DNA of 64,000 nucleotides from Roseiflexus sp. (GTDB lineage Bacteria; Chloroflexota; Chloroflexia; Chloroflexales; Roseiflexaceae), in NCBI GenBank assembly GCA_025062325.1, contig JANXAL010000020.1:1-64000 (forward strand), written 5' to 3'. The translations under genes were made by a program, and so were the position numbers. The notes under the pieces were generated by a model that was given only the letters and a program-made list of their open reading frames with translations, made no database searches and had not been told where the DNA came from. Of the stretch, positions 1 through 64,000 are shown piece by piece (within the stretch, counting starts at the first letter, position 1; every line of letters begins with the position of its first letter).

Positions 1-652
1 AGATTTTTCGGCAAGCCCTTACGGTGCATTGCCTATTTTGAGCGTCAGGATGCGCAAACTCCTCCCTCTTCCCCCCAACCCCCGCTCTCACAAGTGGAGC
101 GTTTTCGACAAGCCCTTACCCGGCATCGCTTGCTTCAGGCAGCAGGACGCCCTAACTCCCCCTTCTCCCCGGGGGGGAGACGGGGGGCGGGGGGCGGAGG
201 GGACAAGAGCGTTAGGATGCGGTAAATCCGCTTCGCACCCCAAAAAGCCCACACTTGAGAGAACCCCCCGCTCCCCTGCCCCCCGCAAGCGGGGGGATCG
301 GGGGCGCAGGGGGGGGGTGGGAGAAGCTCACAAGGGTGGGTTTTTTGGCAAGCCCTCACGTTGCATCGCCCGTTTCAGGCGACAGGACGCCCCAACTCCC
401 CCTTCTCCCCTTGTGGGAGAAGGGGGGCGGGGGGATGAGGGGAAAAGAGCGTCAGGACGTGGAGAATATCCATCGCACCCAAAAACGCTCCACTCGTAAG
501 GAAGGGAGCCGGGGGACGAGGGGAAAAGGCGTCATGACACGGTAAACCTTCCTCCTGCTCCAAAAAAATCGACACTTGCAAGGTCGGGGGGATAGGGAAA
601 CAAGGCTTTGGAATGCACACTCGCACCTCAAAAAACCTGTTCCCGTTCTGCG
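1..652. repeat. GC-rich palindromic interspersed repeat cluster (family E)
   Basis: No gene is convincing in this stretch; the short open frames are products of G- and C-runs. It holds two to three imperfect copies of an interspersed element. The best copy has a perfect 12-bp inverted repeat, CCCCCTTCTCCC at 398-409 and GGGAGAAGGGGG at 415-426, with a 5-nt loop. It is flanked by conserved words such as GGCAAGCCCT, GACAGGACGCC on the left and GCTCCACT with TTTTTGG on the right. A related core lies at about 157-187. The same element recurs near 3764, 4902 and, weakly, 41209. Confidence 0.7.
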
Positions 653-2488
653 ATGTTCGAGAAATACGCTAGACCACACTCGACTTTCCGGCGCCCGCAC
701 CGCCAATTGGCGATTGGCATCGTCGCCATGCTGCTGATGTTGCTGGCGCCCGTTGCGCACGCTCACCCACAGATTGTGTCGGCTGAACCGGCGCCGGATG
801 CCCAGCTCGATGCCGCCCCTTCGTTCGTGCGGATCACCTTCAACGAGCCGATCGAGGAGGCGTTTGCATCGCTGCGGGTGCTCGACGCCACTGGACGAGC
901 CGTTGATCGCGGCGATGGCGGACGGGCGCCGGATGATCCGCGAGCGCTGCAGGTCAGCCTGCCGCCGCTCGAGCCCGGCGTCTACACAGTGGCGTGGCAG
1001 GCAGTCGGGCGTGATGGACATCTGGTGAAAGGATATTTCGCCTTTACCGTTCTCGGCACATCCCCTGAGTCTGCTGCATTGGCGCCAACCCCGCAACCGG
1101 CGCCCGCTCCGGCAGCGGACAAAGCGCCAGATCCGCTGCCTGTCCCGCTCGAACCCGAATCGACAATGCCCGTTGCGCTGCTAGCGCTACTGCGCAGCAC
1201 GATGCTGATCGGCGCTGTAGCCGCTATTGGCGGGTGGGTCTTTCTTTCTGTAGCGCTGCCATCGGATAGCGGAGGTCTTGCGGTATCGGTGCGACAGATA
1301 ACCATCAGCGCATCGTCCCTTCTGCTGATAGCGACACTGGCGTTCTTTGCAGTGCACACGATCACGGTCGCCGGGAGTCTGACGCCGGATGCCATCATGG
1401 CAGTTGCGCGCGACACCCGATTGGGGCAGGCGCTCGTCGGACGGATAGCGCTGACGCTGGCGTTTATCGCGTTGTTGCGGTTGTCTAACCGATGGTCACG
1501 TTCAGGAGGCATTATTCTTGGCGGATTGATCCTGCTCACCTTTTCGATCAGCGGACACGCTGCGGCGACAACGCAACCTTTCGTATCAATTGCACTCGAC
1601 TGGGTGCATCTGGCAGCAGCCACGATCTGGGTCGGCGGGCTGACGGCGCTAGCCGTGACGCTGATCCGGCAGAGTCGTGATGCGCCTGAACCTTATCTTG
1701 TGAAGCATGCGCTGATGCGCTTCTCGTGGATTGCGCTTGCGTCGGTTGCCGCCCTAACAATCAGCGGCGCGCTCGCGGCGCTATCGTACCTGCGCGACGT
1801 GAGCGATCTATGGGCGACCGACTACGGGCGCGCGTTGCTGGCAAAGACCGCTCTATTCGCAATCCTCATCAGCTTTGGCGCATACCACCTGAGATTAGTG
1901 CGCATGCAGGCTACCGTTCTCGATCACATAACGACAGCGATAATCGCGCTGGTGCGGCGGCTGCGTCGCTCCCTGCCGCTCGAGGCGACGCTTGCCGTCA
2001 TTGTCGTCGGAATTGCCGGGGTGCTGACGAGTCTGCCGCATCCTGGTGTGGCGCTGGCGCCATCGCCGATTGTTGCTGCACCCACTGCCACGCCTGAACC
2101 TGCCAGCGTCATTGCTGAAGCAACCGCAGCGCTGGAAAAAGGAACATCGCCTCCTGCGCCCCAATCATTCACTGCTACCCGACCGGCAGGCGATATGCAG
2201 GTTACGCTGCACATTGAACCTGCGATCGTCGGTCGAAACTTGATACGCATTACCGTTACCGACGCGCAGAACCAGCCGCGCGATGTGCAACGAGTCAGAG
2301 TCACGCTTCGCCTTGACGACCGAGATATCGGGGAAACCTCGGTCATTGCCGAGCGGGAAGGCGAGGGAAGGTATGTTGTTCGCAATCAGATGCTTGGCAT
2401 CGTGGGCGTGTGGCGGGTGCAGGTGCAGGTGCGCCGCATCGACGCCGACGATGTCGCTGCCGATTTCCTGGCGCCAATCAGCAGGTAG
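653..2488 (+). CDS. CopC-CopD fusion copper resistance/import protein with C-terminal YtkA-like domain
   Basis: Predicted copper handling protein of the cell envelope, 611 aa. A signal peptide (about 17-37) ends in AHA, so the mature protein starts with His38, as expected for a CopC copper site. The CopC-like beta-sandwich (38-135) ends in the typical DGHLVKGYFAF motif. A Pro/Ala linker (about 138-170) leads to a CopD-type multi-helix membrane region (about 175-455). The last 110 residues form a soluble FixH/YtkA-like beta domain. The frame stays open to a TTG at 608, but the ATG at 653 sits closer to the signal peptide and is preferred; there is no strong Shine-Dalgarno. A hairpin follows the stop. 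The fold assignment is confident; the copper specificity is inferred from the family. Confidence 0.87.
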   Translation: MFEKYARPHSTFRRPHRQLAIGIVAMLLMLLAPVAHAHPQIVSAEPAPDAQLDAAPSFVRITFNEPIEEAFASLRVLDATGRAVDRGDGGRAPDDPRALQVSLPPLEPGVYTVAWQAVGRDGHLVKGYFAFTVLGTSPESAALAPTPQPAPAPAADKAPDPLPVPLEPESTMPVALLALLRSTMLIGAVAAIGGWVFLSVALPSDSGGLAVSVRQITISASSLLLIATLAFFAVHTITVAGSLTPDAIMAVARDTRLGQALVGRIALTLAFIALLRLSNRWSRSGGIILGGLILLTFSISGHAAATTQPFVSIALDWVHLAAATIWVGGLTALAVTLIRQSRDAPEPYLVKHALMRFSWIALASVAALTISGALAALSYLRDVSDLWATDYGRALLAKTALFAILISFGAYHLRLVRMQATVLDHITTAIIALVRRLRRSLPLEATLAVIVVGIAGVLTSLPHPGVALAPSPIVAAPTATPEPASVIAEATAALEKGTSPPAPQSFTATRPAGDMQVTLHIEPAIVGRNLIRITVTDAQNQPRDVQRVRVTLRLDDRDIGETSVIAEREGEGRYVVRNQMLGIVGVWRVQVQVRRIDADDVAADFLAPISR

Positions 2489-2506
2489 AATGCCATACTA
2501 GATACG

Positions 2507-2535
2507 GCGGAGCCGTTGCAATGCAACGGCTCCGC
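2507..2535 (+). terminator. Strong hairpin after copCD
   Basis: A perfect 14-bp inverted repeat, GCGGAGCCGTTGCA and its complement, lies 18 nt after the CopC-CopD stop codon with almost no spacer. There is no clear T-run, so it is a hairpin terminator candidate or a transcript-stabilising stem. Confidence 0.6.
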
Positions 2536-2611
2536 TCACCAAAAGCGTTTGGCGTGAGGACGCTGTTGGCGCTCACATGCGAATGGTGAATATCTGTCCA
2601 CCCACAACGAG

Positions 2612-2640
2612 TTGCACACGTCGCAGAAGTGTGCTATGAT
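2612..2640 (+). promoter_or_regulatory. Sigma-70-like promoter
   Basis: TTGCAC at 2612-2617 and TATGAT at 2635-2640 are separated by exactly 17 nt. This is close to the bacterial consensus. It would start a transcript near 2647, reading into the small membrane ORF and the cytochrome c gene downstream. Confidence 0.6.
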
Positions 2641-2671
2641 TATAGCCATCAATCTTTGTGATAAATCGCAC

Positions 2672-3085
2672 ATGGTACGTGCAGACGCACAAGAGAATTG
2701 CTTGCCTGGACGACTGTTCCCTCTCGCTCAGGCAACGGTGAATATCGCACACAGAGCAGCGCCGAAAGTTCTAGCCGCGCTGCTTCTGTGGAACGTTGCG
2801 TTGCACGCTCCGCTCTGTTGCATCATCCATTGCCACATTGCGCCTTGGGTGATCGTGCGCACATCTGCGTACCAAAAACCCTTATTTACCTGCACCTTCG
2901 ACATCGACCTCGACAGCTCGCTTCCGCCTGTCTCGTCGCTCCCGCCGGTGATCCGCGCGGCAATTCTTACGTTTCCAATTCTGTTGATCGTGATCCTGAC
3001 GGCGGTTGGCTGGTTATCTCTCGTTTCGCCTGCGTTCTCCTATACTCTGGCGCCTCCTCCCACTCCTCCTCCTCGCAGCGCATAA
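2672..3085 (+). CDS. Possible small His/Cys-rich membrane protein
   Basis: Open frame of 137 codons just after a near-consensus promoter. I do not recognise a family. Residues 45-55 hold a dense cluster of His and Cys (H45, C49, C50, H53, C54, H55), and about 95-128 is strongly hydrophobic and could be one or two membrane helices, followed by a Pro-rich tail. Neighbours are a copper protein and a cytochrome c, so a metal-binding envelope role is conceivable. No Shine-Dalgarno is visible, codon use looks poor and two other frames overlap it, so it may instead be a decayed gene or a leader. Confidence 0.3.
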   Translation: MVRADAQENCLPGRLFPLAQATVNIAHRAAPKVLAALLLWNVALHAPLCCIIHCHIAPWVIVRTSAYQKPLFTCTFDIDLDSSLPPVSSLPPVIRAAILTFPILLIVILTAVGWLSLVSPAFSYTLAPPPTPPPRSA

Positions 3086-3212
3086 TCATCGCCTTAGGCA
3101 GCCCGACAGGACGGCGCACTGGCAGCTCACCGGAGACGCCGTCACGATCCGGGAACGGTCTCTCTCTTTGTCCTCTGGCAAAGGAGTGCTCATCTACTGG
3201 TAGGAGGATGCC

Positions 3213-3656
3213 ATGAAACGAACATATACGCTCACGTTTGCCAGTCTGTTAGCGCTGGTTCTGGCACTTTCAGCTTGCGGCGGCGGGCAGGGTGGTCAAG
3301 TCGCCAGTGCGCCGGCGGAGCCGTTGCCTCGCACGATCTCAGCCAACGGTGATCCTGAAAAGGGCAGACTTTACTACGAGAACGAAGGCGGATGCCTGGC
3401 GTGCCACTCGACCGGAACCGACAAGCTTGTTGGACCAGGTCTTGCGGGTGTGATGACCACGGCAGGTCCAGTCTATCCTGAAGGGGTCGACTATGGCGGG
3501 AAACTGCCGAACGGTCAGCCGCGCACGGAGGAAAACATCGCAGCCTGGATCCGTAGCGGCGGTCAGGGCAAGATCGGCGTGATGTCGCCGCACGAGATAA
3601 GCGACGAAGATATGGCGAATCTCCTGGCCTACCTGCATACGTTGAAGCGCCCGTAG
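3213..3656 (+). CDS. Monoheme c-type cytochrome, lipoprotein
   Basis: 147-aa membrane-anchored electron carrier. A lipoprotein signal ends at LALSAC with Cys22 as the lipidation site. The heme-attachment motif CLACH is at 61-65, followed by VGPGLAG, typical of class I cytochrome c. A Met near the C-terminus (in GVMSPHEI) is the likely sixth iron ligand, and the protein ends in the usual LLAYLHTL helix. An AGGAGG ribosome site sits 6 nt before the ATG. Its partners are not in the window; in phototrophic Chloroflexota such cytochromes serve the photosynthetic or respiratory chain. Confidence 0.92.
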   Translation: MKRTYTLTFASLLALVLALSACGGGQGGQVASAPAEPLPRTISANGDPEKGRLYYENEGGCLACHSTGTDKLVGPGLAGVMTTAGPVYPEGVDYGGKLPNGQPRTEENIAAWIRSGGQGKIGVMSPHEISDEDMANLLAYLHTLKRP

Positions 3657-4164
3657 CCGCTCATGCAGGTTGCAGGGAGGAAGATGGGATCACAAGTAGA
3701 GAGTATTCGGGATGCAATGTATGTTTTCCGCGTCCTGACGCCCTAGTTTCCCTCATCCTCCCTGCCCCCTTCTTCCCTGTTGGGAGAAGGGGAAGGGTGC
3801 GCGTCCTGGCGCCTAGAACGGGCAATGCGGCCTAAGGGCTTGCCGAAAACTCTCCTCTTGTAAGAGGAAGATGGGTGAGGTTTCTACACCTCGCCCGGAA
3901 TCTGAGAGGCGTGGCAACCGACACGCACGGCGGGTGATATTGGGGGGCGGCGTACGATTGCATTGCCTGCTGGATGGCAGGGATGCTGGATATTGTTATC
4001 TCAAAACGCCTCTCCTCATTCATCTCCGTTGCACCTCTAGCGATTGTCCGCCTCCTCGATGAGCGAAGCATCGATTTTCGACCGGATACCGGCGTGTGCA
4101 GGGAAGAAAGCGCACTCTGCTTTGTTGTTCCCGCGCACTGCGCCGCTCACAGAGAGAGCTTGGT
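3657..4164. repeat. Gene-free gap with one family-E palindromic repeat
   Basis: About 500 bases without a credible gene. A family-E copy (core near 3764-3796, with CGTCCTGACGCC before it and GGCTTGCCGAAAA after it) occupies the first half. The remainder shows nothing I can assign. Confidence 0.5.
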
Positions 4165-4728
4165 ATGAAGTGGCTACTCTACATCCTCAGCCGACCAAAA
4201 AGCGCACACTCATTCCAGCAGGTAAGTCTGAGCCTTCTCATGGGATTGATCGTTCTGTGGCCCTTTGCTGCACCGAGTGTGGCAACTGGCGCCACGATAG
4301 CCCAGGCGCGCCTGACGCCACAGGTGCGTCGTCTGTGGGAACGAGATATGCCGTTCATTTTGCGAAGCATGGGCATTATTCCGCAACCGCCGGAATATGT
4401 TGCGCAGCAGGTACTGTTCGCCCTTGATCGCCGCGATACGGCAGGCGTTATGAAGTTCGTCGATCATAGCGCACCGTCAGCGCATCAGGACATAAGCGAG
4501 GTGCTGCACCGATGGCCCGCCAATACCCTGCGTCAACCAGGATGCTGGGGGCGGATCGGACCCTATGAGCAGGAGGGCTGGTTTGCCGTTCCTCCTGAAG
4601 GAAGTGTGCGGCGCATTCCTCTCACCTTATCGAGTCCACGCGGGACAAACGAACTTATTCTATTGTTCCGTTTCAATGGGCGAACGTGGCAGATCGCCAG
4701 CGCGCATCACCGGCAAACAGATCCATAA
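4165..4728 (+). CDS. Secreted or membrane-anchored protein of unknown function
   Basis: 187 aa. The start ATG at 4165 is chosen because it places a hydrophobic segment (about 20-45) close to the N-terminus with a plausible cleavage site near ATGATIAQA. The rest is soluble, with one Cys (in QPGCWGRIG) and an ending of beta-like character (LILLFRFNGRTWQIASAHH) resembling the last strand of small NTF2-like domains. I do not recognise the family. It stands alone between repeat-filled gaps. Confidence 0.7.
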   Translation: MKWLLYILSRPKSAHSFQQVSLSLLMGLIVLWPFAAPSVATGATIAQARLTPQVRRLWERDMPFILRSMGIIPQPPEYVAQQVLFALDRRDTAGVMKFVDHSAPSAHQDISEVLHRWPANTLRQPGCWGRIGPYEQEGWFAVPPEGSVRRIPLTLSSPRGTNELILLFRFNGRTWQIASAHHRQTDP

Positions 4729-5241
4729 CATCAAACCGCGTCTGGCGTCATCGAAAGAGATACATCTCGGGCAGCGCCCAGTTTCGACGCCTTTTTCCCC
4801 TCATCCCTCGACCCTCTTCTCCCACCCCCACGAGTGGAGCGTTTTTGGATACGATAAATGTTTTCCTCGTCCTGACGCCTGTTTTCCCCTCATCCCCCCT
4901 GCCCCCTTCTCCCCTTGTGGGAGAAGGGGGAGCTAGGGCATCCAGATGCTTGAAACAGACAATGAGCAGGGGGCAGAAAAATCTACACTTGTGAGGAGTT
5001 GGGGCGTCCTGTTGCTTGAAACAGGCGATGTAACTCAGGAGCGCGCCGGAAAAACCTGCCTTCGTAAGCCGCCCCCTCTGGGAAGAAAGGGAAATTCGAG
5101 GCATTTCGATGCCTGAAAACAAGCAATTCGACGAAAGCGTTTGCGAACAAACCTGCCCCTGTGAGCTTAATCCGCTGGGCTCGGCAAAAATCGGTTACAA
5201 TATTTATACTCACCCGTTCGTCAAAGAGAAAGGAGATGTCG
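4729..5241. repeat. Gap with family-E palindromic repeats
   Basis: About 510 bases without a gene. A well-preserved copy of the family-E element has its perfect 12-bp stem at 4902-4913 and 4919-4930. It is flanked by GAGCGTTTTTGG before and by TGCTTGAAACAG twice after it. An AT-rich stretch with TATACT at 5205-5210 may be the -10 of the following gene. Confidence 0.55.
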
Positions 5242-5841
5242 ATGACACCACGCAAACGAACGGTTGCGATCCTGATCTTCGACGACGTTGAGTTGCTCGA
5301 TTTTGCCGGTCCTTTCGAGGTATTCAGTTCGGTGCGCAACCTAACCGGCGAACACGAGCGCCTGATGGACGTATTCACCGTTGCCGAGTCGCTGGCGCCA
5401 GTGCGCTGCCGTAACGGGTTGGTGGTTCAACCGGAGCGAACCATCGACGAGTGCCCGCCGATTGATGTGCTGGTCGTTCCGGGCGGCGCGGGAGTACATG
5501 CTGCGCTTGGGCGCAACAATCTGGTGGAATGGGTGCGCACACGCGCCCAAGACGCCGAACTGACCGTCAGTGTCTGTACCGGCAGCTTCCTGCTGGCACA
5601 GGCTGGATTACTAGGCGGTCGTCAGGCGACGACGCACTGGGAACGCATTAACGAAATGCGTGAGCGCTTCCCCGAGGTTGAAGTCGTTGAAGATGAGCGC
5701 TGGGTTGATACTGGCGAGATCATCACCGCTGCTGGGGTCAGCGCTGGCATCGACGTTGCGCTGCATGTGGTTCGGCGGTTGTACGGCGCCGATGTGGCGC
5801 GCGCTACGGCGCTCGGCATTGAGTACGATTACTGGGAGTGA
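5242..5841 (+). CDS. DJ-1/PfpI superfamily protein (class I glutamine amidotransferase-like)
   Basis: 199 aa, the length of a single DJ-1/PfpI domain. The N-terminus shows the family signature (VAILIFDDVELLDFAGPFEVF), then VLVVPGG and the nucleophile elbow SVCTGSFLLAQAGLL with its Cys. This arrangement matches isonitrile hydratase-like proteins and the N-terminal domain of GlxA-type AraC regulators, but no DNA-binding domain follows. ATG 5242 is preferred over ATG 5236 because AAAGGAG ends at 5235. The substrate cannot be told from sequence. Confidence 0.88.
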   Translation: MTPRKRTVAILIFDDVELLDFAGPFEVFSSVRNLTGEHERLMDVFTVAESLAPVRCRNGLVVQPERTIDECPPIDVLVVPGGAGVHAALGRNNLVEWVRTRAQDAELTVSVCTGSFLLAQAGLLGGRQATTHWERINEMRERFPEVEVVEDERWVDTGEIITAAGVSAGIDVALHVVRRLYGADVARATALGIEYDYWE

Positions 5842-6079
5842 CCAGAGTCCTCACGCATAATCATCCGCATGTTGACTCAACCTGCGCGCCGCCGAGCACT
5901 TCTTCGCCTCGATCGTGCGGCGCGTCGGGCAAGGCGGATACCTCCCGATAGAGCCCCGATCTATCCGCGAATGTACTCCCCTATGAAATGTGCGCTAGGC
6001 GACGATGCCTCGCCTGCAAAAACTCCTGAACTATGGTATCATCATTTTGTCGCGTCGTGAGAGAACAGGAGGAGAACGT

Positions 6080-6301
6080 ATGGCGACACTGGCGCAAATT
6101 GTGGCTGAGAAGGCGGGAATCACCGAAGCGCAGGCGCAGATGGCGATCAAAACAGTAGCGGATTTTCTCAAGGAGAAACTGCCAGCGCCGGTTGCTGGCC
6201 AGGTCGATGCAGTGCTTACTGCCGACGCCAGCGGCATTGCAGCGGCGGCCGAGTCGGTCATGAAGGGTCTAAGCGGATTTATGGGCAAGAAGGAGGGATG
6301 A
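6080..6301 (+). CDS. Small helical protein of the DUF2267/DUF2780-like type
   Basis: 73 aa, preceded by an AGGAGGAG ribosome site. The sequence is predicted all-helical: an N-terminal helix-turn-helix-like part (EKAGITEAQAQMAI), then DFLKEKLPAPVAGQVDAVL, a pattern seen in small conserved bacterial proteins of unknown function. A weak promoter (CTGCAA at 6014, TATCAT at 6037) precedes it. It is monocistronic and convergent with menA. Function unknown. Confidence 0.75.
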   Translation: MATLAQIVAEKAGITEAQAQMAIKTVADFLKEKLPAPVAGQVDAVLTADASGIAAAAESVMKGLSGFMGKKEG

Positions 6302-6336
6302 TTCGTCAGGCGCCGCCACACCCGTACCAGCACACC

Positions 6337-6400
6337 GTAGGGGCGCGGCGGCGCCGTGCCCGTTTTGCCGCACCCGTCCCCCGCGCCGCCGTGTCCCTAC
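6337..6400. terminator. GC-rich inverted repeat between convergent genes (REP-like)
   Basis: GTAGGGGCGCGGCGG and a near-complement ending in TCCCTAC form a long imperfect stem. Nested in it is GGGCGCGGC-GGC-GCCGTGCCC, which closely resembles the perfect palindrome at 48312-48334. It sits where transcripts from 6301 (+) and menA (-) meet and overlaps the menA stop codon, so it can serve as a bidirectional terminator. Confidence 0.55.
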
Positions 6401-7299
6401 AGAACCATTCCCAACGCCAACAAGAGACCAAACACCAAGTGCAGCCGGGCGGTTCCCTTGAGTGCTAGGTTGAGCGCTCGCCCCTCACTAGTGAGCATAG
6501 TGCGCATTGGCGCGATTGCCAGCGGCGTCGCAAGCCACGCCAGCATCACCCATGGTCCGGTCAGCCCGCTCAGCCAGAGGAGCGGCGGCGCCAGGAATGC
6601 GCCACCGACGAGCAGCGCGTACTCGGCGCGCGTCGCCCGCGCCCCAACAATCACCGCCAGCGTGCGCTTACCCGCTGCGCGGTCAGTAGCGATATCGCGC
6701 AGGTTGTTGACCACAATAATCGCCGTGACCAGCATCGCCACCGGTATCGACGCCGCCCACGCCAGCGGCGGAACTGCGCCAACATGCAGGTATGCTGTCG
6801 CCGTCACTGCCACAATTCCGAAAAAGATGAACGTGAACAGATCGCCCAATCCATTATAGCCGAGGGGCCACGGTCCGCCGGTGTAGAGCACGCCAGCGGC
6901 AATCGACAGAATGCCGATCACCAGGATGGGCCAACCGCCGACGGCGATCAGATAGACGCCGATGAGCGCTGCTGCGCCGAACGTGACAATCATGCCGTTG
7001 CGCACCGCTTCCGGCGCCAGCAGGCCCGCCTGCGTGACGCGCACCGGACCCAGGCGTTCGGCGGTGTCGGCACCCTTCCGAAAGTCAAAGTAATCGTTCG
7101 CCAGATTCGTTCCAATCTGGATCAGCAGCGCCCCGACGAGCGCCGCGAGAAACGGCAGCCAGCGGAAACTCCCAGCGGCGAATGCCGCCGCCGACCCGAC
7201 AACCACCGGCGCGATGGCAGCCGGGAGCGTCTGCGGACGCGCAGCAAGCACCCACGCGCGCAATCGTCCGGGATGGGATGGAGAGAGAGAGACGCTCAT
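6397..7299 (-). CDS. menA: 1,4-dihydroxy-2-naphthoate polyprenyltransferase
   Basis: Attaches the prenyl tail to DHNA, giving demethylmenaquinone; integral membrane enzyme of menaquinone synthesis, 300 aa. The UbiA-family Asp-rich motif is clear: NLANDYFDFRKGAD at 65-78, with ARPQTLPAA before it, as in MenA proteins. About eight to nine hydrophobic helices follow, and the second Asp motif is in VNNLRDIATD near 205-220. No other men genes lie in this window. The family is certain and MenA is favoured over UbiA by the N-terminal motif. Confidence 0.93.
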   Translation of the reverse strand: MSVSLSPSHPGRLRAWVLAARPQTLPAAIAPVVVGSAAAFAAGSFRWLPFLAALVGALLIQIGTNLANDYFDFRKGADTAERLGPVRVTQAGLLAPEAVRNGMIVTFGAAALIGVYLIAVGGWPILVIGILSIAAGVLYTGGPWPLGYNGLGDLFTFIFFGIVAVTATAYLHVGAVPPLAWAASIPVAMLVTAIIVVNNLRDIATDRAAGKRTLAVIVGARATRAEYALLVGGAFLAPPLLWLSGLTGPWVMLAWLATPLAIAPMRTMLTSEGRALNLALKGTARLHLVFGLLLALGMVL

Positions 7300-7361
7300 A
7301 GACAGGTGTTGGTTGTGATGGCAAACGTTCCTTCTCTTTCATAATACCACGTTCGATGTAT

Positions 7362-7460
7362 GGGGTAGGAGTTAAGGGTTAGGGGGTTGGAATGCTCGCC
7401 TTTGCCCCCATAACGTTCAACATTCAATATTCAACACGCAACGTTCCCACCTGCGCATCT
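7362..7460. repeat. Heptamer-word stretch (GGGTTA-type, then AAYRYTC)
   Basis: GGAGTTA AGGGTTA words near 7371 are followed by five consecutive 7-base words at about 7413-7447: AACGTTC, AACATTC, AATATTC, AACACGC, AACGTTC. They keep a 7-base register while their inner bases change. Part of the heptamer family described in the findings. Confidence 0.7.
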
Positions 7461-7485
7461 TCTCACCTGCAACGTATTCAACACG

Positions 7486-7595
7486 ATGGTTGCAATGCTC
7501 CTGGTGTTGCGCCGTTGCGATGCTCCTGGCGGTGCGCCGTTACAATGCCCCTGCGTTGCGCTGTTGCGGCGCCCCTGCGTTGCGCCATTGTGATG
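7486..7595. repeat. Degenerate tandem repeat of about 24-25 bp
   Basis: Four diverged units of the form TTGCRATGCYCCTGGYGTTGCGCCG follow each other. They are noncoding and have no unique spacers, so this is not a CRISPR array. Confidence 0.6.
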
Positions 7596-7638
7596 CAACG
7601 TCGCTACGCGGGATGTTCCTCGCGCAACGCGCCACACA

Positions 7639-7718
7639 CAACATTTTGGCATACACGACGTTTCGAGACGTTGCGGTGCAACATTTTGGCATACGCGACG
7701 TTTCGAGACGTTGCGGTG
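7639..7718. repeat. Two tandem 40-bp copies with nested hairpin
   Basis: Copies at 7639-7678 and 7679-7718 differ at a single base (catacAcg against catacGcg). The second copy runs into a perfect 10-bp stem, GAGACGTTGC at 7703-7712 and GCAACGTCTC at 7716-7725 with a GGT loop, followed by TAC. This looks like a REP-type palindrome whose left arm has been duplicated. Confidence 0.8.
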
Positions 7719-7734
7719 CAACGTCTCTACCCTG

Positions 7735-7912
7735 CAATCTACAACCTTCCCACGTTCAACCTTCCCACCTACAACCCCTCGCGTCTCCTGCCCCTCGCCG
7801 CTCGCCTCGCTCCGCCTGCCTCGCGCCTCTTGCCTTCGCCTCTTGCCCTTTGCCTTGCGCCTCGCCTCTTGCCTCGCATCTCTTGCCTCGCGCCTCGCAC
7901 CTAAATATTCGA
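7735..7912. repeat. Heptamer-word stretch (CCACCTT and GCCTCKY types)
   Basis: Starts with words such as CAACCTT and CCCACCT, then becomes runs of GCCTCTT and GCCTCGC up to the NurA gene leader. The same words recur at 24820-25080. Noncoding. Confidence 0.65.
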
Positions 7913-7969
7913 CATATTCGCTCATCTGTCCTATACTCGTGATCGATCTCTGGATGAAGGGGAGAACCT

Positions 7970-9181
7970 ATGCCGCTCGATCTGACCAGACTGAGCCGAC
8001 AGGTGCGCGAGATGAGCAGCGCCCTGAACCGCGAAGCGCCGGAGTATGCGCAGCGCCGCACGCAGGCGCTGGAACGCTATCTGCGCGAGTCGTCCGCCCA
8101 TGCAACCTGGGCGCAGGCAGTGGACCTGAGCCGCGACGGATGTGTCTGGTTGCTGGCGCGCCCGGTCGAGCCGCTCAACACGGTGCGCGACGCCCCGCCA
8201 CGCCCGCCGGATTATGCGGTAATTGCGACGGACGGATCGCACATCGACATTGACCGGCACGGCGCAGCGCTCTGTTATGTGCTCAATATCGGGCGCGTCT
8301 ACCTGCGGTATGGCGCGAATCCCACAGCGCACCTCTCGTCGCACCCGACGCTCTGCTTCCGCGAAGAGGATCTCTACCTGACCGACGGCATGCGGCGCAT
8401 TCCGATCGAGGGCAACTACCTCAGTGCGCGGCGTGATGTCGCCGAAGGGGTTGAACTGGTTGCTCTAGCGAATGAATTTCTCGCTGCCAACGACATGCCG
8501 GCGCTGGCGCTCCAGGACGGCACGCTCGTGCGCTGGACGCTTGCCGGGGCTGAACGGGCTGTGCTCGATCATTTTCTGCGCCCGTATCTGAACTATCTCG
8601 ACGAGATGCGCCAGCGGAAGATTCCGGTCGCCTCCTATATCAGTCGCCCCCGATCGCCTGAAGTGGCGGGGATGATCCGGTTGATGCTCTGCCCGGATGT
8701 GAACCTGGAACAGCAGCGCGGCGCAAAGTGCAGCGCCTGTAGCGATGCCGCCGCCGGACGCACGCCGTCGTGTTTTGTCTGCCAGGGGTTGAGCGATGCC
8801 GACATCCTGGCGGACATGCTGGACGAAGGACAACGCGGACCGCTATTCGCCTCAATGTCGCGGGTTAATGTTGAGTCCTATGGTGCGCACCTGATCCACT
8901 TCTTCTACATCCGCGTGGGGCGTGAGATTGCGCGGGTCGAAATGCCGCGCTGGGTCGCAGAAGATGCCGAATTGCTCGACCGGGTGCATGCGCTGGTCTA
9001 CGATCAGTGCCTCAAAGGGCAGGGATACCCCGTCGCGCTGGCGCGCGCCCACGAGCAGGCAGTCATCCGCGCTGCCGACCGCCGCGCCTTTGAGCGGATT
9101 GTCGAACAAAGCCTGATCCATGCGAACCTCCCTGCAACCTCGTCGCGCAAGGCGGCGTCGAAAGAGCAGCAGGCCGTGTGA
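7970..9181 (+). CDS. NurA domain-containing nuclease
   Basis: 403 aa. Predicted metal-dependent 5'-to-3' nuclease of the NurA family, which in archaea works with the HerA translocase in DNA end resection. The conserved acidic motif ATDGSHIDID (87-96, Asp88) and the second motif QDGTLVRWTL (near 182) are present, with SYISRPRS and an HxxHFFYIR-type block further on, as in the family. A small CxxC...CxxC cluster (SACSDAAAG then SCFVCQG, near 245-265) could bind zinc and is an addition I do not know from archaeal NurA. No HerA gene is nearby. The next gene begins 36 nt downstream, so the two are probably co-transcribed. Confidence 0.86.
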   Translation: MPLDLTRLSRQVREMSSALNREAPEYAQRRTQALERYLRESSAHATWAQAVDLSRDGCVWLLARPVEPLNTVRDAPPRPPDYAVIATDGSHIDIDRHGAALCYVLNIGRVYLRYGANPTAHLSSHPTLCFREEDLYLTDGMRRIPIEGNYLSARRDVAEGVELVALANEFLAANDMPALALQDGTLVRWTLAGAERAVLDHFLRPYLNYLDEMRQRKIPVASYISRPRSPEVAGMIRLMLCPDVNLEQQRGAKCSACSDAAAGRTPSCFVCQGLSDADILADMLDEGQRGPLFASMSRVNVESYGAHLIHFFYIRVGREIARVEMPRWVAEDAELLDRVHALVYDQCLKGQGYPVALARAHEQAVIRAADRRAFERIVEQSLIHANLPATSSRKAASKEQQAV

Positions 9182-9217
9182 TGCTCAGAGACGGTCACCA
9201 TGACAAGGAGATGTCTG

Positions 9218-10738
9218 ATGACACCAAGAGTCGATGCCCCAACAGCGCTCGCTCCGGTTGCTGGCTCCATGCTCCTGTTTCCGCTGGCGCTATCGCTCCT
9301 CTCTGGAACGCTGATCGGCGCTACGATGCCGACAATCCTGGATTGGGGAGTGCTCGGCTGGATTGGTGTGACGCCGCTGCTCGTCGCACTCCACACCCAA
9401 CCGCTCCGGCGCCACTTTATCATTGCGCTGCCCTTCGGCATCGTCTGGTCTGCCATGGCGCACCTCTGGTACCCGGCGATGTTTGGTCCTGTGGCGGGCA
9501 TCGCCTTGATCTTCGCCGTAGGATGCTTCTACGCCGGGCTGATCCAGGCAGGAACGGCGCTTCAGGAACGATTGCCGGAGTCGCTCAAGGTGCTGGGTGT
9601 GCCGATAGTCTGGTCGGCGCTCGAGTTCATCCGATTCATCGCGCCCGTGACCGGCGAATGGTGGATCGAACTGCTGGCAAAGAGCCAGTGGCGCTTCCCG
9701 CCTGCTCTGCAGATCCTCAGCGTAACCGGCTTCCCCGGTCTCAGTTTCCTGGTCATGCTGGTGAATAGCGCCATCGCTTTGCTTATCGTGAATGTCTGGC
9801 AACAACGACGGGCGCATATGCCAGCGATTGTGTCACTTGCAGCAGCGGCGGCGATCCTCGCCTGGGGAGCGCTGATTATTCCGCCTGCGCCAGATAACCG
9901 GTTTCGGATTGCAGCAACGGTCGATCTGGCAAATCAGGACCGCGCCATCCAGTCACTCAGTCGCCTGCCTGTCGATCAGGAGGGATACTACGCCGATACG
10001 CTGGAGATGTCACAGGCGATGCTCGACGTGAATGCGGCGCTGACGCGCAGCGTCGCCGCACTGCGCCCCGCCTTCGTCGTCTGGCCCGAAAACGAGTTCG
10101 CAAGCGCCGACGATCCCGCATTTACCAGGCAGATCGGCAGTCTGGCACGCGAGATGAACGCCTACATTGTTGTCGATATGGTCTGGCGCACATCAGAGGG
10201 CATGTACGATGCAGCAGTTATGTTCGGACCGGACGGCGCGGAGGCGGGACGGCGCGCCAAGATCAATGTAACAGATGAGGAGAGAGCGTTCGGTTTCACG
10301 CCCGGACCGCGCGACTTTTCAGTGATTGAGACGCCCTACGGCAACGTTGGGTTGGGGGTCTGCTGGGACCGTCATCTCACCTGGATTGTGCGCGAACTAG
10401 CGCGCGCCGGAGCGCAGATCGTGTTGATGCCGGTTGACGACGACTTCTCCGGCAACCGCTGGTTCCCGCCATTGCACGCTTCCGACTCGGTCTTTCGGGC
10501 AGTGGAGAACCGGGTTTCCTTCGGTGTAGGAGCGACCAGCGGCGTTGCAATGGTTATCGATCCGTATGGGCGAATTATGGCAGAGAGCGACATCAACCAG
10601 CGCACCGTGGTGACAGGTGAAACGTTCGTGGTTTCGGAGCGAACGCTCTACACCCGCTTCGGCGACTGGTTCGGCTGGCTCGTCGTACTGGCGATGGGCG
10701 CCGGGTTTGTGGGGCGTTGGTGGTACAGCAGGCGCTGA
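9218..10738 (+). CDS. Apolipoprotein N-acyltransferase-like membrane nitrilase-fold protein
   Basis: 506 aa. The N-terminal 200 residues contain about six hydrophobic helices and the C-terminal part is a carbon-nitrogen hydrolase domain, the architecture of Lnt. The catalytic triad is visible: Glu291 in VWPENEF, Lys348 in RRAKINV and Cys382 in GVCWDRH. Lnt adds the third acyl chain to lipoproteins in the outer leaflet. The membrane part diverges from Proteobacterial Lnt, so another amide substrate is possible. The start at 9218 is chosen because AAGGAG at 9205-9210 is 7 nt before it; ATGs at 9200 and 9211 are less well placed. Confidence 0.82.
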   Translation: MTPRVDAPTALAPVAGSMLLFPLALSLLSGTLIGATMPTILDWGVLGWIGVTPLLVALHTQPLRRHFIIALPFGIVWSAMAHLWYPAMFGPVAGIALIFAVGCFYAGLIQAGTALQERLPESLKVLGVPIVWSALEFIRFIAPVTGEWWIELLAKSQWRFPPALQILSVTGFPGLSFLVMLVNSAIALLIVNVWQQRRAHMPAIVSLAAAAAILAWGALIIPPAPDNRFRIAATVDLANQDRAIQSLSRLPVDQEGYYADTLEMSQAMLDVNAALTRSVAALRPAFVVWPENEFASADDPAFTRQIGSLAREMNAYIVVDMVWRTSEGMYDAAVMFGPDGAEAGRRAKINVTDEERAFGFTPGPRDFSVIETPYGNVGLGVCWDRHLTWIVRELARAGAQIVLMPVDDDFSGNRWFPPLHASDSVFRAVENRVSFGVGATSGVAMVIDPYGRIMAESDINQRTVVTGETFVVSERTLYTRFGDWFGWLVVLAMGAGFVGRWWYSRR

Positions 10739-10762
10739 ATTCACAACCCCATAATACGCGCT

Positions 10763-11419
10763 CTACGTCTTCTGTCTGCCGTGAAGAGCATACCAAACGC
10801 CGCTCAGAATCATCGCCATCCCTACGCCGCCAGCAATAAGTCCGACGACTATCGTTATCAAACTCGTCTCTCGCTGGTGCGCGATGTACTGGTTGCGTCT
10901 GCTGCCAGAAACGAATTCCGCTTCGATGGCGCGCCCTTCGCGTCCGTCAACGATCCGTCCGATCGCCATAACTGGATTGCCTGCCCTAAAGCCGAGATAC
11001 TGCTTCGTTCCTTTGCCGCTGATCCACTGCGGGTGGTCTGACTCCCGCCATCGCACAGGCGATAGCACGGGCAAATCCGTATCATTTGCTATCTGGACAA
11101 TGCCATCAGCGACCCGAATAATCAGGGGAGGCGTCCAGCGTTCGTCCTCTGTCCCTATTTCCTCCCCTTCATCGTCCTGGCCACGATATTCCAGACGGAC
11201 ATACGCAACGAAGTCGTGCACGCTCGTCGGGTTGCGCTGGTCAATCACGCCTTCGACGAGCACTTCTGCGCCAATGACGCCCTGCTCAACGTCACGCGCC
11301 GTCGCCGGAGACAGGTGCGCGACACGTTCTGCCGACTGATGAGCATCGCGCGCCAAGATGCCAAGTATGACGCCGAAGACGAGGAAAACAACTCCGAACG
11401 CTACAATACAGCCCCGCAC
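10763..11419 (-). CDS. Two-helix membrane protein with GIDE-like domain
   Basis: 218 aa with one N-terminal helix (about 4-25) and one C-terminal helix (about 185-210), leaving a soluble middle. The middle part (VLVEGVI, DFVAYVRLEY, then LIIRVADGIVQIANDTDLPVL) resembles the GIDE/BAM domain, a beta-rich fold placed between two membrane helices in the eukaryotic MUL1 ligase and in many bacterial proteins of unknown role. The RING part is absent. Topology is clear from the sequence; the domain match is by eye. Confidence 0.65.
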   Translation of the reverse strand: MRGCIVAFGVVFLVFGVILGILARDAHQSAERVAHLSPATARDVEQGVIGAEVLVEGVIDQRNPTSVHDFVAYVRLEYRGQDDEGEEIGTEDERWTPPLIIRVADGIVQIANDTDLPVLSPVRWRESDHPQWISGKGTKQYLGFRAGNPVMAIGRIVDGREGRAIEAEFVSGSRRNQYIAHQRETSLITIVVGLIAGGVGMAMILSGVWYALHGRQKT

Positions 11420-11563
11420 ATCGCAACCTCCTGCTATATTGAGGTGTCGATGATAATCTCTCGCCCGATGTCATCCTGACGATACAACAACTCACTGAAA
11501 AGAACGATACTGCTCAGGACGCGACACGCTAGCAGGAGCAGTCGCGCCGCGCCCCAACGACCG

Positions 11564-14500
11564 CTACGGTGCAACTACGGTAAACGATGCGCCCGCGCTT
11601 CTGCCGAAATTCTCCGGCGCATACGTACGGTACGCAGTCGCTGGCGGTGCGGCATACGTGCCAGGAACGGTCGCACGCGCCAGGTAGGTGTAGGTGTACG
11701 TGCCTTTTGGCAGGTCGGCGGCGAAGAGCGCCACCCGTCCTGCACGCACTTCGGTGTGCCCGAAATACCACCAATAGGGCATCTCTTCGCCCTCCGGCAT
11801 CAACCCCGCTGCGCGCGCCGCCGCCGTCGTCGTCTTCAGGCTTGTGTCGAGCGCCTCCAAACCGCCGGGCAGGAAGTCTTCCACCGTCAGGTAACGCACA
11901 TCGGTGGGTACACTCAGTGTGATCCGCACCTGCACAAGGTCGCCCTGCCGCGCTTGGGTGATCAACTGCCCCGTCGGGCTGAGGGTGTCGCTGGCGACAG
12001 CGATGTACTCGCGTCGCACGCCGAATCCCCGGTCGAGCGCCTGGGCACTGGCGGCGTCTTCGCTGTAGCGCAACCGCAATGTGTAGTACAACCGACCCTT
12101 GCCGCTCTGGTCGGCGGCTGCCTGTCGCTGCAACAGCACCTGGCTCCCTTCGGGCTTCAGGTCGGCGCCGGGGATCGTCACCCGGTCGGTTTCCCGCAGA
12201 GTCGCCGGTGAGACCACCGCCTCGCGGATGGTTCGCCCGTCGAGCGCAACGCGATAGCGGTAATCAGCTCGCAGATCGCCAGTCTGCGCCGCATACTCAG
12301 CAAGCGCAAGCACTGCGCCAGCGGAGTCGTAGGCGGTGCGCCACACGTCGCGCTCACGCTCGCCCATCAGCCAGCGCACTGCATTGGGAATCAGGAAGTT
12401 CTGCGGGTCAGCGCGCAGCAGCGCCCGCATCGCCAGTCCGGTGGCGGTCACGTCGCTGTCGAGCGCCCAGGGTGACATTTCGCCCGCGTCCCAGTGCGCG
12501 TCAGATACGGACAGCACTGCGCTGCCCATCAGTTCCGCAACCAGCGTGCGAATGCGGTTCTCCTCGCTGCCGACCGCTTGAAGGGTCATCAGCAGGTATG
12601 CCTTCCCTGCAGCGTTCAGTTTGCCGCGTTCGTTGTACAGGTTGACCGCCCGCCCGCGATCTGGTTTGCCCGCTTCGCTCAAGACGAAAAGCACATAGGC
12701 GCGATCATTCGGATCGCTCAGGTACGGCGATGTATTCAGCGCCTCGGTCAGGAACACAAGAGCGCGATCCAGCGCCGCTTGATCGACGGTGAAGCCAGCG
12801 CGCTGCGCTTCGATCAGCCCCTGCACCGCATAAGCTGTGAGGTGGGGACTGCTGATATCATCCCGCCACCATCCCCAACCGCCATCGAGTTTTTGCGATG
12901 CGTACATGTGCTGCAAGCCAATGGTCAGGCTGTCCTCCAGCGTTGCTCGCAACTGCGGATCATCGAACCCGGCTTGTTGGAGCAGGCGATAAGCAGCAGC
13001 AGCCGGCATGAAACTGCTGACTGTCGCTTCGCTGCTGAAATATGGCGTTTTCGTCAGTTGCTCGATACCGCGCACGATGCCTGCAACCAGCGATGGAGTC
13101 AGCTCCAGGTCAACGCGCGCATCGGCAGTCGCTTTGCCCGGCGACAGTCTAACCGTTTCCACGACCTGATCAATCACCTGCCCGGCGCTGGCGGTCGCTT
13201 CCGCTGTCGTCAGGAACCGGAGCGGGATGCGCGCCTCGACTGCATCGCTGAAACCGCCGCCGCTTGCACGCAACGTTAGGATCGCTTCATCGGCATCGCC
13301 AGGGGGCAGATTGACGATTGCCTGCCAGCGCACTAGCGCCGTGCCGTTCGCAGGAACGTTCACCCGCTGCTCAATCGCTCCTTCGATGGTCAACGCTGGG
13401 TCGGGCACTGCCTGCACCGTCGCCTCAATCGGCGTATTCGTCGTGTTCTGCACCACCGCCTGCAGCACCGGACGGTCGCCGACCGTGAGGGCGCGCGGCA
13501 GCGTCGGGCGGAGCAGCAGCGGCTTGCTGGCAACAATATCAACCGTCTGTTCGCCAACCAGCGTGTCGGCAGTGATGGCGCGCGCCGTCAGGCGCCATGT
13601 CGTCAGGTTATCTGGCAGGGTCACGCTAAACTGTGCTGTACCGTCGTCACCGGTGACGAGCGCCGGATTCCAGAATGCGGTGTCGGGGAAGTCACGTCGC
13701 ACGGTCGGAGGCACTTCGAGACCGCCTCCGCCACCTTTGTCACCCGGCTGCAGCCGCAGCGTCACTCGGTCAACCAGCACCGTCAGCGGGCTAGAGGTGA
13801 ACACTCCAAGCCCACGCTGATCGTAGAACGCCTGACGCAACGACGGGTTGGGATCATCCACCAGGGTCAGCACCGCTTTATCGACCAGCGCCAGCGACAC
13901 CTCGGCGCGCACCCCCTTGCCAGTGTAGTCGGTCGCTTTGATCGTGTACGTCACTGTATCGCGCGGACCGACCTGCGTTTTGTCGGGAGTCAGAGTGATG
14001 GTCAATTCCTGGCGCTCAGTCGAGACCGGCAGTTTCACGATACCCACCCGCAGATCGGGCGCGGCTGGGGCATTGGGGGTGCTGCCATCGCCCGGCGCTT
14101 TGATCAGGGTCAGCGAAACATACACGTTTGGCGCATACTCGTCGCGGATGGGCACCTGGATGACCCCAGTAGTTCCCTGGAGGGTGAAGGTACGATGTTC
14201 GAGCACATTTCTGCGTTCGATCGTGAGCAGCGCAGTCATATCGGGGTAGGGCGCGGTTACCAGGATCGTAGCTGTGTCGCCTGGCTTGTAGAGCCGCTTA
14301 TCGGCGATCAAGTCAACGCGGTTGCTGTCGTCAATTCCCCAGAAGACAGCGCCGCCCTCTACCCAGAGGTAGGCGGCTGTCTGCACTGCTCGCCCGGCGT
14401 CGTCCTTCCCCTTTGCGACAATGCGGTACACCCCGCCCTTCGACGGCGTGAACTGCACCTGCCCGCGTCCCTGGGCATCGGTGGTCGCTGTGCGCGTCTC

Positions 14501-17500
14501 GATCAATGTGTCGGTGTAGGCGGAGGTCCAGTAGAAGCGTCCGTCGGCGCCTTGTTCGCGAACACTGTACCATTCACGCTGATAGATCTCCACGTCAAGG
14601 GAGCGATTCGGCGCCGGATTGCCCTGTGGCGTCAGAGTGACGATTGAGATCGGTTGCGGTTGCCCGGCGCGCGCGATGTAGCCCTCCGGGCGCAGACCGA
14701 TGTAGAATGCCCCGGCATGGACCGTGATCGTCGCCTGCGCGGCAATCACCTGCCCATCGACATCGGTCACCTCGACATCAAGCGTCAGCACCTGGCTGCC
14801 GGTGCGCGGACCGCCCGTCGGCGGCGGACGATCATAGGTCGATGCTGGCAGGGTCAGCGTGAAGCGTCCCTGTGCGTCGGTCGTCCCCTCGCCGTCGGCA
14901 ATCAGGTCGCCGAAGATAAAATCCTGGCGGAACGTGTACCAGGCGTAAGCATCGTCAAAATCGACAAAACTGAAGTTCGGCGCACTGTCGCTGAAAAAGT
15001 AGAACGGCTGCGCCATGAGACGCCAGCGCACCGGCGCATTCGACGGCGCGCCGCCAGCGAAGTATGCCGCCTGAACCGTGACGTTCAGCGGATCGCCGCG
15101 CAGCAGGTCGGGGGTTGAGGGTGTGACAGTCACTTCAAACGCTGGCACACGGTACTCCGCCACCAGAAAACTTCCGAACACTGCTGGCGCGTCACTCTTG
15201 ACCCCCTGCGCACCGCCGAGCCGTGCAACCATCGAGTAGGAACCGAGCGGCGCGCCCTGCGCCAGTGGCAGATCGATTGTGAAAGTTCCAAATGGGCTGA
15301 AGGTCAGCGCCGTCGAAAAGACAGTATTCCCTTCAGGATCGCTCACTTCCACGTACGCGCGATCTCCGGCGCCGGGCAGCACATACCGCTCCGCCTGTCC
15401 CTGCCCGGCGCTGACGGCAATTCCACGCATCGCGCCGCGCACGTGCACCGTCTGTCCTGGGCGATAGATCGGTTTGTCGGTGAACAGGCTGCCAGCGAAC
15501 GTGCGGGGTCCATAGTCTGCCATCAGCCCAAAATCCCAGGGATTGATGCCATACTCCCAATCGCTGGTTGTGAATGTGACTATTCTGCCGCCGTCCGATG
15601 CCCAGAGAAAGATTGAGCCAGCCTCACCGGCATCAAACGGCGCCGCCAGTACGCCATCAGCGCCGGTGCGCCCAAGGTTGACCAGATTGCGGAGCGAGCC
15701 GCCGTAGCGATATACAGCAGCATCCACTGACAGATTGGCAACTGGTCGTCCGGTTGTCAGATCGACAGCCCAGACGAATAGGCGATCCGTGCTACGCTTG
15801 ACTGTTAGCGCATACGGACTGACGACCATCACCTGACGGTCGACCAACCGGTTTGACAGGCGCAACTCCAGATAGTAGACACCCGGATCGAGCGTTCCTA
15901 CCTCTATCGCGCCGACGCGCCCGCGATTCCGTTCGCCGCCGAGCGGCTGTGTTCCCTGGCGGACCAGACTGTCTGCCGGCGGGGAGTACTTCTCCCAGTA
16001 CAGGTAGTCGGACATGAGGATGGCTGCAGTTTCCGGCGTCAGACGTGAAATACGCCAGTTCACTTCGGGAACGTTCACCCATTGCAGCGGCACACGCACA
16101 TTGCCGACAGCGCGGTAGAACCCGGCGCGATAGGCGCCAATCAGACTGACAGACGGCTCGCGCGGACCGGTGCGGAAGGTCACTGTCGCGTCCTGACCAA
16201 GCGCAACGCCATAGGGATCGCGCGCGGCGGCGCCGACCGTGACCCGGTACTCGGTTTCGGGTTCAAACTGGAAGTAGATGTAGAAATCCGTCTCGTAGGA
16301 AGACGTAAACACCTCCGTCGGCTTTGGCTCGATGACCAGCGCACGACCAACCGTGTCCCAGTCCATTGGCGTACTGAAGGTCAGTTGAATGCTGCCAGCT
16401 TCAGGAGAGACGTTCGCCTCTGGCGCTGGATCGGACGTCACGAGCGCTGGCAGCGGCGCAACCCGGAAAGACGTGCTGAACGGCTGGTCCAACACGCCAT
16501 TGCCACGCGCTGATCGGGCGCCAGCTTCGACAGTCACAAGGTGGGTGACACCGCGTTGCAGCGGCGCATCAGGGCGAAAGATCGCGTCAGTGCCGCTGAC
16601 AGTGAGCGTACCGGCAACCTGCGCGCCATCGCCAGCGCGCGTGACACGCAGCGCACTGCGCAGCGACACCAGGTCCATCGCCTGGTTGAACGTCACTGTG
16701 ATCGGGGCGGTTGGCGCAGCGAACATCGATACTGGCTGAACCTCGTTGACTGCCGGATCGATCGTGCGAAACGACCAGACATACTCATTGCGCAGCACGC
16801 CGCCGGTCTGGTCTGCCAGACCCGCTGCCACCCGCACGCGATAATCCGTCGACGGATCGAGCGGCGCTGTTGGCGAAATGATAAACGTCGACGTATCGAG
16901 CCAGCGCGCGACGCCCTGCACCGGCGGTTCAATCGTCGCCGCCACGGGCAGTTGGCCAGCCGCAGCGACATCGACCACTGGCACAACCGGATGGTTGAAG
17001 CGCACACTGATACGCTTGATATCGACCGGGACATCGCGCACGCCATTGGCGGGTTCCACCTGCTGCACTTCCAGGTCGCCAATGACGACGAACGCCCACT
17101 CGAACGGTTTGGTGTTGAGGATGGCGCCAGTTTGCGTGCTGACACCGGGTTCGAGCATCGCCCGATACCGCACGCCGCGCTGGAGCGGCGCGGCTGGCTT
17201 GAAGCGAATGCCGCCCTCAAAGGTTTCAACCGTTCCTGCAACTGCCACGCCGCTGGCGTCGAGCAGGCGGAAACTCGCGCCAGCCGACGCGGGATCAATA
17301 TCGCGGTGGAGGCGAATTTCAATCGGGCGATCTGCCGCAACATCGGTTTCTCCATCAAACGGGCGCGTGTCGACAAGCAACTGCGCAGCGGTCGAAAAAC
17401 TCCAACTGACCGGTTGTTCCATCCGCGCCGCGCCGTCAGGCGTCAGGTCGGCGCGCACGGTGACACGATACGTGGTTGCCAGGCGTAATCCGCCCTCTGG

Positions 17501-18133
17501 CGAGAAGCCGAAGCGCGTCGGCGAGAGCCAGCGCCCGACGCCGCTGACCGGGTTCGGGTCATTACCTGCGGTAACTGTGAGTGGCTGCGGTAGCTCATTT
17601 GCACGACGTGGATCATCAGCCGCTGCCGCGACCGCCTCCGCGCTGACCACTGGTGCATTGAACTCGACCATGATGAGCGTTTCGAGCGGAACATCGGCGC
17701 TGCCATCGGCGGGAGACACCTCGCGCACGGCAACGTAGGGCGCCGTGCGGAAGCGCACAGTCCGCGCGCTCTCCGTCGCACGCCCGAGCGCATTGCGCAC
17801 ACCGGCGCCGACGGTCAGCGTGTACTCCACGCCATACTGCAACCCGCCAACTGGTCGCACCAGTGCAACATTCCCCTGCATGTCGATGGTTAGATCAACC
17901 GACGGCTCAATCCGCAACGCCTTCACGAGCGAGTCTTTCTGGACCGGCTGGCTGAACTCGATGCGCAGCGGCGCCTGCGGGTTGACCATCTCCGCGCCGT
18001 CAGGCGGATCGATGCGCACGATCTGCGGCGCGCTCAGGAGCAGCGGACCGGCAAGAATGGCGACGATGATCAGGATCAGGCCGACTCCGGCTGCAATCAG
18101 CGCGCGCAGCGGGAAATGTGGAGTCCGTTTCAT
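11564..18133 (-). CDS. Bacterial alpha-2-macroglobulin with lost thioester
   Basis: 2189 aa, membrane-anchored by a helix at about 11-33 with most of the chain outside. The N-terminal 600 residues are repeated Ig-like SbsA/Big_5-type domains (each with a DG.....VP or PVV start). An MG2-type domain follows near 885 (KPIYRPGQTVHVRG), then bait-region and A2M domains (near 1490, WNPALVTGDDG) and the helical TED domain (GGWGWWRDD near 1750). Where active proteins have the CxEQ thioester, this one reads SSEA at 1700-1703, so covalent trapping should be impossible. It lies 128 nt after pbpC on the same strand; such pairs are thought to protect the envelope from proteases while PbpC repairs the wall. 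Confidence 0.9.
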   Translation of the reverse strand: MKRTPHFPLRALIAAGVGLILIIVAILAGPLLLSAPQIVRIDPPDGAEMVNPQAPLRIEFSQPVQKDSLVKALRIEPSVDLTIDMQGNVALVRPVGGLQYGVEYTLTVGAGVRNALGRATESARTVRFRTAPYVAVREVSPADGSADVPLETLIMVEFNAPVVSAEAVAAAADDPRRANELPQPLTVTAGNDPNPVSGVGRWLSPTRFGFSPEGGLRLATTYRVTVRADLTPDGAARMEQPVSWSFSTAAQLLVDTRPFDGETDVAADRPIEIRLHRDIDPASAGASFRLLDASGVAVAGTVETFEGGIRFKPAAPLQRGVRYRAMLEPGVSTQTGAILNTKPFEWAFVVIGDLEVQQVEPANGVRDVPVDIKRISVRFNHPVVPVVDVAAAGQLPVAATIEPPVQGVARWLDTSTFIISPTAPLDPSTDYRVRVAAGLADQTGGVLRNEYVWSFRTIDPAVNEVQPVSMFAAPTAPITVTFNQAMDLVSLRSALRVTRAGDGAQVAGTLTVSGTDAIFRPDAPLQRGVTHLVTVEAGARSARGNGVLDQPFSTSFRVAPLPALVTSDPAPEANVSPEAGSIQLTFSTPMDWDTVGRALVIEPKPTEVFTSSYETDFYIYFQFEPETEYRVTVGAAARDPYGVALGQDATVTFRTGPREPSVSLIGAYRAGFYRAVGNVRVPLQWVNVPEVNWRISRLTPETAAILMSDYLYWEKYSPPADSLVRQGTQPLGGERNRGRVGAIEVGTLDPGVYYLELRLSNRLVDRQVMVVSPYALTVKRSTDRLFVWAVDLTTGRPVANLSVDAAVYRYGGSLRNLVNLGRTGADGVLAAPFDAGEAGSIFLWASDGGRIVTFTTSDWEYGINPWDFGLMADYGPRTFAGSLFTDKPIYRPGQTVHVRGAMRGIAVSAGQGQAERYVLPGAGDRAYVEVSDPEGNTVFSTALTFSPFGTFTIDLPLAQGAPLGSYSMVARLGGAQGVKSDAPAVFGSFLVAEYRVPAFEVTVTPSTPDLLRGDPLNVTVQAAYFAGGAPSNAPVRWRLMAQPFYFFSDSAPNFSFVDFDDAYAWYTFRQDFIFGDLIADGEGTTDAQGRFTLTLPASTYDRPPPTGGPRTGSQVLTLDVEVTDVDGQVIAAQATITVHAGAFYIGLRPEGYIARAGQPQPISIVTLTPQGNPAPNRSLDVEIYQREWYSVREQGADGRFYWTSAYTDTLIETRTATTDAQGRGQVQFTPSKGGVYRIVAKGKDDAGRAVQTAAYLWVEGGAVFWGIDDSNRVDLIADKRLYKPGDTATILVTAPYPDMTALLTIERRNVLEHRTFTLQGTTGVIQVPIRDEYAPNVYVSLTLIKAPGDGSTPNAPAAPDLRVGIVKLPVSTERQELTITLTPDKTQVGPRDTVTYTIKATDYTGKGVRAEVSLALVDKAVLTLVDDPNPSLRQAFYDQRGLGVFTSSPLTVLVDRVTLRLQPGDKGGGGGLEVPPTVRRDFPDTAFWNPALVTGDDGTAQFSVTLPDNLTTWRLTARAITADTLVGEQTVDIVASKPLLLRPTLPRALTVGDRPVLQAVVQNTTNTPIEATVQAVPDPALTIEGAIEQRVNVPANGTALVRWQAIVNLPPGDADEAILTLRASGGGFSDAVEARIPLRFLTTAEATASAGQVIDQVVETVRLSPGKATADARVDLELTPSLVAGIVRGIEQLTKTPYFSSEATVSSFMPAAAAYRLLQQAGFDDPQLRATLEDSLTIGLQHMYASQKLDGGWGWWRDDISSPHLTAYAVQGLIEAQRAGFTVDQAALDRALVFLTEALNTSPYLSDPNDRAYVLFVLSEAGKPDRGRAVNLYNERGKLNAAGKAYLLMTLQAVGSEENRIRTLVAELMGSAVLSVSDAHWDAGEMSPWALDSDVTATGLAMRALLRADPQNFLIPNAVRWLMGERERDVWRTAYDSAGAVLALAEYAAQTGDLRADYRYRVALDGRTIREAVVSPATLRETDRVTIPGADLKPEGSQVLLQRQAAADQSGKGRLYYTLRLRYSEDAASAQALDRGFGVRREYIAVASDTLSPTGQLITQARQGDLVQVRITLSVPTDVRYLTVEDFLPGGLEALDTSLKTTTAAARAAGLMPEGEEMPYWWYFGHTEVRAGRVALFAADLPKGTYTYTYLARATVPGTYAAPPATAYRTYAPENFGRSAGASFTVVAP

Positions 18134-18149
18134 GGGTTATCTCCCGGTT

Positions 18150-18261
18150 TGTTGCTGTCGAATGAGCGGATGGGTCAACGAATAAACGAAAGGGTCAACG
18201 AATGCGTCAACGAATAAACGAATGGGTCAACGAATGTGCTAGAAGCGAATAAGCGAATGGG
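18150..18261. repeat. Word repeat CGAATGGGTCAACGAATAA (family D)
   Basis: The gap between pbpC and the A2M gene is built from GTCAACGAAT words spaced 20, 12 and 20 bases apart. The reverse complement of this pattern (CCCATTCGTTGACCCATTCG) fills 36761-36900 with the same 20/12-base spacing, and a degraded copy lies near 25085-25147. It is within the presumed pbpC-A2M transcript. Confidence 0.8.
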
Positions 18262-20829
18262 TCAACGAATGGGCGTGCTGCGGACTTCGAACTCGACGAT
18301 GGGGCTGCGCACGATTTGTCCGTCCGCATCGCGTCCTTCGGCCCATGCCCGATGGATGCCTGGCTGCAATTGCCAGAATGCGCGCGGCGCCGCAGCAACC
18401 GGCTCGCCATCAACAAAGATGGTCACCTCCTCGATGTCTAGCGTTGCACCTGCAGTGATGGCGATACGTTGACGCTCAATAGGGACGCCGGGACTCACTG
18501 CAAATACCGCACCGTGTGCTGGGGATGTAATCAGCAGAGGAGGCAATTGCCGGGAAGAGACGTTCATTTCCCCGCTCGTCCACGCGTCGCCAGCCGACCG
18601 TGCATCGTCGCGTTGCTCCCTGGCGACGTCTGGCAATGGCGGGCACACGGCGCGCGGCGGGCGCGGCACGCCGGCGTTTGCCGCCCATGGCTCGGCTTCC
18701 GCAGGTAACAGGCGATAAATGCGCAACATCGTGCGCGCCTGTGGATAACCGTCCGGCGCACGGCATTCGCGCACCGGATCGACGCGTATTAGCACGTGCG
18801 TGTCGTCGGGGCGCTGCGGCGCAGTGCTGGCAATGAACCGTTCGAGCCGCGTCGCCGGGCAAACAGGCGATGGCAACAGGCCCCCTTCGGCGCAGATAGT
18901 CACCTCGACGATTCCCGGCGGGCGAACAAACGGACGCGGCGGCAATCCTTCGTGCGCCGCCAGCATCACCTGCCGCCAGACCGGCGCCGCGCCGGTGACG
19001 CCGCTTACCGCTTCCATTGCGCGACCATCGGCATTCCCGATCCATACGCCAACCACCCGGTCCGGCGTGTACCCGACCGTCCAGTTATCGCGCCAGTCGG
19101 TCGTGGTGCCGGTTTTGACGGCGGCAGGACGATCAATGTCGAGCGCGCTGCCAAATGCGCGCATACGGGCATACCTGTCACTCAGGATGTCGCTGATCAG
19201 GTAGGCGATCTGCGGGTCGAGGGCAGGAGATGGCGCTTTCCGCATCAGTGGCGCCGAAACTTCGTGCAGTGTTGCGCCGCTGATGTCCTGAACGGCATAC
19301 GGCGTCACCCGCATGCCGCCATTCGCAAAAGCAGCATAGGCGCCGGTCAGTTCGAGCAATGTCACCTCGCCGCCGCCGAGGGTCAGCGCCAGCCCAAAGC
19401 GCCCCGGCTCGTCGCCGAGCGACGCGATCCCCAGGCGCGACGCCATCTCCAGCAGCGCCGGGACACCGATAAAATCGAGGGTGCGCACAGCGGCGACGTT
19501 CGAGGATGTTGCCAGCGCCTCGCGCAGCGACAACGGACCATGAAATGTGCGGTCGTAGTTCTGCGGCGCGTAAACACGACCATCAGCATCAGTAAATGCC
19601 GTTGGCACGTCGAGAATGGTTGTAGCTGGCGTCCACCCCCGTTCGAGCGCCGCCGCATAAGTGAGCGGCTTGATCGCCGAACCAGGTTGGCGTAGCGCCA
19701 GCGTCGCGTTGACCTGCCCCTGAATCGCGTCGTTGGTGAAATCCGGGCTGCCAACCATGGCTAGGATCGCGCCATCGCGCGGGTCGAGCACCACCACAGC
19801 GCCATTGCGAGCGCGACGGTTGGGGCTGCCGTCACGAGGATTGGCAAGCGCGTCGAGCTGGCGGCGCAGCGCCAGTTCCGCCGCCTCCTGCAATCCCAGG
19901 TCGAGAGTGGTGGTAATCGTCAGTCCGCCGCGCGCCACCACGTCGGGACCGAGTTCCGCCGTCAGACGCTCCAGCACGAAGAAGACAAAATGCGGCGCAC
20001 GCGGCAGGCATCCCGGCGTCACACAGTTGCTTCTGAATTGCAACGGCTCGCGCGCGGCGCTCTCCGCCTCGGCTGGCGTGATGAAACCGGCGCGCACCAT
20101 CGCAGATAGTACGTCGCGCTGACGGGCGCGCGCCGCGTCGGGGTTGACAAACGGATTGTAGCGCGACGGCGCCTGCGGCAGACCGGCGAGCAGCGCAGCT
20201 TCCGCAAGATCAAGGTCGCGCGCTGGTTTGCCAAAGAACCGCTGCGACGCCGCCTCGACGCCGTAACTCATGGCGCCATAATAGGTCTGGTTGAGATAGA
20301 GTTCCAGGATTTCGTCCTTAGAGAGCACCGTCGTTAGTTTGAGCGCCAGGACGATTTCGCGCGCTTTGCGTTCCAGGCTGCGCTCCTGCGCCAGCGAGGG
20401 ATCAATCAGAAACGAACGCGCCAGTTGCTGCGTGATCGTAGAGCCGCCAGCGACGATCCGACCATGCCGCATATTGAGCCAGATCGCTCGTGTGATGCCG
20501 CGCAGATCGATGCCCGGATTGGCGTAGAAACTGGCGTCTTCGATCGCGATGGTCGCCTGGATCAGCGCTGGCGACATCTGACTCAGAGAAATGGGGCGGC
20601 GCTGCGCGCCGAGCGGATCGGGCACACTGTAGAGCAGGCGACCGTTGCGGTCCAACACCTGGGTGGCGCCGACGCTGGCATGCGCGCGGAGTCGTTCAGG
20701 AGAGGGCAAGTCGGTCGAAACCCACAACCAGACGACGATCAGCGACAGCACTGTGGCGCTGATACCCGCAACCCTGCAGGCGATACTGAAGAAACGACCC
20801 AATCGCCTTCTGTAGGACCGCTGCGCCAC
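18262..20829 (-). CDS. pbpC: Penicillin-binding protein 1C
   Basis: Bifunctional murein synthase, 855 aa. One membrane helix (about 20-38) is followed by a GT51 glycosyltransferase domain with catalytic Glu97 in AIEDASFY. The transpeptidase domain carries SAIK (nucleophile Ser384), SSN in ATSSNVAA, and KTGT at 572-575. The C-terminal 90 residues match the BiPBP_C domain typical of PbpC rather than PBP1A/1B. An Ala/Arg-rich linker lies near 720-760. A -10-like TATGAT lies at 20871-20876 (minus). It heads a two-gene unit with the alpha-2-macroglobulin, as yfhM and pbpC do in E. coli, but in the opposite order. Confidence 0.94.
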   Translation of the reverse strand: MAQRSYRRRLGRFFSIACRVAGISATVLSLIVVWLWVSTDLPSPERLRAHASVGATQVLDRNGRLLYSVPDPLGAQRRPISLSQMSPALIQATIAIEDASFYANPGIDLRGITRAIWLNMRHGRIVAGGSTITQQLARSFLIDPSLAQERSLERKAREIVLALKLTTVLSKDEILELYLNQTYYGAMSYGVEAASQRFFGKPARDLDLAEAALLAGLPQAPSRYNPFVNPDAARARQRDVLSAMVRAGFITPAEAESAAREPLQFRSNCVTPGCLPRAPHFVFFVLERLTAELGPDVVARGGLTITTTLDLGLQEAAELALRRQLDALANPRDGSPNRRARNGAVVVLDPRDGAILAMVGSPDFTNDAIQGQVNATLALRQPGSAIKPLTYAAALERGWTPATTILDVPTAFTDADGRVYAPQNYDRTFHGPLSLREALATSSNVAAVRTLDFIGVPALLEMASRLGIASLGDEPGRFGLALTLGGGEVTLLELTGAYAAFANGGMRVTPYAVQDISGATLHEVSAPLMRKAPSPALDPQIAYLISDILSDRYARMRAFGSALDIDRPAAVKTGTTTDWRDNWTVGYTPDRVVGVWIGNADGRAMEAVSGVTGAAPVWRQVMLAAHEGLPPRPFVRPPGIVEVTICAEGGLLPSPVCPATRLERFIASTAPQRPDDTHVLIRVDPVRECRAPDGYPQARTMLRIYRLLPAEAEPWAANAGVPRPPRAVCPPLPDVAREQRDDARSAGDAWTSGEMNVSSRQLPPLLITSPAHGAVFAVSPGVPIERQRIAITAGATLDIEEVTIFVDGEPVAAAPRAFWQLQPGIHRAWAEGRDADGQIVRSPIVEFEVRSTPIR

Positions 20830-20943
20830 GCCTCGTCCTTCTTCCCTGAGCTGCTTGATGGTTCGTCCGGATCATAGCACATCGGTTGCGCTTACGGAAT
20901 GAACGATGGATGACATGCGATTGACTTCAGAGAAATAAGGGTC

Positions 20944-20972
20944 TTGTCACGCCGCAGCATGCGCTGTATTAT
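20944..20972 (+). promoter_or_regulatory. Sigma-70-like promoter of the phosphoesterase gene
   Basis: TTGTCA at 20944-20949 and TATTAT at 20967-20972 with a 17-nt spacer, 35 nt before the start codon. Confidence 0.65.
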
Positions 20973-21007
20973 TGGATGTACATTCATCACTGAACAGGGA
21001 TGTTCAG

Positions 21008-21805
21008 ATGCGGATTATTGTGACAGCCGATCTCCACTATCGCCCGGCGCAACGCGATGCTTACGTTGCGTTCGCCGAGTGGGTGCGGCAGCGCAACCCT
21101 GATTGCTTCATCATCGCTGGCGACATCGGGCACCCGCTCCGCCTCTTTCAGCGCGGATTGCAACTCTTCCGCGGCCTGAACTGCCTTCGTGCCGTGATCG
21201 CCGGCAACCATGACGTCTACCGCAGCGACTATGACAGCCGTGCGCTCTGGGAGTCCTGGCTGCCGCGGATTGCGCGCGAGGAAGGGTTCATCTGGCTTGA
21301 AAACGATGTGCTGACGCTGGGAACTCTTGGCATCTGCGGTACCATGGCGTGGTACGACTATTCATCGCGCGCGCCGCATCTCTCACTTGGCGATCATGAG
21401 TATCGCATCCTCAAGGGAAGCGTCAACCATGATGCTGATTATGTCGACTGGCCCTGGAGCGACCGCGCGATGGCGCGCTATCTGGCAAAAGGGTTTGCCG
21501 GTCGCCTGGAGACGCTCATCGGCAATCCGACCGTTTCACAAATTCTGGTCGTAACTCACGTACCGATCATCGAAGCGGCAGTGCCGCATCACCCCGAAAG
21601 CGACTTTTGGAGCCTGATGAGCGCCTACCTAGGGAATTTCACGCTGGGGAAGTTTGTGCTCGACCAGCCTAAGGTGAGTCATATCGTCAGCGGTCACTTG
21701 CATCGCGCTGGACGCTGGACAATCTCAGGGCGCTACGGACCTGTCGAATGCCACGTCGTCGGCAGCCGTCCTGGAGAACCGACGGCGGTCGAGCTGAATT
21801 TTTAG
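21008..21805 (+). CDS. Metallophosphoesterase
   Basis: 265-aa calcineurin-like phosphoesterase. Metal-binding motifs are in order: TADLHY (D8, H10), AGDIGH, AGNHDVYRSDYDSR, VVTHVPI and SGHLHRAG. The start at 21008 follows ACAGGGA by 7 nt; the upstream ATG at 20972 lies inside the promoter. Substrate unknown; the family includes phosphodiesterases and protein phosphatases. It appears to be monocistronic. Confidence 0.88.
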   Translation: MRIIVTADLHYRPAQRDAYVAFAEWVRQRNPDCFIIAGDIGHPLRLFQRGLQLFRGLNCLRAVIAGNHDVYRSDYDSRALWESWLPRIAREEGFIWLENDVLTLGTLGICGTMAWYDYSSRAPHLSLGDHEYRILKGSVNHDADYVDWPWSDRAMARYLAKGFAGRLETLIGNPTVSQILVVTHVPIIEAAVPHHPESDFWSLMSAYLGNFTLGKFVLDQPKVSHIVSGHLHRAGRWTISGRYGPVECHVVGSRPGEPTAVELNF

Positions 21806-21920
21806 AGCAGCACTCCGGGCGTCGGTTTCGACAGGCTCTCTTCTTCACGTTGCCGCACCCGACAAGGTGGATAACTTTTAGAGCGGCGCAGCAGGCGTCG
21901 GCTTCGACAGGCTCAGCCGA
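21800..21920. repeat. Imperfect direct repeat of about 40 bp
   Basis: TTTTTAGAGCAGC...GGCGTCGGTTTCGACAGGCTC at about 21804-21838 returns as TTTTAGAGCGGCGC...GGCGTCGGCTTCGACAGGCTC at about 21877-21912. The remainder of the gap to 22023 shows nothing I can assign. Confidence 0.6.
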
Positions 21921-22023
21921 TGCCTGCTGTGCATTGGGCAATGCTCAGGGACAGGCATCGCAAGCAAGACCGCAGCGTGTAGAGCCTTTGCGCCTCGGTG
22001 CAAGCAGATTCGACGGTCTGCCG

Positions 22024-22824
22024 CTAGACATCTCCTCGCGGCGTTGCACGCGCTTCCATCCAGCGCCGCACCTGCTCGCGCACCCAGGCGGCATCGGCGG
22101 GCCGCAGCGGCGGCGGCGGCACCGGGCGGGTGTAATCCACCGAGTCAGCGTAGTGCGCGCGCGCATACGCCGTCTCGAACACCTGCTGCAGGTTGAGCGT
22201 CACCACTCCAAAGTCTTCCGTCGTCGGCACCAGAATGGTCGGCAGCGGGTCGCGCAGGTCGATGAACCAGGCTTCGTAGCGATAGTCGGTCGCGCGCTTG
22301 AGCAGCACGCAGTAGTCGCTCTTCCCCGCCACCGCCTCGAACCGCTCCCCGCCGCGCAACAGGTCGATCTCAATCCAGTGAGTGCGCGACTCGAACACCA
22401 CCGACCGCTTGCGCTCGAAGGCGACGGCGCTTGGCGTCCCTGGCGTCTTGTTGGCGGGCGACAGCAGTTCGATGATCGTCACCACGCGGCGGGTGCGCGC
22501 ATCGCGGATTTCGATGAAGCGCTCACGCAGTTCCGGCTCCGGCAGCGGCTCGATCAGCGTCGGCGCGGTATAATTGGCGTCGAGTGGCGCAGTGACGCCG
22601 GGGCGCGCCGGAGTGACGACCGCCAGGTCAGGAACGATGGCGCCGATAGGCGCCGGGCTGTCGTCTTCCGCCACAATCAGGCGTTGCTCGATGGCGACAA
22701 CAAAGCGCGGACTCAGTTTCTCCGCCAGAACGCTGCGCATACTGCTGATCAACTCGGTATGCACATCGGGCCAGAGATCGGGCGCTTCGAGGAACGGGTC
22801 CATGCCAGGAAAGGGTGAGCGCAT
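22024..22824 (-). CDS. DUF4058 family protein
   Basis: 266 aa. The N-terminal signature SPFPGMDPFLE followed by WPDVHTELI is diagnostic of DUF4058, a family common in Chloroflexota, cyanobacteria and Planctomycetes and usually found in many copies. The middle has acidic/Lys motifs (VVTIIELLSPANKTPG and KRSVVFESRTHWIEIDLLR) that resemble restriction-endonuclease-like folds, but function is unknown. The start at 22824 gives the standard family N-terminus. It is divergent from the YkgJ gene with 59 bases between starts. Confidence 0.88.
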   Translation of the reverse strand: MRSPFPGMDPFLEAPDLWPDVHTELISSMRSVLAEKLSPRFVVAIEQRLIVAEDDSPAPIGAIVPDLAVVTPARPGVTAPLDANYTAPTLIEPLPEPELRERFIEIRDARTRRVVTIIELLSPANKTPGTPSAVAFERKRSVVFESRTHWIEIDLLRGGERFEAVAGKSDYCVLLKRATDYRYEAWFIDLRDPLPTILVPTTEDFGVVTLNLQQVFETAYARAHYADSVDYTRPVPPPPLRPADAAWVREQVRRWMEARATPRGDV

Positions 22825-22883
22825 CGCAGCACCTCGCGTGATGTACAATGGTGTGGTTTCAGTGTAGCACGCGGGAGCGCGGC

Positions 22884-23150
22884 ATGCAATCTATCGAGTG
22901 TCGGGTGGGATGTGGCGCGTGCTGCATTGCACCATCGATCTCATCGCCAATTCCAGGGATGCCGAACGGCAAGCCAGCGGGCGTGCGCTGCGCCCAGTTG
23001 AGCGCCGACAATCGCTGCATGCTGTTCGGGCGCCCTGAACGACCAGCGGTATGCGCCTCCTTGCAGCCGACCGTCGAGATGTGCGGAACGACAAACGAGG
23101 AAGCGTTCATCATATTGACAGCCCTGGAGCGCCTGACATCGCCAGGGTGA
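22884..23150 (+). CDS. YkgJ-family cysteine cluster protein
   Basis: 88 aa. The Cys pattern VGCGACCIAP, then VRCAQLSADNRCMLFGRPERPAVCASL, matches the YkgJ/Fli(C)-type metal-cluster family, thought to bind Zn or an Fe-S cluster. A GGAG lies 7 nt before the ATG. It is first in a tight run with the TPR gene (15-nt gap) and the MFS gene (1-nt gap). Confidence 0.87.
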   Translation: MQSIECRVGCGACCIAPSISSPIPGMPNGKPAGVRCAQLSADNRCMLFGRPERPAVCASLQPTVEMCGTTNEEAFIILTALERLTSPG

Positions 23151-23165
23151 TAGAGAGGGTCACCG

Positions 23166-23597
23166 ATGCACAACGTTCCTGAGTCGAAAACTGCTGCCTG
23201 GCGCCGCTGGCTGGCGCACCTGTGGTATGTGTGGGGCAACAGCCTGACCTATTGGGGGTTGCGCACAACGGATGTCGGTTTCTTTCGCGCGGCGGAAGGA
23301 GCGTACAGCCGCGCAATTGCACTCTGGCCTGAGTTCAGCAGCGCCTATTTTCAACGCGGCATCATCCGCGAACGCGAACTCAATCAGCGCGCCGCCGGAT
23401 TGCGCGACCTGAGTCAGGCGATTGCGCTGTCGCCGGAATGGCCCGAACCTTACCTCCGCCGCGGTCTCATCCAGCGGTTCCACGGCAACCCGCACGACGC
23501 CATCGCCGACCTGGAACGCTATCTCGAGTTGAGCGGCGATTCCCCCTGGCGCGACGAGGCGGAGCGACAGATCGCTGCATTGCGGGCGGAATGCTAA
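23166..23597 (+). CDS. TPR-repeat protein
   Basis: 143 aa. Three tetratricopeptide-like units can be seen: about 42-75 (AYSRAIALWPEFSSAYFQRG), 78-105 (DLSQAIALSPEWPEPYLRRG) and 107-140. The N-terminal 35 residues are Trp-rich and may be amphipathic. TPRs bind partner proteins. Sits between YkgJ and the MFS transporter in what looks like one operon, so it may be an adapter for one of them. Confidence 0.85.
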   Translation: MHNVPESKTAAWRRWLAHLWYVWGNSLTYWGLRTTDVGFFRAAEGAYSRAIALWPEFSSAYFQRGIIRERELNQRAAGLRDLSQAIALSPEWPEPYLRRGLIQRFHGNPHDAIADLERYLELSGDSPWRDEAERQIAALRAEC

Positions 23598-23598
23598 T

Positions 23599-24801
23599 AT
23601 GCCGGACAAGACGCCATGCGGCATTGCTTCGCCTGCTGCACACACCTGCACTGCCAACTTGACGACGGCGCATCTGGCGATTGTCACCGGCGGTCGCCTG
23701 GCGCTGGTGGCGGCGTTCCGCATCATTTACCCGCTGCAACCGTTCCTGACCAACGAATTGAATGTTGACCTGCGCACGGTCAGCACGCTGATCACAGTGC
23801 AACTGGCAGCGTCGATGCTCAGCCCGATCGGCGGGGCGCTGGCGGACACCCGCGGCGAGCGAGCCACGATGAGCGGCGGGCTGGCGATCTTTGCGCTGGG
23901 AACAGCGCTGTGTGCACTTTCGCCTTCGTTTGCCGCCTTTGTGATCGGGTATGCACTGGTGGGACTGGCGGTTGCGCTCTACCAGCCCGCGGCGCAGGCG
24001 TACCTGGCGGCGCGCACCCCCTACGCGCGACGGGGTTGGGCACTGGGCACGTTTGAGACGTCCTGGGCGCTGGGGGCGTTGCTTGGGGTGGCGCCGCTTA
24101 TGCAGTTGGTCCAGATGACACAGCAATCAGCGCCAGCCTTTTGGTCGCTATCGATTGCCGGTCTAGCGTCGTTAGCGCTGGTGTGGACGCTGCTGCCGGA
24201 TGGATCGCGCCAACTCCGCGGAACAGTGCGCCGAATTGACTGGCGGGCGCAGCGCCCGCCAGGAGCGCTCCTGGCGTTACTGTTCGCAGCGCTGACCCTC
24301 TGCGCGTATGACCTGATCCAGATTGTACTGGCGCCCTGGCTTCGTGAGACGCTCGCAGCGAACGAGGCGCAACTGGGGCGGCTGTTCGCGCTGGCAGGCA
24401 TGGGCGAACTGATCGGTTCCCTGGGAGTCGTGCTCCTGGGAGACCGGCTGGGCATCCGGCGCACGACCGCTGCCGGATTTCTTGTGGCAGCAGTATGCGT
24501 TGCTGCTCTGCCGTTTGTCGGTCAGGAATGGATCTGGCTGCTGCCGACCTATCTACTGCTATACCTGTCGTTTGAATACGCAATCGTTGCGTCGTTTCCG
24601 CTGATATCGGCAGTGGCGCCAGCCGCGCGCGGGACGATGCTGGCGCTCAGCGCCGCCGCCATCGGCGCGGGGCGCGTCGTCGCCTCGCTGATCGCCACCC
24701 CGCTCTGGCTGGCGTTCGGAATAGGCTGGACGGCGACGATCGCGGCAGCGATCCTTTGTGCAGCGATCCTGTGTCTGTTGGCAGTGAAACCGAGGGAGTA
24801 G
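23599..24801 (+). CDS. Major facilitator superfamily transporter
   Basis: 400 aa with about twelve hydrophobic segments, the length of a compact MFS carrier. MFS motif A appears as GGALADTRGERAT at 78-90 between helices 2 and 3. The central loop near 200-215 is basic. The start follows the TPR stop by one base, so the two are translationally coupled. No specific substrate can be inferred; a multidrug or metabolite exporter is most common for this subgroup. Confidence 0.88.
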   Translation: MPDKTPCGIASPAAHTCTANLTTAHLAIVTGGRLALVAAFRIIYPLQPFLTNELNVDLRTVSTLITVQLAASMLSPIGGALADTRGERATMSGGLAIFALGTALCALSPSFAAFVIGYALVGLAVALYQPAAQAYLAARTPYARRGWALGTFETSWALGALLGVAPLMQLVQMTQQSAPAFWSLSIAGLASLALVWTLLPDGSRQLRGTVRRIDWRAQRPPGALLALLFAALTLCAYDLIQIVLAPWLRETLAANEAQLGRLFALAGMGELIGSLGVVLLGDRLGIRRTTAAGFLVAAVCVAALPFVGQEWIWLLPTYLLLYLSFEYAIVASFPLISAVAPAARGTMLALSAAAIGAGRVVASLIATPLWLAFGIGWTATIAAAILCAAILCLLAVKPRE

Positions 24802-24802
24802 G

Positions 24803-25080
24803 GGTTAGGGGTTAGATGTTAGCCTTCCACCTTCCCACTGTCCCACCTGCCGCCTGAATCATCTTTCGCCTCTTGCCTCTTGCCTCGCGCCTCATCTCCT
24901 CTTGCCTCGCGCCTCGCCTGCGGGATGATCCACGAAGGACACGAAGCGACACGAAGCACCTTTTCTTGCCTTCGTCACCCTTCGCCTGTTTGCCCTTTCT
25001 GCTTCGCCCCTCGCGCCTCTCGCCTCATCCCCTCGCACCTTGCGCCTCGTGCCTCTTGCCTCTCATGCCTCGCGCCATGC
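24803..25080. repeat. Heptamer-word stretch (GGGGTTA, CCTTCCA, GCCTCTT types)
   Basis: Directly after the MFS stop the sequence reads GGGGTTA GGGGTTA GATGTTA, then CCTTCCA CCTTCCC and ACCTGCC-type words, then GCCTCTT/GCCTCGC words. Inside, near 24930-24960, lies a CACGAAGGACACGAAG word string of another family. No gene is credible. Confidence 0.7.
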
Positions 25081-25193
25081 GACTGTCAACGAATGGTGAA
25101 GCGAAGAAGCGAATGCGGTCGGCGAATAGGGGAGCGAAGAAGCGAATGGAACCGTGTGCCCGGATGAAGACGAGCAATTCGGATATTATGTTG

Positions 25194-25360
25194 TCCGCTT
25201 CTCACCTCTTGCCTCTCACCTCATCGCCTCTCGCCTCTCGTCACTCATCACTCATCACTCATCACTCGTCACTCATCACTCGTCACTCATCACTCGCCTC
25301 ATCTCCTCGCACCTCTGGCCTCATGCCTCGTGCCCCTCTTGCCTCACGCCTCACGCTCTT
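25194..25360. repeat. Heptamer-word stretch with eight in-phase RTCACTC words
   Basis: TCACCTC/TTGCCTC words precede eight exactly in-phase words at 25240-25295, all ATCACTC or GTCACTC. GCCTCAT-type words follow up to the stop of the next gene. The same RTCACTC word returns at 59182-59342. Confidence 0.85.
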
Positions 25361-25362
25361 GC

Positions 25363-25662
25363 CTACGGAAAAAACGCATCCGGCGGCAGCGGCGCAACGT
25401 CCGTCAACGTCACGTGCAGCGCCAGATCTTCGCGGCGCACCTCGGCAACGCGCCCTTGAAACCGGAGATCCTCTTTGCGCCAGCGCACGATGTCGCCGAC
25501 ACGCACATCAATATGTTCCGGGCGAATGTAGGCGCCCTCAAAGTTAATGCTGAACCCATCCTGGCGCAACTCGTCGACCGGCAGGCTGGTGTAACGCCGA
25601 CCATACCCGCGCCGATCAACATCCACGGTCAACAGACGACGCTCGGTCTGACTCACGTGCAT
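25363..25662 (-). CDS. Small conserved-looking protein of unknown function
   Basis: 99 aa, rich in alternating charged and hydrophobic residues and without Cys. The middle reads EHIDVRVGDIVRWRKEDLRFQGRVAEVRREDLALHV, which suggests a small beta-barrel (SH3-like) fold, as in KOW/PilZ-sized nucleic acid or ligand binders. A TATAAT on the minus strand (25692-25697) lies about 30 nt upstream of the start. It is divergent from the VOC gene. I do not recognise the family. Confidence 0.65.
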   Translation of the reverse strand: MHVSQTERRLLTVDVDRRGYGRRYTSLPVDELRQDGFSINFEGAYIRPEHIDVRVGDIVRWRKEDLRFQGRVAEVRREDLALHVTLTDVAPLPPDAFFP

Positions 25663-25705
25663 TTCCTCGAAAGCGGATCAACATTCGCGCTATTATAGCA
25701 TCACC

Positions 25706-25734
25706 TTGACGCGCTTTTCAGGCTGCGGTATACT
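25706..25734 (+). promoter_or_regulatory. Sigma-70-like promoter
   Basis: TTGACG at 25706-25711 and TATACT at 25729-25734 with a 17-nt spacer; drives the VOC gene and possibly the sugar genes beyond. It overlaps the minus-strand promoter region of the small gene at 25363-25662, so the two genes share control DNA. Confidence 0.65.
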
Positions 25735-25918
25735 CGCTGACAACATCCGCGCCTGCAGAAGACATCGTCCGCCTGGCGGCTCCCGTTTCCGAATCATGGT
25801 TCTGTGTACGACAACGCAGTCGTGCAGTTGTACATCCCCTCGCGGTGGCTGTACGCCTCGCGCCGTATTCCAGCGACGACTCTGAAAGACGCCGCTCTGC
25901 CCGCGATGAGGAGGGCTT

Positions 25919-26305
25919 ATGAAACGTCCACGAGTGCAGCACGTCAGCGTTCCACGTCCACCCGGCAGCGATGAAGCCACTCGCGCTTTCTACGGTGCAC
26001 TGCTTGGGCTGGAAGAGATCCCCGCTCCCTCGTCGATCGCCCATCTCGATGTGATCTGGTATCGTCTGGGCGATGTCGAACTCCATCTGTTCGCTGAGGA
26101 ACCGCACCCTGACCTTTCCGGGAGACATTTCTGCATTGAAGTTGATGATCTCGAAGCGACGCGCTTGCGGTTGATCGCAGCTGGCTACGTGCCCGAGGAC
26201 ACCATCGCCATCCCCGGTCGTCCGCGGTTCTTCTGCCGCGATCCGTTCGGCAATCGGATAGAGTTCACCACGATTGTCGATGATTATTTGAAGTATCAGG
26301 CATGA
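25919..26305 (+). CDS. VOC (glyoxalase/bleomycin resistance) family protein
   Basis: 128 aa, one vicinal-oxygen-chelate module pair. Putative metal ligands are His8 (VQHVSV), His in VELHLF and Glu in GNRIEFTT, the pattern of metal-dependent VOC enzymes. [17 protein letters not shown] is the typical C-terminal strand. GAGGAGG lies 5 nt before the ATG. The reaction is not predictable; being upstream of a sugar-dehydrogenase cluster, an isomerase or lyase role is possible. Confidence 0.85.
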
Positions 26306-26342
26306 CATGCCAGATTGCTCTGAAGCGGAAGGGGTACAGGGT

Positions 26343-27506
26343 ATGTCAAACACAATTGGCGTTGGTCTGGTCGGCTACAAGTTCATGGGCAAGGCGCACT
26401 CGAACGGGTACCGCCAGGTTGCCGCGTTCTTCCCGGATGTCGCGTTGCGCCCGGTGATGAAGGCGATCTGCGGGCGCGACGAGGCGGCAGTGCGCGCAGC
26501 CGCAGCGCAGTTTGGCTGGGAGGGGTACGAAACCGACTGGAGAAAACTGGTGGCGCGCGACGACATTCAGTTGATCGATGTCTCGACTCCGGGCGACACG
26601 CACGCCGCAATCAGCATCGCCGCCGCCGAGAACGGCAAGCACGTCTTCTGCGAGAAACCGCTGGCGAACACCCTCGCCGAGGCGCGGCAGATGCTCGATG
26701 CGGTGCAGCGCAACAAGGTTGTCGGCATGGTCAACTTCAATTACCGCCGCGTCCCGGCGGTGCAGCTCGCCAAATCGCTGATCGACTCCGGGCGCCTGGG
26801 GACGATCTACCACTGGCGCGCCGTCTATTTGCAGGACTGGATTATGGACCCGAACTTCCCGCTGGTCTGGCGTTTGCAGAAGGATGTCGCCGGTTCGGGA
26901 ACTTTGGGCGATCTCGGCGCGCATATCATCGACCTGGCGCGCATGCTGGTTGGCGAAATCACTGAGGTGACGGGGCTGACCGAGACGTTCATCAAGCGCC
27001 GACCGGTGCTCGCAGCGACAACCGGCGGGTTGGGCGCGGCGGCTGGCGCAGAGATGGGAGAGGTGACGGTCGATGATGCGGCATTGTTCCTGGCGCGCTT
27101 CGCCAACGGCGCCGTCGGCACATTTGAAGTGACGCGCTTCGCCAAGGGACGCGCGAACTACAACAGTTTCGAGATCAACGGCAGCAAAGGGAGCCTGCGC
27201 TTCAACCTCGAGCGCATGAATGAACTCGAGGTGCTGCTCGACGACGACATGCCCGATGTCGCCGGGTTCCGCACGGTGCTGGTCACCAACGGCAATGCGC
27301 ACAAATACCTGAGCGCCTGGTGGCCCGCCGGGCATATCATTGGCTGGGAGCATACCTTTACTCACGGCATTTACGATCTGCTGAACGGCATTGCCGCTGG
27401 AGTCTCGCCCGCGCCGACCTTCGAGGACGGTCTGCGCTGCCAGGCGATCCTCGACGCCGTCGAGCGATCCGCCGGGAGCAAACAGTGGGTGGCGCCGGAG
27501 TATTAG
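26343..27506 (+). CDS. Gfo/Idh/MocA family sugar oxidoreductase
   Basis: 387-aa NAD(P)-dependent dehydrogenase of sugars or inositols. The Rossmann motif is [12 protein letters not shown] (8-19) and the hallmark EKPLA begins at 104, with the family's [16 protein letters not shown] block containing the proposed catalytic His/Asp. ATG 26343 is chosen as it directly precedes the Rossmann strand and has AAGGGG upstream. It starts a same-strand block with a TIM-barrel isomerase and an SDR, a set commonly used to oxidise or epimerise an uncommon sugar. Confidence 0.9.
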
Positions 27507-27582
27507 AGGCGAGAGGTGAGAGGTGAGAGGCGAGAGGCGAGAGGTGAGAGGTGAGAGGTGAGAGGTGAGAGGCGAGAGGGGG
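27506..27582. repeat. Eleven in-phase GAGGYGA heptamers right after a stop codon
   Basis: The run begins on the last base of the TAG stop and continues for eleven 7-base words, ten being GAGGCGA or GAGGTGA and the last GAGGGGG. Its reverse complement (TCRCCTC) is the word seen at 25194-25239. A REP-type remnant (TAGAGACGATGCATTGCACCGTCTC) follows at about 27594-27620; the rest of the gap to 27815 shows nothing clear. Confidence 0.9.
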
Positions 27583-27815
27583 GCACGGTTGAAGGTAGAG
27601 ACGATGCATTGCACCGTCTCCATAATCGTTGCACCGCAACGTTGCCAAAACCAATGGCATTGCACGTCGAACGTCGAACGTATGCGTGACCTTTGATGTC
27701 TCAGTCGGTGATTCCGGAGGCGTTCGAGGTATGTTGCTGCCGGAACGAACCGTGCCAGCGCTACGCACGCGGATTGACCTCAAAGGTCTGCGCCACGAAT
27801 GCAGGAGAAGAGTCT

Positions 27816-28814
27816 ATGCCGCGACCGGTTACTCTGTTCACGGGCCAGTGGGCGGATCTGCCGCTAGCGACGCTGGCTGCCAAAGCCAAAAGCTTCGGCT
27901 ACGACGGACTGGAACTCGCCTGCTGGGGCGATCATTTCGAAGTCGATAAGGCGCTCGAGTCCGACCGCTACATCCGCGAGAAACGCGAACTGCTTGAGCA
28001 GCACGGGTTGCAGTGCTTCGCCATCAGCAATCACCTGGTCGGTCAGTGCGTGTGCGACCGCATCGACGAGCGCCACAAGGCGATCATCCCGGCGCGCATC
28101 TGGGGCGATGGCGATCCCGAAGGGGTGCGCCAGCGCGCCGCTGAGGAGATGAAGAACACCGCGCGCGCTGCCGCTGCGTTCGGCGTCAAACAGGTCAACG
28201 GCTTCACCGGGTCCTCGATCTGGCACCTGATCTACTCCTTCCCGCCCAACATTCCTGAACAGATCGAGGCGGGGTACGCCGACTTCGCCGCGCGCTGGAA
28301 TCCGATTATGGACGTGTTCGATGAGGTGGGGGTGCGCTTCGGTCTGGAAGTGCATCCGACCGAGATCGCCTATGACATTGTGACGACTGAGAAGACCCTG
28401 GCAGCGATTGGGCGCCGACCGGCGTTCGGCATCAACTTCGATCCGAGCCACCTAATCCATCAGTTCGTCGATCCAGTGCTGTTCATTGAAACATTCGCCG
28501 ACCGCATCTATCACGTGCATGTGAAAGAAAGCCGCCGCAACCTGAATGGACGCACAAGCATTTTGGGATCGCACCTCAACTTCGGCGACCCGCGCCGCGG
28601 CTGGGATTTCGTGTCGCCAGGGCACGGCGACATTCAGTGGGACCCAATCTTCCGCGCGCTGACCCGCATCGGCTACAACGGTCCGTTGTCGGTCGAGTGG
28701 GAAGACAGCGGCATGGACCGCGAGTTTGGCGCGGCGGAGGCGTGCGCGTTCGTGAAGAAGAGCGACTTCCCGCCCAGCGCCGTCGCCTTCGACGCGGCGT
28801 TCCGCAAGTCCTGA
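27816..28814 (+). CDS. Sugar phosphate isomerase/epimerase (xylose isomerase-like TIM barrel)
   Basis: 332 aa, AP endonuclease 2/xylose isomerase-like barrel. Metal-ligand regions typical of IolE/IolH-like enzymes can be seen: [31 protein letters not shown] and [13 protein letters not shown] 27816 follows CAGGAGAA by 7 nt; earlier in-frame ATGs lie within repeat DNA. With its neighbours (Gfo/Idh/MocA and SDR) it probably forms a pathway for a polyol or ketose; the substrate is not visible. Confidence 0.9.
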
Positions 28815-28835
28815 TCCGAAGGATGGAGAGCGCAT

Positions 28836-29612
28836 ATGACCCGGCCTCTGGAAGGGAAAGTCGCTATTGTGACCGGCGCCAGCCGCGAAATTGGCGCCGC
28901 GATGGCGGAGATGCTGGCAGCGCACGGGTGCGCAGTACTGGCCGCGCACTTCGGTGAGGCGGAACGCGCAGCGGCGGTTGTCCAGCGCATCCGCGACGCT
29001 GGAGGGAGGGCGCTGGCATATGACGCCGATCTGTCGAGCGTTGCAGCGAACCGGGCGTTGATCGCGCGCGCCGTGGAAGCCTTCGGACGAGTCGATATTC
29101 TGGCGGCGAACGCCGGTCTCACGATCAGCGCACCGTTCCTCGACACGACCGAGGATCAGTGGGATACGCTCTTCAACCTGAATGTCAAGGGGTCATTCTT
29201 TGCAGCACAGGCGGCAGCGCGCCAAATGATCGCGCAGGGCGACGGCGGACGGATCATATTTTCGGCGTCGGTGACGGGCGTGCAAGTGATTCCTGGCTTG
29301 AGCGCCTACGGAATCACCAAAGCGGCGTTGCGGCACATGGCAAAGACCCTGGCGTGTGAACTTGGTCCGTATGGCATCACTGTCAACGCCCTCGGCATCG
29401 GTGCCATCCTGAATGAGCGCAATCGCACCGACGACCCAGAGTACGAAGCGCACTGGAACAGCGTCACCCCCACCGGTCGCGTCGGACTGCCCGCCGATGT
29501 TGCACAGGCGCTGATCTTTCTGGCGTCGCCTGGAGCGGCGCATATCACGGGCCAGACGCTCATGATCGACGGAGGATGGACGCTGACCAGTCCGCTGCCG
29601 CCGTCCTCCTGA
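28836..29612 (+). CDS. Short-chain dehydrogenase/reductase
   Basis: 258 aa classical SDR. The cofactor motif is TGASREIG at 13-20, where the usual middle Gly is Glu18, an uncommon but known variant. NAG lies at 92-94, the structural Asn is N115, and the catalytic set is Ser145, Tyr158 and Lys162. The C-terminus ends in TGQTLMIDGGWTL as in FabG-like enzymes. It is 21 nt after the isomerase gene with a GGA-rich ribosome site, so co-transcription is likely. It is probably a sugar or polyol dehydrogenase, by context. Confidence 0.91.
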   Translation: MTRPLEGKVAIVTGASREIGAAMAEMLAAHGCAVLAAHFGEAERAAAVVQRIRDAGGRALAYDADLSSVAANRALIARAVEAFGRVDILAANAGLTISAPFLDTTEDQWDTLFNLNVKGSFFAAQAAARQMIAQGDGGRIIFSASVTGVQVIPGLSAYGITKAALRHMAKTLACELGPYGITVNALGIGAILNERNRTDDPEYEAHWNSVTPTGRVGLPADVAQALIFLASPGAAHITGQTLMIDGGWTLTSPLPPSS

Positions 29613-29709
29613 GTCCTGGTATCATGCGCGCGGCGCAGGGGCGCCAGAGGATGCGTTCCGAATCGGGACAGACACCAGCGCTACGAGAACCAGGAGAGAG
29701 GAGGACAGG

Positions 29710-30132
29710 ATGAAACTGGCGCAGATCGAAGGACTCGAGCCGGACGTGATTGCTCGTCTCAGTGCCATAGGCATCGACACGACACACGATCTGCTCACCC
29801 GAGGCGCCGAGTCGGCTGGCAGAGCCGAGATCATCGGCGCGTCCGGATTGAGCGAAACGGCGCTGCTGGCTCTGCTGTTCCGCGCCGATCTCGAACGAGT
29901 GCACGGTGTTGGTTGGGATTACGCCGGGTTGCTAGCGGAAGCGGGTGTCAGCACCGTGACCGACCTGGCATATCGTCAGGCGGAGGACCTGCGGAAGCGC
30001 TTAGCAGCGATCAACGCTGAACGCAGCCTGGTAAAGCGCGTCCCATCGCTGGCGCAGGTGAGCGCCTGGATTGATCACGCGCGCACACTTCCCGCCGTGC
30101 TGCGGTTCGACGGCGGCGGTGAAACTTTTTGA
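29710..30132 (+). CDS. DUF4332-type helix-hairpin-helix protein
   Basis: 140 aa. Two helix-hairpin-helix-like units (IEGLEPDVIARLSAIGIDTTHDLL and VHGVGWDYAGLLAEAGVSTVTDLA) form the DUF4332 pattern, related to the DNA-binding HhH of polymerases and ligases. Function unknown. GGAGAGAGGAGGACAGG precedes the ATG. A hairpin follows the stop. Confidence 0.85.
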   Translation: MKLAQIEGLEPDVIARLSAIGIDTTHDLLTRGAESAGRAEIIGASGLSETALLALLFRADLERVHGVGWDYAGLLAEAGVSTVTDLAYRQAEDLRKRLAAINAERSLVKRVPSLAQVSAWIDHARTLPAVLRFDGGGETF

Positions 30133-30146
30133 ACTGTTGGTCCTGC

Positions 30147-30181
30147 GCCCTTCGGATTGCACATCTGCAAATCCGAAGGGC
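30147..30181 (+). terminator. Hairpin terminator candidate
   Basis: GCCCTTCGGATTGCA pairs with TGCAAATCCGAAGGGC with one bulged base and a short loop, 14 nt after the DUF4332 stop. There is no T-run. Confidence 0.55.
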
Positions 30182-30210
30182 CTGTCCTGATCTAGAAACG
30201 AGAGCCTCTT

Positions 30211-31380
30211 ATGAACGACCCGTACGAACCCAAACCTGAGCACAAGTTCTCTTTTGGTCTCTGGACAGTCGGTAACATTGGGCGCGACCCGTTTGGCGAA
30301 CCGGTGCGTCATCCGCTGTCGCCAGTCGAGATTGTCCATTTGCTCGCCGAAGTCGGTGCATATGGCGTCAACTTCCACGACAACGATCTGATCCCGATAG
30401 ATGCGACGCCAGCCGACCGTAATCGCATCCTGCGCGAGTTCAAGGCGGCATTACAGGAAACCGGACTCGTCGTGCCCATGGCAACGACCAACCTCTTTGC
30501 CGATCCGGTCTTCAAGGATGGTGCATTTACATCGAATGACCCGAAGGTGCGCGCCTATGCGCTGCAAAAAACGATGCACGCTATCGACCTGGGAGTTGAA
30601 TGTGGCGCAAAAGTGTACGTCTTTTGGGGCGGGCGCGAGGGAGTGGAGAGCGATGTAGCCAAAGACCCGCAGGAGGGACTGAAGCGCTACCGCGAAGCGA
30701 TCAACTTCCTCTGCGCCTATGTGAAAGACCAGGGGTACGATCTGAAATTCGCGCTCGAACCGAAACCGAACGAGCCGCGCGGCGACATTTACCTGGCGAC
30801 GGTCGGGCACGCGCTGGCGTTCATCAACACGCTCGACTATCCCGACATGGTCGGGCTGAACCCGGAAGTTGCGCACGAAACGATGGCGGGGTTGAATTTT
30901 TTGCATGGCGTCGCACAGGCGTGGGAAGCGGGCAAACTGTTCCACATCGACTTGAACGACCAGGTGATCGGACGCTATGACCAGGACTTCCGTTTTGGCG
31001 CAGTGAACCTGAAAGCGGCGTTCTTCCTGGTGCGCTTCCTGGAGAACGTCGGCTACCAGGGAAGCCGTCACTTCGACGCGCACGCCTACCGCACCGAGGA
31101 CTACGAGGGGGTTAAGGCATTTGCGCGCGGTTGTATGCGCACCTACCTGATCCTGAAAGAAAAGGCGCGCCGTTTCGATGAGGACGCTGAAATCCAGGCG
31201 CTGCTTGCAGAGATTGCCGCTGATGACGGCTCGATGGCGCCTTTTCAGGGCGGCTACAGCCGCGAGAAAGCGGCCGCGCTCAAAGCGCATCCGTTTGATC
31301 GTGCTGCGCTCGGACGGCGCGGACTGGCATACGAACGCCTTGATCAACTGACGAACGAACTGCTGCTCGGCGTGCGATAG
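30211..31380 (+). CDS. xylA: Xylose isomerase
   Basis: Converts D-xylose to D-xylulose with two divalent metals, 389 aa, the compact Actinomycete-type (class I) length. The catalytic His56 and Asp59 are in NFHDND, the Trp/Gly block in VFWGGREG, the metal site in [11 protein letters not shown], then HIDLNDQ and [10 protein letters not shown]. The start is the only one near the family N-terminus ([11 protein letters not shown]). The cognate kinase xylB is 1.2 kb downstream on the same strand, with a minus-strand TenA gene between them. Cytoplasmic. Confidence 0.96.
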
Positions 31381-31429
31381 ACAGTATACGCTTCAACCGG
31401 CGAACATGCAGTCGACTCTACGACAAACG

Positions 31430-31461
31430 GGCGCGGCGATCAAGCACGAAACCGCCGCGCC
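31430..31461. terminator. Bidirectional hairpin between xylA and the TenA gene
   Basis: GGCGCGGCG at 31430-31438 pairs with CGCCGCGCC at 31453-31461 across a 14-nt loop, between two convergent genes. Confidence 0.5.
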
Positions 31462-31502
31462 GGTGAAGGTTTGGAGCGGAACTTTCGGCGGAGCGGCGCC
31501 AT

Positions 31503-32261
31503 CTAAACTCCTGCTTCCTTCGCCATCGCTTCCCAAAAGTGCCACTCATACTCAAGGAGCAGTCTGGTTGACTCACGAATCTGGCTGGCAGTTACTCCCC
31601 GGTTGAGGGCGAGTTGCAAATTGGCTTCGTCAGGCTTGCAACCAGGGCAGTCACCTAACGATGTACCGCGATCCAGCGCCGCCTGAATGAATGGCAGCAC
31701 TTCATCATCGTGAGGCTGATAGTTTGCATACATTTCAAAGAACCGCACATCCTCACGACTGAGACCGTAATGTTTTTGTAGTGCCCGGCTGACGCGCAAG
31801 GCATTAGCAATCCATACTTGAGCATCGAAGTAAAAGGCTGTGATGAGATCGGCATCCGTGCCGTACAGGCACAAAAATGCCTCATAGTAGCTGAACATCA
31901 GGGCTTCGGGCAGTTTTGGGGCATTCTGAAGATCCGCTTCGCTCAGCCCGATCGCCCGTGCAAAGGTCAGAAGCGCTTCATTTACGGCGAACTCAGCCTG
32001 AAGAAAATCGTTAAGCTTCTTACGACTGGGCTGATTGCCGTAGCGCGACAACAGCAGCGCAATATTTTGAATTGCGCGCGACACAATATGGTACTGCTGC
32101 GATGCTAGCGTTTTCAGCGAGTCTGATGGCACCCGGCCTTCTTCCAGAGCCTGCAGATAGCGGTGGGTCGTAATTCGCTGCAATAGCGGCTGCAACTCAT
32201 TACGCATATCCTGAAGCAGCGTCGCGGCATCATAGGTAGATGTGGATAGTTGGTCAGACAT
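31503..32261 (-). CDS. TenA/PqqC-like protein under TPP riboswitch control
   Basis: 252 aa, all-helical TENA/THI-4 superfamily pattern. Family members salvage thiamin by hydrolysing aminopyrimidines. The thiamin link is strong because a TPP riboswitch and terminator lie in its leader. The C-terminal Glu of the family is present in LLLEYEWHFWEAM. I see no Cys in the helix where the TenA catalytic Cys usually sits (ITAFYFDAQVW instead). A CPGC motif near 212-215 is unusual. It may therefore be a noncanonical salvage enzyme. AGAGGAGG precedes the ATG. Confidence 0.8.
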   Translation of the reverse strand: MSDQLSTSTYDAATLLQDMRNELQPLLQRITTHRYLQALEEGRVPSDSLKTLASQQYHIVSRAIQNIALLLSRYGNQPSRKKLNDFLQAEFAVNEALLTFARAIGLSEADLQNAPKLPEALMFSYYEAFLCLYGTDADLITAFYFDAQVWIANALRVSRALQKHYGLSREDVRFFEMYANYQPHDDEVLPFIQAALDRGTSLGDCPGCKPDEANLQLALNRGVTASQIRESTRLLLEYEWHFWEAMAKEAGV

Positions 32262-32280
32262 AGTTACGCCTCCTCTGCAA

Positions 32281-32310
32281 AAAATCCACCCTCTGCATGG
32301 CAGAGGGTGG
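32281..32310 (-). terminator. Intrinsic terminator of the TPP riboswitch
   Basis: On the minus strand CCACCCTCTGC and GCAGAGGGTGG (11 bp, 3-nt loop) are followed by A and six T. It is located between the aptamer and the TenA start, so it is the expression platform: ligand binding should favour termination. Confidence 0.9.
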
Positions 32311-32327
32311 ACTGAGCCTGAAAGGCT

Positions 32328-32428
32328 TGAACGTATCCCTTCGCCAGCATTACCCGGATCAGGTTCAACGGGTCGAGAACTGGACGGTTCTCCTCTCAGC
32401 CCGGCCACACCGAGCTCCCCGTACGCAG
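32328..32428 (-). ncRNA. TPP riboswitch aptamer
   Basis: On the minus strand the conserved THI-box segments are clear: GGGGAGCTCGG, GGCTGAGAGG, then GACCCGTTGAACCTGATC and CGGGTAATGCTGGCGAAGGG. The order and spacing match the TPP aptamer, with a P3 insert (AGAACCGTCCAGTTCTC) that itself pairs. It is followed by an intrinsic terminator and the TenA gene. Confidence 0.96.
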
Positions 32429-32450
32429 TTATTCATTTTTTAGTGGGACC

Positions 32451-32479
32451 AAAATACCATACTGGACAAAATCTGTCAA
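32451..32479 (-). promoter_or_regulatory. Promoter of the TPP-riboswitch transcript
   Basis: On the minus strand TTGACA (plus 32474-32479) and TATTTT (plus 32451-32456) are 17 nt apart, just upstream of the aptamer. Confidence 0.6.
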
Positions 32480-32497
32480 CAAACCTTTCTTCTACTC

Positions 32498-32525
32498 TTG
32501 ACGATATGCTCCGACGCGATATGAT
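32498..32525 (+). promoter_or_regulatory. Promoter of xylB
   Basis: TTGACG at 32498-32503 and TATGAT at 32520-32525, spacer 16 nt, 38 nt before the xylB start. It is divergent from the TenA promoter with only 18 nt between the two -35 boxes. Confidence 0.65.
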
Positions 32526-32563
32526 ATCGGCAAGAGCCTCTCTGAACTGTAAGGAAGATCCCC

Positions 32564-34084
32564 ATGTCCGCCTATCTTCTTGGTCTTGACATCGGAACCA
32601 CTGGCGCCAGGGCGCTGCTCTGCGATGAGAACGGTCAGGTTCTGGCAGTGGCGACTGCCGAATACCCGCTCTCAACACCCCAGCCGCTCTGGAGCGAGCA
32701 GAACCCGGAAGACTGGTGGCGCGGCGTGTGCGAGGCGCTCCGCGCTGTTGTGGCACAGGCAGGCATTGCGCCGGAGCAGATTGCAGGGCTAGGACTGACT
32801 GGTCAGATGCACGGGTCGGTCTTCCTCGACGAACACGACCGGGTGATTCGTCCTGCGCTGCTGTGGAACGACCAGCGCACCGCTGCGGAGTGCGTCGAGA
32901 TCACGCAGCGCGTCGGCGCTGAACGTCTGATTGCCATTGCCGGAAATCCGGCGCTGACCGGGTTTCAGGCGCCGAAAATCCTCTGGCTGCGCAATCACGA
33001 GCCTGAGCATTACACACGGGTTGCCCAGGTGCTGCTGCCCAAGGACTACATCCGCCGCAAACTGACCGGCATCAGCGCCACCGATGCCGCCGACGCCGCC
33101 GGAACCCTGCTGCTCGATCTGCGCCGCCGCGACTGGAGCGACGAGATCCTGGCAGCGCTCGACATCCCGCGCGCCTGGCTCCCGCGCGTCTTCGAGGGTC
33201 CAGAGGTTACCGGCGAGTTGATACCCGCCGTCGCCGCAGACCTTGGATTACCTGCCGGTCTGCCGGTTATCGCTGGCGGCGGCGACAATGCGGCGGCAGC
33301 GGTTGGCTCAGGCATCGTGCGGCCCGGCATCGTCAGCAGCAGCATCGGCACCAGCGGCGTGATCTTTGCCCATTCCGACGAGATTGCGCTCGATCCGCAG
33401 GGGCGCCTGCACACGTTCTGTCACAGCGTGCCGGGACGGTATCATCTCATGGCGGTCACGCTGGCGGCTGGCGGTTCGTTCCGCTGGTTCCGCGATATAT
33501 TGCGCACCGTCACCGGTCAGAGTCTTAGTTATGACGATCTGACTGCACTGGCGACATCGGTTCCGCCAGGCGCCGAAGGACTGATCTTCCTGCCCTACCT
33601 CAGCGGCGAGCGCACGCCGCACCTCGACCCGCTGGCACGCGGCGCATTCATCGGGCTGACGGCACGTCACTCGCTGGCGCACATGGCGCGCGCTGTCATG
33701 GAGGGGGTCGTGTTCTCAATGCGTGATGGATTAGAGATCATGCGCAGCCTGGGTATCACACCAAGTCAGATCCGCGCGACCGGCGGCGGAGGCAAAAGCC
33801 CGCTCTGGCGCCAGATGCAGGCAGACGTTTACGCGACCGAGGTGGCGACACTGGCAGCGGAAGAGGGACCGGCATACGGCGCGGCGCTGCTCGCCGGAGT
33901 TGGCGCAGGGATCTTCCGTGATGTGGATGATGCCGTGGCACGCTGCGTAACGCTCACGACGACGACCGCGCCCGATGAGCGCGCCATTGCGCGGTATGAT
34001 GAGGTCTACGCTATCTACCGCGATATGTACGCCGCTCTACGCGATGGCATGCATCGTCTGGCAGGTGTGTCGATCCTGGCGTAA
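32564..34084 (+). CDS. xylB: Xylulokinase
   Basis: Phosphorylates D-xylulose to xylulose 5-phosphate with ATP; FGGY family, 506 aa. The phosphate-binding motif LDIGTTGAR begins at 8, TGQMHGSV is typical of xylulokinase, catalytic Asp241 is in GGGDNAAAAVGSG, and the adenosine motif ATGGGGKSPLWRQ is near 405. A GTAAGGAAGATCC ribosome site precedes the ATG. With xylA it completes the entry of xylose into the pentose phosphate route. It has its own promoter. Confidence 0.94.
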   Translation: MSAYLLGLDIGTTGARALLCDENGQVLAVATAEYPLSTPQPLWSEQNPEDWWRGVCEALRAVVAQAGIAPEQIAGLGLTGQMHGSVFLDEHDRVIRPALLWNDQRTAAECVEITQRVGAERLIAIAGNPALTGFQAPKILWLRNHEPEHYTRVAQVLLPKDYIRRKLTGISATDAADAAGTLLLDLRRRDWSDEILAALDIPRAWLPRVFEGPEVTGELIPAVAADLGLPAGLPVIAGGGDNAAAAVGSGIVRPGIVSSSIGTSGVIFAHSDEIALDPQGRLHTFCHSVPGRYHLMAVTLAAGGSFRWFRDILRTVTGQSLSYDDLTALATSVPPGAEGLIFLPYLSGERTPHLDPLARGAFIGLTARHSLAHMARAVMEGVVFSMRDGLEIMRSLGITPSQIRATGGGGKSPLWRQMQADVYATEVATLAAEEGPAYGAALLAGVGAGIFRDVDDAVARCVTLTTTTAPDERAIARYDEVYAIYRDMYAALRDGMHRLAGVSILA

Positions 34085-34236
34085 CCGCACAACAGAATTG
34101 CATGTCGCTATCCTTGCGAGGAACGTAAACAACGAAGGAATATCCTCAATCGGCGGCTTCGAACCATGGGGTCTTCGTGCATGCGTGCCTTTGTGTGAAT
34201 CTGGAAGCTTGTATTGGCATCGGGTAGTATGCCGCA

Positions 34237-35373
34237 CTATGATGATGCCACCGGGACCTGACGCGCGACCGTTGGCGATACCGACAGGAGCGATGCGCTG
34301 ACCCACCCCGTCGCGGCGGGCGCGCGCACGCGATACCAGCGCTGGTCGGCGCTGCGCTCGATGATGATGACTGCGTCCTGAACGTTCACCTGCCCCAGGA
34401 TGCTGCCTGCGCCAGGGGCGCTCTGAATCGGACCAGCGCGTACCGCGACTACCGTTGGCTCTGGAGCGCGCTGCAAGGCTCGCGTCTGCGCTGGCGCTGT
34501 AATCTTCACCCTGCCGTTAAGGTTGGTAATATCGACACGGAAAGCAACGGAAAACACGTTTGAGGGCTGCCGACGAACGTTGCCTGCGGCTGTCACCTGA
34601 ACACGGCGTACCATACCATCGCCGCAGAGCCAGAGTTGCACGACACCGCGCTGAATGTTGAGATCGAGCGGCGTATTTGCACTCGTCGCACGCGGCGGCA
34701 CAAGCGGTCTCCCCAGCGCTCGCAGCGCTGCTGGCGCTGCATCAGCGCCTGATTGATACGCCGTACAGCGTTGACCATCAATCATTTCGGTGCGACCGCG
34801 AGACATCTCCGCCAGCGGAAGAGCATCCCCTAATCGCCGCAGTATGTCTTCAAGGCGGTAAGGCGGCGTCAGAAACGACGGCACGTCCGAACCAATGGTA
34901 TACCAGACCCGATCGGTTGCGCCATGGAGAGGAAGAGGACCGACGGCATAGGTTACCCCATTTGCGCGTACCGCAGTAATGCCAGTGGTCGGATCGATAC
35001 CCTGACGCAGTAATTCCGGCGAACGCAAGACGAACGCAAAGTTTGCGCCGTTGTACTCGCCGGAGTACTCGATCAACATTTCCTCGCGCGCACTGCGTGC
35101 ACCCGCCACCGTGCCCGCCGCGCGAACCGATACGGCCATCCGATACGCCGACGCCTGCGATGTGCGCTCCAGCGCCGACGAGAGCAGACGTTCGGTCTCT
35201 TGCGCCAAGGGACTGAGCGGCGTCCCTGTGGGGCGTGGCGCCCCGCCAGGCGCTGACGTAGGAGTGACTGGCACAATTGTCTGCGCCAATACCGGTTCTG
35301 CCACCGGTGCAGGAATGGCGACACCTCCCAGCAGCGTCACACTCAGAATCAGGACAACTAGACGAAGATGCAT
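34237..35373 (-). CDS. Secreted protein with C-terminal SH3-like domain
   Basis: 378 aa. Signal peptide (1-30, ending near VLAQ), then a Pro/Thr-rich linker (35-55). Residues about 60-300 resemble LppX/LolA-like lipid-shuttle beta folds (SAYRMAVSVRA, RVWYTIGSDVP, then DGQRCTAYQSG with a Cys paired to LWLCGDG). The last 75 residues form a bacterial SH3 domain (NVQDAVIIIERSADQRWYRV and ATGWVSASLL), which usually binds wall peptides. Envelope function is inferred. It is monocistronic. Confidence 0.75.
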   Translation of the reverse strand: MHLRLVVLILSVTLLGGVAIPAPVAEPVLAQTIVPVTPTSAPGGAPRPTGTPLSPLAQETERLLSSALERTSQASAYRMAVSVRAAGTVAGARSAREEMLIEYSGEYNGANFAFVLRSPELLRQGIDPTTGITAVRANGVTYAVGPLPLHGATDRVWYTIGSDVPSFLTPPYRLEDILRRLGDALPLAEMSRGRTEMIDGQRCTAYQSGADAAPAALRALGRPLVPPRATSANTPLDLNIQRGVVQLWLCGDGMVRRVQVTAAGNVRRQPSNVFSVAFRVDITNLNGRVKITAPAQTRALQRAPEPTVVAVRAGPIQSAPGAGSILGQVNVQDAVIIIERSADQRWYRVRAPAATGWVSASLLSVSPTVARQVPVASS

Positions 35374-35470
35374 GGCTCGCCATCGGTATCATTCGGACAT
35401 GTCAGCATCCAAGTATACCCCAATCGGCGCCGGGATAGGGCGGGACTTTTGGGGGAGGCGGGGTGAAGCG

Positions 35471-35506
35471 TTGAACGTTGTTCGGTTGAACGTTGAACGT
35501 TGAACG
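35471..35506. repeat. Heptamer-word stretch TTGAACG
   Basis: Five words: TTGAACG, TTGTTCG, one extra base, then TTGAACG three times. Same word class, on the other strand, as at 7413 and 41432. Confidence 0.8.
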
Positions 35507-35557
35507 TGTGCACGATCGCATGCCTCTGACACGCCCACGAGTTCCTCTGCCAGCCAT

Positions 35558-35586
35558 TTGCAAGATCAGAACTTTTGTTCTAAAAT
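35558..35586 (+). promoter_or_regulatory. Promoter with overlapping GAAC-N4-GTTC palindrome
   Basis: TTGCAA at 35558-35563, 17 nt, TAAAAT at 35581-35586. The palindrome AGAACTTTTGTTCT at 35569-35582 fills the space just before and into the -10. This is the form of the LexA box of Gram-positive and some Chloroflexota bacteria, so SOS control is possible. Confidence 0.5.
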
Positions 35587-35683
35587 ACACGCCACACGGT
35601 CTCTTGGTGAAACAGGCGCCTGAGCACTGTGGCGCCTGCCAGCGGTCACTCGCGAACCGCCCGCCTGCTGAAGGAGTCGTGCC

Positions 35684-36361
35684 ATGCTGCGACCAAAGGT
35701 ATCGCTCCGTGTTGCAATGATCGTGCTGATAGTGAGCGCTATCGTTCTGTATCTGGACCATCGGTATGCGCCTTCGCCCGTTGTTTTCGGTCGGCCGCTT
35801 CAGCAGAACGGGATGTTTGCCCTCATCTGGTCGCAGGCGATGGGAGTGACGACTGCATTTGCGAGTTCTTCCTCTGCTCGTTTTGTTCTGGTTGGCGAGA
35901 GCGCTCCGTTAAGCCTTGCCGGTGATGTCGGTTACAACGTTCGCGCAGCGCTCGACGCCAGTAACGGCGCTTTGCGCAATGTTATCATTCGTCCAGGTGA
36001 GACATGGAGTTTCAACGCCAGTGTTGGTCCGCCCGCTCGCGTTCATGTGCGCGTGGTTGCTGGCGTGCCTGGCGGCGGATGGTGCGACCTTGCCAGCCGC
36101 TACGTCCAGGCGCTACGCCCGGTATTACCGCCCGAAGCGTTCGCCTTTTCGAACCATGTGCGCACCACTGGCATCGGGTTGCTGAACGTCGCCGACGAAG
36201 ACGCTGTCGCCATCTGGAACATTGATGGTCAACCCGGCTCCTTCGGCGGACGACAGGATCTGCAGATCACCAACACGACCGAGGCGACGCTGCAGTTGGT
36301 TGTGGTCGAAGGACCATCGTCGGATCAGATCGTCGTGCGGGCGCTGCAGGTGGAATGGTGA
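35684..36361 (+). CDS. VanW-like protein
   Basis: 225 aa with an N-terminal membrane helix (about 8-24). The VanW signature is readable: NVRAALDASNGALRNVIIRP, then PGETWSFNASVGP, then PGGGWCDLASRYVQAL, the position where other members have GGGICQ(V)S. Here Trp and Asp replace Ile and Gln, but the Cys stays. VanW proteins are cell-surface proteins of unknown biochemical role in vancomycin clusters and elsewhere. The gene has its own promoter with a possible repressor site. Confidence 0.82.
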   Translation: MLRPKVSLRVAMIVLIVSAIVLYLDHRYAPSPVVFGRPLQQNGMFALIWSQAMGVTTAFASSSSARFVLVGESAPLSLAGDVGYNVRAALDASNGALRNVIIRPGETWSFNASVGPPARVHVRVVAGVPGGGWCDLASRYVQALRPVLPPEAFAFSNHVRTTGIGLLNVADEDAVAIWNIDGQPGSFGGRQDLQITNTTEATLQLVVVEGPSSDQIVVRALQVEW

Positions 36362-36533
36362 ATGGGGCGAGAGGCAAGAGGCGCGAGGAGAGATGAACGG
36401 TGAAAGAGGGTGCAGGCAGGAAGGTAGAACGTTCCACGTTGCACGTTGACGGTGAAAATGTCCCATATAAGACATTGTATCATAACGTTCTCGAAGCGTT
36501 GTGCTTAAGTTAGGTGTGAAGGTGCAAAGGTGG
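36362..36533. repeat. Heptamer-like words and small inverted repeat
   Basis: Words such as AAGGTAG AACGTTC CACGTTG CACGTTG occur at 36421-36450, and AAGGTGC/AAAGGTG words near 36519. AATGTC at 36457-36462 and GACATT at 36471-36476 form a small palindrome. No gene seen. Confidence 0.5.
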
Positions 36534-36560
36534 AAAGGTCAGGGACGCGCCTGACCCTTT
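36534..36560 (+). terminator. Hairpin downstream of the VanW gene
   Basis: GGTCAGG at 36537-36543 pairs with CCTGACC at 36550-36556, with AAA before and TTT after. It is about 175 nt past the stop, so it is only a candidate terminator. Confidence 0.4.
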
Positions 36561-36760
36561 GAGGTCTCTGCCACTGATCAATCTCTCGCCGTGGCGCCTG
36601 GCCAGTGGAACGATCCTCGCATTCCGTTTGCGCACGTCCCAAACTCAAGGCTCTTGGGAGAAGGAGCACGGAGATAAGAAGAAAATGCACGAGTTGAAGG
36701 TGCAAGAGTCATGGTTAGGAAACAGGATAGATCACATTTCCCTATGTGCTGATTCACCGC

Positions 36761-36905
36761 CCCATTCGTTTCTTCGCTTCCCCATTCGTTGACCCATTCG
36801 CTTATTATTCGCTGCCCCATTCGCTGACGCCATTCGTTCCTTCGCCGCCCCATTCGCTTATTCGCTGCCCCATCCGCTTATTCGCCGCCCTCTTCGCTTT
36901 CCGGT
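36761..36905. repeat. Word repeat CCCATTCGCTTATTCGCTG (family D)
   Basis: CATTCG words start at 36763, 36783, 36795, 36818, 36831, 36851 and 36871 (the last as CATCCG), giving steps of 20, 12, 23, 13, 20 and 20. This is the reverse complement of the pattern at 18150-18261. It ends at the galT leader. The stretch 36561-36760 shows nothing assignable. Confidence 0.8.
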
Positions 36906-36944
36906 ATCATGCCCGTAGCTTTACACCATTCAGGGGAGGCGCCT

Positions 36945-38012
36945 GTGTTCTCGCTCACCGATCACCCGCATCGACGATACAACCCGCTGACACGCGAGTG
37001 GGTGCTGGTTTCGCCACACCGCACCAAACGCCCCTGGCAGGGGCAGGTCGAGCAACCGATGCCGGAGCAGCGCCCTGTCTATGATCCGAACTGCTACCTG
37101 TGTCCTGGAAACGTCAGAGCGAACGGTGAAGTCAACCCGCACTACACACACACGTTTGTGTTCACCAATGATTTCGCAGCGCTGCTGCCGGATATTCCGT
37201 CCGGCGAGTACGCTTCGAGCGCCGGATCGCCCGACGATGCCGCGCCGCCGCTCCTCTACGCTCGCAGCGAGCGTGGCATCTGCCGGGTCGTTTGTTTTTC
37301 GCCGCGCCACGACCTGACTCTGCCGGAGATGGATGTCGCAGCGATCACGCGCGTAGTTAACGTATGGGCGCAGGAGTATGAGGAAATCGGTGCGCTGCCT
37401 TACATCGGCTACGTACAGATCTTTGAGAATCGCGGAGCGATGATGGGCGCGAGCAACCCGCATCCCCATGGTCAGATCTGGGCCACTGAGCATCTACCAT
37501 TAACGATTAGGCGCGAGGACGCCGCACAACGCGACTACCTGGCAGCAACTGGACGTTCCCTGCTAGCGGATTACTTGGCGCTCGAACTCGAACGTGAAGA
37601 GCGCCTCGTCTGCGCCAATGATCACTTCGTTGCATTAGTTCCATTCTGGGCCGTCTGGCCCTTTGAGACGATGATCATCAGCCGCCGCTGCGTTGGCGCC
37701 ATCAGCGACCTGACGGCGGACGAGTGCGTGGGGCTGGCGGATATTCTCAAACGCCTTACAACGCGCTACGATAATCTTTTCCAGGTATCATTCCCCTACT
37801 CGCTCGGCTTTCATCAGCGACCCACTGATGGCGCGCCACACCCGGCATGGCATCTCCATGCGCACGCCTACCCGCCGCTCCTGCGTTCCGCAACCGTGCG
37901 GAAATTCATGGTCGGCTTCGAGTTGCTCGCCGAAGCGCAACGCGATATTACGCCCGAACAGGCCGCTGAGCGCCTGCGCAGGCTGCCGGAATGCCACTAT
38001 CGAACGTCATAA
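36945..38012 (+). CDS. galT: Galactose-1-phosphate uridylyltransferase
   Basis: Leloir pathway enzyme that swaps UMP between UDP-glucose and galactose 1-phosphate; 355 aa, as in E. coli. The start is the GTG at 36945, 6 nt after GGGGAGG; it gives the canonical N-terminus [14 protein letters not shown], whereas the ATG at 36909 would precede the ribosome site. Zn ligands Cys50 and Cys53 (NCYLC) and the catalytic triad HPH (His173 to His175) are present. It is convergent with a GH4 glycosidase that may release galactose. No galK or galE here. Confidence 0.95.
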
Positions 38013-38015
38013 AAA

Positions 38016-38054
38016 CACGAAGCGACGCAGTTATATAAACCGCATCGCTTCGTG
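38016..38054 (-). terminator. Terminator reading on the minus strand
   Basis: CACGAAGCGA at 38016-38025 pairs with TCGCTTCGTG at 38045-38054 (10 bp, 19-nt loop). On the minus strand it is followed by five T, on the plus strand only by TTGT. It would end a minus-strand transcript from the GH4 side or from a small RNA in the gap, and it may also stop galT. Confidence 0.6.
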
Positions 38055-38080
38055 TTGTCAGGACCCACAAGTAATATCTT

Positions 38081-38159
38081 AACCGGGCCGGGGGATCCAA
38101 TGATCCCCCTGGAAATCTTTCCGATTTCCTACACCTGCCCAATGGCTGGCGCCCCGGTT
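38081..38159. ncRNA. Cloverleaf-like structured RNA candidate
   Basis: A closing stem AACCGGG (38081-38087) with CCCGGTT (38153-38159) encloses three hairpins: GGGGGATC with GATCCCCC (38090-38109, loop CAAT), GGAAATC with GATTTCC (38111-38129), and an imperfect CC-GCC with GGC-GG stem (38134-38149, loop CAAT). The junction bases are few. It lacks tRNA features (no T-loop, no CCA). Strand is unclear; on the minus strand a TATACT-like -10 (plus 38168-38173) lies just upstream and the terminator at 38016-38054 downstream. Confidence 0.45.
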
Positions 38160-38348
38160 CGTTTACAGTATAACGCATTGCACTAAAAAGTGAGTTGCGC
38201 TTCGATCACCTCGACGTTGATAACACGTGGTTAACCAGAAGTTAATCAGGAATGAAGGCTCCTGACGAAGGAGCGCAGGCGAGTCGCCCGAATCGCAACC
38301 ACAGCACCTCTGTGCCTTCGTGCCTTTGTGTGAGATGATCTGACGGCT

Positions 38349-39755
38349 CTATCGGTACTCCGGCAACCAGTCGCCATGCGCTGCGATCAGGTCATCCACC
38401 AGCGCCCAGATCTGATCCAGGTCGAGTTCAGCGGCGGTATGCGGGTCGAGCATCGCTGCGTGGTAGATATGCTCGCGCTTGCCGGTCAGCGCCGCCTCGA
38501 CGGTCAGCGCCTGCACGTTGATGTTTGTTTGCATGAGCGCCGCCAGATGCGGCGGCAGCGCGCCGATCCTCGTCGGCTGGACGCCGTTTTTGTCCACCAG
38601 ACACGGCACCTCGACGCAGCACCCCTGCGGGAGATTGTCGATCAGCCCGTGGTTGGGCACATTCCCGTAGATCACGCGCGGCTGCCCGGTTTCCAGGCTG
38701 TGGATGATCAGCGAGCCATACTCGTGGCTGCGCTCGACCTTCCCTGCCTCCAGGTCTTCGGCAGCCCTGATAACGTATTCAATGAACTCGTTCGTCAGGT
38801 ACGGGTTGGTTCTGGAACGTTCACGCATTATGGCGCGCAGATCGGAACTTGTGATCTCAGGATGGTCAAGTTTGTACTGCACGAACTCCCACCCCGCCAG
38901 TTGCATTTCGCAGCGACGGATGTATTCATCCAGCGGAATGTTAAACCGCTCAATCAGATCGGGACGGTCGCGCTTGATGAACCAGGGCACGTATTCGCTG
39001 AAGTGCTCACTCGACTCGGTCACGAAATAGCCGAGACGACGGAACACTTCGTAGCGCACCCGGTTCCATGCCGGTACGCGTCCTTCCTCATAGACTTTGC
39101 GAATGAGGGGGTAGAGGTCCTCACCATTGCGCTCGAAGCGCAGGTAGAACGCCATGTGGTTGATGCCAGCGCAGACATAGTTGATCTCTTCCACCGGCAC
39201 GCCAATATCGCGCGCCAGTTGTTCGGCAGTGCCCTGAACGCTGTGGCACAACCCGACCGTCTTGATCGTACTGGCGCGGCTGATCGCCCAGCAGTTGATT
39301 GCCATTGGGTTGACGTACTGCAGGAATGTCACATTTGGGCAGACCTCTTCCATGTCGCGGCACATTGAGAGCAGCACCGGGATGGTGCGCAACCCGCGCA
39401 TAATCCCGCCGATCCCCAGCGTATCGGCGATAGTCTGGCGCAATCCATATTTCTTTGGCACCTCGAAGTCAATCACGGTGCACGGCTTATATCCGCCGAC
39501 CTGGATCATACAGATTGCATAGTCTGCGCCGTCGAGCGCGCGGCGGCGGTCGGTCGTCGCCTCGATTGTCGGGCGCGCATCGAGCGCAGCGGCGACCTTG
39601 TGCGCCACGATCTCGGACGTGCGCAGACGTTCCGGGTCGATGTCGAACAGCGTCAGAGTTGCGTCAGCAAGTTCAGGGAAGCTTAGGATATCGCCCATCA
39701 GGTTTTTGGCGAACACCGTGCTGCCAGCGCCAATGAAAACAATCTTTGGCGGCAT
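38349..39755 (-). CDS. GH4 family alpha-galactosidase/glycosidase
   Basis: 468-aa NAD- and Mn-dependent glycosidase that works by oxidation-elimination. Rossmann start VFIGAGSTVFAKN (6-18), metal-binding Cys170-His171 in GLCHSVQG, NPMAINCWA and His200 in INHMAF are all as in MelA-type alpha-galactosidases. ATG 39755 is favoured because it is the family N-terminus (PPKIVFIGAG), preceded by GAGG. A CATAAT box on the minus strand lies at 39807-39812. Proximity to galT supports a galactoside substrate, but alpha-glucosidase or glucuronidase activity also occurs in GH4. Confidence 0.92.
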   Translation of the reverse strand: MPPKIVFIGAGSTVFAKNLMGDILSFPELADATLTLFDIDPERLRTSEIVAHKVAAALDARPTIEATTDRRRALDGADYAICMIQVGGYKPCTVIDFEVPKKYGLRQTIADTLGIGGIMRGLRTIPVLLSMCRDMEEVCPNVTFLQYVNPMAINCWAISRASTIKTVGLCHSVQGTAEQLARDIGVPVEEINYVCAGINHMAFYLRFERNGEDLYPLIRKVYEEGRVPAWNRVRYEVFRRLGYFVTESSEHFSEYVPWFIKRDRPDLIERFNIPLDEYIRRCEMQLAGWEFVQYKLDHPEITSSDLRAIMRERSRTNPYLTNEFIEYVIRAAEDLEAGKVERSHEYGSLIIHSLETGQPRVIYGNVPNHGLIDNLPQGCCVEVPCLVDKNGVQPTRIGALPPHLAALMQTNINVQALTVEAALTGKREHIYHAAMLDPHTAAELDLDQIWALVDDLIAAHGDWLPEYR

Positions 39756-40154
39756 GGAGAACCTCGCTTTTCCTGTGTAGAGCAATCTTGCTCAGCGTGC
39801 ACGGCCATTATGCCATATCCCGCACTGTGTCCAGAGGGTTCTCACGAATGCTAGCGCAAAGGTGCAAAGACGTATAGGTACTGTATTGATTGAGGAGCCC
39901 GGCGCCTCTGCATCTTCCTTCGCATCAACCTTACTCGAGAAATGCCGCCATGCAGCCAGCGAGGCACCGCAAGGTTATCGGATTACAACCTTCTGGAGAG
40001 CAAACGTCAACTGTCACTGATACGCCAGACCTGCATATAATGGCGCTAACGCTGTCTGCTGCCGCGATCCGTTCCTACCCCCATTCGCTCTTCACCCACG
40101 ACGCTCTGGCTGAGTCCGGCAGGTTCCTCGCTTGTTGTGCAAGGAGAATGTGGC
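39756..40154. other. Divergent intergenic region of about 400 bases
   Basis: It holds the presumed minus-strand promoter of the GH4 gene (TGGACA at plus 39828-39833, CATAAT at 39807-39812, spacer 15) and an AAGGAG at 40141-40146 for the MBL gene. Short AAAGGTGC-type words occur near 39855. I see no gene or repeat array. Confidence 0.4.
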
Positions 40155-41117
40155 ATGGAAACGCAACCAGTGGAACTGCAACCCGTGGACGCAGTCGAGA
40201 TCACCATTCTGGTCGATAATGTCATGGATGCGCTCCTCGCCAGCACACCCGACGTCCAGCGCGCGCCGTTGCGCTGGGAGAGCTTCGAGCAGGCGCCGCT
40301 CCTGGCGGAGCACGGCTTCTCGGCGCTGGTGACAGTTGAGCAGCAGGGCCAGCGAACATCGATCCTGTACGATACCGGCATGGGACGCGACACGCTGGTC
40401 CACAATATGGATGTGCTGGGTGTCAATCCCGCCGATCTCCGCGCGATTGTCCTGTCGCATGGGCACACCGATCACCATGGCGGCCTGGCAGGTCTGTTGG
40501 CGCGCCTCGGTCCCCGGCGGCTGCCGCTCATCTTGCACCCCGACGCCTGGCGCGAACGCAAGGCAGTATTTCCCGGCGGGAACGAACTTCACCTGCCAGC
40601 GCCGAACCGCGCCGACCTCGAACGCGAGGGGGTCACCCTGGTGGAGCGCCGCGATCCGTCGCTCCTGATCGACAACCAGGTGCTGGTGACCGGTCAGGTA
40701 GAGCGCGTGACACCGTTTGAGAAGGGGATGCCCGGACACTTTGCCCGAACCGCCGATGGTGCGTGGGAACCGGATCCCTGGCTGTGGGACGACCAGGCGC
40801 TGGTGGTTAATGTGCGCAATCAGGGGCTGGTCGTGCTCTCGGCGTGCAGCCACTCCGGGATTGTAAACATTCTCCACTATGCCCGCAAACTGACCGGCGT
40901 CCACGACATCTACGGCGTTATCGGCGGTCTCCACCTTTCAGGGCGGGTGTTCGAGCCAATCATTCCCGACACCGTCGCAGCGCTGGTCGAAATGGCGCCG
41001 AAGATGGTGCTACCGGGGCACTGCACCGGGTGGAAGGCGCAACATGCGATTGCGCGCGCACTGCCGGACGCCTATGTGCAGACCTGTGTCGGGACGCGGG
41101 TGCGGGTGGGGTCATAG
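40155..41117 (+). CDS. MBL-fold metallo-hydrolase (DHPS-like)
   Basis: 320 aa. The metal motif SHGHTDHHGG (His102, His104, Asp106, His107) is followed by ACSHSGIVN and GGLHLSG, a layout typical of the MBL subgroup named after archaeal 7,8-dihydropterin-6-methyl dihydrofolate synthase homologues. The ATG at 40155 is 8 nt after AAGGAG; the one at 40137 precedes that site. The physiological substrate is unknown. Stands alone. Confidence 0.87.
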   Translation: METQPVELQPVDAVEITILVDNVMDALLASTPDVQRAPLRWESFEQAPLLAEHGFSALVTVEQQGQRTSILYDTGMGRDTLVHNMDVLGVNPADLRAIVLSHGHTDHHGGLAGLLARLGPRRLPLILHPDAWRERKAVFPGGNELHLPAPNRADLEREGVTLVERRDPSLLIDNQVLVTGQVERVTPFEKGMPGHFARTADGAWEPDPWLWDDQALVVNVRNQGLVVLSACSHSGIVNILHYARKLTGVHDIYGVIGGLHLSGRVFEPIIPDTVAALVEMAPKMVLPGHCTGWKAQHAIARALPDAYVQTCVGTRVRVGS

Positions 41118-41516
41118 CCTGCTGATCGAATGCTTGCAGCATTTCCAGAAGGATCGGCAAGCCCTTCTGTTGCATCGCCCGTTTTGGGCGTTAGGATGAG
41201 CAAACTCTCCCTTCTCCCCTCGTGAGCGAAGAGGGCGGGGGGAATGAGGGGCAAACCGGCGTCGGGATGCCGAAAACGTCCCTCCGAGCGTAACCCTGCC
41301 CCGCTCCAACGCACGTTCACCGCGTGCCTACGAGTGTGGCGACACCACGCCCCTCCCCGTCGCATGCTCACGGGCGTGGCGATGCAACGCCCCTATACCT
41401 CCTATCTTCAACCTGCCACCTTCGCACCTGCAACGTACAACATCTAACATTCAACGTTCAACGCTTGATCATGGTACTATACAAAGGATGCCATCACCGG
41501 AGCTGCTACAGAATCT
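41118..41516. repeat. Gap with family-E remnant and in-phase heptamers
   Basis: A weak family-E copy (41150-41290, with GGCAAGCCCT and CCCTTCTCCCC) is followed by CAACGCCCCT-type REP remnants near 41340-41395. At 41432-41466 come five in-phase 7-base words: AACGTAC, AACATCT, AACATTC, AACGTTC, AACGCTT. They end about 50 nt before the next start. Confidence 0.65.
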
Positions 41517-42398
41517 ATGAAACTCGCCGTTCTTGCCGACATCCACGGAAACTTCCCCGCGCTCGAAGCCGTCGCCGCCGATATTGACTCCTGGCATCCC
41601 GATGCTGTCGTTGTTGGAGGGGATATCGTCAATCGCGGGCCATCGTCGCTGGCGTGCCTGCGCTTTGTTCAGGAGCGCGCCGCCGATAGCGGTTGGCGCC
41701 TCATTCGTGGCAACCACGAAGATTATGTCATTTCCGTGGTCTACGATCCGACCGACCGACCTGGCATTGAGGGCGTCATCCGGCGCAATGTGCGCTGGAC
41801 AGCGGATCAGCTCGGCGCGGCGGCTGCGGACCTCGAAAAGATGCCGGAGATTGTGCGTCTGCACGATCCGGTTGGCGGCGAGGCGCGTATCGTGCATGCT
41901 TCGATGCGCCACAACCGCGACAACGTGCTGGCAACGACGCCAGATGACGAACTGCGCGAGCAGATCGCCCCACCATGCCCGCTGATTGTTGTCGGGCACA
42001 CGCATCGTCCGCTTATCCGGCGGATCGACTCGACCCTGGTGGTGAACGTCGGTTCAGTGGGTCTGCCGTTCGATGGCGACACGCGCGCATGCTACGGGCG
42101 GATGGAGTGGCGCAACGGCGCCTGGCGCGCTGAGATCGTGCGCGTGCCCTATGACCGTGAACGCGCCGATTATGATTTCATCGCAACAGGGTATCTCAAG
42201 ACAAGCGGACCGGTAGCGCGGTTGGTGTACGACGAGTTTCGCACTGGCTGGCCCCGCATCTACACTTGGGTGGCGCGCTACCGCGAACCGGTGTTGGCAG
42301 GGGCAATTTCGATCGATGAGTCAATTGATGAGTTGCTGGCGATTTGCAATGGCGGTCCTCCACCCGACTGGAGGCAACCAGCGGCGCCATTCTCTTAA
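41517..42398 (+). CDS. Metallophosphoesterase (YfcE-like)
   Basis: 293 aa. The full calcineurin-like motif set is present: LADIHGN (Asp8, His10), GGDIVNRG (Asp36), RGNHEDY (Asn66, His67), VHASMR, and VVGHTHRP near 157. NVGSVGLPFDGD follows as in YfcE-type phosphodiesterases. The C-terminal 70 residues are an extension of unknown role. The stop codon overlaps the stop of the convergent protease gene by a few bases. Confidence 0.9.
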   Translation: MKLAVLADIHGNFPALEAVAADIDSWHPDAVVVGGDIVNRGPSSLACLRFVQERAADSGWRLIRGNHEDYVISVVYDPTDRPGIEGVIRRNVRWTADQLGAAAADLEKMPEIVRLHDPVGGEARIVHASMRHNRDNVLATTPDDELREQIAPPCPLIVVGHTHRPLIRRIDSTLVVNVGSVGLPFDGDTRACYGRMEWRNGAWRAEIVRVPYDRERADYDFIATGYLKTSGPVARLVYDEFRTGWPRIYTWVARYREPVLAGAISIDESIDELLAICNGGPPPDWRQPAAPFS

Positions 42399-42892
42399 CG
42401 GGTCGGACGTCCCTGAAGGGGTCGAACATCGACTCCCCATGATCGGAGTTCCTGCACCACAGCATCGACCAGGGCGTCAAGACGCGCTTCGCATTCGGGG
42501 GTCAACTCCAGCCCTGGTTCCGAGACCGCTGGCTCCATTCCCCACAGCACCAACCGCTGCGGTGATGACCCCTCTCTGCCGTGAAGGGCGATCAATTCCT
42601 GCAGACGAACATCGTGCGGCAGCAGATGCATGGCTTCGGCGCGAGCGATCTCTTCCCCCTCGAAGCGCACAAGCGTGCCTGATCGCCTGCCGGTATGAAC
42701 AGCGTCAATGATCAGCACATCTTCAACGCCATCGAGAAACGCCAGCAACGACAGTCCGAGCGCACCGGCATCGATGACTTCCACCCCTTCGGGCAAGACA
42801 TACCGCTCCAGAAGACGCTGCAGCGCATGAACGCCCACTCCTTCATCGCGAAGAATCACATTCCCCAACCCCATTACGAGAATCGGCGCCAT
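42395..42892 (-). CDS. Hydrogenase maturation protease
   Basis: 165 aa, HybD/HycI family: trims the C-terminus of the NiFe-hydrogenase large subunit after nickel insertion. Ni-binding residues are Glu17 in LRDEGVG, Asp63 in IIDAVHTG and His93 in LPHDV. ATG 42892 gives the family start APILVMGLGN. No hydrogenase structural or hyp genes are in the window, so it must act on an enzyme encoded elsewhere. It is divergent from the pfk gene. Confidence 0.9.
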   Translation of the reverse strand: MAPILVMGLGNVILRDEGVGVHALQRLLERYVLPEGVEVIDAGALGLSLLAFLDGVEDVLIIDAVHTGRRSGTLVRFEGEEIARAEAMHLLPHDVRLQELIALHGREGSSPQRLVLWGMEPAVSEPGLELTPECEARLDALVDAVVQELRSWGVDVRPLQGRPTR

Positions 42893-43318
42893 CGCTCTGC
42901 TCCTCTCGCTCACCATCGATACGAGACATGCTGTCGGCACATTGCGGGTAGCTCACCACCGATCACCGCTCATACAACTCTGCGCACCACAGTTCCTCTG
43001 GCGAAGTTCGATGTCCGTGCAACTGTTCATGGCTTTCTGGCGCAGAATCTTGCGCATGTGCATGCACCTGAAGGCGCCGCACCCGGTGTGCCACGCTCAG
43101 CATGCGAAGAGTTTCTCGCAGAGAAGATCTCAACGAATTTCAACACGGACATCCCTTTTGTATCATACCATGATAGACCTGCTGGCGCAGTAATAAAGTC
43201 ATCCGCTAAGGTTCCGAGTCGCGCACCGTTGAAAGGCTGGTATCATACGCGATGGGGAATGGAGGATCAGTCGCGCACTATCAGATGCTATGCGCACAGC
43301 GATGGAAGGAGAGATGGT
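42893..43318. other. Divergent intergenic region of about 430 bases
   Basis: No gene is credible although the PFK frame stays open through it. A perfect small palindrome, TATCAT-ACC-ATGATA, is at 43161-43175, and TATCAT recurs at 43241-43246, 73 nt before the PFK start, as a possible -10 or operator half-site. GAAGGAGAGA at 43305 is the PFK ribosome site. Confidence 0.45.
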
Positions 43319-45544
43319 ATGACGCAGCCAACGGGCATCGGCGTGCTAACCAGCGGGGGCGATGCGCCGGGGATGAATGCCGCGCTGCGTGCGGTCGTAC
43401 GCACGGCGCTGAGTCGCGGCGTGCCTGTGTATGCGATTTATGAAGGATACCGCGGCATGGTGGAGGGCGGCAACCGCATCCGTCCGCTCAGTTGGGATGA
43501 TGTCGGCGGCATCATGCATCGTGGCGGAACGATTATCGGCACGGCGCGCAGCCGCGAGTTTCGCACCCGCGAAGGGCGCCTGCAGGCTGCTGCCAATTTG
43601 ATCGAGCGCGGGATCAACCGTCTGGTGGTGATTGGCGGCGACGGAAGCTTGACCGGCGCCGACACCTTTCGCCGCGAGTGGCCCGATCTGCTGGCCGAAC
43701 TCGTCGAAACCGGCAAACTGTCGCGCGAAACGGCTGCGCAATACCCGTTTCTGGCGCTGGTTGGGCTGGTTGGCTCGATCGACAATGATTTCTACGGCAC
43801 CGATATGACCATTGGCGCCGATTCGGCGCTGCACCGGATTACTGCTGCGATCGATGCACTGGTCAGCACCGCAGCCAGCCATCAGCGCACATTCGTCGTT
43901 GAGGTGATGGGACGCAATTGCGGGTACCTAGCACTGATGGGAGCAATCGCTGGCGGCGCTGATTATGTGCTCATTCCCGAAAATCCGCCTGAACCAGGCT
44001 GGGAAGAGCGCATGTGCGCACTGTTGCGTGCTGGACGCGCCGCCGGTCGCCGTGAGAGTATCGTAGTCGTGGCTGAGGGTGCGCGCGATCGTGAGGGAAA
44101 CCCAATCGCCTCAGAGTATGTGCGCCGCGTCCTCGAGGAGCGCCTTCAGGAAGATGCACGGGTCACAATCCTAGGGCACGTGCAGCGCGGCGGCACGCCA
44201 AGCGCCTTCGATCGCTGGATGAGCACGCTCGTCGGGTACGCCGCCGTTGAAGAGTTGCTGTCTGCCACGCCCGAAAGCGAACCGCAACTGATCGGCATGC
44301 GCTACAACCGCATTACGCGCCAGCCGCTCATGCACTGCGTCGAGCAGACGCAACAGGTGACCATGGCAATCAACGCGGGTGATTATCAGCGCGCGATGGA
44401 ACTGCGCGGCAGCAGCTTCACCGAGATGTTCCAGACATTTCAGGCGCTCGCCAGCGCCCTGCCGAGCGTGACGCGCCCGCGTAAGCGCCGGATTGCGTTG
44501 TTGCACGCAGGAGGACCCGCGCCCGGCATGAATACGGCAGTGCGCGCAGCCGTGCGTCTTGGTCTCGATCAGGGACATACGATGCTGGTTGTGCGCAATG
44601 GCTTTGATGGCCTTATTGCCGGTCACGTCAGCGAGTGCGAATGGCAGATGGTGGACGGCTGGGGGCCGATGGGAGGCGCGGAGCTGGGCACCAGCCGCCG
44701 TGTCCCATCGGGCGATGATCTTGCTGCTGTCGCCCAGGCGCTGACCAAGCATAGCATCGACGGTTTGCTGATCATCGGCGGATGGAACGGCTATCAGGCA
44801 GCGCACCGTTTGTACCACGAGCGCGATACGTATGAACCGTTCAATATTCCGATTATCTGTCTGCCTGCTTCGATCAATAATGACCTGCCCGGCTCGGAGT
44901 TGAGCATTGGCGCCGACACTGCGCTAAATGCCATCGTTGAAGCGCTCGACCGCATCAAGCAGTCGGCAGTGGCGGTGCGACGCACCTTTGTGGTCGAGGT
45001 GATGGGTCGCTATTGTGGCTACCTGGCGCTGATGAGCGGGCTGGCGTCGGGAGCAGAACGGGTGTACCTGCACGAAGAGGGCATCACTCTCGACGACCTG
45101 CGCGCCGACATTCGGACGATGATTGAAGGATTTCGCGCCGGCAAGCGTCTCAGTCTGGTGATTCGCAATGAGTACGCCAACCGCCTCTACACGACTGACG
45201 TGATCTGCGCGCTCTTCGAGGAGGAAGGGAAGGGATTGTTCGATGTTCGCCGCGCCGTTCTGGGTCATCTGCAGCAGGGCGGAAGTCCATCGCCTTATGA
45301 TCGGATCCAGGCGACACGTCTCGCAGCGCGTTGTATCCGCTTCCTGACCGAAGAAATGGAACGCGGCACCGCAGCCGCAGCCTTCATCGGGTTCATCAAC
45401 GGTCGGGTGCGAATCTTTGACTTGGGTGAGCTGCCGCATATGGTCGATGCCACCTACCGCCGTCCAAAGGAGCAGTGGTGGCTCCAACTGGCGCCGATTG
45501 CGCGAGCGCTCGCGCAGCAGAAGTATGACACGAGGATGCCATGA
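43319..45544 (+). CDS. Eukaryote-type tandem 6-phosphofructokinase
   Basis: 741 aa, twice the bacterial PfkA length and close to animal or fungal PFK. The N-half (1 to about 385) is the catalytic half: GGDGS at 106-110 (Gly points to ATP rather than PPi) and SIDND at 153-157 with base Asp155. The C-half (from about 391) repeats the fold but is degenerate: GGWNGY at 487-492 and SINND at 518-522, where the base Asp is Asn520, so it is probably an effector site. Segments such as GHVQRGGTPSAFDR and RRPKEQWWL match animal PFK nearly word for word from memory. The gene overlaps the GH78 gene by 4 bases (ATGA), so they are coupled. Confidence 0.94.
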   Translation: MTQPTGIGVLTSGGDAPGMNAALRAVVRTALSRGVPVYAIYEGYRGMVEGGNRIRPLSWDDVGGIMHRGGTIIGTARSREFRTREGRLQAAANLIERGINRLVVIGGDGSLTGADTFRREWPDLLAELVETGKLSRETAAQYPFLALVGLVGSIDNDFYGTDMTIGADSALHRITAAIDALVSTAASHQRTFVVEVMGRNCGYLALMGAIAGGADYVLIPENPPEPGWEERMCALLRAGRAAGRRESIVVVAEGARDREGNPIASEYVRRVLEERLQEDARVTILGHVQRGGTPSAFDRWMSTLVGYAAVEELLSATPESEPQLIGMRYNRITRQPLMHCVEQTQQVTMAINAGDYQRAMELRGSSFTEMFQTFQALASALPSVTRPRKRRIALLHAGGPAPGMNTAVRAAVRLGLDQGHTMLVVRNGFDGLIAGHVSECEWQMVDGWGPMGGAELGTSRRVPSGDDLAAVAQALTKHSIDGLLIIGGWNGYQAAHRLYHERDTYEPFNIPIICLPASINNDLPGSELSIGADTALNAIVEALDRIKQSAVAVRRTFVVEVMGRYCGYLALMSGLASGAERVYLHEEGITLDDLRADIRTMIEGFRAGKRLSLVIRNEYANRLYTTDVICALFEEEGKGLFDVRRAVLGHLQQGGSPSPYDRIQATRLAARCIRFLTEEMERGTAAAAFIGFINGRVRIFDLGELPHMVDATYRRPKEQWWLQLAPIARALAQQKYDTRMP

Positions 45545-48228
45545 CCACGTTCACCGTCGGACGTTTACGTTGTGAGTACTTGGACAATCCGCTGGGGATC
45601 GATGTAACCCGCCCGCGTCTAAGCTGGCAGATATTCAGCGACCGGCGCGGCGCGCGGCAGACAGCGTATCGCATTGTGGCGGCATCATCCGCCGATGACG
45701 TCGTGGCAGAGCAGAACTTGCTCTGGGATAGTGGTCGCGTTGAGTCGGATCAGTCGATCCATGTCGCCTACCATGGCGGACGACTCCGGTCGCGCCAGCG
45801 CGTCTTCTGGCGGGTGCAGGTGTGGGACGAACAGGGCCACGTTGCCGTTAGCCCGGTCGCCTGGTGGGAGATGGGGCTGCTCCGTCGGTCAGACTGGTCG
45901 GCGTCGTGGATCGGCGCGTCGCTCGTCGGCGGACGCTGGACGACCATCCCGGCGCCGTTTCTGCGCCGCTCGTTCACGCTTAATGCGCCGGTGGCGCAGG
46001 CGCGCCTGTACATCACGGCGCTGGGGCTTTATGAGTGTACGATCAACGGGCAGCGCGTCGGGCAGGATTTCTTCACGCCAGGCTGGACCGACTACCGCCG
46101 ACGGGTGCAGTACCAGGTCTATGATGTCACCGATCTTCTGCGTGAAGGCGAAAACGTAATCGGCGCCATCCTGGGAGACGGTTGGTACTGCGGGCATGTG
46201 GCATGGGCAGGTCGCCAGAACTACGGCGACCGCCCGAAACTGCTGGCGCAACTGATGATTACCTATGCTAACGGCAGCACGCAGACGATCGTTAGCAATC
46301 GCTCCTGGCGTTACGCTTTTGGTCCTATTCTAGAGAGCGACATTCTGCACGGTGAGAGTTACGACGCTCGGCTGGAGTTTCCCGGTTGGAACATGCCTGG
46401 TTTTGACGACTCCTCCTGGCAACCAGTGGAACTCTTCACTGTACCCGACATTGCTCTCGTTGCTATGCGCGGTCCTACTGTCCGGCGACACGAGGAACTG
46501 CGCCCGATAAAGCCGCCGACTGCCTTTCGTTCGCACCAGGCGACGCGCTGGGTCTTTGATCTGGGGCAGAACATGGTCGGGTGGGTCCGGCTGCGCGTGC
46601 AGGGTCCAGCAGGAACAACGGTGACCATCCGCCACGCTGAGGTCCTGAACCCCGACGGCACAATCTACACTGCCAATCTGCGCAGCGCACGCGCGACCGA
46701 CCACTACACCCTGCGCGGCGAAGGGGAAGAAATCTGGGAACCGCGGTTTACCTTCCACGGCTTCCGGTACGTTGAACTCTCCGGCTACCCTGGCGTTCCT
46801 GACATCGACGCCGTGACCGGCATTGTCGTCCATTCCGCCGCGCCGCCGACCGGCGAATTCAGTTGTTCCGATCCCTTGATCAATCAGTTGCAGCACAACA
46901 TCGTGTGGAGTCAGAAAGGCAACCTTCTCGAAGTGCCGACCGACTGCCCACAGCGCGATGAGCGCCTGGGATGGACCGGCGATGCGCAGGTGTTCGTCCG
47001 CACCGCAGCGTTCAATATGAACGTCGCGCCATTCTTCACGAAATGGACCCAGGACCTTGAAGACGCCCAGAATCCCGAAGGAGCGTACCCGCCGGTGGCG
47101 CCGCTGGCAGGCGTCAGCGAATTGACCGACGGCGGACCGGCGTGGGCGGACGCGGGGATTATCTGTCCCTGGACGATCTACCTGTGTTATGGCGATACGC
47201 GTCTGCTTGAAACACACTACCCCTCGATGCAACGGTTCATCGAATACCTTGAGCGGAGCAGCTGTGGCTTCATCCGCTGCTACGAGGATTATCCCGGCTT
47301 TCGCGGCTTTGGCGACTGGCTGGCGCTCGATGGGAGCGGCAAAGTTGACGGCGGTACAGCGAAAGACCTGATCGGCACAGCATTCTTCGCCTACTGCGCC
47401 CGACTGATGAGCCGCATCGCAGCGATCCTGGGACATCAACGCGATGCTGCACGCTACCGTCGGCTGTTCGAGCGGGTGCGGCAGGCATTCATCAAACGCT
47501 ACGTTACCGGTGCGGGGCGTGTGGCTGGCGAAACGCAGACCGGCTATGTCCTGGCGCTGCACTTCGACCTGTTGCCGCCAGAGTTGCGCCCGGCGGCGGC
47601 GGAGGCACTGGCGCGCGACATCCTGGCGCGCGACACCCATCTATCCACTGGTTTTGTCGGAACGCCGTACCTGCTCCACGTCTTGACCGCTGCCGGGCGC
47701 CTCGATCTTGCTTATGCGCTGCTGTTCCAGCGAACCTGGCCCTCGTGGCTGTACCCCGTGACGCAGGGCGCCACGACAATCTGGGAACGTTGGGACGGCT
47801 GGACTCATGACAAGGGGTTTCAGGACCCCGGCATGAACTCATTCAACCACTACGCCTACGGCGCCATTGGCGAATGGCTGTATTCCACCGTAGCTGGCAT
47901 TGATGTAGACCTAGAACAACCGGGGTATCGTCATCTGATCCTGCGCCCGCGACCGGGAGGCGGGCTGACGGCAGCGCGCGCCGCGCTCGAAACGATGTAC
48001 GGGCGCGCCATGAGCGCCTGGCGCATCGACGACCACCGCTTCACCTGGGAGATCGTTGTGCCACCGAACACGACAGCGACCGCATATGTCCCGGCGCCTG
48101 AAGGAACGCCTGTACGTGAAAGCGGCATTCTGGCAGAGGAGGCAGAGGGCGTGACCCTTGTGCAGCGTGATGAAGCGACAGCCGTCTATCGTCTAGCAGC
48201 AGGGTCGTACACATTTACGGTAGGATAA
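45541..48228 (+). CDS. GH78 alpha-L-rhamnosidase
   Basis: 895 aa. Hydrolyses terminal alpha-L-rhamnose from glycosides. Domain order follows the family: N-terminal beta domains (PRLSWQIFSDRRGARQTAYRI near 25-45), the LGDGWY carbohydrate-binding domain (about 130-340), the (alpha/alpha)6 catalytic barrel with PTDCPQRDERLGWTGDAQ near 467-485 holding the Asp/Glu catalytic residues, TIWERWDGW near 747, and a C-terminal beta domain. No signal peptide, so it is cytoplasmic. It begins within the PFK stop codon and should be co-translated with it; rhamnoside use feeding glycolysis is a plausible link. Confidence 0.94.
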   Translation: MTTFTVGRLRCEYLDNPLGIDVTRPRLSWQIFSDRRGARQTAYRIVAASSADDVVAEQNLLWDSGRVESDQSIHVAYHGGRLRSRQRVFWRVQVWDEQGHVAVSPVAWWEMGLLRRSDWSASWIGASLVGGRWTTIPAPFLRRSFTLNAPVAQARLYITALGLYECTINGQRVGQDFFTPGWTDYRRRVQYQVYDVTDLLREGENVIGAILGDGWYCGHVAWAGRQNYGDRPKLLAQLMITYANGSTQTIVSNRSWRYAFGPILESDILHGESYDARLEFPGWNMPGFDDSSWQPVELFTVPDIALVAMRGPTVRRHEELRPIKPPTAFRSHQATRWVFDLGQNMVGWVRLRVQGPAGTTVTIRHAEVLNPDGTIYTANLRSARATDHYTLRGEGEEIWEPRFTFHGFRYVELSGYPGVPDIDAVTGIVVHSAAPPTGEFSCSDPLINQLQHNIVWSQKGNLLEVPTDCPQRDERLGWTGDAQVFVRTAAFNMNVAPFFTKWTQDLEDAQNPEGAYPPVAPLAGVSELTDGGPAWADAGIICPWTIYLCYGDTRLLETHYPSMQRFIEYLERSSCGFIRCYEDYPGFRGFGDWLALDGSGKVDGGTAKDLIGTAFFAYCARLMSRIAAILGHQRDAARYRRLFERVRQAFIKRYVTGAGRVAGETQTGYVLALHFDLLPPELRPAAAEALARDILARDTHLSTGFVGTPYLLHVLTAAGRLDLAYALLFQRTWPSWLYPVTQGATTIWERWDGWTHDKGFQDPGMNSFNHYAYGAIGEWLYSTVAGIDVDLEQPGYRHLILRPRPGGGLTAARAALETMYGRAMSAWRIDDHRFTWEIVVPPNTTATAYVPAPEGTPVRESGILAEEAEGVTLVQRDEATAVYRLAAGSYTFTVG

Positions 48229-48311
48229 GAGCGGCAGGCAAGAGTGCTGGCTGAGAAACATATCGAATTGAGATGATCGACGGTATATGTCATGTATGGA
48301 ACAATTCTAGC

Positions 48312-48334
48312 GGGGCACGGCGGCGCCGTGCCCC
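48312..48334. repeat. Perfect REP-like palindrome
   Basis: GGGGCACGGC, GGC, GCCGTGCCCC: a 10-bp perfect stem with 3-nt loop. A diverged version is at 6341-6361. It lies 54 nt before the fragment of a REP-associated transposase. Confidence 0.8.
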
Positions 48335-48387
48335 AACAGTTGCGCCCCATCGCTAACTCACCTTTCCCAACCCGCAGAGAACACAGC

Positions 48388-48651
48388 ATGCCATTCTCCG
48401 ACCCTGCCCGACACCACAAATTGCGCGGCACTCCCGGCACACCAATCTGGCAACGCCATTATTACGAACACATCATCCGCCACAAACGCGCCCTGAACGC
48501 TATCCGGTGCTACATTCTGGAAAACCCGCGTCGTTGGCATCTGGATCGCGAAAATGCCCGTCGCATCGGCAGCGATCCGCTGGCGCGCAAAATCTGGGCA
48601 ATGCTCCAGGAGGACGATCGCTGCGTCGCTGAGGGCGATCAAGGAGCATAG
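48388..48651 (+). pseudogene. C-terminal fragment of a REP-associated tyrosine transposase
   Basis: 87 codons matching only the C-terminal part of the Y1/RAYT transposase family: TPIWQRHYYEHIIRHKRALN, then RCYILENPRRWHLDREN. The catalytic Tyr would normally lie in the missing or rearranged N-terminal two thirds, with the HUH motif. No reading frame upstream restores it, so it is a remnant. It sits next to a REP palindrome, the natural substrate of such enzymes. Confidence 0.75.
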
Positions 48652-48964
48652 CATTCGACTGAAAGCGAGGCTCTGCACTGCCATCGCTGCCAGCAAGCGG
48701 CTTCGCTCGATGGGTGATGCTTGAATGCGTAATCCTGGCGTTTCTGCGCCCCTGGCAGAGAGCCATCCGCCTTGCTTGCCATTCGCAGTACGCTGCAGGC
48801 GCATGCCGAGATACATAGCGGATCAAGGGTCCACCTGCTGCTCGTAATACGGTAGCGGGTCTGCTGCGCAAACGTATGATAGGTATGGAGAAAGTCCAAT
48901 CATGGTCTCGCTGCATATGCTATCAGCAGTCGCAAAATTTATCACATTTGCGCACACTCACCCG
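48652..48964. other. Gene-free stretch after the transposase remnant
   Basis: About 310 bases with short GC-rich imperfect palindromes (around 48680-48750) but no gene I can support. It may be the decayed rest of the REP/transposase locus. Confidence 0.35.
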
Positions 48965-48993
48965 TAGACCTGCCCGCTATTCTGTGCTATACT
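48965..48993 (+). promoter_or_regulatory. Promoter of the zinc-ribbon/glucan synthase unit
   Basis: TAGACC at 48965-48970 and TATACT at 48988-48993, 17-nt spacer. It predicts a 5' leader of about 155 nt. Confidence 0.5.
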
Positions 48994-49085
48994 ACCGGTT
49001 GTGACCCAAACCACGATCCCAAGTCGGTATCGTTCCTCGCCGCGTTTCTGCGACTTCACGCTTGATTGTTTGGGTGGCGCAGGCT

Positions 49086-49109
49086 CGTCAGTGACCATCG
49101 TCACTGACG
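49086..49109 (+). promoter_or_regulatory. Perfect hairpin in a long 5' leader
   Basis: CGTCAGTGAC at 49086-49095 pairs with GTCACTGACG at 49100-49109 across a CATC tetraloop. It is 47 nt before the zinc-ribbon start and is not followed by T, so it is not a terminator. Flanking GGGTGGCGC and GGCGCGGC segments may pair further. Confidence 0.55.
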
Positions 49110-49155
49110 TAGGGCAGGCGCGGCTTACGAACCCATTATTCATAAGGAGGGGACG

Positions 49156-49557
49156 ATGACTCAGACTGAGCATGAGGTGCTGCGGTGCCCGCACTGTGGC
49201 GCAGAGTGGCGCCCGACGACTCTGGCAATTGGCATGCAAATCAGCTGCCCAGTGTGCTTCCATTACTTTGAACATTCTGACGCCCCGGAGACGCGCAAAT
49301 CGCTTAGCGTGCGCGATTTCGCCGAGCAGATTAGCGCACTGATCAATCGTGCGCGAACTGCAGGCTTGAGCAGCGATGTCATTACCAAAGTGCTGCGCGA
49401 CGAACTCGTCTATAACGCTGAGTTAGCCAACCCCAGCCATATCTTTCACGTCCAGATTGTCGATCTTGGTCCGGCTGAGGGTACAACACGCACACTGCCT
49501 CCCAATGAAGCGCGCATGATCCTGCAGCGACGCAGCACGCCGCTCGTCAAGCGGTAG
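49156..49557 (+). CDS. Zinc-ribbon protein of unknown function
   Basis: 133 aa. Two CxxC knuckles, CPHC at 11-14 and CPVC at 31-34, make a small zinc ribbon. The rest (50-133) is predicted helical then beta, with RDFAEQISALINRARTAGLSSDVITKVLRDEL resembling a small helical domain. An AAGGAGGGG ribosome site is present. It lies 158 nt upstream of the giant glucan synthase-like gene with no terminator between, so it could be a regulator of it. Confidence 0.8.
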   Translation: MTQTEHEVLRCPHCGAEWRPTTLAIGMQISCPVCFHYFEHSDAPETRKSLSVRDFAEQISALINRARTAGLSSDVITKVLRDELVYNAELANPSHIFHVQIVDLGPAEGTTRTLPPNEARMILQRRSTPLVKR

Positions 49558-49715
49558 CCGTCGCTGCCGCCCGACAACTGACGCTCGATGGCGTGCGCAA
49601 CAACGCTGCGCTCACACCTGATGCGTCAGTTTCCTATGCGTTCTTCCTGTTTCCACGTTTTCGTTCAGGCGTCCTCATTGGGGGCGCAATTGAGCGTTTT
49701 TGCCGGAGTGCGTCT

Positions 49716-52700
49716 ATGAACCTTGCCACATTCGCCAGTGATCTTGTTCGTCGATTCGCATCGCTTGCAACTGCGGTGCAACACGCTTTTCCACCACTGC
49801 GTCAGCGCCCGCCGCTATCGGATCGTCCTATCCGCGGGGTGATCCTGACAACGGAACAACTCGAGGCCCGCGCGCGCACGCTTGCCGCCGATCACATAGT
49901 CGTGATGCAGCCTGGAAAAGCGAGGGCGCTACTGGCATCAGTGGACCGTAATCATCGTCTGCTGCAACTGGCGTACCAGACGCTCGCTGCAGACGCTGCG
50001 CAACGCCAACCGCTCACTCCGGCGGCCGCCTGGCTGGTCGATAACTATCACGTGATTGTTGGACAGATTCGCGAGATCCGGCAGGACCTGCCGGGCGGCT
50101 ATTATCACCAACTCCCAAAATTGAAAGGCGGTCCTCACAATGGCAAGCCGCGCGTCTATGCCATGGCGCTCGAACTTGTCGAGCATACCGACGGACGCAT
50201 TGACCTTGAGCAACTGACGCGATTCGTGCTGGCGTATGAGGCCGTTGCACCGCTGTCGATCGGCGAGATCTGGGCGATCCCGATCATGCTGCGCGTTAGC
50301 CTGATCCAGAACCTGGGACGCCTGGCGCGCCTTATGCTCGATGAGCGCCGCCTCCGCCTCGAGGGCGCAACGTGGGCAGAGCGCATTCTGGCACAAAAAG
50401 ATGTCGGGTCATTTGAAGGAAATACGGCCTTCCGCCAGCTTGCACGCGCCTATCCGCAACTGCCGCTGCCGCTTGCGGTCGAGTTGATCCAGCGGCTGCG
50501 CAGCCAGGAGGGAGAATTTGACATCGCTCAACTGATGGTCTGGCTCGAACAGCAGCCCTCTATTCCATACAACACCGCCGAAGAAATTATTCTCGCCGAG
50601 CAACGCCGCCAGTCTGCCAATCAGGTGTCGGTCGCCAACACTATCACGAGCATGCGGACGATGGACGCGGTGGACTGGCCCGACTGGTTTGAGCGCGTCA
50701 GTCTGGTCGAGCAGGTGCTGCGCCAGGACCCGGCAGGCGCGTATGGCCAGAGCACCTTCGCCACACGCGACCGCTACCGCCATGAATTGGAACGTATGTC
50801 GCGGCGCAGCGGCCTGAGCGAAGACGCAATCGCACGGCGTCTGGTGCGCATCGCGGCACGGGCGCAGGAAGAGGGCCGCCCTCTGCGCGAAACGCACATC
50901 GGCTATTACCTGGTGGATGAAGGGCGCACGATGTTCGAGGCGGCGCTTGGATGTCGTCTGACCCCTGGCGAGGTGGTGCAACGCGCCGTGCTGCGGCATC
51001 CCGAAGCGGTCTATCTAGGAGCAATCGCTGCGGGAACCGTTGCGATCACAGCGGCTGGCTGGCGCTTTGCGCGATCCGGGGGAGTGCGGGCGCAGTCTGA
51101 TGCGTCACCGATCCTGACGGCCACACTGTCGCTCACGGCAGTTCTGCCCGCATTTGCACTGACAAAGGAATTGGTTGACCGTGCTGTGACTCGCCTGATC
51201 CCGCCGCGTGTCCTGCCGCGCCTCGACTTCCGCAACGGTATTCCCCGCGAGCTGCGCACGATGGTGGTGGTGCCGACGCTGCTGCTGACGCCGGACAGCA
51301 TCCGCACCCAGATCGAGTCGCTGGAGGTGCTAGCGCTCGCCAATCAGGACCCGCACCTGCACTTTGCATTGCTGACCGACTTCGCCGATGCGCCGCAGCC
51401 GCACATGCCCGAAGATGAGACATTGCTCTCGCTGGCGGTCGAACGAATCAAGGCACTCAACGAGCGCTATGGCAGCGACCGTTTCTTCCTGCTTCACCGC
51501 CGCCGCGTCTGGAATGAGCGCCAGGGGTGCTGGATGGGGTGGGAACGCAAACGCGGGAAGCTCGAAGAATTCAACCTTCTGCTCGCTGGCGCGAAGAATA
51601 CGACCTACGAGATGTTCATCGGCGATCTCAGCGTCCTGCCGCAGGTGCGCTACGTGATCACGCTCGATGCCGATACACAGTTGCCGCGCGATGCGGCGCG
51701 CGCGCTGGTCGGCACGCTGGCGCACCCGCTCAACCAGGCGGTGATCGACCCGCAAACGCGGCGCGTGGTGAAGGGGTACGGCATCCTCCAACCGCGCGTT
51801 GGCATCGATCTGCCAAGCGCCCTGCGCAGCCGTTTTGCGCGCATCTCTTCGGGGAATGTCGGTGTTGATCCGTACACTACTGCTGTCTCCGACGTCTACA
51901 TGGATCTGTTCGGTGAGGGGATCTTCGCCGGGAAGGGGATCTATGATCCGGTAGCGATGCGTGAGGCGCTGCACGACCGCTTCCCGGAAAACACGCTCCT
52001 CAGCCACGACCTGATCGAAGGGTGCTATGCGCGCGCGGCGCTGCTCTCCGATGTTGAACTACTCGACAGTTACCCGACGACCTATGCTGCTTATTCGGCG
52101 CGCCAGCATCGCTGGGTGCGCGGCGACTGGCAGATCGCCAGGTGGTTGCTGCCGCGCGTGCCGCGCGCGTCCGGCGGGTACGCGCCGAATGTGCTGCCGC
52201 TGATCAGCCGGTTCAAAATTGCCGACAATCTGCGGCGCAGCCTGACGCCGCCAGCGACGCTGGCGCTGCTTCTCGCTGGCTGGTTTGCGCTTCCAGGTCG
52301 TCCGGCAGTCTGGACGTTGCTAGCGCTTGGACATTATCTCGCGCCACTGACATTCGCAATTCTGAATACGCGCCTTGTGCCAGTAAACTGGCGCTATCTG
52401 CATATCAGCCTGATCGTTGCAGTCGAAAACCTGCGCTGGCCCGCGCTGCAATTGCTGCTGAATGTCGCCATGCTTCCTGATCAGGCATGGCTGAATCTTG
52501 ATGCGATCGCTCGCACTCTCTGGCGCATGGGAGTGACTCATCGACGCATGCTCGAGTGGGAAACTGCCGCCCAAGCGCAGCGCCGCCTCACTAATTCGTT
52601 CGACTATCTGCTCAAGCGCATGGGTCCATCGGCAGTTGCGTTTCTCGCGCTGGCTGCCGCGCGTTCCGAGCGCCTGAGCGATGCCTGGCTCCCCGCTTTG

Positions 52701-55700
52701 CCGGTTGCGCTCTCGTGGGTCGCTGCGCCCTTCTTTGCCCGCTGGCTTGATCAGGAATATGTTCCTCGTCGCATCGAGCCGTTGTCCGCCGAGGATCGCC
52801 GGATGCTGCGCCGAGTGGCGCGCGCGACCTGGGCGTACTTCGATCGCTTCGTCGTTCCTGAACAGAACTTCCTAGCGCCGGACAACTTCCAGGAGACACC
52901 GCGACCAGCAGTGGCGGAGCGCACTTCCCCGACCAACATTGGTTTGCAATTGCTCTCCGATCTGGCAGCGGTCGACTTCGGATACCTGGGTGTGCGCAGC
53001 CTGGTCGAGCGCCTCGGGCGCGTGTTCGAGACGATTCAGCGCATGGAGCGCTTCCGCGGGCATCTGTACAACTGGTACGACACGCGCACGCTTCATCCGC
53101 TGCCGCCGCTCTATGTCTCGACCGTCGATAGCGGCAATCTCGCCGGGCATTTGCTCGCGCTGCGCCAGGGATTGCTCGCGCTGCTGGAGCGGCCGCCCTA
53201 TGGACCCTGGATCATTGAGGGGTTGCGCGACATTCTTGAGATCATTCAGGAACGCCTGCCATCCGACGCTAGGGGCCGCACGTCGCTCGTGGCGCTGCTC
53301 CAGGCGCTCGATGCCACGCCAAACACGATGGAGGGGTATCGCGCACGCCTGCTTCAGGCTGCCGACCTGGCGATCATTCTGGCACGCGAGACGCGCGTGG
53401 CAGAGTGGGCTGAGGCGCTTGCACGCCAGGCCTACAGTCTTCTTGACGATCTGCCCCACGATGGCAAGCTCGCGGCCCCAGAAGACCCGCAGTTCCGCGC
53501 GGCTGTCGAGCGGCTGTCGAATATGTGCATTGATCTGATCGCGGGGATGGATTTCCGCTTCCTCTACGATGAGCGCCGCCGCTTGTTCGCCATTGGCTAC
53601 AATGTCAGCGAAGGACGGCGCGATAATTCGTACTATGATCTCCTCGCCTCCGAAGCCCGTCTGGCGAGTTTCATCGCTATCGCGCTCGGCGAAGTGCCGC
53701 AGGAACACTGGTTCTATATTGGGCGCAAGATTTCGCCCGCTGTGGCGACGCCGACCCTGCTCGCATGGAGCGGCACGATGTTCGAGTACCTGATGCCCCT
53801 CCTGGTAATGCGCAACTATCCCGAAACGCTGCTCGACGCCACGTACCGCGGCGCAGTCGAGCGCCAGATTGCCTATGCCGCCGAGCGCGGCATTCCATGG
53901 GGCATTTCCGAATCGGCGTTCAACCTGCGCGACTCGCAGATGAATTATCAGTATCGCGCGTTTGGCGTTCCAGGACTCGGATTGCAGAGTGGCCTGGCGA
54001 ATGATCTGGTTGTTGCACCATACGCCACGCTTTTGGCGTTGCAAGTCGCGCCAGCCGAAGCGGTCGCCAATCTGCGCACCCTGATGGAGTATGGCGCTTT
54101 CGGGAACTATGGCTTTTACGAGGCGATTGACTTTACGCCTGCGCGCCTGCCGCCCGGCGCGAAGAGCGCCGTCGTGCAGACCTACATGGTCCACCATCAA
54201 GGGATGGGGCTGCTGGCAATCGACAATGCGCTGAACGACAACATTATGCAGCGCCGCTTCCACGCCGAGCCAATCGTGCAGGCGACCGAGTTGCTCTTGC
54301 AGGAGAAGATTCCTGCCGACCGACCGCTGCCGCTGCCGCAGGAGAGCGCCGTCAGCGAAATCGCGGTCACGCCCGACATCGTTCTGGAACGTCACTTTAC
54401 GACGCCGCACACCGCGGTTCCGTACACTTACATGCTCTCGAACGGCGTTCTAACCTCGATCGTGACGAACGCTGGCGGTGGCGGCTGCCGGTACACGCTT
54501 CCCGAACGCACGACGTCAATTGCTGTCACGCGCTGGCGTCCTGATCCAACGCGCGACGCATCTGGCAGTTTTATCTATGTGCGCGACGTCCGCAGCGGCG
54601 TCACGTGGTCGCCGACGTACCAGCCGTTGCGCACCCTTGGCGACGATTACCGAGTCACCTATGGTGCAGGACGGGTTGAGTTCCGCCAGCAGTATGCGGG
54701 GATCGACACACGCCTGGAAATCACGGTATCGCCTGAAGACAACGTCGAGGTGCGCATGCTGACGCTGGTCAACCTGACGGCGCAGCCGCGCGAATTGGAG
54801 ATCACGAGCTATGCCGAGATCGCGCTGGCGCCCGACGCTGCCGACGCAGCCCATCCGGTCTTCTCAAATCTCTTCGTTGAGACAGCGTTTGATCCGCAGA
54901 GCGAGGCGTTGCTGGCGACACGCCGACCGCGCGCGCCAACCGATGAGCGGCTGTGGGCGGCGCAGGCGATTGGCGTGCGTGGACGCACCCTGGGAGAGGT
55001 GGAGTATGAAACCAACCGTCTGACGTTCATCGGGCGCGGGCGCGATCCATCGCACCCGCAGGCGCTCAACCGACCTCTGAACGGCAGCGTCGGCGCGGTG
55101 CTCGATCCGATCTTCAGCCAGCGCCGTCGGGTGCGGATTGTGCCTGGCGGACAGGCGCAGGTGATTCTGACCCTGGCAGTCGCGGCGACACGCGAGGATG
55201 CTCTTCGTCTGGCGGCGCACTACTGCGATGCCGCGATTGCTATGCGCGCGTTCGATATGGCGCGTACCCAGGCGCAGGTCGAACTGATGCATCTCGGCAT
55301 TGACGCTGACCAGGCGCATCAGTTCCAGCGGCTGGCGTCGCTGGCGCTTCTGCCCGACCCGGCGCGCCGCACGGCTGCCGAGACGCTGGCGCGCAACACC
55401 AAGGGGCAGCCAGGGCTATGGGCGTACGGCGTCTCCGGCGACTATCCAATCGTGGTGGGGCGTATCGCTCCAACGTCCGACACCTCGCTGGCGCGCGCCC
55501 TGATCCAGGCGCACGAGTACTGGCGGCTGAAAGGGACGCTGATCGAACTCGTGCTGCTGGTCGAAGACAGCGCCGACTACCGGCAGGAGCGGTATGAGCA
55601 GGTTATGACGCTGGTGCGCAGCAGCCGGTCGAGCCGCTGGCTGAATCAGCGCGGCGGGTTGTTCGTGCTACGCACCGGCGTGATGCCTGAAGCCGATCAG

Positions 55701-58328
55701 GTGCTGTTCGAGACGGTCAGTCGCATCACGCTCTACAGCCGACGCGGCGACCTGGCATATCACCTGCGCCGTCGCCTGCCCGACAAAGCATCGCCGCCGC
55801 CGCAACCCGCCACACTGCCGCTCGATAGCGAACCGTTGCCGCCAGAAGACTTGACGCTGGCGACGGAGTACGGTGGGTTCACATCCGATGGGCGCGAATA
55901 TGTGATCGAGGTGACGCCTGGCAACCCAACGCCGCTGCCCTGGGTGAACGTTGTTGCCAATCCAAACGCCGGGTTTATCGTCTCGGAAAGCGGCAGCGGC
56001 TACACATGGGCGGAGAACAGCCGCGAAAACCGCCTGACGCCCTGGTCAAACGACCCGGTCAGCGACCCGCCTGGCGAAGCGCTCTACCTGCGCGACGAAA
56101 TCAGCGGCGCGCTCTGGTCGCCGCTGCCGCGTCCCTGCGGCGCCGGTCGTACGCGCGTCTGCCACGGGATGGGATACACCCGCTTCCTGCAACGGTACGA
56201 CGGCATCGAGAGCGAAACGACCCTCAGCGTTGCACCCGACGACCCGGTGAAGATCGTCCGGCTGCGCCTGCGCAATCGGTCTGACCGCGAGCGCCGCTTG
56301 AGCGCAACGATGTATGTCGAATGGGTGCTGGGCGTGCTGCGTGACCAGACGGCGCTGTTCATCGTAACCTCGACGATGCCGGAACTGAGTGCGCTGCTGG
56401 CGCGCAACACCTACAGCCACGATTTCGCCGGGCGCGTCGCCTTTCTGGCGTGTAGCGAGCCGGAGGCGCTCTTCTGCGGCGATCGGGCGGCGTTCATCGG
56501 GCGCAATGGCGACCTGGCGCGACCAATTGCGCTAGCTGGCGACCACGACGGCGCCTTCGATCATCGCATTGGTGCGGGGTTCGATCCGTGCGGCGTCGTT
56601 TCAGCGCGGCTGACTCTCGCACCTGGCGAGGAGCGCGATGTCGTCTTCCTCCTGGGGCAGGGCGCGAACGAAGAGGAAGCGACCCGCCTGATCGCCCGCT
56701 ACCGCGACCCTGCCGCTGCTGCGGGCGCAATCGCAGCAACCATTGCTCGCTGGCGCGACCTGGTCAGCCGACTCCAGGTGCGCACCCCCGACCCGGCGCT
56801 CGATGTGCTGCTCAACGGCTGGCTCATCTACCAGACCCTCGCCTGCCGTATCTGGGGACGTTCGGCGTTCTACCAGTCGGGCGGGGCGTATGGCTTCCGC
56901 GACCAGTTGCAGGATGTGATGGCGCTGATGATGATCGAGCCGTCAATTGCGCGCGAACATATCCTGCGCGCCGCGGCGCGGCAGTTCGTCGAGGGCGACG
57001 TGCAGCACTGGTGGCATCCGCCGCTGGGGCGCGGCATCCGCACTGCGTTCTCTGACGACTACCTGTGGCTGCCGTTTGTGGTGTGTCAGTATGTTGACAC
57101 GACTGGCGACGATGCGCTGCTCGACGCAGTGGCGCCCTATATCAAAGGGCGACCGCTGGCAGAGAACGAAGCCGAGTACTACGATCTGCCCGAACCGGCG
57201 AATGAGTACGGCAGCATCTACGACCACTGCACGCGCGCCATTGATCGGGCGTTGACGCGCATGGGAGCGCACGGATTGCCGCTCATGGGGTCGGGCGACT
57301 GGAACGACGGCATGAATCTGGTCGGACACGAGGGGCGTGGCGAGAGCGTCTGGGTTGCCTGGTTCTTGATCGTGATCCTGAATCGCTTTGCGCCAATTGC
57401 TGAACAGCGGCGCGATGTCGGACGCGCAGCGCGCTACCGCGCTGAGGCGCGCCGCCTCAGCGAGGCGATAGATCGCCATGCCTGGGACGGTGAGTGGTAT
57501 CTGCGCGCCTTCTACGACGACGGCACGCCGCTTGGCTCGTCGCGTGATGAAGAGTGTCGCATCGATTCGTTGAGTCAGTCGTGGGCAGTCATTGCCGGAA
57601 CCGCCGATTCGGTGCGCGCGCGACGGGCAATGGAGGCGGTCGATGCGCACCTGGTTGACCGCGAAACCGGCATCATCAAACTGTTCACTCCGCCCTTCGA
57701 TCAGACCCCACGCAACCCCGGCTACATCAAGGGGTACGTCCCGGGCGTGCGCGAAAACGGCGGGCAGTACACCCACGCTGCCATCTGGGTTGCCTGGGCA
57801 TGGACGCTGCTCGGCGACCATGCGCGTGCTGGTGAACTGCTGCGCATGCTCAACCCGCTGCGCCACGCGCAGCAGAATGGGCGCGTGTATGCGGTTGAAC
57901 CCTATGTCATTGCTGCCGACATCTACGCCGCGCCGCAGCACCTGGGGCGCGGCGGCTGGACGTGGTACACCGGTTCGGCGGCATGGTTCTACCGGCTCGG
58001 CATTGAGCGCATCCTGGGCATCCAGCGTCACGGCGATCACCTGACCCTGACACCTTGCCTGCCCCCCGACTGGCCAGGGTACGAAGCGCGGTACCGCTGC
58101 GGTTCGAGCGATTACCACATTGTCGTCGAACGGAGCAGCGGCGATAGCTATGAGCTGACGATTGACGGCGAACCTGTGAGCGACATGCACATCCCGCTGC
58201 ACGACGACGGGCGCGAACACATCGTCCGGCTGGTGTTGCCCGCGTCGGGAGTGGCGACGCCCTCGCGCGATGGCAGATGGGTGACAACGGAGCCAGTGGA
58301 GCGATCCGGGCGCGACGTGCGTGAATAG
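49716..58328 (+). CDS. Cyclic beta-1,2-glucan synthase-like protein (GT84-GH94)
   Basis: 2870 aa, the size of NdvB/ChvB. Residues about 100-450 are the N-terminal helical domain (YYHQLPKL). A membrane-bound GT84 glycosyltransferase follows, with DAD at 651-653 and HRWVRGDWQ near 800; hydrophobic helices lie near 450-500 and 840-1010. A glycoamylase-like domain is at about 1340-1500 (NYPETLLDATYRG), two GH94 beta-sandwich domains follow, and the GH94 phosphorylase barrel is at the end with GDWNDGMN from 2527. The family makes osmoregulated cyclic glucans in Proteobacteria; GH94 controls ring size. The start is ATG 49716, 8 nt after CGGAG. Unusual in Chloroflexota-like DNA, though homologues are widespread. 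Confidence 0.92.
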   Translation: MNLATFASDLVRRFASLATAVQHAFPPLRQRPPLSDRPIRGVILTTEQLEARARTLAADHIVVMQPGKARALLASVDRNHRLLQLAYQTLAADAAQRQPLTPAAAWLVDNYHVIVGQIREIRQDLPGGYYHQLPKLKGGPHNGKPRVYAMALELVEHTDGRIDLEQLTRFVLAYEAVAPLSIGEIWAIPIMLRVSLIQNLGRLARLMLDERRLRLEGATWAERILAQKDVGSFEGNTAFRQLARAYPQLPLPLAVELIQRLRSQEGEFDIAQLMVWLEQQPSIPYNTAEEIILAEQRRQSANQVSVANTITSMRTMDAVDWPDWFERVSLVEQVLRQDPAGAYGQSTFATRDRYRHELERMSRRSGLSEDAIARRLVRIAARAQEEGRPLRETHIGYYLVDEGRTMFEAALGCRLTPGEVVQRAVLRHPEAVYLGAIAAGTVAITAAGWRFARSGGVRAQSDASPILTATLSLTAVLPAFALTKELVDRAVTRLIPPRVLPRLDFRNGIPRELRTMVVVPTLLLTPDSIRTQIESLEVLALANQDPHLHFALLTDFADAPQPHMPEDETLLSLAVERIKALNERYGSDRFFLLHRRRVWNERQGCWMGWERKRGKLEEFNLLLAGAKNTTYEMFIGDLSVLPQVRYVITLDADTQLPRDAARALVGTLAHPLNQAVIDPQTRRVVKGYGILQPRVGIDLPSALRSRFARISSGNVGVDPYTTAVSDVYMDLFGEGIFAGKGIYDPVAMREALHDRFPENTLLSHDLIEGCYARAALLSDVELLDSYPTTYAAYSARQHRWVRGDWQIARWLLPRVPRASGGYAPNVLPLISRFKIADNLRRSLTPPATLALLLAGWFALPGRPAVWTLLALGHYLAPLTFAILNTRLVPVNWRYLHISLIVAVENLRWPALQLLLNVAMLPDQAWLNLDAIARTLWRMGVTHRRMLEWETAAQAQRRLTNSFDYLLKRMGPSAVAFLALAAARSERLSDAWLPALPVALSWVAAPFFARWLDQEYVPRRIEPLSAEDRRMLRRVARATWAYFDRFVVPEQNFLAPDNFQETPRPAVAERTSPTNIGLQLLSDLAAVDFGYLGVRSLVERLGRVFETIQRMERFRGHLYNWYDTRTLHPLPPLYVSTVDSGNLAGHLLALRQGLLALLERPPYGPWIIEGLRDILEIIQERLPSDARGRTSLVALLQALDATPNTMEGYRARLLQAADLAIILARETRVAEWAEALARQAYSLLDDLPHDGKLAAPEDPQFRAAVERLSNMCIDLIAGMDFRFLYDERRRLFAIGYNVSEGRRDNSYYDLLASEARLASFIAIALGEVPQEHWFYIGRKISPAVATPTLLAWSGTMFEYLMPLLVMRNYPETLLDATYRGAVERQIAYAAERGIPWGISESAFNLRDSQMNYQYRAFGVPGLGLQSGLANDLVVAPYATLLALQVAPAEAVANLRTLMEYGAFGNYGFYEAIDFTPARLPPGAKSAVVQTYMVHHQGMGLLAIDNALNDNIMQRRFHAEPIVQATELLLQEKIPADRPLPLPQESAVSEIAVTPDIVLERHFTTPHTAVPYTYMLSNGVLTSIVTNAGGGGCRYTLPERTTSIAVTRWRPDPTRDASGSFIYVRDVRSGVTWSPTYQPLRTLGDDYRVTYGAGRVEFRQQYAGIDTRLEITVSPEDNVEVRMLTLVNLTAQPRELEITSYAEIALAPDAADAAHPVFSNLFVETAFDPQSEALLATRRPRAPTDERLWAAQAIGVRGRTLGEVEYETNRLTFIGRGRDPSHPQALNRPLNGSVGAVLDPIFSQRRRVRIVPGGQAQVILTLAVAATREDALRLAAHYCDAAIAMRAFDMARTQAQVELMHLGIDADQAHQFQRLASLALLPDPARRTAAETLARNTKGQPGLWAYGVSGDYPIVVGRIAPTSDTSLARALIQAHEYWRLKGTLIELVLLVEDSADYRQERYEQVMTLVRSSRSSRWLNQRGGLFVLRTGVMPEADQVLFETVSRITLYSRRGDLAYHLRRRLPDKASPPPQPATLPLDSEPLPPEDLTLATEYGGFTSDGREYVIEVTPGNPTPLPWVNVVANPNAGFIVSESGSGYTWAENSRENRLTPWSNDPVSDPPGEALYLRDEISGALWSPLPRPCGAGRTRVCHGMGYTRFLQRYDGIESETTLSVAPDDPVKIVRLRLRNRSDRERRLSATMYVEWVLGVLRDQTALFIVTSTMPELSALLARNTYSHDFAGRVAFLACSEPEALFCGDRAAFIGRNGDLARPIALAGDHDGAFDHRIGAGFDPCGVVSARLTLAPGEERDVVFLLGQGANEEEATRLIARYRDPAAAAGAIAATIARWRDLVSRLQVRTPDPALDVLLNGWLIYQTLACRIWGRSAFYQSGGAYGFRDQLQDVMALMMIEPSIAREHILRAAARQFVEGDVQHWWHPPLGRGIRTAFSDDYLWLPFVVCQYVDTTGDDALLDAVAPYIKGRPLAENEAEYYDLPEPANEYGSIYDHCTRAIDRALTRMGAHGLPLMGSGDWNDGMNLVGHEGRGESVWVAWFLIVILNRFAPIAEQRRDVGRAARYRAEARRLSEAIDRHAWDGEWYLRAFYDDGTPLGSSRDEECRIDSLSQSWAVIAGTADSVRARRAMEAVDAHLVDRETGIIKLFTPPFDQTPRNPGYIKGYVPGVRENGGQYTHAAIWVAWAWTLLGDHARAGELLRMLNPLRHAQQNGRVYAVEPYVIAADIYAAPQHLGRGGWTWYTGSAAWFYRLGIERILGIQRHGDHLTLTPCLPPDWPGYEARYRCGSSDYHIVVERSSGDSYELTIDGEPVSDMHIPLHDDGREHIVRLVLPASGVATPSRDGRWVTTEPVERSGRDVRE

Positions 58329-58543
58329 CACACGGATTCACACGGATGCGGCGGATGGACACGGATTCTGGTGTGAGGGCGACCGATCCGCGAAAATCCG
58401 TCCCGATCCGTGTCAATCCATGTGCTCCCAAATGTAACCTGAAGAGCACACGGATGCACACGGATGCGACGGATGGACACGGATTCTGATGTGAGGGCGA
58501 CCGATCGTGAAAATCCGTCCCGATCTGCGTGCTCTCTACCGCA
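58329..58543. repeat. Duplicated cacggatg intergenic repeat
   Basis: Two units of about 95-100 bp (58328-58429 and 58447-58540) agree at most positions: AGCACACGGAT, CACACGGATGCG, CGGATGGACACGGATTCTG, TGTGAGGGCGACCGATC, AAAATCCGTCCCGATC and GTGCTC. Each unit starts with AGCACACGG and ends with a TGTGCTC-like inverse. Fills the gap between the glucan synthase gene and the Uma2 remnant. Noncoding. Confidence 0.85.
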
Positions 58544-58996
58544 TCAAGGACGAGGGGGAAACAGGCGATCAACAGCGATTTCGATCCGCGGCAGCGTTTC
58601 CGCACGCAGGATGCTGCCGCTCCGATATGTTTGAACCTGCGTGTACTGACCTTCTGCCGGGCGGGTGTACTGCTCGACCGCCTGCTGACGCACGTCAATG
58701 ATCCACACTTCGACAATCGCCGCCTGAGCATACAGCGGGAGTTTCACGGTGCGATCATAGTCGAGCGAGGTATCCGCGACTTCGATGATCAACAGCACAT
58801 CCTGCGCGCACGGCAGCGTCTCCTCGTAGTCGCCCGGATGAGGACACAGCACGGCAATGTCCGGTTGCACTTCAGTGTCATCGCTCAGGCGCACGCTATT
58901 TTGCACGCTCACAATCGCATCGTCGCCCGCTGCGGGCAACAGGAGGCGATTCAGCCGGTTGACGACCGCCATATGCGGCGGACCGATCGGACTCAT
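58544..58996 (-). pseudogene. Uma2 family endonuclease-fold protein lacking its N-terminus
   Basis: About 150 codons from an internal ATG match Uma2 (DUF820): MSPIGPPHMAVV, VQPDIAVLCP, LIIEVADTSLDYDRTVKLPLYAQ and VEVWIIDVRQQ, i.e. the D, ExA and K of the PD-(D/E)XK fold are kept. The usual first 50 residues (with the ELIDGEI block) are missing; only IYR remains and the frame upstream (to 59179) reads unrelated sequence. It is therefore probably a 5'-truncated gene; it could still make a shortened protein. Confidence 0.7.
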
Positions 58997-59181
58997 ACGA
59001 TAGATCGCGGCTGCCAGCGCCAACAGCGCCAGCGGTGCGCCGTGGCATTCGGCGCTGCTGTATTTCGCCGCTGCCCGATCATCAACGATGATGATTCCGC
59101 AGACCTTTGCCGGTTCCTCCCAGATGTGAGCGAGACACTCACGCTCCCAGGAGCGCCATGATGAGCGAACAGTCAGCACTC

Positions 59182-59342
59182 GTCTCTCATCACTCGCCCC
59201 TCGCCGCTCATCACTCGTCTCCCATCACTCGTCCCTCGCTACTCATCGTTCGTCCCCCACTACTCATCACTCATCACTCGTCACTCGCCACTCATCACTC
59301 GTCCCCCACCACTCATCACTCATCACTCATCACTCGTCCCTC
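59182..59342. repeat. 23 consecutive in-phase heptamers (RTCACTC family)
   Basis: From 59182 to 59342 the DNA divides into 23 words of exactly 7 bases without a slip. ATCACTC occurs nine times and the others are variants (GTCCCTC, GTCCCCC, GCCACTC, ACCACTC, GCTACTC, ATCGTTC and others). All end in C, position 1 is always A or G. The array stops about 70 nt before the MBL gene start. Confidence 0.95.
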
Positions 59343-59410
59343 ATTTGACACCCCTCATCACGATCCGCTAAGATGCAGAGGCACACGGTCTTTGCTCAAG
59401 CGGAGCGCCT

Positions 59411-60028
59411 ATGGAATTGCGCACCAGAGCGGTCGGTCCCTGGCCCATGAACAGTTACGCGCTGGTTTGCCCGACGACGCGCCACAGCGTCCTGATCGAT
59501 CCCGGGGCGGAACCGGACGAACTCGCTGCGATGCTCGACGGCACAACGCCAGTTGCCATTCTGCTGACGCATACGCACCCGGATCATATTGGCGCACTCG
59601 AGGAGATGCGCAGCAGGCTCGGTGTACCGGTCTTCGCCCATCCCGGACCCTACGCCGCTGATGGGGAGTTGCGTGTGGATCGAACCCTGGCGCACGGCGA
59701 CGTTGTGACCGTTGGCGCCTCAACGATTCGAGCCTGGCACACTCCCGGTCACACCGCCGATATGGTGTGCTACCTGGTCGATGGCGCACCGATTGCCATC
59801 GTCGGCGATACCCTGTTCGACGGCGGACCGGGGCGCACCTGGTCGGCAGAGGATTTCCGCACCACGCTGGCGACGCTACGCACGATTGTGCTGACCTGGA
59901 GTGATGACACAATCTGCTATCCCGGTCACGGTCCGTCCTTCCGGCTTGGCGACCGGCGCGCCGCTATCGAGCGCTTCCTGGCGCATGCGCCTGAAGGATT
60001 CTTTGGCGATGCAACGTGGGACATGTGA
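59411..60028 (+). CDS. MBL-fold hydrolase (glyoxalase II-like)
   Basis: 205 aa. Metal motif THTHPDHIG near 56-64, then TPGHTADMVCY, GDTLFDGGPG and PGHGPSF, the complete set of the hydroxyacylglutathione hydrolase-like branch. A compact size without the C-terminal helical domain of GloB fits the YcbL-like group. It starts a same-strand series with PrsW (9-nt gap), Uma2 (4-bp overlap) and AguB/AguA. Substrate unknown, probably a thioester. Confidence 0.9.
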   Translation: MELRTRAVGPWPMNSYALVCPTTRHSVLIDPGAEPDELAAMLDGTTPVAILLTHTHPDHIGALEEMRSRLGVPVFAHPGPYAADGELRVDRTLAHGDVVTVGASTIRAWHTPGHTADMVCYLVDGAPIAIVGDTLFDGGPGRTWSAEDFRTTLATLRTIVLTWSDDTICYPGHGPSFRLGDRRAAIERFLAHAPEGFFGDATWDM

Positions 60029-60037
60029 GAGGAGGCT

Positions 60038-61273
60038 ATGCCCGCTTCGGCAAAACTGGTTGCACGCGCAATGGTCGGGTCTCCCATCGCGCGGCCGTTT
60101 GGGGGATGTCTGTTCGTCGCAGGAATGCTGGCGCTGCTCGGCTTTGCCTTCCTGGGGCACCTGGCGCTCTGGATACTGGAGCCATTGACGCGGGTCGGCG
60201 TCTTCCTGACCGGCGTCCTGATCGGCACGGTCGCATCGCTGCCGCTCCTGGCGTTGCTCCGCTGGCTCGACCGGCGCGAGCGCGAGTCGCTCTGGCTGGC
60301 AATCGGCGCGGTCGTGTGGGGCGCCGTTATCAGCACCGGTCTATCTGCAATCTTCAATGCGCTTGGTTTTGGCTTTATCACTGTCGGACTGGAGATTGTC
60401 GGCGGGGTCGACTCCGAACTGCTAGGACAATTGCTCGCGGCGGCGCTGGTCGCTCCGCCGGTCGAAGAGGCGTTCAAAGGACTGGCGATCCTGGTGCTCT
60501 TCTGGTTTCTGCGCGCTGAGTTCGACAATGTGCGCGACGGCATCATCTACGGCGCGCTGGTCGGCGTCGGGTTCAATATTGCCGAGTACGCGCTCTATGT
60601 GATGCAGGGGTACGCAGAAAGCGGCGTAGCGCCGTTCGCTGAGCAGTTCGCTGGTCGGTTCGTCTTTCTCGGTTTCAACGGACATATGCTGTGGAGCGCA
60701 ATCTGCGGCGCTGGCGTCGGGTTTGCGCGCCAGTCGACCGGCGACGGCTGCACCACGCTGGGAGCGCCGGTCGCCGGATACCTTGCAGCGGTCTTCGGGC
60801 ACGCGCTCAACAACTCGGTCGGCGTGTTCCTTCTCGCTGTCATTCTCGTGATGATGGGGTATGATGTCGAAAGCGGGCTGATGAGCATCCCGCCGTTTGC
60901 GCTCTGGACGGCGGCGGCTGTCATGAATGTGCTGGTGCAGGGCGTGTTCTACATTGCCCTACTGGTGTTGCTGGCGCTGACCTCGCGCTGGGAGCGGGAC
61001 GTGATCCGCACCTATCTGGCGGACGAAGTCGGCATCAGCGTTACGCCTGAAGAGTATAACGCGATTGTGAATGATCGCATGTTTGGCGCGCTGGGGAGCC
61101 GCGGCGTTCCGTGGCGGCTGGCGCTGGCGCAGAACGAACTGGCGTTCCGCAAATGGCATGTCGCGCGTGAAGGCGGCAACCCGGCGACCGATCCGCTGGT
61201 CGCGGCATGGCGCCAGGATATTGCGACTCTGCGTGAAGAGTGGCTGCGTTCCAAACGAGCGAGGCAGGCATGA
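60038..61273 (+). CDS. PrsW-family intramembrane metalloprotease
   Basis: 411 aa with about eight to nine hydrophobic helices. The family motifs are in order: EEAFKG (Glu143-Glu144), NVRDGIIYGALVGVGFNIAEY, FNGHMLWS and FGHALNNS near 250. In Bacillus, PrsW cuts the anti-sigma factor RsiW; the target here is unknown and no sigma/anti-sigma gene is adjacent. The soluble C-terminal 90 residues (from SRWERDVIR) are cytoplasmic-like and specific to this protein. GAGAGGAGG precedes the ATG. Confidence 0.9.
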   Translation: MPASAKLVARAMVGSPIARPFGGCLFVAGMLALLGFAFLGHLALWILEPLTRVGVFLTGVLIGTVASLPLLALLRWLDRRERESLWLAIGAVVWGAVISTGLSAIFNALGFGFITVGLEIVGGVDSELLGQLLAAALVAPPVEEAFKGLAILVLFWFLRAEFDNVRDGIIYGALVGVGFNIAEYALYVMQGYAESGVAPFAEQFAGRFVFLGFNGHMLWSAICGAGVGFARQSTGDGCTTLGAPVAGYLAAVFGHALNNSVGVFLLAVILVMMGYDVESGLMSIPPFALWTAAAVMNVLVQGVFYIALLVLLALTSRWERDVIRTYLADEVGISVTPEEYNAIVNDRMFGALGSRGVPWRLALAQNELAFRKWHVAREGGNPATDPLVAAWRQDIATLREEWLRSKRARQA

Positions 61274-61884
61274 CTGTCGATACCGATCAGCGTCTTGCGC
61301 TGGCGATGACCATCCCGGCAGCACCGGTCTGGCGGTTGAGTCTTGAACAGTACCATCGCATGATCCAGACCGGCATCCTCACCGATGATGATCCCGTCGA
61401 GTTTCTCGAAGGGTTGCTGGTGACGAAAACGCCCAAAAATCCGTCGCACAGCCTTGCGACCCATCTGACGCACAACGCGCTCGCGCAGGTTGTGCCAGCG
61501 CAGTGGTATGTCGATGCGCAGGAGCCGTTCACTGCCGACGACAGCGAACCGGAACCGGATGTTCTGGTCGTTCGCGGCGAGCGCCGTCAGTACCGCGACC
61601 GCCATCCGCAGGCGCAGGATGTTGCGCTGGTTGTAGAAGTGGCCGATACGACGCTTCAGCGCGATCGAACCCTGAAGAAGCGAATTTGTGCCCGCGCGAT
61701 GATTCCAGCGTACTGGATCATCAATCTTGTCGAACGCAAAGTCGAATGGTATGCATACCCTTCGGTTTCCGCAGGCGAAGCCGATTACGCAGAGCATCAC
61801 GATGTCGCCGAGGGCGAGGTAATCCCGGTCGTTCTCGACGGCGCGGAGATCGCGCGTCTCCCGGTGCGCGACCTGTTGCCCTGA
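61270..61884 (+). CDS. Uma2 family endonuclease-fold protein
   Basis: 204 aa and complete, unlike the copy at 58544. N-terminal LSLEQYHRMIQTGILTDDDPVEFLEG, then EPEPDVLVV with Asp97, LVVEVADTTLQRDRTLKK with Glu123 and Lys136/137, and PAYWIINLVERKVEWY. This is the PD-(D/E)XK core of Uma2; family function is not established. Its ATG overlaps the PrsW stop codon (ATGA), so the two are translationally coupled. Confidence 0.92.
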   Translation: MTVDTDQRLALAMTIPAAPVWRLSLEQYHRMIQTGILTDDDPVEFLEGLLVTKTPKNPSHSLATHLTHNALAQVVPAQWYVDAQEPFTADDSEPEPDVLVVRGERRQYRDRHPQAQDVALVVEVADTTLQRDRTLKKRICARAMIPAYWIINLVERKVEWYAYPSVSAGEADYAEHHDVAEGEVIPVVLDGAEIARLPVRDLLP

Positions 61885-61910
61885 CTGTACTTCGCGAAAG
61901 TGAGTAACCA

Positions 61911-62795
61911 ATGTCGCGTCTTGTTTCCGTTGGTCTGGTGCAAATGCGAATGACCGACGATCCGCAGCGCAACTTCGCCGCAGCCGTCGAAGGCATCCGC
62001 GAGGCTGCGGCGCGCGGCGCGCAGATTGTCTGTCTGCCGGAACTGTTTCGTTCGCTCTACTTCTGCCAGAGCGAGGATCACCGTCATTTCGCGCTGGCGG
62101 AGCCGGTTCCCGGTCCGTCCACCGAAGCGCTGAGCGCGCTGGCGCGCGACCTCGGCGTGGTGATCATCGCCAGCCTGTTCGAGAAGCGCGCCGAGGGGTT
62201 GTACCACAACACCGCTGCCGTGATCGACGCCGATGGACGCTACCTGGGCAAGTATCGCAAGATGCACATTCCCGACGATCCGCTCTACTACGAGAAGTTC
62301 TACTTCACCCCCGGCGATCTGGGGTTCAAGGTGTTTGCCACCCGTTATGCGCGCGTTGGCGTCCTCATTTGCTGGGACCAGTGGTACCCCGAAGCGGCGC
62401 GGCTCACGGCGCTGCGCGGCGCCGATATCCTGTTCTACCCGACAGCCATTGGCTGGCATCCGAAAGAGAAGGACGAATACGGCGCGGCGCAGCACGCTAG
62501 TTGGGAGATCATCCAGCGGTCCCACGGCATCGCCAACGGATGTTACGTCGTCAGTGTCAACCGTACCGGGCACGAAGGCGACCCGAACGGCGGCATCGAG
62601 TTCTGGGGGCAGAGTTTCGTTTCCGATCCGTCCGGAACGATCCTGGCAAAGGCGGCGGTTGATCGTCCAGAAGTGCTGGTCGCGCCGATTGACCTGGCAC
62701 GCATTGACGAGCAGCGCACCCACTGGCCCTTCCTGCGCGACCGGCGGATCGATGCGTATGGCGAGATCACCAGGCGCTACATTGATGAGGAGTGA
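61911..62795 (+). CDS. aguB: N-carbamoylputrescine amidase
   Basis: Hydrolyses N-carbamoylputrescine to putrescine, CO2 and ammonia; nitrilase superfamily, 294 aa. Catalytic residues Glu44 (CLPELF), Lys117 (KYRKMHIPDDP) and Cys154 (LICWDQWYPEAARL) are all present, and the YYEKFYFTPGD block is typical of AguB. The agmatine deiminase gene follows after 10 nt, which confirms the assignment. Cytoplasmic polyamine synthesis from arginine-derived agmatine. Confidence 0.96.
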   Translation: MSRLVSVGLVQMRMTDDPQRNFAAAVEGIREAAARGAQIVCLPELFRSLYFCQSEDHRHFALAEPVPGPSTEALSALARDLGVVIIASLFEKRAEGLYHNTAAVIDADGRYLGKYRKMHIPDDPLYYEKFYFTPGDLGFKVFATRYARVGVLICWDQWYPEAARLTALRGADILFYPTAIGWHPKEKDEYGAAQHASWEIIQRSHGIANGCYVVSVNRTGHEGDPNGGIEFWGQSFVSDPSGTILAKAAVDRPEVLVAPIDLARIDEQRTHWPFLRDRRIDAYGEITRRYIDEE

Positions 62796-62805
62796 CGCAG
62801 CGCGT

Positions 62806-63852
62806 ATGACGACATCCCAACCAACGCCAGCGCAACTCGGCTACCGGATGCCCGCCGAATGGGCGCCGCACCAGGCGACCTGGCTCTCCTGGCCCCACAA
62901 CGAGGAGTCGTGGCCCGGCAAACTGCACGTCATCCTGCCGATCTATGCGCGCATGGTCGCCGCGCTGGCGCGCTCCGAAACCGTCCACATCAATGTCAAC
63001 GACGAGGCGATGGAAGAGGACGCGCGCCGCCTGCTCCACAGCGTCGGCGCCGAAGGCGATATTCGCTTTCATCATTTTCCGACGAACGACGCCTGGTGCC
63101 GCGATCACGGCGCGATCTTCGTCGTGCGCGACGGCGACGATCCGCTGGCGGCGATCCGGTGGGAGTACAACGCCTGGGGCGGCAAGTATCCGCCCTACGA
63201 CCTGGACCAGCAGATACCCTGGCGCATGGCGGAGGCGCTTGGCGTGCCCTGCTTCGACGGCGGCATGGTGCTGGAAGGCGGCTCAATCGACGTCAATGGC
63301 GAAGGGCTGCTGCTGACCACTGAGGCATGCCTGCTCAACCCCAATCGCAACCCGCACCTCACCCGCGATCAGATCGAGCAGCGGTTGTGCGATTACCTCG
63401 GCGTCTCACACGTGCTCTGGCTCGGCGACGGGATCGTCGGCGATGACACCGATGGGCATATCGACGACCTGACCCGCTTCGTCGCGCCCGACACAGTCGT
63501 AACCGTCGTCGAGAGCAACCCGGCGGATGAGAACTACGACGCGCTTCAGGAGAACCTGCGCCGCCTGCGCGGCATGACCGATCTGCGCGGCGGAGCGCTG
63601 CGGATCGTGGAGTTGCCCATGCCGCCAGCCGTGGTGTACGAAGGACGGCGCCTGCCTGCCTCCTACGCTAACTTTTACATCGCCAACAGCATTGTGCTGC
63701 TTCCAACGTTCAATCACCCGAACGACGACCGCGCGGCGGCGATCCTGGCGGAACTCTTCCCAACGCGCGAGATTGTGGGGATTGACTGCACGGATATCGT
63801 GTGGGGACTCGGCGCCTGGCATTGTCTGACGCAGCAGGTGCCAGCGGTTTGA
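62806..63852 (+). CDS. aguA: Agmatine deiminase
   Basis: Converts agmatine to N-carbamoylputrescine and ammonia; pentein fold, 348 aa. Family blocks: MPAEWAPHQATWLSWPHN at the start, NDAWCRDHGAIFV, FDGGMVLEGGSIDVNGEG, DDTDGHIDDLTRFV, and the nucleophile Cys340 in GAWHCLTQQVP (Trp and Leu replace the more common Ile residues). The ribosome site GAGGAG lies within the end of aguB, 13 nt before the ATG, so expression is probably coupled to aguB. Confidence 0.95.
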   Translation: MTTSQPTPAQLGYRMPAEWAPHQATWLSWPHNEESWPGKLHVILPIYARMVAALARSETVHINVNDEAMEEDARRLLHSVGAEGDIRFHHFPTNDAWCRDHGAIFVVRDGDDPLAAIRWEYNAWGGKYPPYDLDQQIPWRMAEALGVPCFDGGMVLEGGSIDVNGEGLLLTTEACLLNPNRNPHLTRDQIEQRLCDYLGVSHVLWLGDGIVGDDTDGHIDDLTRFVAPDTVVTVVESNPADENYDALQENLRRLRGMTDLRGGALRIVELPMPPAVVYEGRRLPASYANFYIANSIVLLPTFNHPNDDRAAAILAELFPTREIVGIDCTDIVWGLGAWHCLTQQVPAV

Positions 63853-64000
63853 TCACCCGCTCGTCCATGCATACACGCCAGCGGCGACGGCGCCGCCGGC
63901 CAGTGAACTGAGGAAGTTGACCATATCGTTGTTCATCCAGCGCCAGCCGCGCACCAGAGGAAAGACGCACCCCTCGCGCGAGGCGCGCTTTTCCGTTTCG
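63853..64000 (-). CDS. C-terminal end of a small membrane protein (partial)
   Basis: Forty-eight codons run in from the window edge on the minus strand and end in a stop that abuts the aguA stop. The end reads GWRWMNNDMVNFLSSLAGGAVAAGVYAW, with a hydrophobic C-terminal helix. The start is outside the window, so the family cannot be named. Confidence 0.5.
   Translation of the reverse strand, partial: ETEKRASREGCVFPLVRGWRWMNNDMVNFLSSLAGGAVAAGVYAWTSG

What the first reader, a model, noticed from the sequence alone, without database searches (positions are those of the whole stretch)
59182..59342. Twenty-three heptamers in a row with varied words and no phase slip
The 161 bases divide exactly into 23 seven-base words. 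Words differ at one to three positions (position 1 is A/G, position 7 always C, position 4 free), yet no insertion or deletion has occurred. Simple slippage would give identical copies and frequent frame loss; here the register is kept while the letters vary. That suggests either selection on spacing (protein or DNA-bend periodicity) or an unknown copying process that writes 7-base units. Cyanobacterial STRR heptamers are a known precedent for 7-bp tandem repeats, but with less word variation.
Basis: seen in the sequence. Interest (0 to 1): 0.8.

Follow-up and report, generated by a model that had tools for sequence, protein, structure and literature searches.

The report
Degenerate seven-base repeat array in Roseiflexus
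This stretch is a real run of 23 similar seven-letter DNA words, one of many such runs between genes in these hot-spring bacteria; it is best explained by ordinary DNA slippage, copying between runs and mutation, although in the genus the runs often begin right at the stop codons of genes and face one way, which does not seem to have been described.

Summary
In detail: 161 bases read as 23 heptamers without a slip, far beyond chance. No 7-base writer and no selection on spacing is needed. Whole-word gain or loss keeps register by itself. Sister arrays do contain 8-base words, and five related arrays differ between species by multiples of 7 plus or minus 1-2. This array is specific to its lineage: it abuts the -35 box of a conserved promoter whose relatives lack the array. 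It belongs to a known kind, dispersed degenerate heptanucleotide satellites.

What looks new is the placement. In Roseiflexus many arrays begin at a gene's stop codon, with the purine-rich, stop-codon-bearing strand in sense. Opposed neighbours are almost always purine array first, pyrimidine array second (12:0, 8:1, 3:0; 35:3 in loci from other phyla). The bias is strongest in words that contain stop codons (66:3, against 6:3 without), so survivorship is the simplest explanation.

The parts
59182..59342 (.). 23-word heptamer array (pyrimidine strand on +, purine strand GAGTGAY/GAGTGGC... on -)
59168..59181 (.). two further in-register words (AACAGTC AGCACTC), probable degenerate start of the array
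   Evidence: read from the sequence
59345..59350 (+). -35 box TTGACA of a promoter conserved in the genus, 2 bp after the array
   Evidence: same box in G009, G010, G013 without the array
59352..59361 (+). CCCTCATCAC in the promoter spacer: one array word, in the array's register; also present in G010, which lacks the array (possible seed)
59369..59374 (+). -10 box TAAGAT (18-bp spacer)
59411..60028 (+). metallo-beta-lactamase-fold hydrolase gene downstream of the promoter
   Evidence: Pfam PF00753 E 4.4e-20
58544..59179 (-). Uma2-family gene (Pfam: putative restriction endonuclease), divergent neighbour; start codon uncertain; absent from this gap in relatives
25219..25301 (.). sister array of the same words (CTCATCA/CTCGTCA)
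27500..27589 (.). sister array (GAGAGGT/GAGAGGC), purine strand on +, starting at the stop codon of a + strand ORF
   Evidence: d3 = -7, sense

Best explanation
The tract is a non-coding degenerate heptanucleotide satellite. Arrays of this sort start from a short stretch that already resembles a word, grow and shrink by gain and loss of whole seven-base words (replication slippage or unequal exchange), gather point mutations that are mostly transitions, and exchange word strings with other arrays in the same genome, so that each genome has its own small lexicon. Constant register follows from in-register copying, because a word can only be gained or lost where neighbouring words align. Slips do occur but are rare. 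Placement follows tolerance: arrays persist in intergenic DNA, often starting at a stop codon, where a sense strand with stop codons in many of its words keeps the gene end safe; this window's array sits just upstream of a conserved promoter. Shown: period, register, lexicon, lineage specificity, strand bias, non-7 length changes in relatives. Inferred: slippage or unequal exchange as the molecular event, seeding, and tolerance rather than function as the cause of the strand bias. Why seven is preferred over six or eight is not explained here.
For: Lag 7 dominates. The same words recur at 45 places of G000, and non-uniform 35-bp strings are shared between unlinked G009 arrays in 18 pairs against 3.5 in word shuffles. 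Multi-word repeats: word-order structure in 21 of 48 arrays, for example a 12-word period in L016. Transition excess 2.2 to 3.0 to 1. Array absent at the orthologous gap while the promoter is conserved. After the stop codon at G009 1177580, the relatives G010 and G011 have one near-word (TGAAGGTTGCATG, TGAAGATTGCATG) where G009 has a run of about eight words; at the window's locus G010 has CCCTCATCAC in the promoter spacer without an array. Length differences G009/G010 of 27, -13, 57, 30, 29 bp = 7n plus or minus 1-2.
Against: Word order in this array is not significantly structured (p 0.19), and many arrays look like random strings of a few variants, which pure local duplication does not predict. 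Some word positions never vary (position 7 here), which could mean constraint. Seed and array could equally be a contracted and an intact state. The strict preference for 7 is not explained by slippage in general.
Confidence: 0.68

Rival explanations
1. The arrays are functional gene-border elements: after a gene the purine strand is in sense and a pyrimidine array follows, so RNA running into a gene from outside reads the pyrimidine strand, which could load Rho and stop readthrough and antisense transcription.
For: Purine array first, pyrimidine array second in opposed pairs: 12:0, 8:1, 3:0 in Roseiflexus and 35:3 in loci from other phyla; pairs rare in divergent gaps (3 of 46 short-gap pairs with a called context, against about a fifth of background gaps); arrays recur after the same stop codons in several species with different words; G000 has Rho.
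Against: Polarity weakens when words lack stop codons (6:3 against 66:3), which Rho would not care about. Two of the three main G009 lexicons (TCGGTTC, CGGCTAT) are not C-rich and G-poor. Many arrays fill short same-strand gaps. In G009 the two arms of a pair share almost no words (0.004 against 0.215 between loci), so a hairpin terminator is unlikely there. The window's array is upstream of a promoter that is conserved without it in relatives.
Confidence: 0.15
2. An enzyme writes seven-base units, for example a reverse transcriptase or end-extending polymerase that adds a purine-rich 3' strand to both sides of a break before joining.
For: The geometry fits: purine strand pointing into the gap from both sides, different words on the two sides in G009, genome-wide lexicons, nearly exclusive period 7.
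Against: 8-base words are amplified inside arrays (36 spacings of 15). The bias depends on stop codons and is strong at gene 3' ends only: 123:20 at 3' edges against 62:36 at 5' edges (sums). No candidate enzyme or template was sought beyond this or identified.
Confidence: 0.06
3. Selection on 7-bp spacing for a DNA- or RNA-binding protein that reads one position set per word.
For: Position 7 is C in 23 of 23 words and position 5 in 22 of 23; the GAGAAC and GAGTGA families almost never slip.
Against: The array is absent from orthologous gaps with the same promoter; words differ completely between families and species; related arrays carry 8-base words and lengths of 7n plus or minus 1-2; the 7-bp phase does not match the 10.5-bp helix.
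Confidence: 0.07
4. Protein-coding heptad repeat.
For: The + strand has an open frame through the array (59107-59661).
Against: That frame starts inside the opposite-strand Uma2 ORF and runs out of frame over the hydrolase gene; 7 is not a multiple of 3, so the frame rotates; nothing comparable exists at the orthologous gap.
Confidence: 0.01

Closest known systems
Cyanobacterial short tandemly repeated repetitive (STRR) heptamers and the degenerate heptanucleotide repeats of the Nostoc tRNA-Leu(UAA) intron P6b
   Same: Seven-base unit, degenerate words, copy-number differences between strains, opposed arms (PMC3488679)
   Different: In Nostoc the arms pair into a hairpin; in G009 the arms of a pair share almost no words. 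STRR words are known to me only from memory
Chloroflexus aurantiacus (GATAGRA)n satellites (PMC6749651)
   Same: Heptamer satellites scattered through a genome of the same phylum; G009 has a related-looking GATAGCC family
   Different: One species-specific family; gene-end placement and strand bias were not seen in the passages of that paper read here
Beggiatoaceae TAACTGA repeats (PMC4679880)
   Same: Intergenic heptamer arrays in many copies; G009 has the word TAACTGA in places beside TAGCCGA
   Different: One fixed word, mostly 2-6 copies, mostly upstream of start codons; here varied words and gene 3' ends
Xanthomonas (GGGNATC)n and Nostoc GGGGA(C/T)T repeats (PMC4692102), and the heptamer excess among long simple repeats reported in 2007 (cited there)
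   Same: Heptamer units over-represented between genes, heterogeneous words, some opposed pairs
   Different: Those are G-tract repeats studied as quadruplex formers; the words here have no regular G3 tracts

Membership tests
Dispersed intergenic heptanucleotide satellites (STRR-like) | Tandem seven-base unit, many copies, beyond chance | tested here: met
   genome-wide
Dispersed intergenic heptanucleotide satellites (STRR-like) | Many intergenic loci per genome sharing words | tested here: met
Dispersed intergenic heptanucleotide satellites (STRR-like) | Copy number differs between strains | tested here: inconclusive
   Array absent in relatives; sister arrays differ in length between species; no second strain of this species was available
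Cyanobacterial STRR proper | The canonical cyanobacterial words | not tested
   Words here are RYCACTC; canonical words known to me only from memory
Perfect long simple sequence repeat | Uninterrupted identical units | tested here: not met
   At most three identical words in a row
G-quadruplex heptamer repeats (GGGNATC type) | Regular G-tracts of at least 3 | tested here: not met
   Complement of most words is GAGTGAY without GGG
CRISPR array | Repeats of about 23-47 bp with unique spacers | tested here: not met
   Period 7 without spacers
Rho-dependent gene-border terminator | Terminates transcription | not testable with these tools
   Rho gene present; no RNA data

The most novel reading that the evidence does not exclude
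Across many bacterial phyla, heptamer arrays are strand-polarised gene-border elements, purine strand pointing out of the gene, maintained or written by a shared mechanism that sets the unit at seven bases, and not merely tolerated satellites.
Probability: 0.15. Interest if true: 0.8.

Novelty: new variant of a known kind. Interest (0 to 1): 0.5.

Why it matters
Heptamer excess in bacteria has been known since 2007, with only a guess (polymerase contact length) as to why seven. Roseiflexus is an extreme case: 80 arrays of 49 bp or more in 1.6 Mb of one genome (so hundreds per genome by extrapolation), next to no other short period, distinct lexicons per species, and a strong strand bias at gene ends. 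That makes the question testable in a genus with a closed genome: are arrays merely tolerated there, or do they do something at the ends of transcripts?

Tried and rejected
Hairpin or cruciform as the reason for opposed pairs: rejected for G009, where arms share almost no words, but not for other taxa, where within-pair sharing is high. CpG deamination as sole source of word variants: CG/TG and CA/CG are common changes, but CC/CT is as common, so not pursued. A cross-phylum shared lexicon: the pattern RYCACTC x4 hits at least 118 stretches in many phyla, but most of those arrays are uniform, and with few possible heptamer classes and very many genomes this may be coincidence of common arrays; not claimed. 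Strand bias as an artefact of ORF calling: partly. Where the array overlaps the ORF end the bias is largely forced (38:0); with the stop before the array it is 27:12 (p 0.024) within 200 bp and absent beyond (11:11). Polarity was weak in the GAACYRR set from viral contigs (14:10).

Full report
What is there. Bases 59182-59342 are 23 heptamers in one register, with C at position 7 in all 23 and A or G at position 1. Lag-7 identity is 0.675; in 2000 dinucleotide-preserving shuffles the highest value at any lag from 4 to 12 was 0.52. The array ends 2 bp before a TTGACA-18-TAAGAT promoter of a metallo-beta-lactamase-fold hydrolase gene (59411-60028; PF00753). A Uma2-family gene lies on the other side, on the - strand (PF05685). 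The spacer of that promoter continues the array's register and holds CCCTCATCAC.

Relatives. In three same-genus genomes (G009, G010, G013) the hydrolase gene and its promoter are conserved, but neither the array nor the Uma2 gene is in the gap. G009 is one contig of 5,801,598 bases, which from memory is the length of Roseiflexus sp. RS-1; I use that name in places. G010 has CCCTCATCAC in the same spacer without an array. The array is therefore specific to this lineage and not needed for the promoter to be kept; the spacer word may have been its seed (inference).

Genome-wide. In 1.6 Mb of G009 the number of segments with 75% identity over 42 bp is 76 at lag 7 and 0, 4, 1, 0 at lags 5, 6, 8, 9. 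In 0.39 Mb of unselected G000 it is 6 at lag 7 and at most 2 at other short lags. G009 arrays fall mainly into three lexicons (AAGGTTG, AACYRRG, AGCCGAT); G000 is rich in GAGTGAY and GAGAGGY. The window's own words hit 45 places in G000 and fewer in its sister species.

How it changes. Neighbouring words differ mostly by transitions (835:373 in G009, 425:144 in G000). Word order is structured in 21 of 48 arrays, though not in this one (p 0.19). Non-uniform 35-bp strings are shared by 18 pairs of unlinked G009 arrays against 3.5 in word shuffles, so arrays exchange or descend from one another; in the smaller G000 set the excess is not significant (2 against 0.67). At five gene ends that carry arrays in G009, cut by eye at shared anchors, the G010 length differs by 27, -13, 57, 30 and 29 bp, that is 7n plus or minus 1 or 2. 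In the GTTGAA family non-7 spacings recur (36 spacings of 15, that is one 7-base and one 8-base word), whereas the GAGAAC and GAGTGA families hardly slip. The lack of a slip in this array needs no special cause: 32 non-consensus letters, many of them copied, correspond to perhaps ten independent substitutions, and with the usual excess of substitutions over indels in bacteria (general knowledge) about one indel or fewer is expected.

Placement. With my own ORF model, arrays in G009 lie close to gene 3' ends with the purine-rich strand in sense 32 to 4; in G000 it is 13 to 1. Many start at the stop codon itself, and arrays recur after the same stop codons in sister species with different words. 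Part of this is forced, because the purine strand carries stop codons (0.083 per base against 0.006 on the other strand): an array overlapping an ORF end can only be seen that way. Where the stop precedes the array the bias is 27:12 within 200 bp and 11:11 beyond. Seven-base periodicity in the first 45 bases is found after 26 of 423 G009 gene ends, against 4 of 224 stretches further into the gap. The window's own array is not at a gene 3' end: it lies between two 5' ends, with the purine strand pointing away from the hydrolase gene, as in 9 of 9 G000 arrays within 60 bp of a 5' end.

Polarity. Adjacent opposed arrays within 600 bp are purine first, pyrimidine second in 12:0 (G009), 8:1 (G000), 3:0 (other Roseiflexus loci) and 35:3 (118 loci of other genomes, many phyla, fetched by this array's words). 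In viral-contig sets it is 48:17 for this array's words and 14:10 for another family. At gaps up to 100 bp it is 66:3 when both arms have stop codons, 21:3 when one has and 6:3 when none has. Opposed pairs are rare in divergent gaps. In G009 the two arms of a pair share almost no words (0.004 against 0.215 between loci), so they are not hairpins; in other taxa they often are complementary. One rule covers most of this: the array next to a gene's 3' end has its stop-bearing strand in sense. Survivorship explains that rule with the fewest assumptions; a role at transcript ends remains possible. Rho is present in G000, but two of the main lexicons are not Rho-like.

Known background. Heptamers are reported as the most abundant class among long simple repeats of most bacterial genomes, with polymerase contact length as a proposed reason (2007 study cited in PMC4679880 and PMC4692102). 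Chloroflexus aurantiacus has a (GATAGRA)n family (PMC6749651). Degenerate heptanucleotide repeats that vary in copy number and fold into a hairpin are described in Nostoc (PMC3488679). I found no paper on these arrays in Roseiflexus, though the library is partial.

Verdict. The nearly exclusive period 7 and the gene-end polarity are worth following.

Noticed in passing
L027 495-577; L010 12100-12142: CCCTAAC heptamer arrays resembling plant-type telomere words lie next to other heptamer arrays in G000.
   Followed up: no
window 58446-58484 and the gene end in L168 (G010): A 10-bp repeat (GCACACGGAT-like words, also CACGGATGAA in G010) with its own varied words sits near the Uma2 gene; a word-like repeat of another period.
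   Followed up: no
L012 13078-13164; L014 16570-16759: Contig ends of G000 with long G or C runs, probably assembly artefacts; filtered out of the later counts.
   Followed up: partly
L016 15822-16025: Array with a 21-bp, three-word unit and a 12-word period at 99% identity, a recent multi-word expansion.
   Followed up: partly
G042, G046, G055, G080: The GAACYRR word set of G009 recurs in scattered genera of the order with the same variants, reversed-pattern control near zero; patchy descent or transfer.
   Followed up: partly
L206-L323, L468-L586: Opposed heptamer arrays with short gaps and complementary arms are common in many phyla and in contigs labelled viral.
   Followed up: partly
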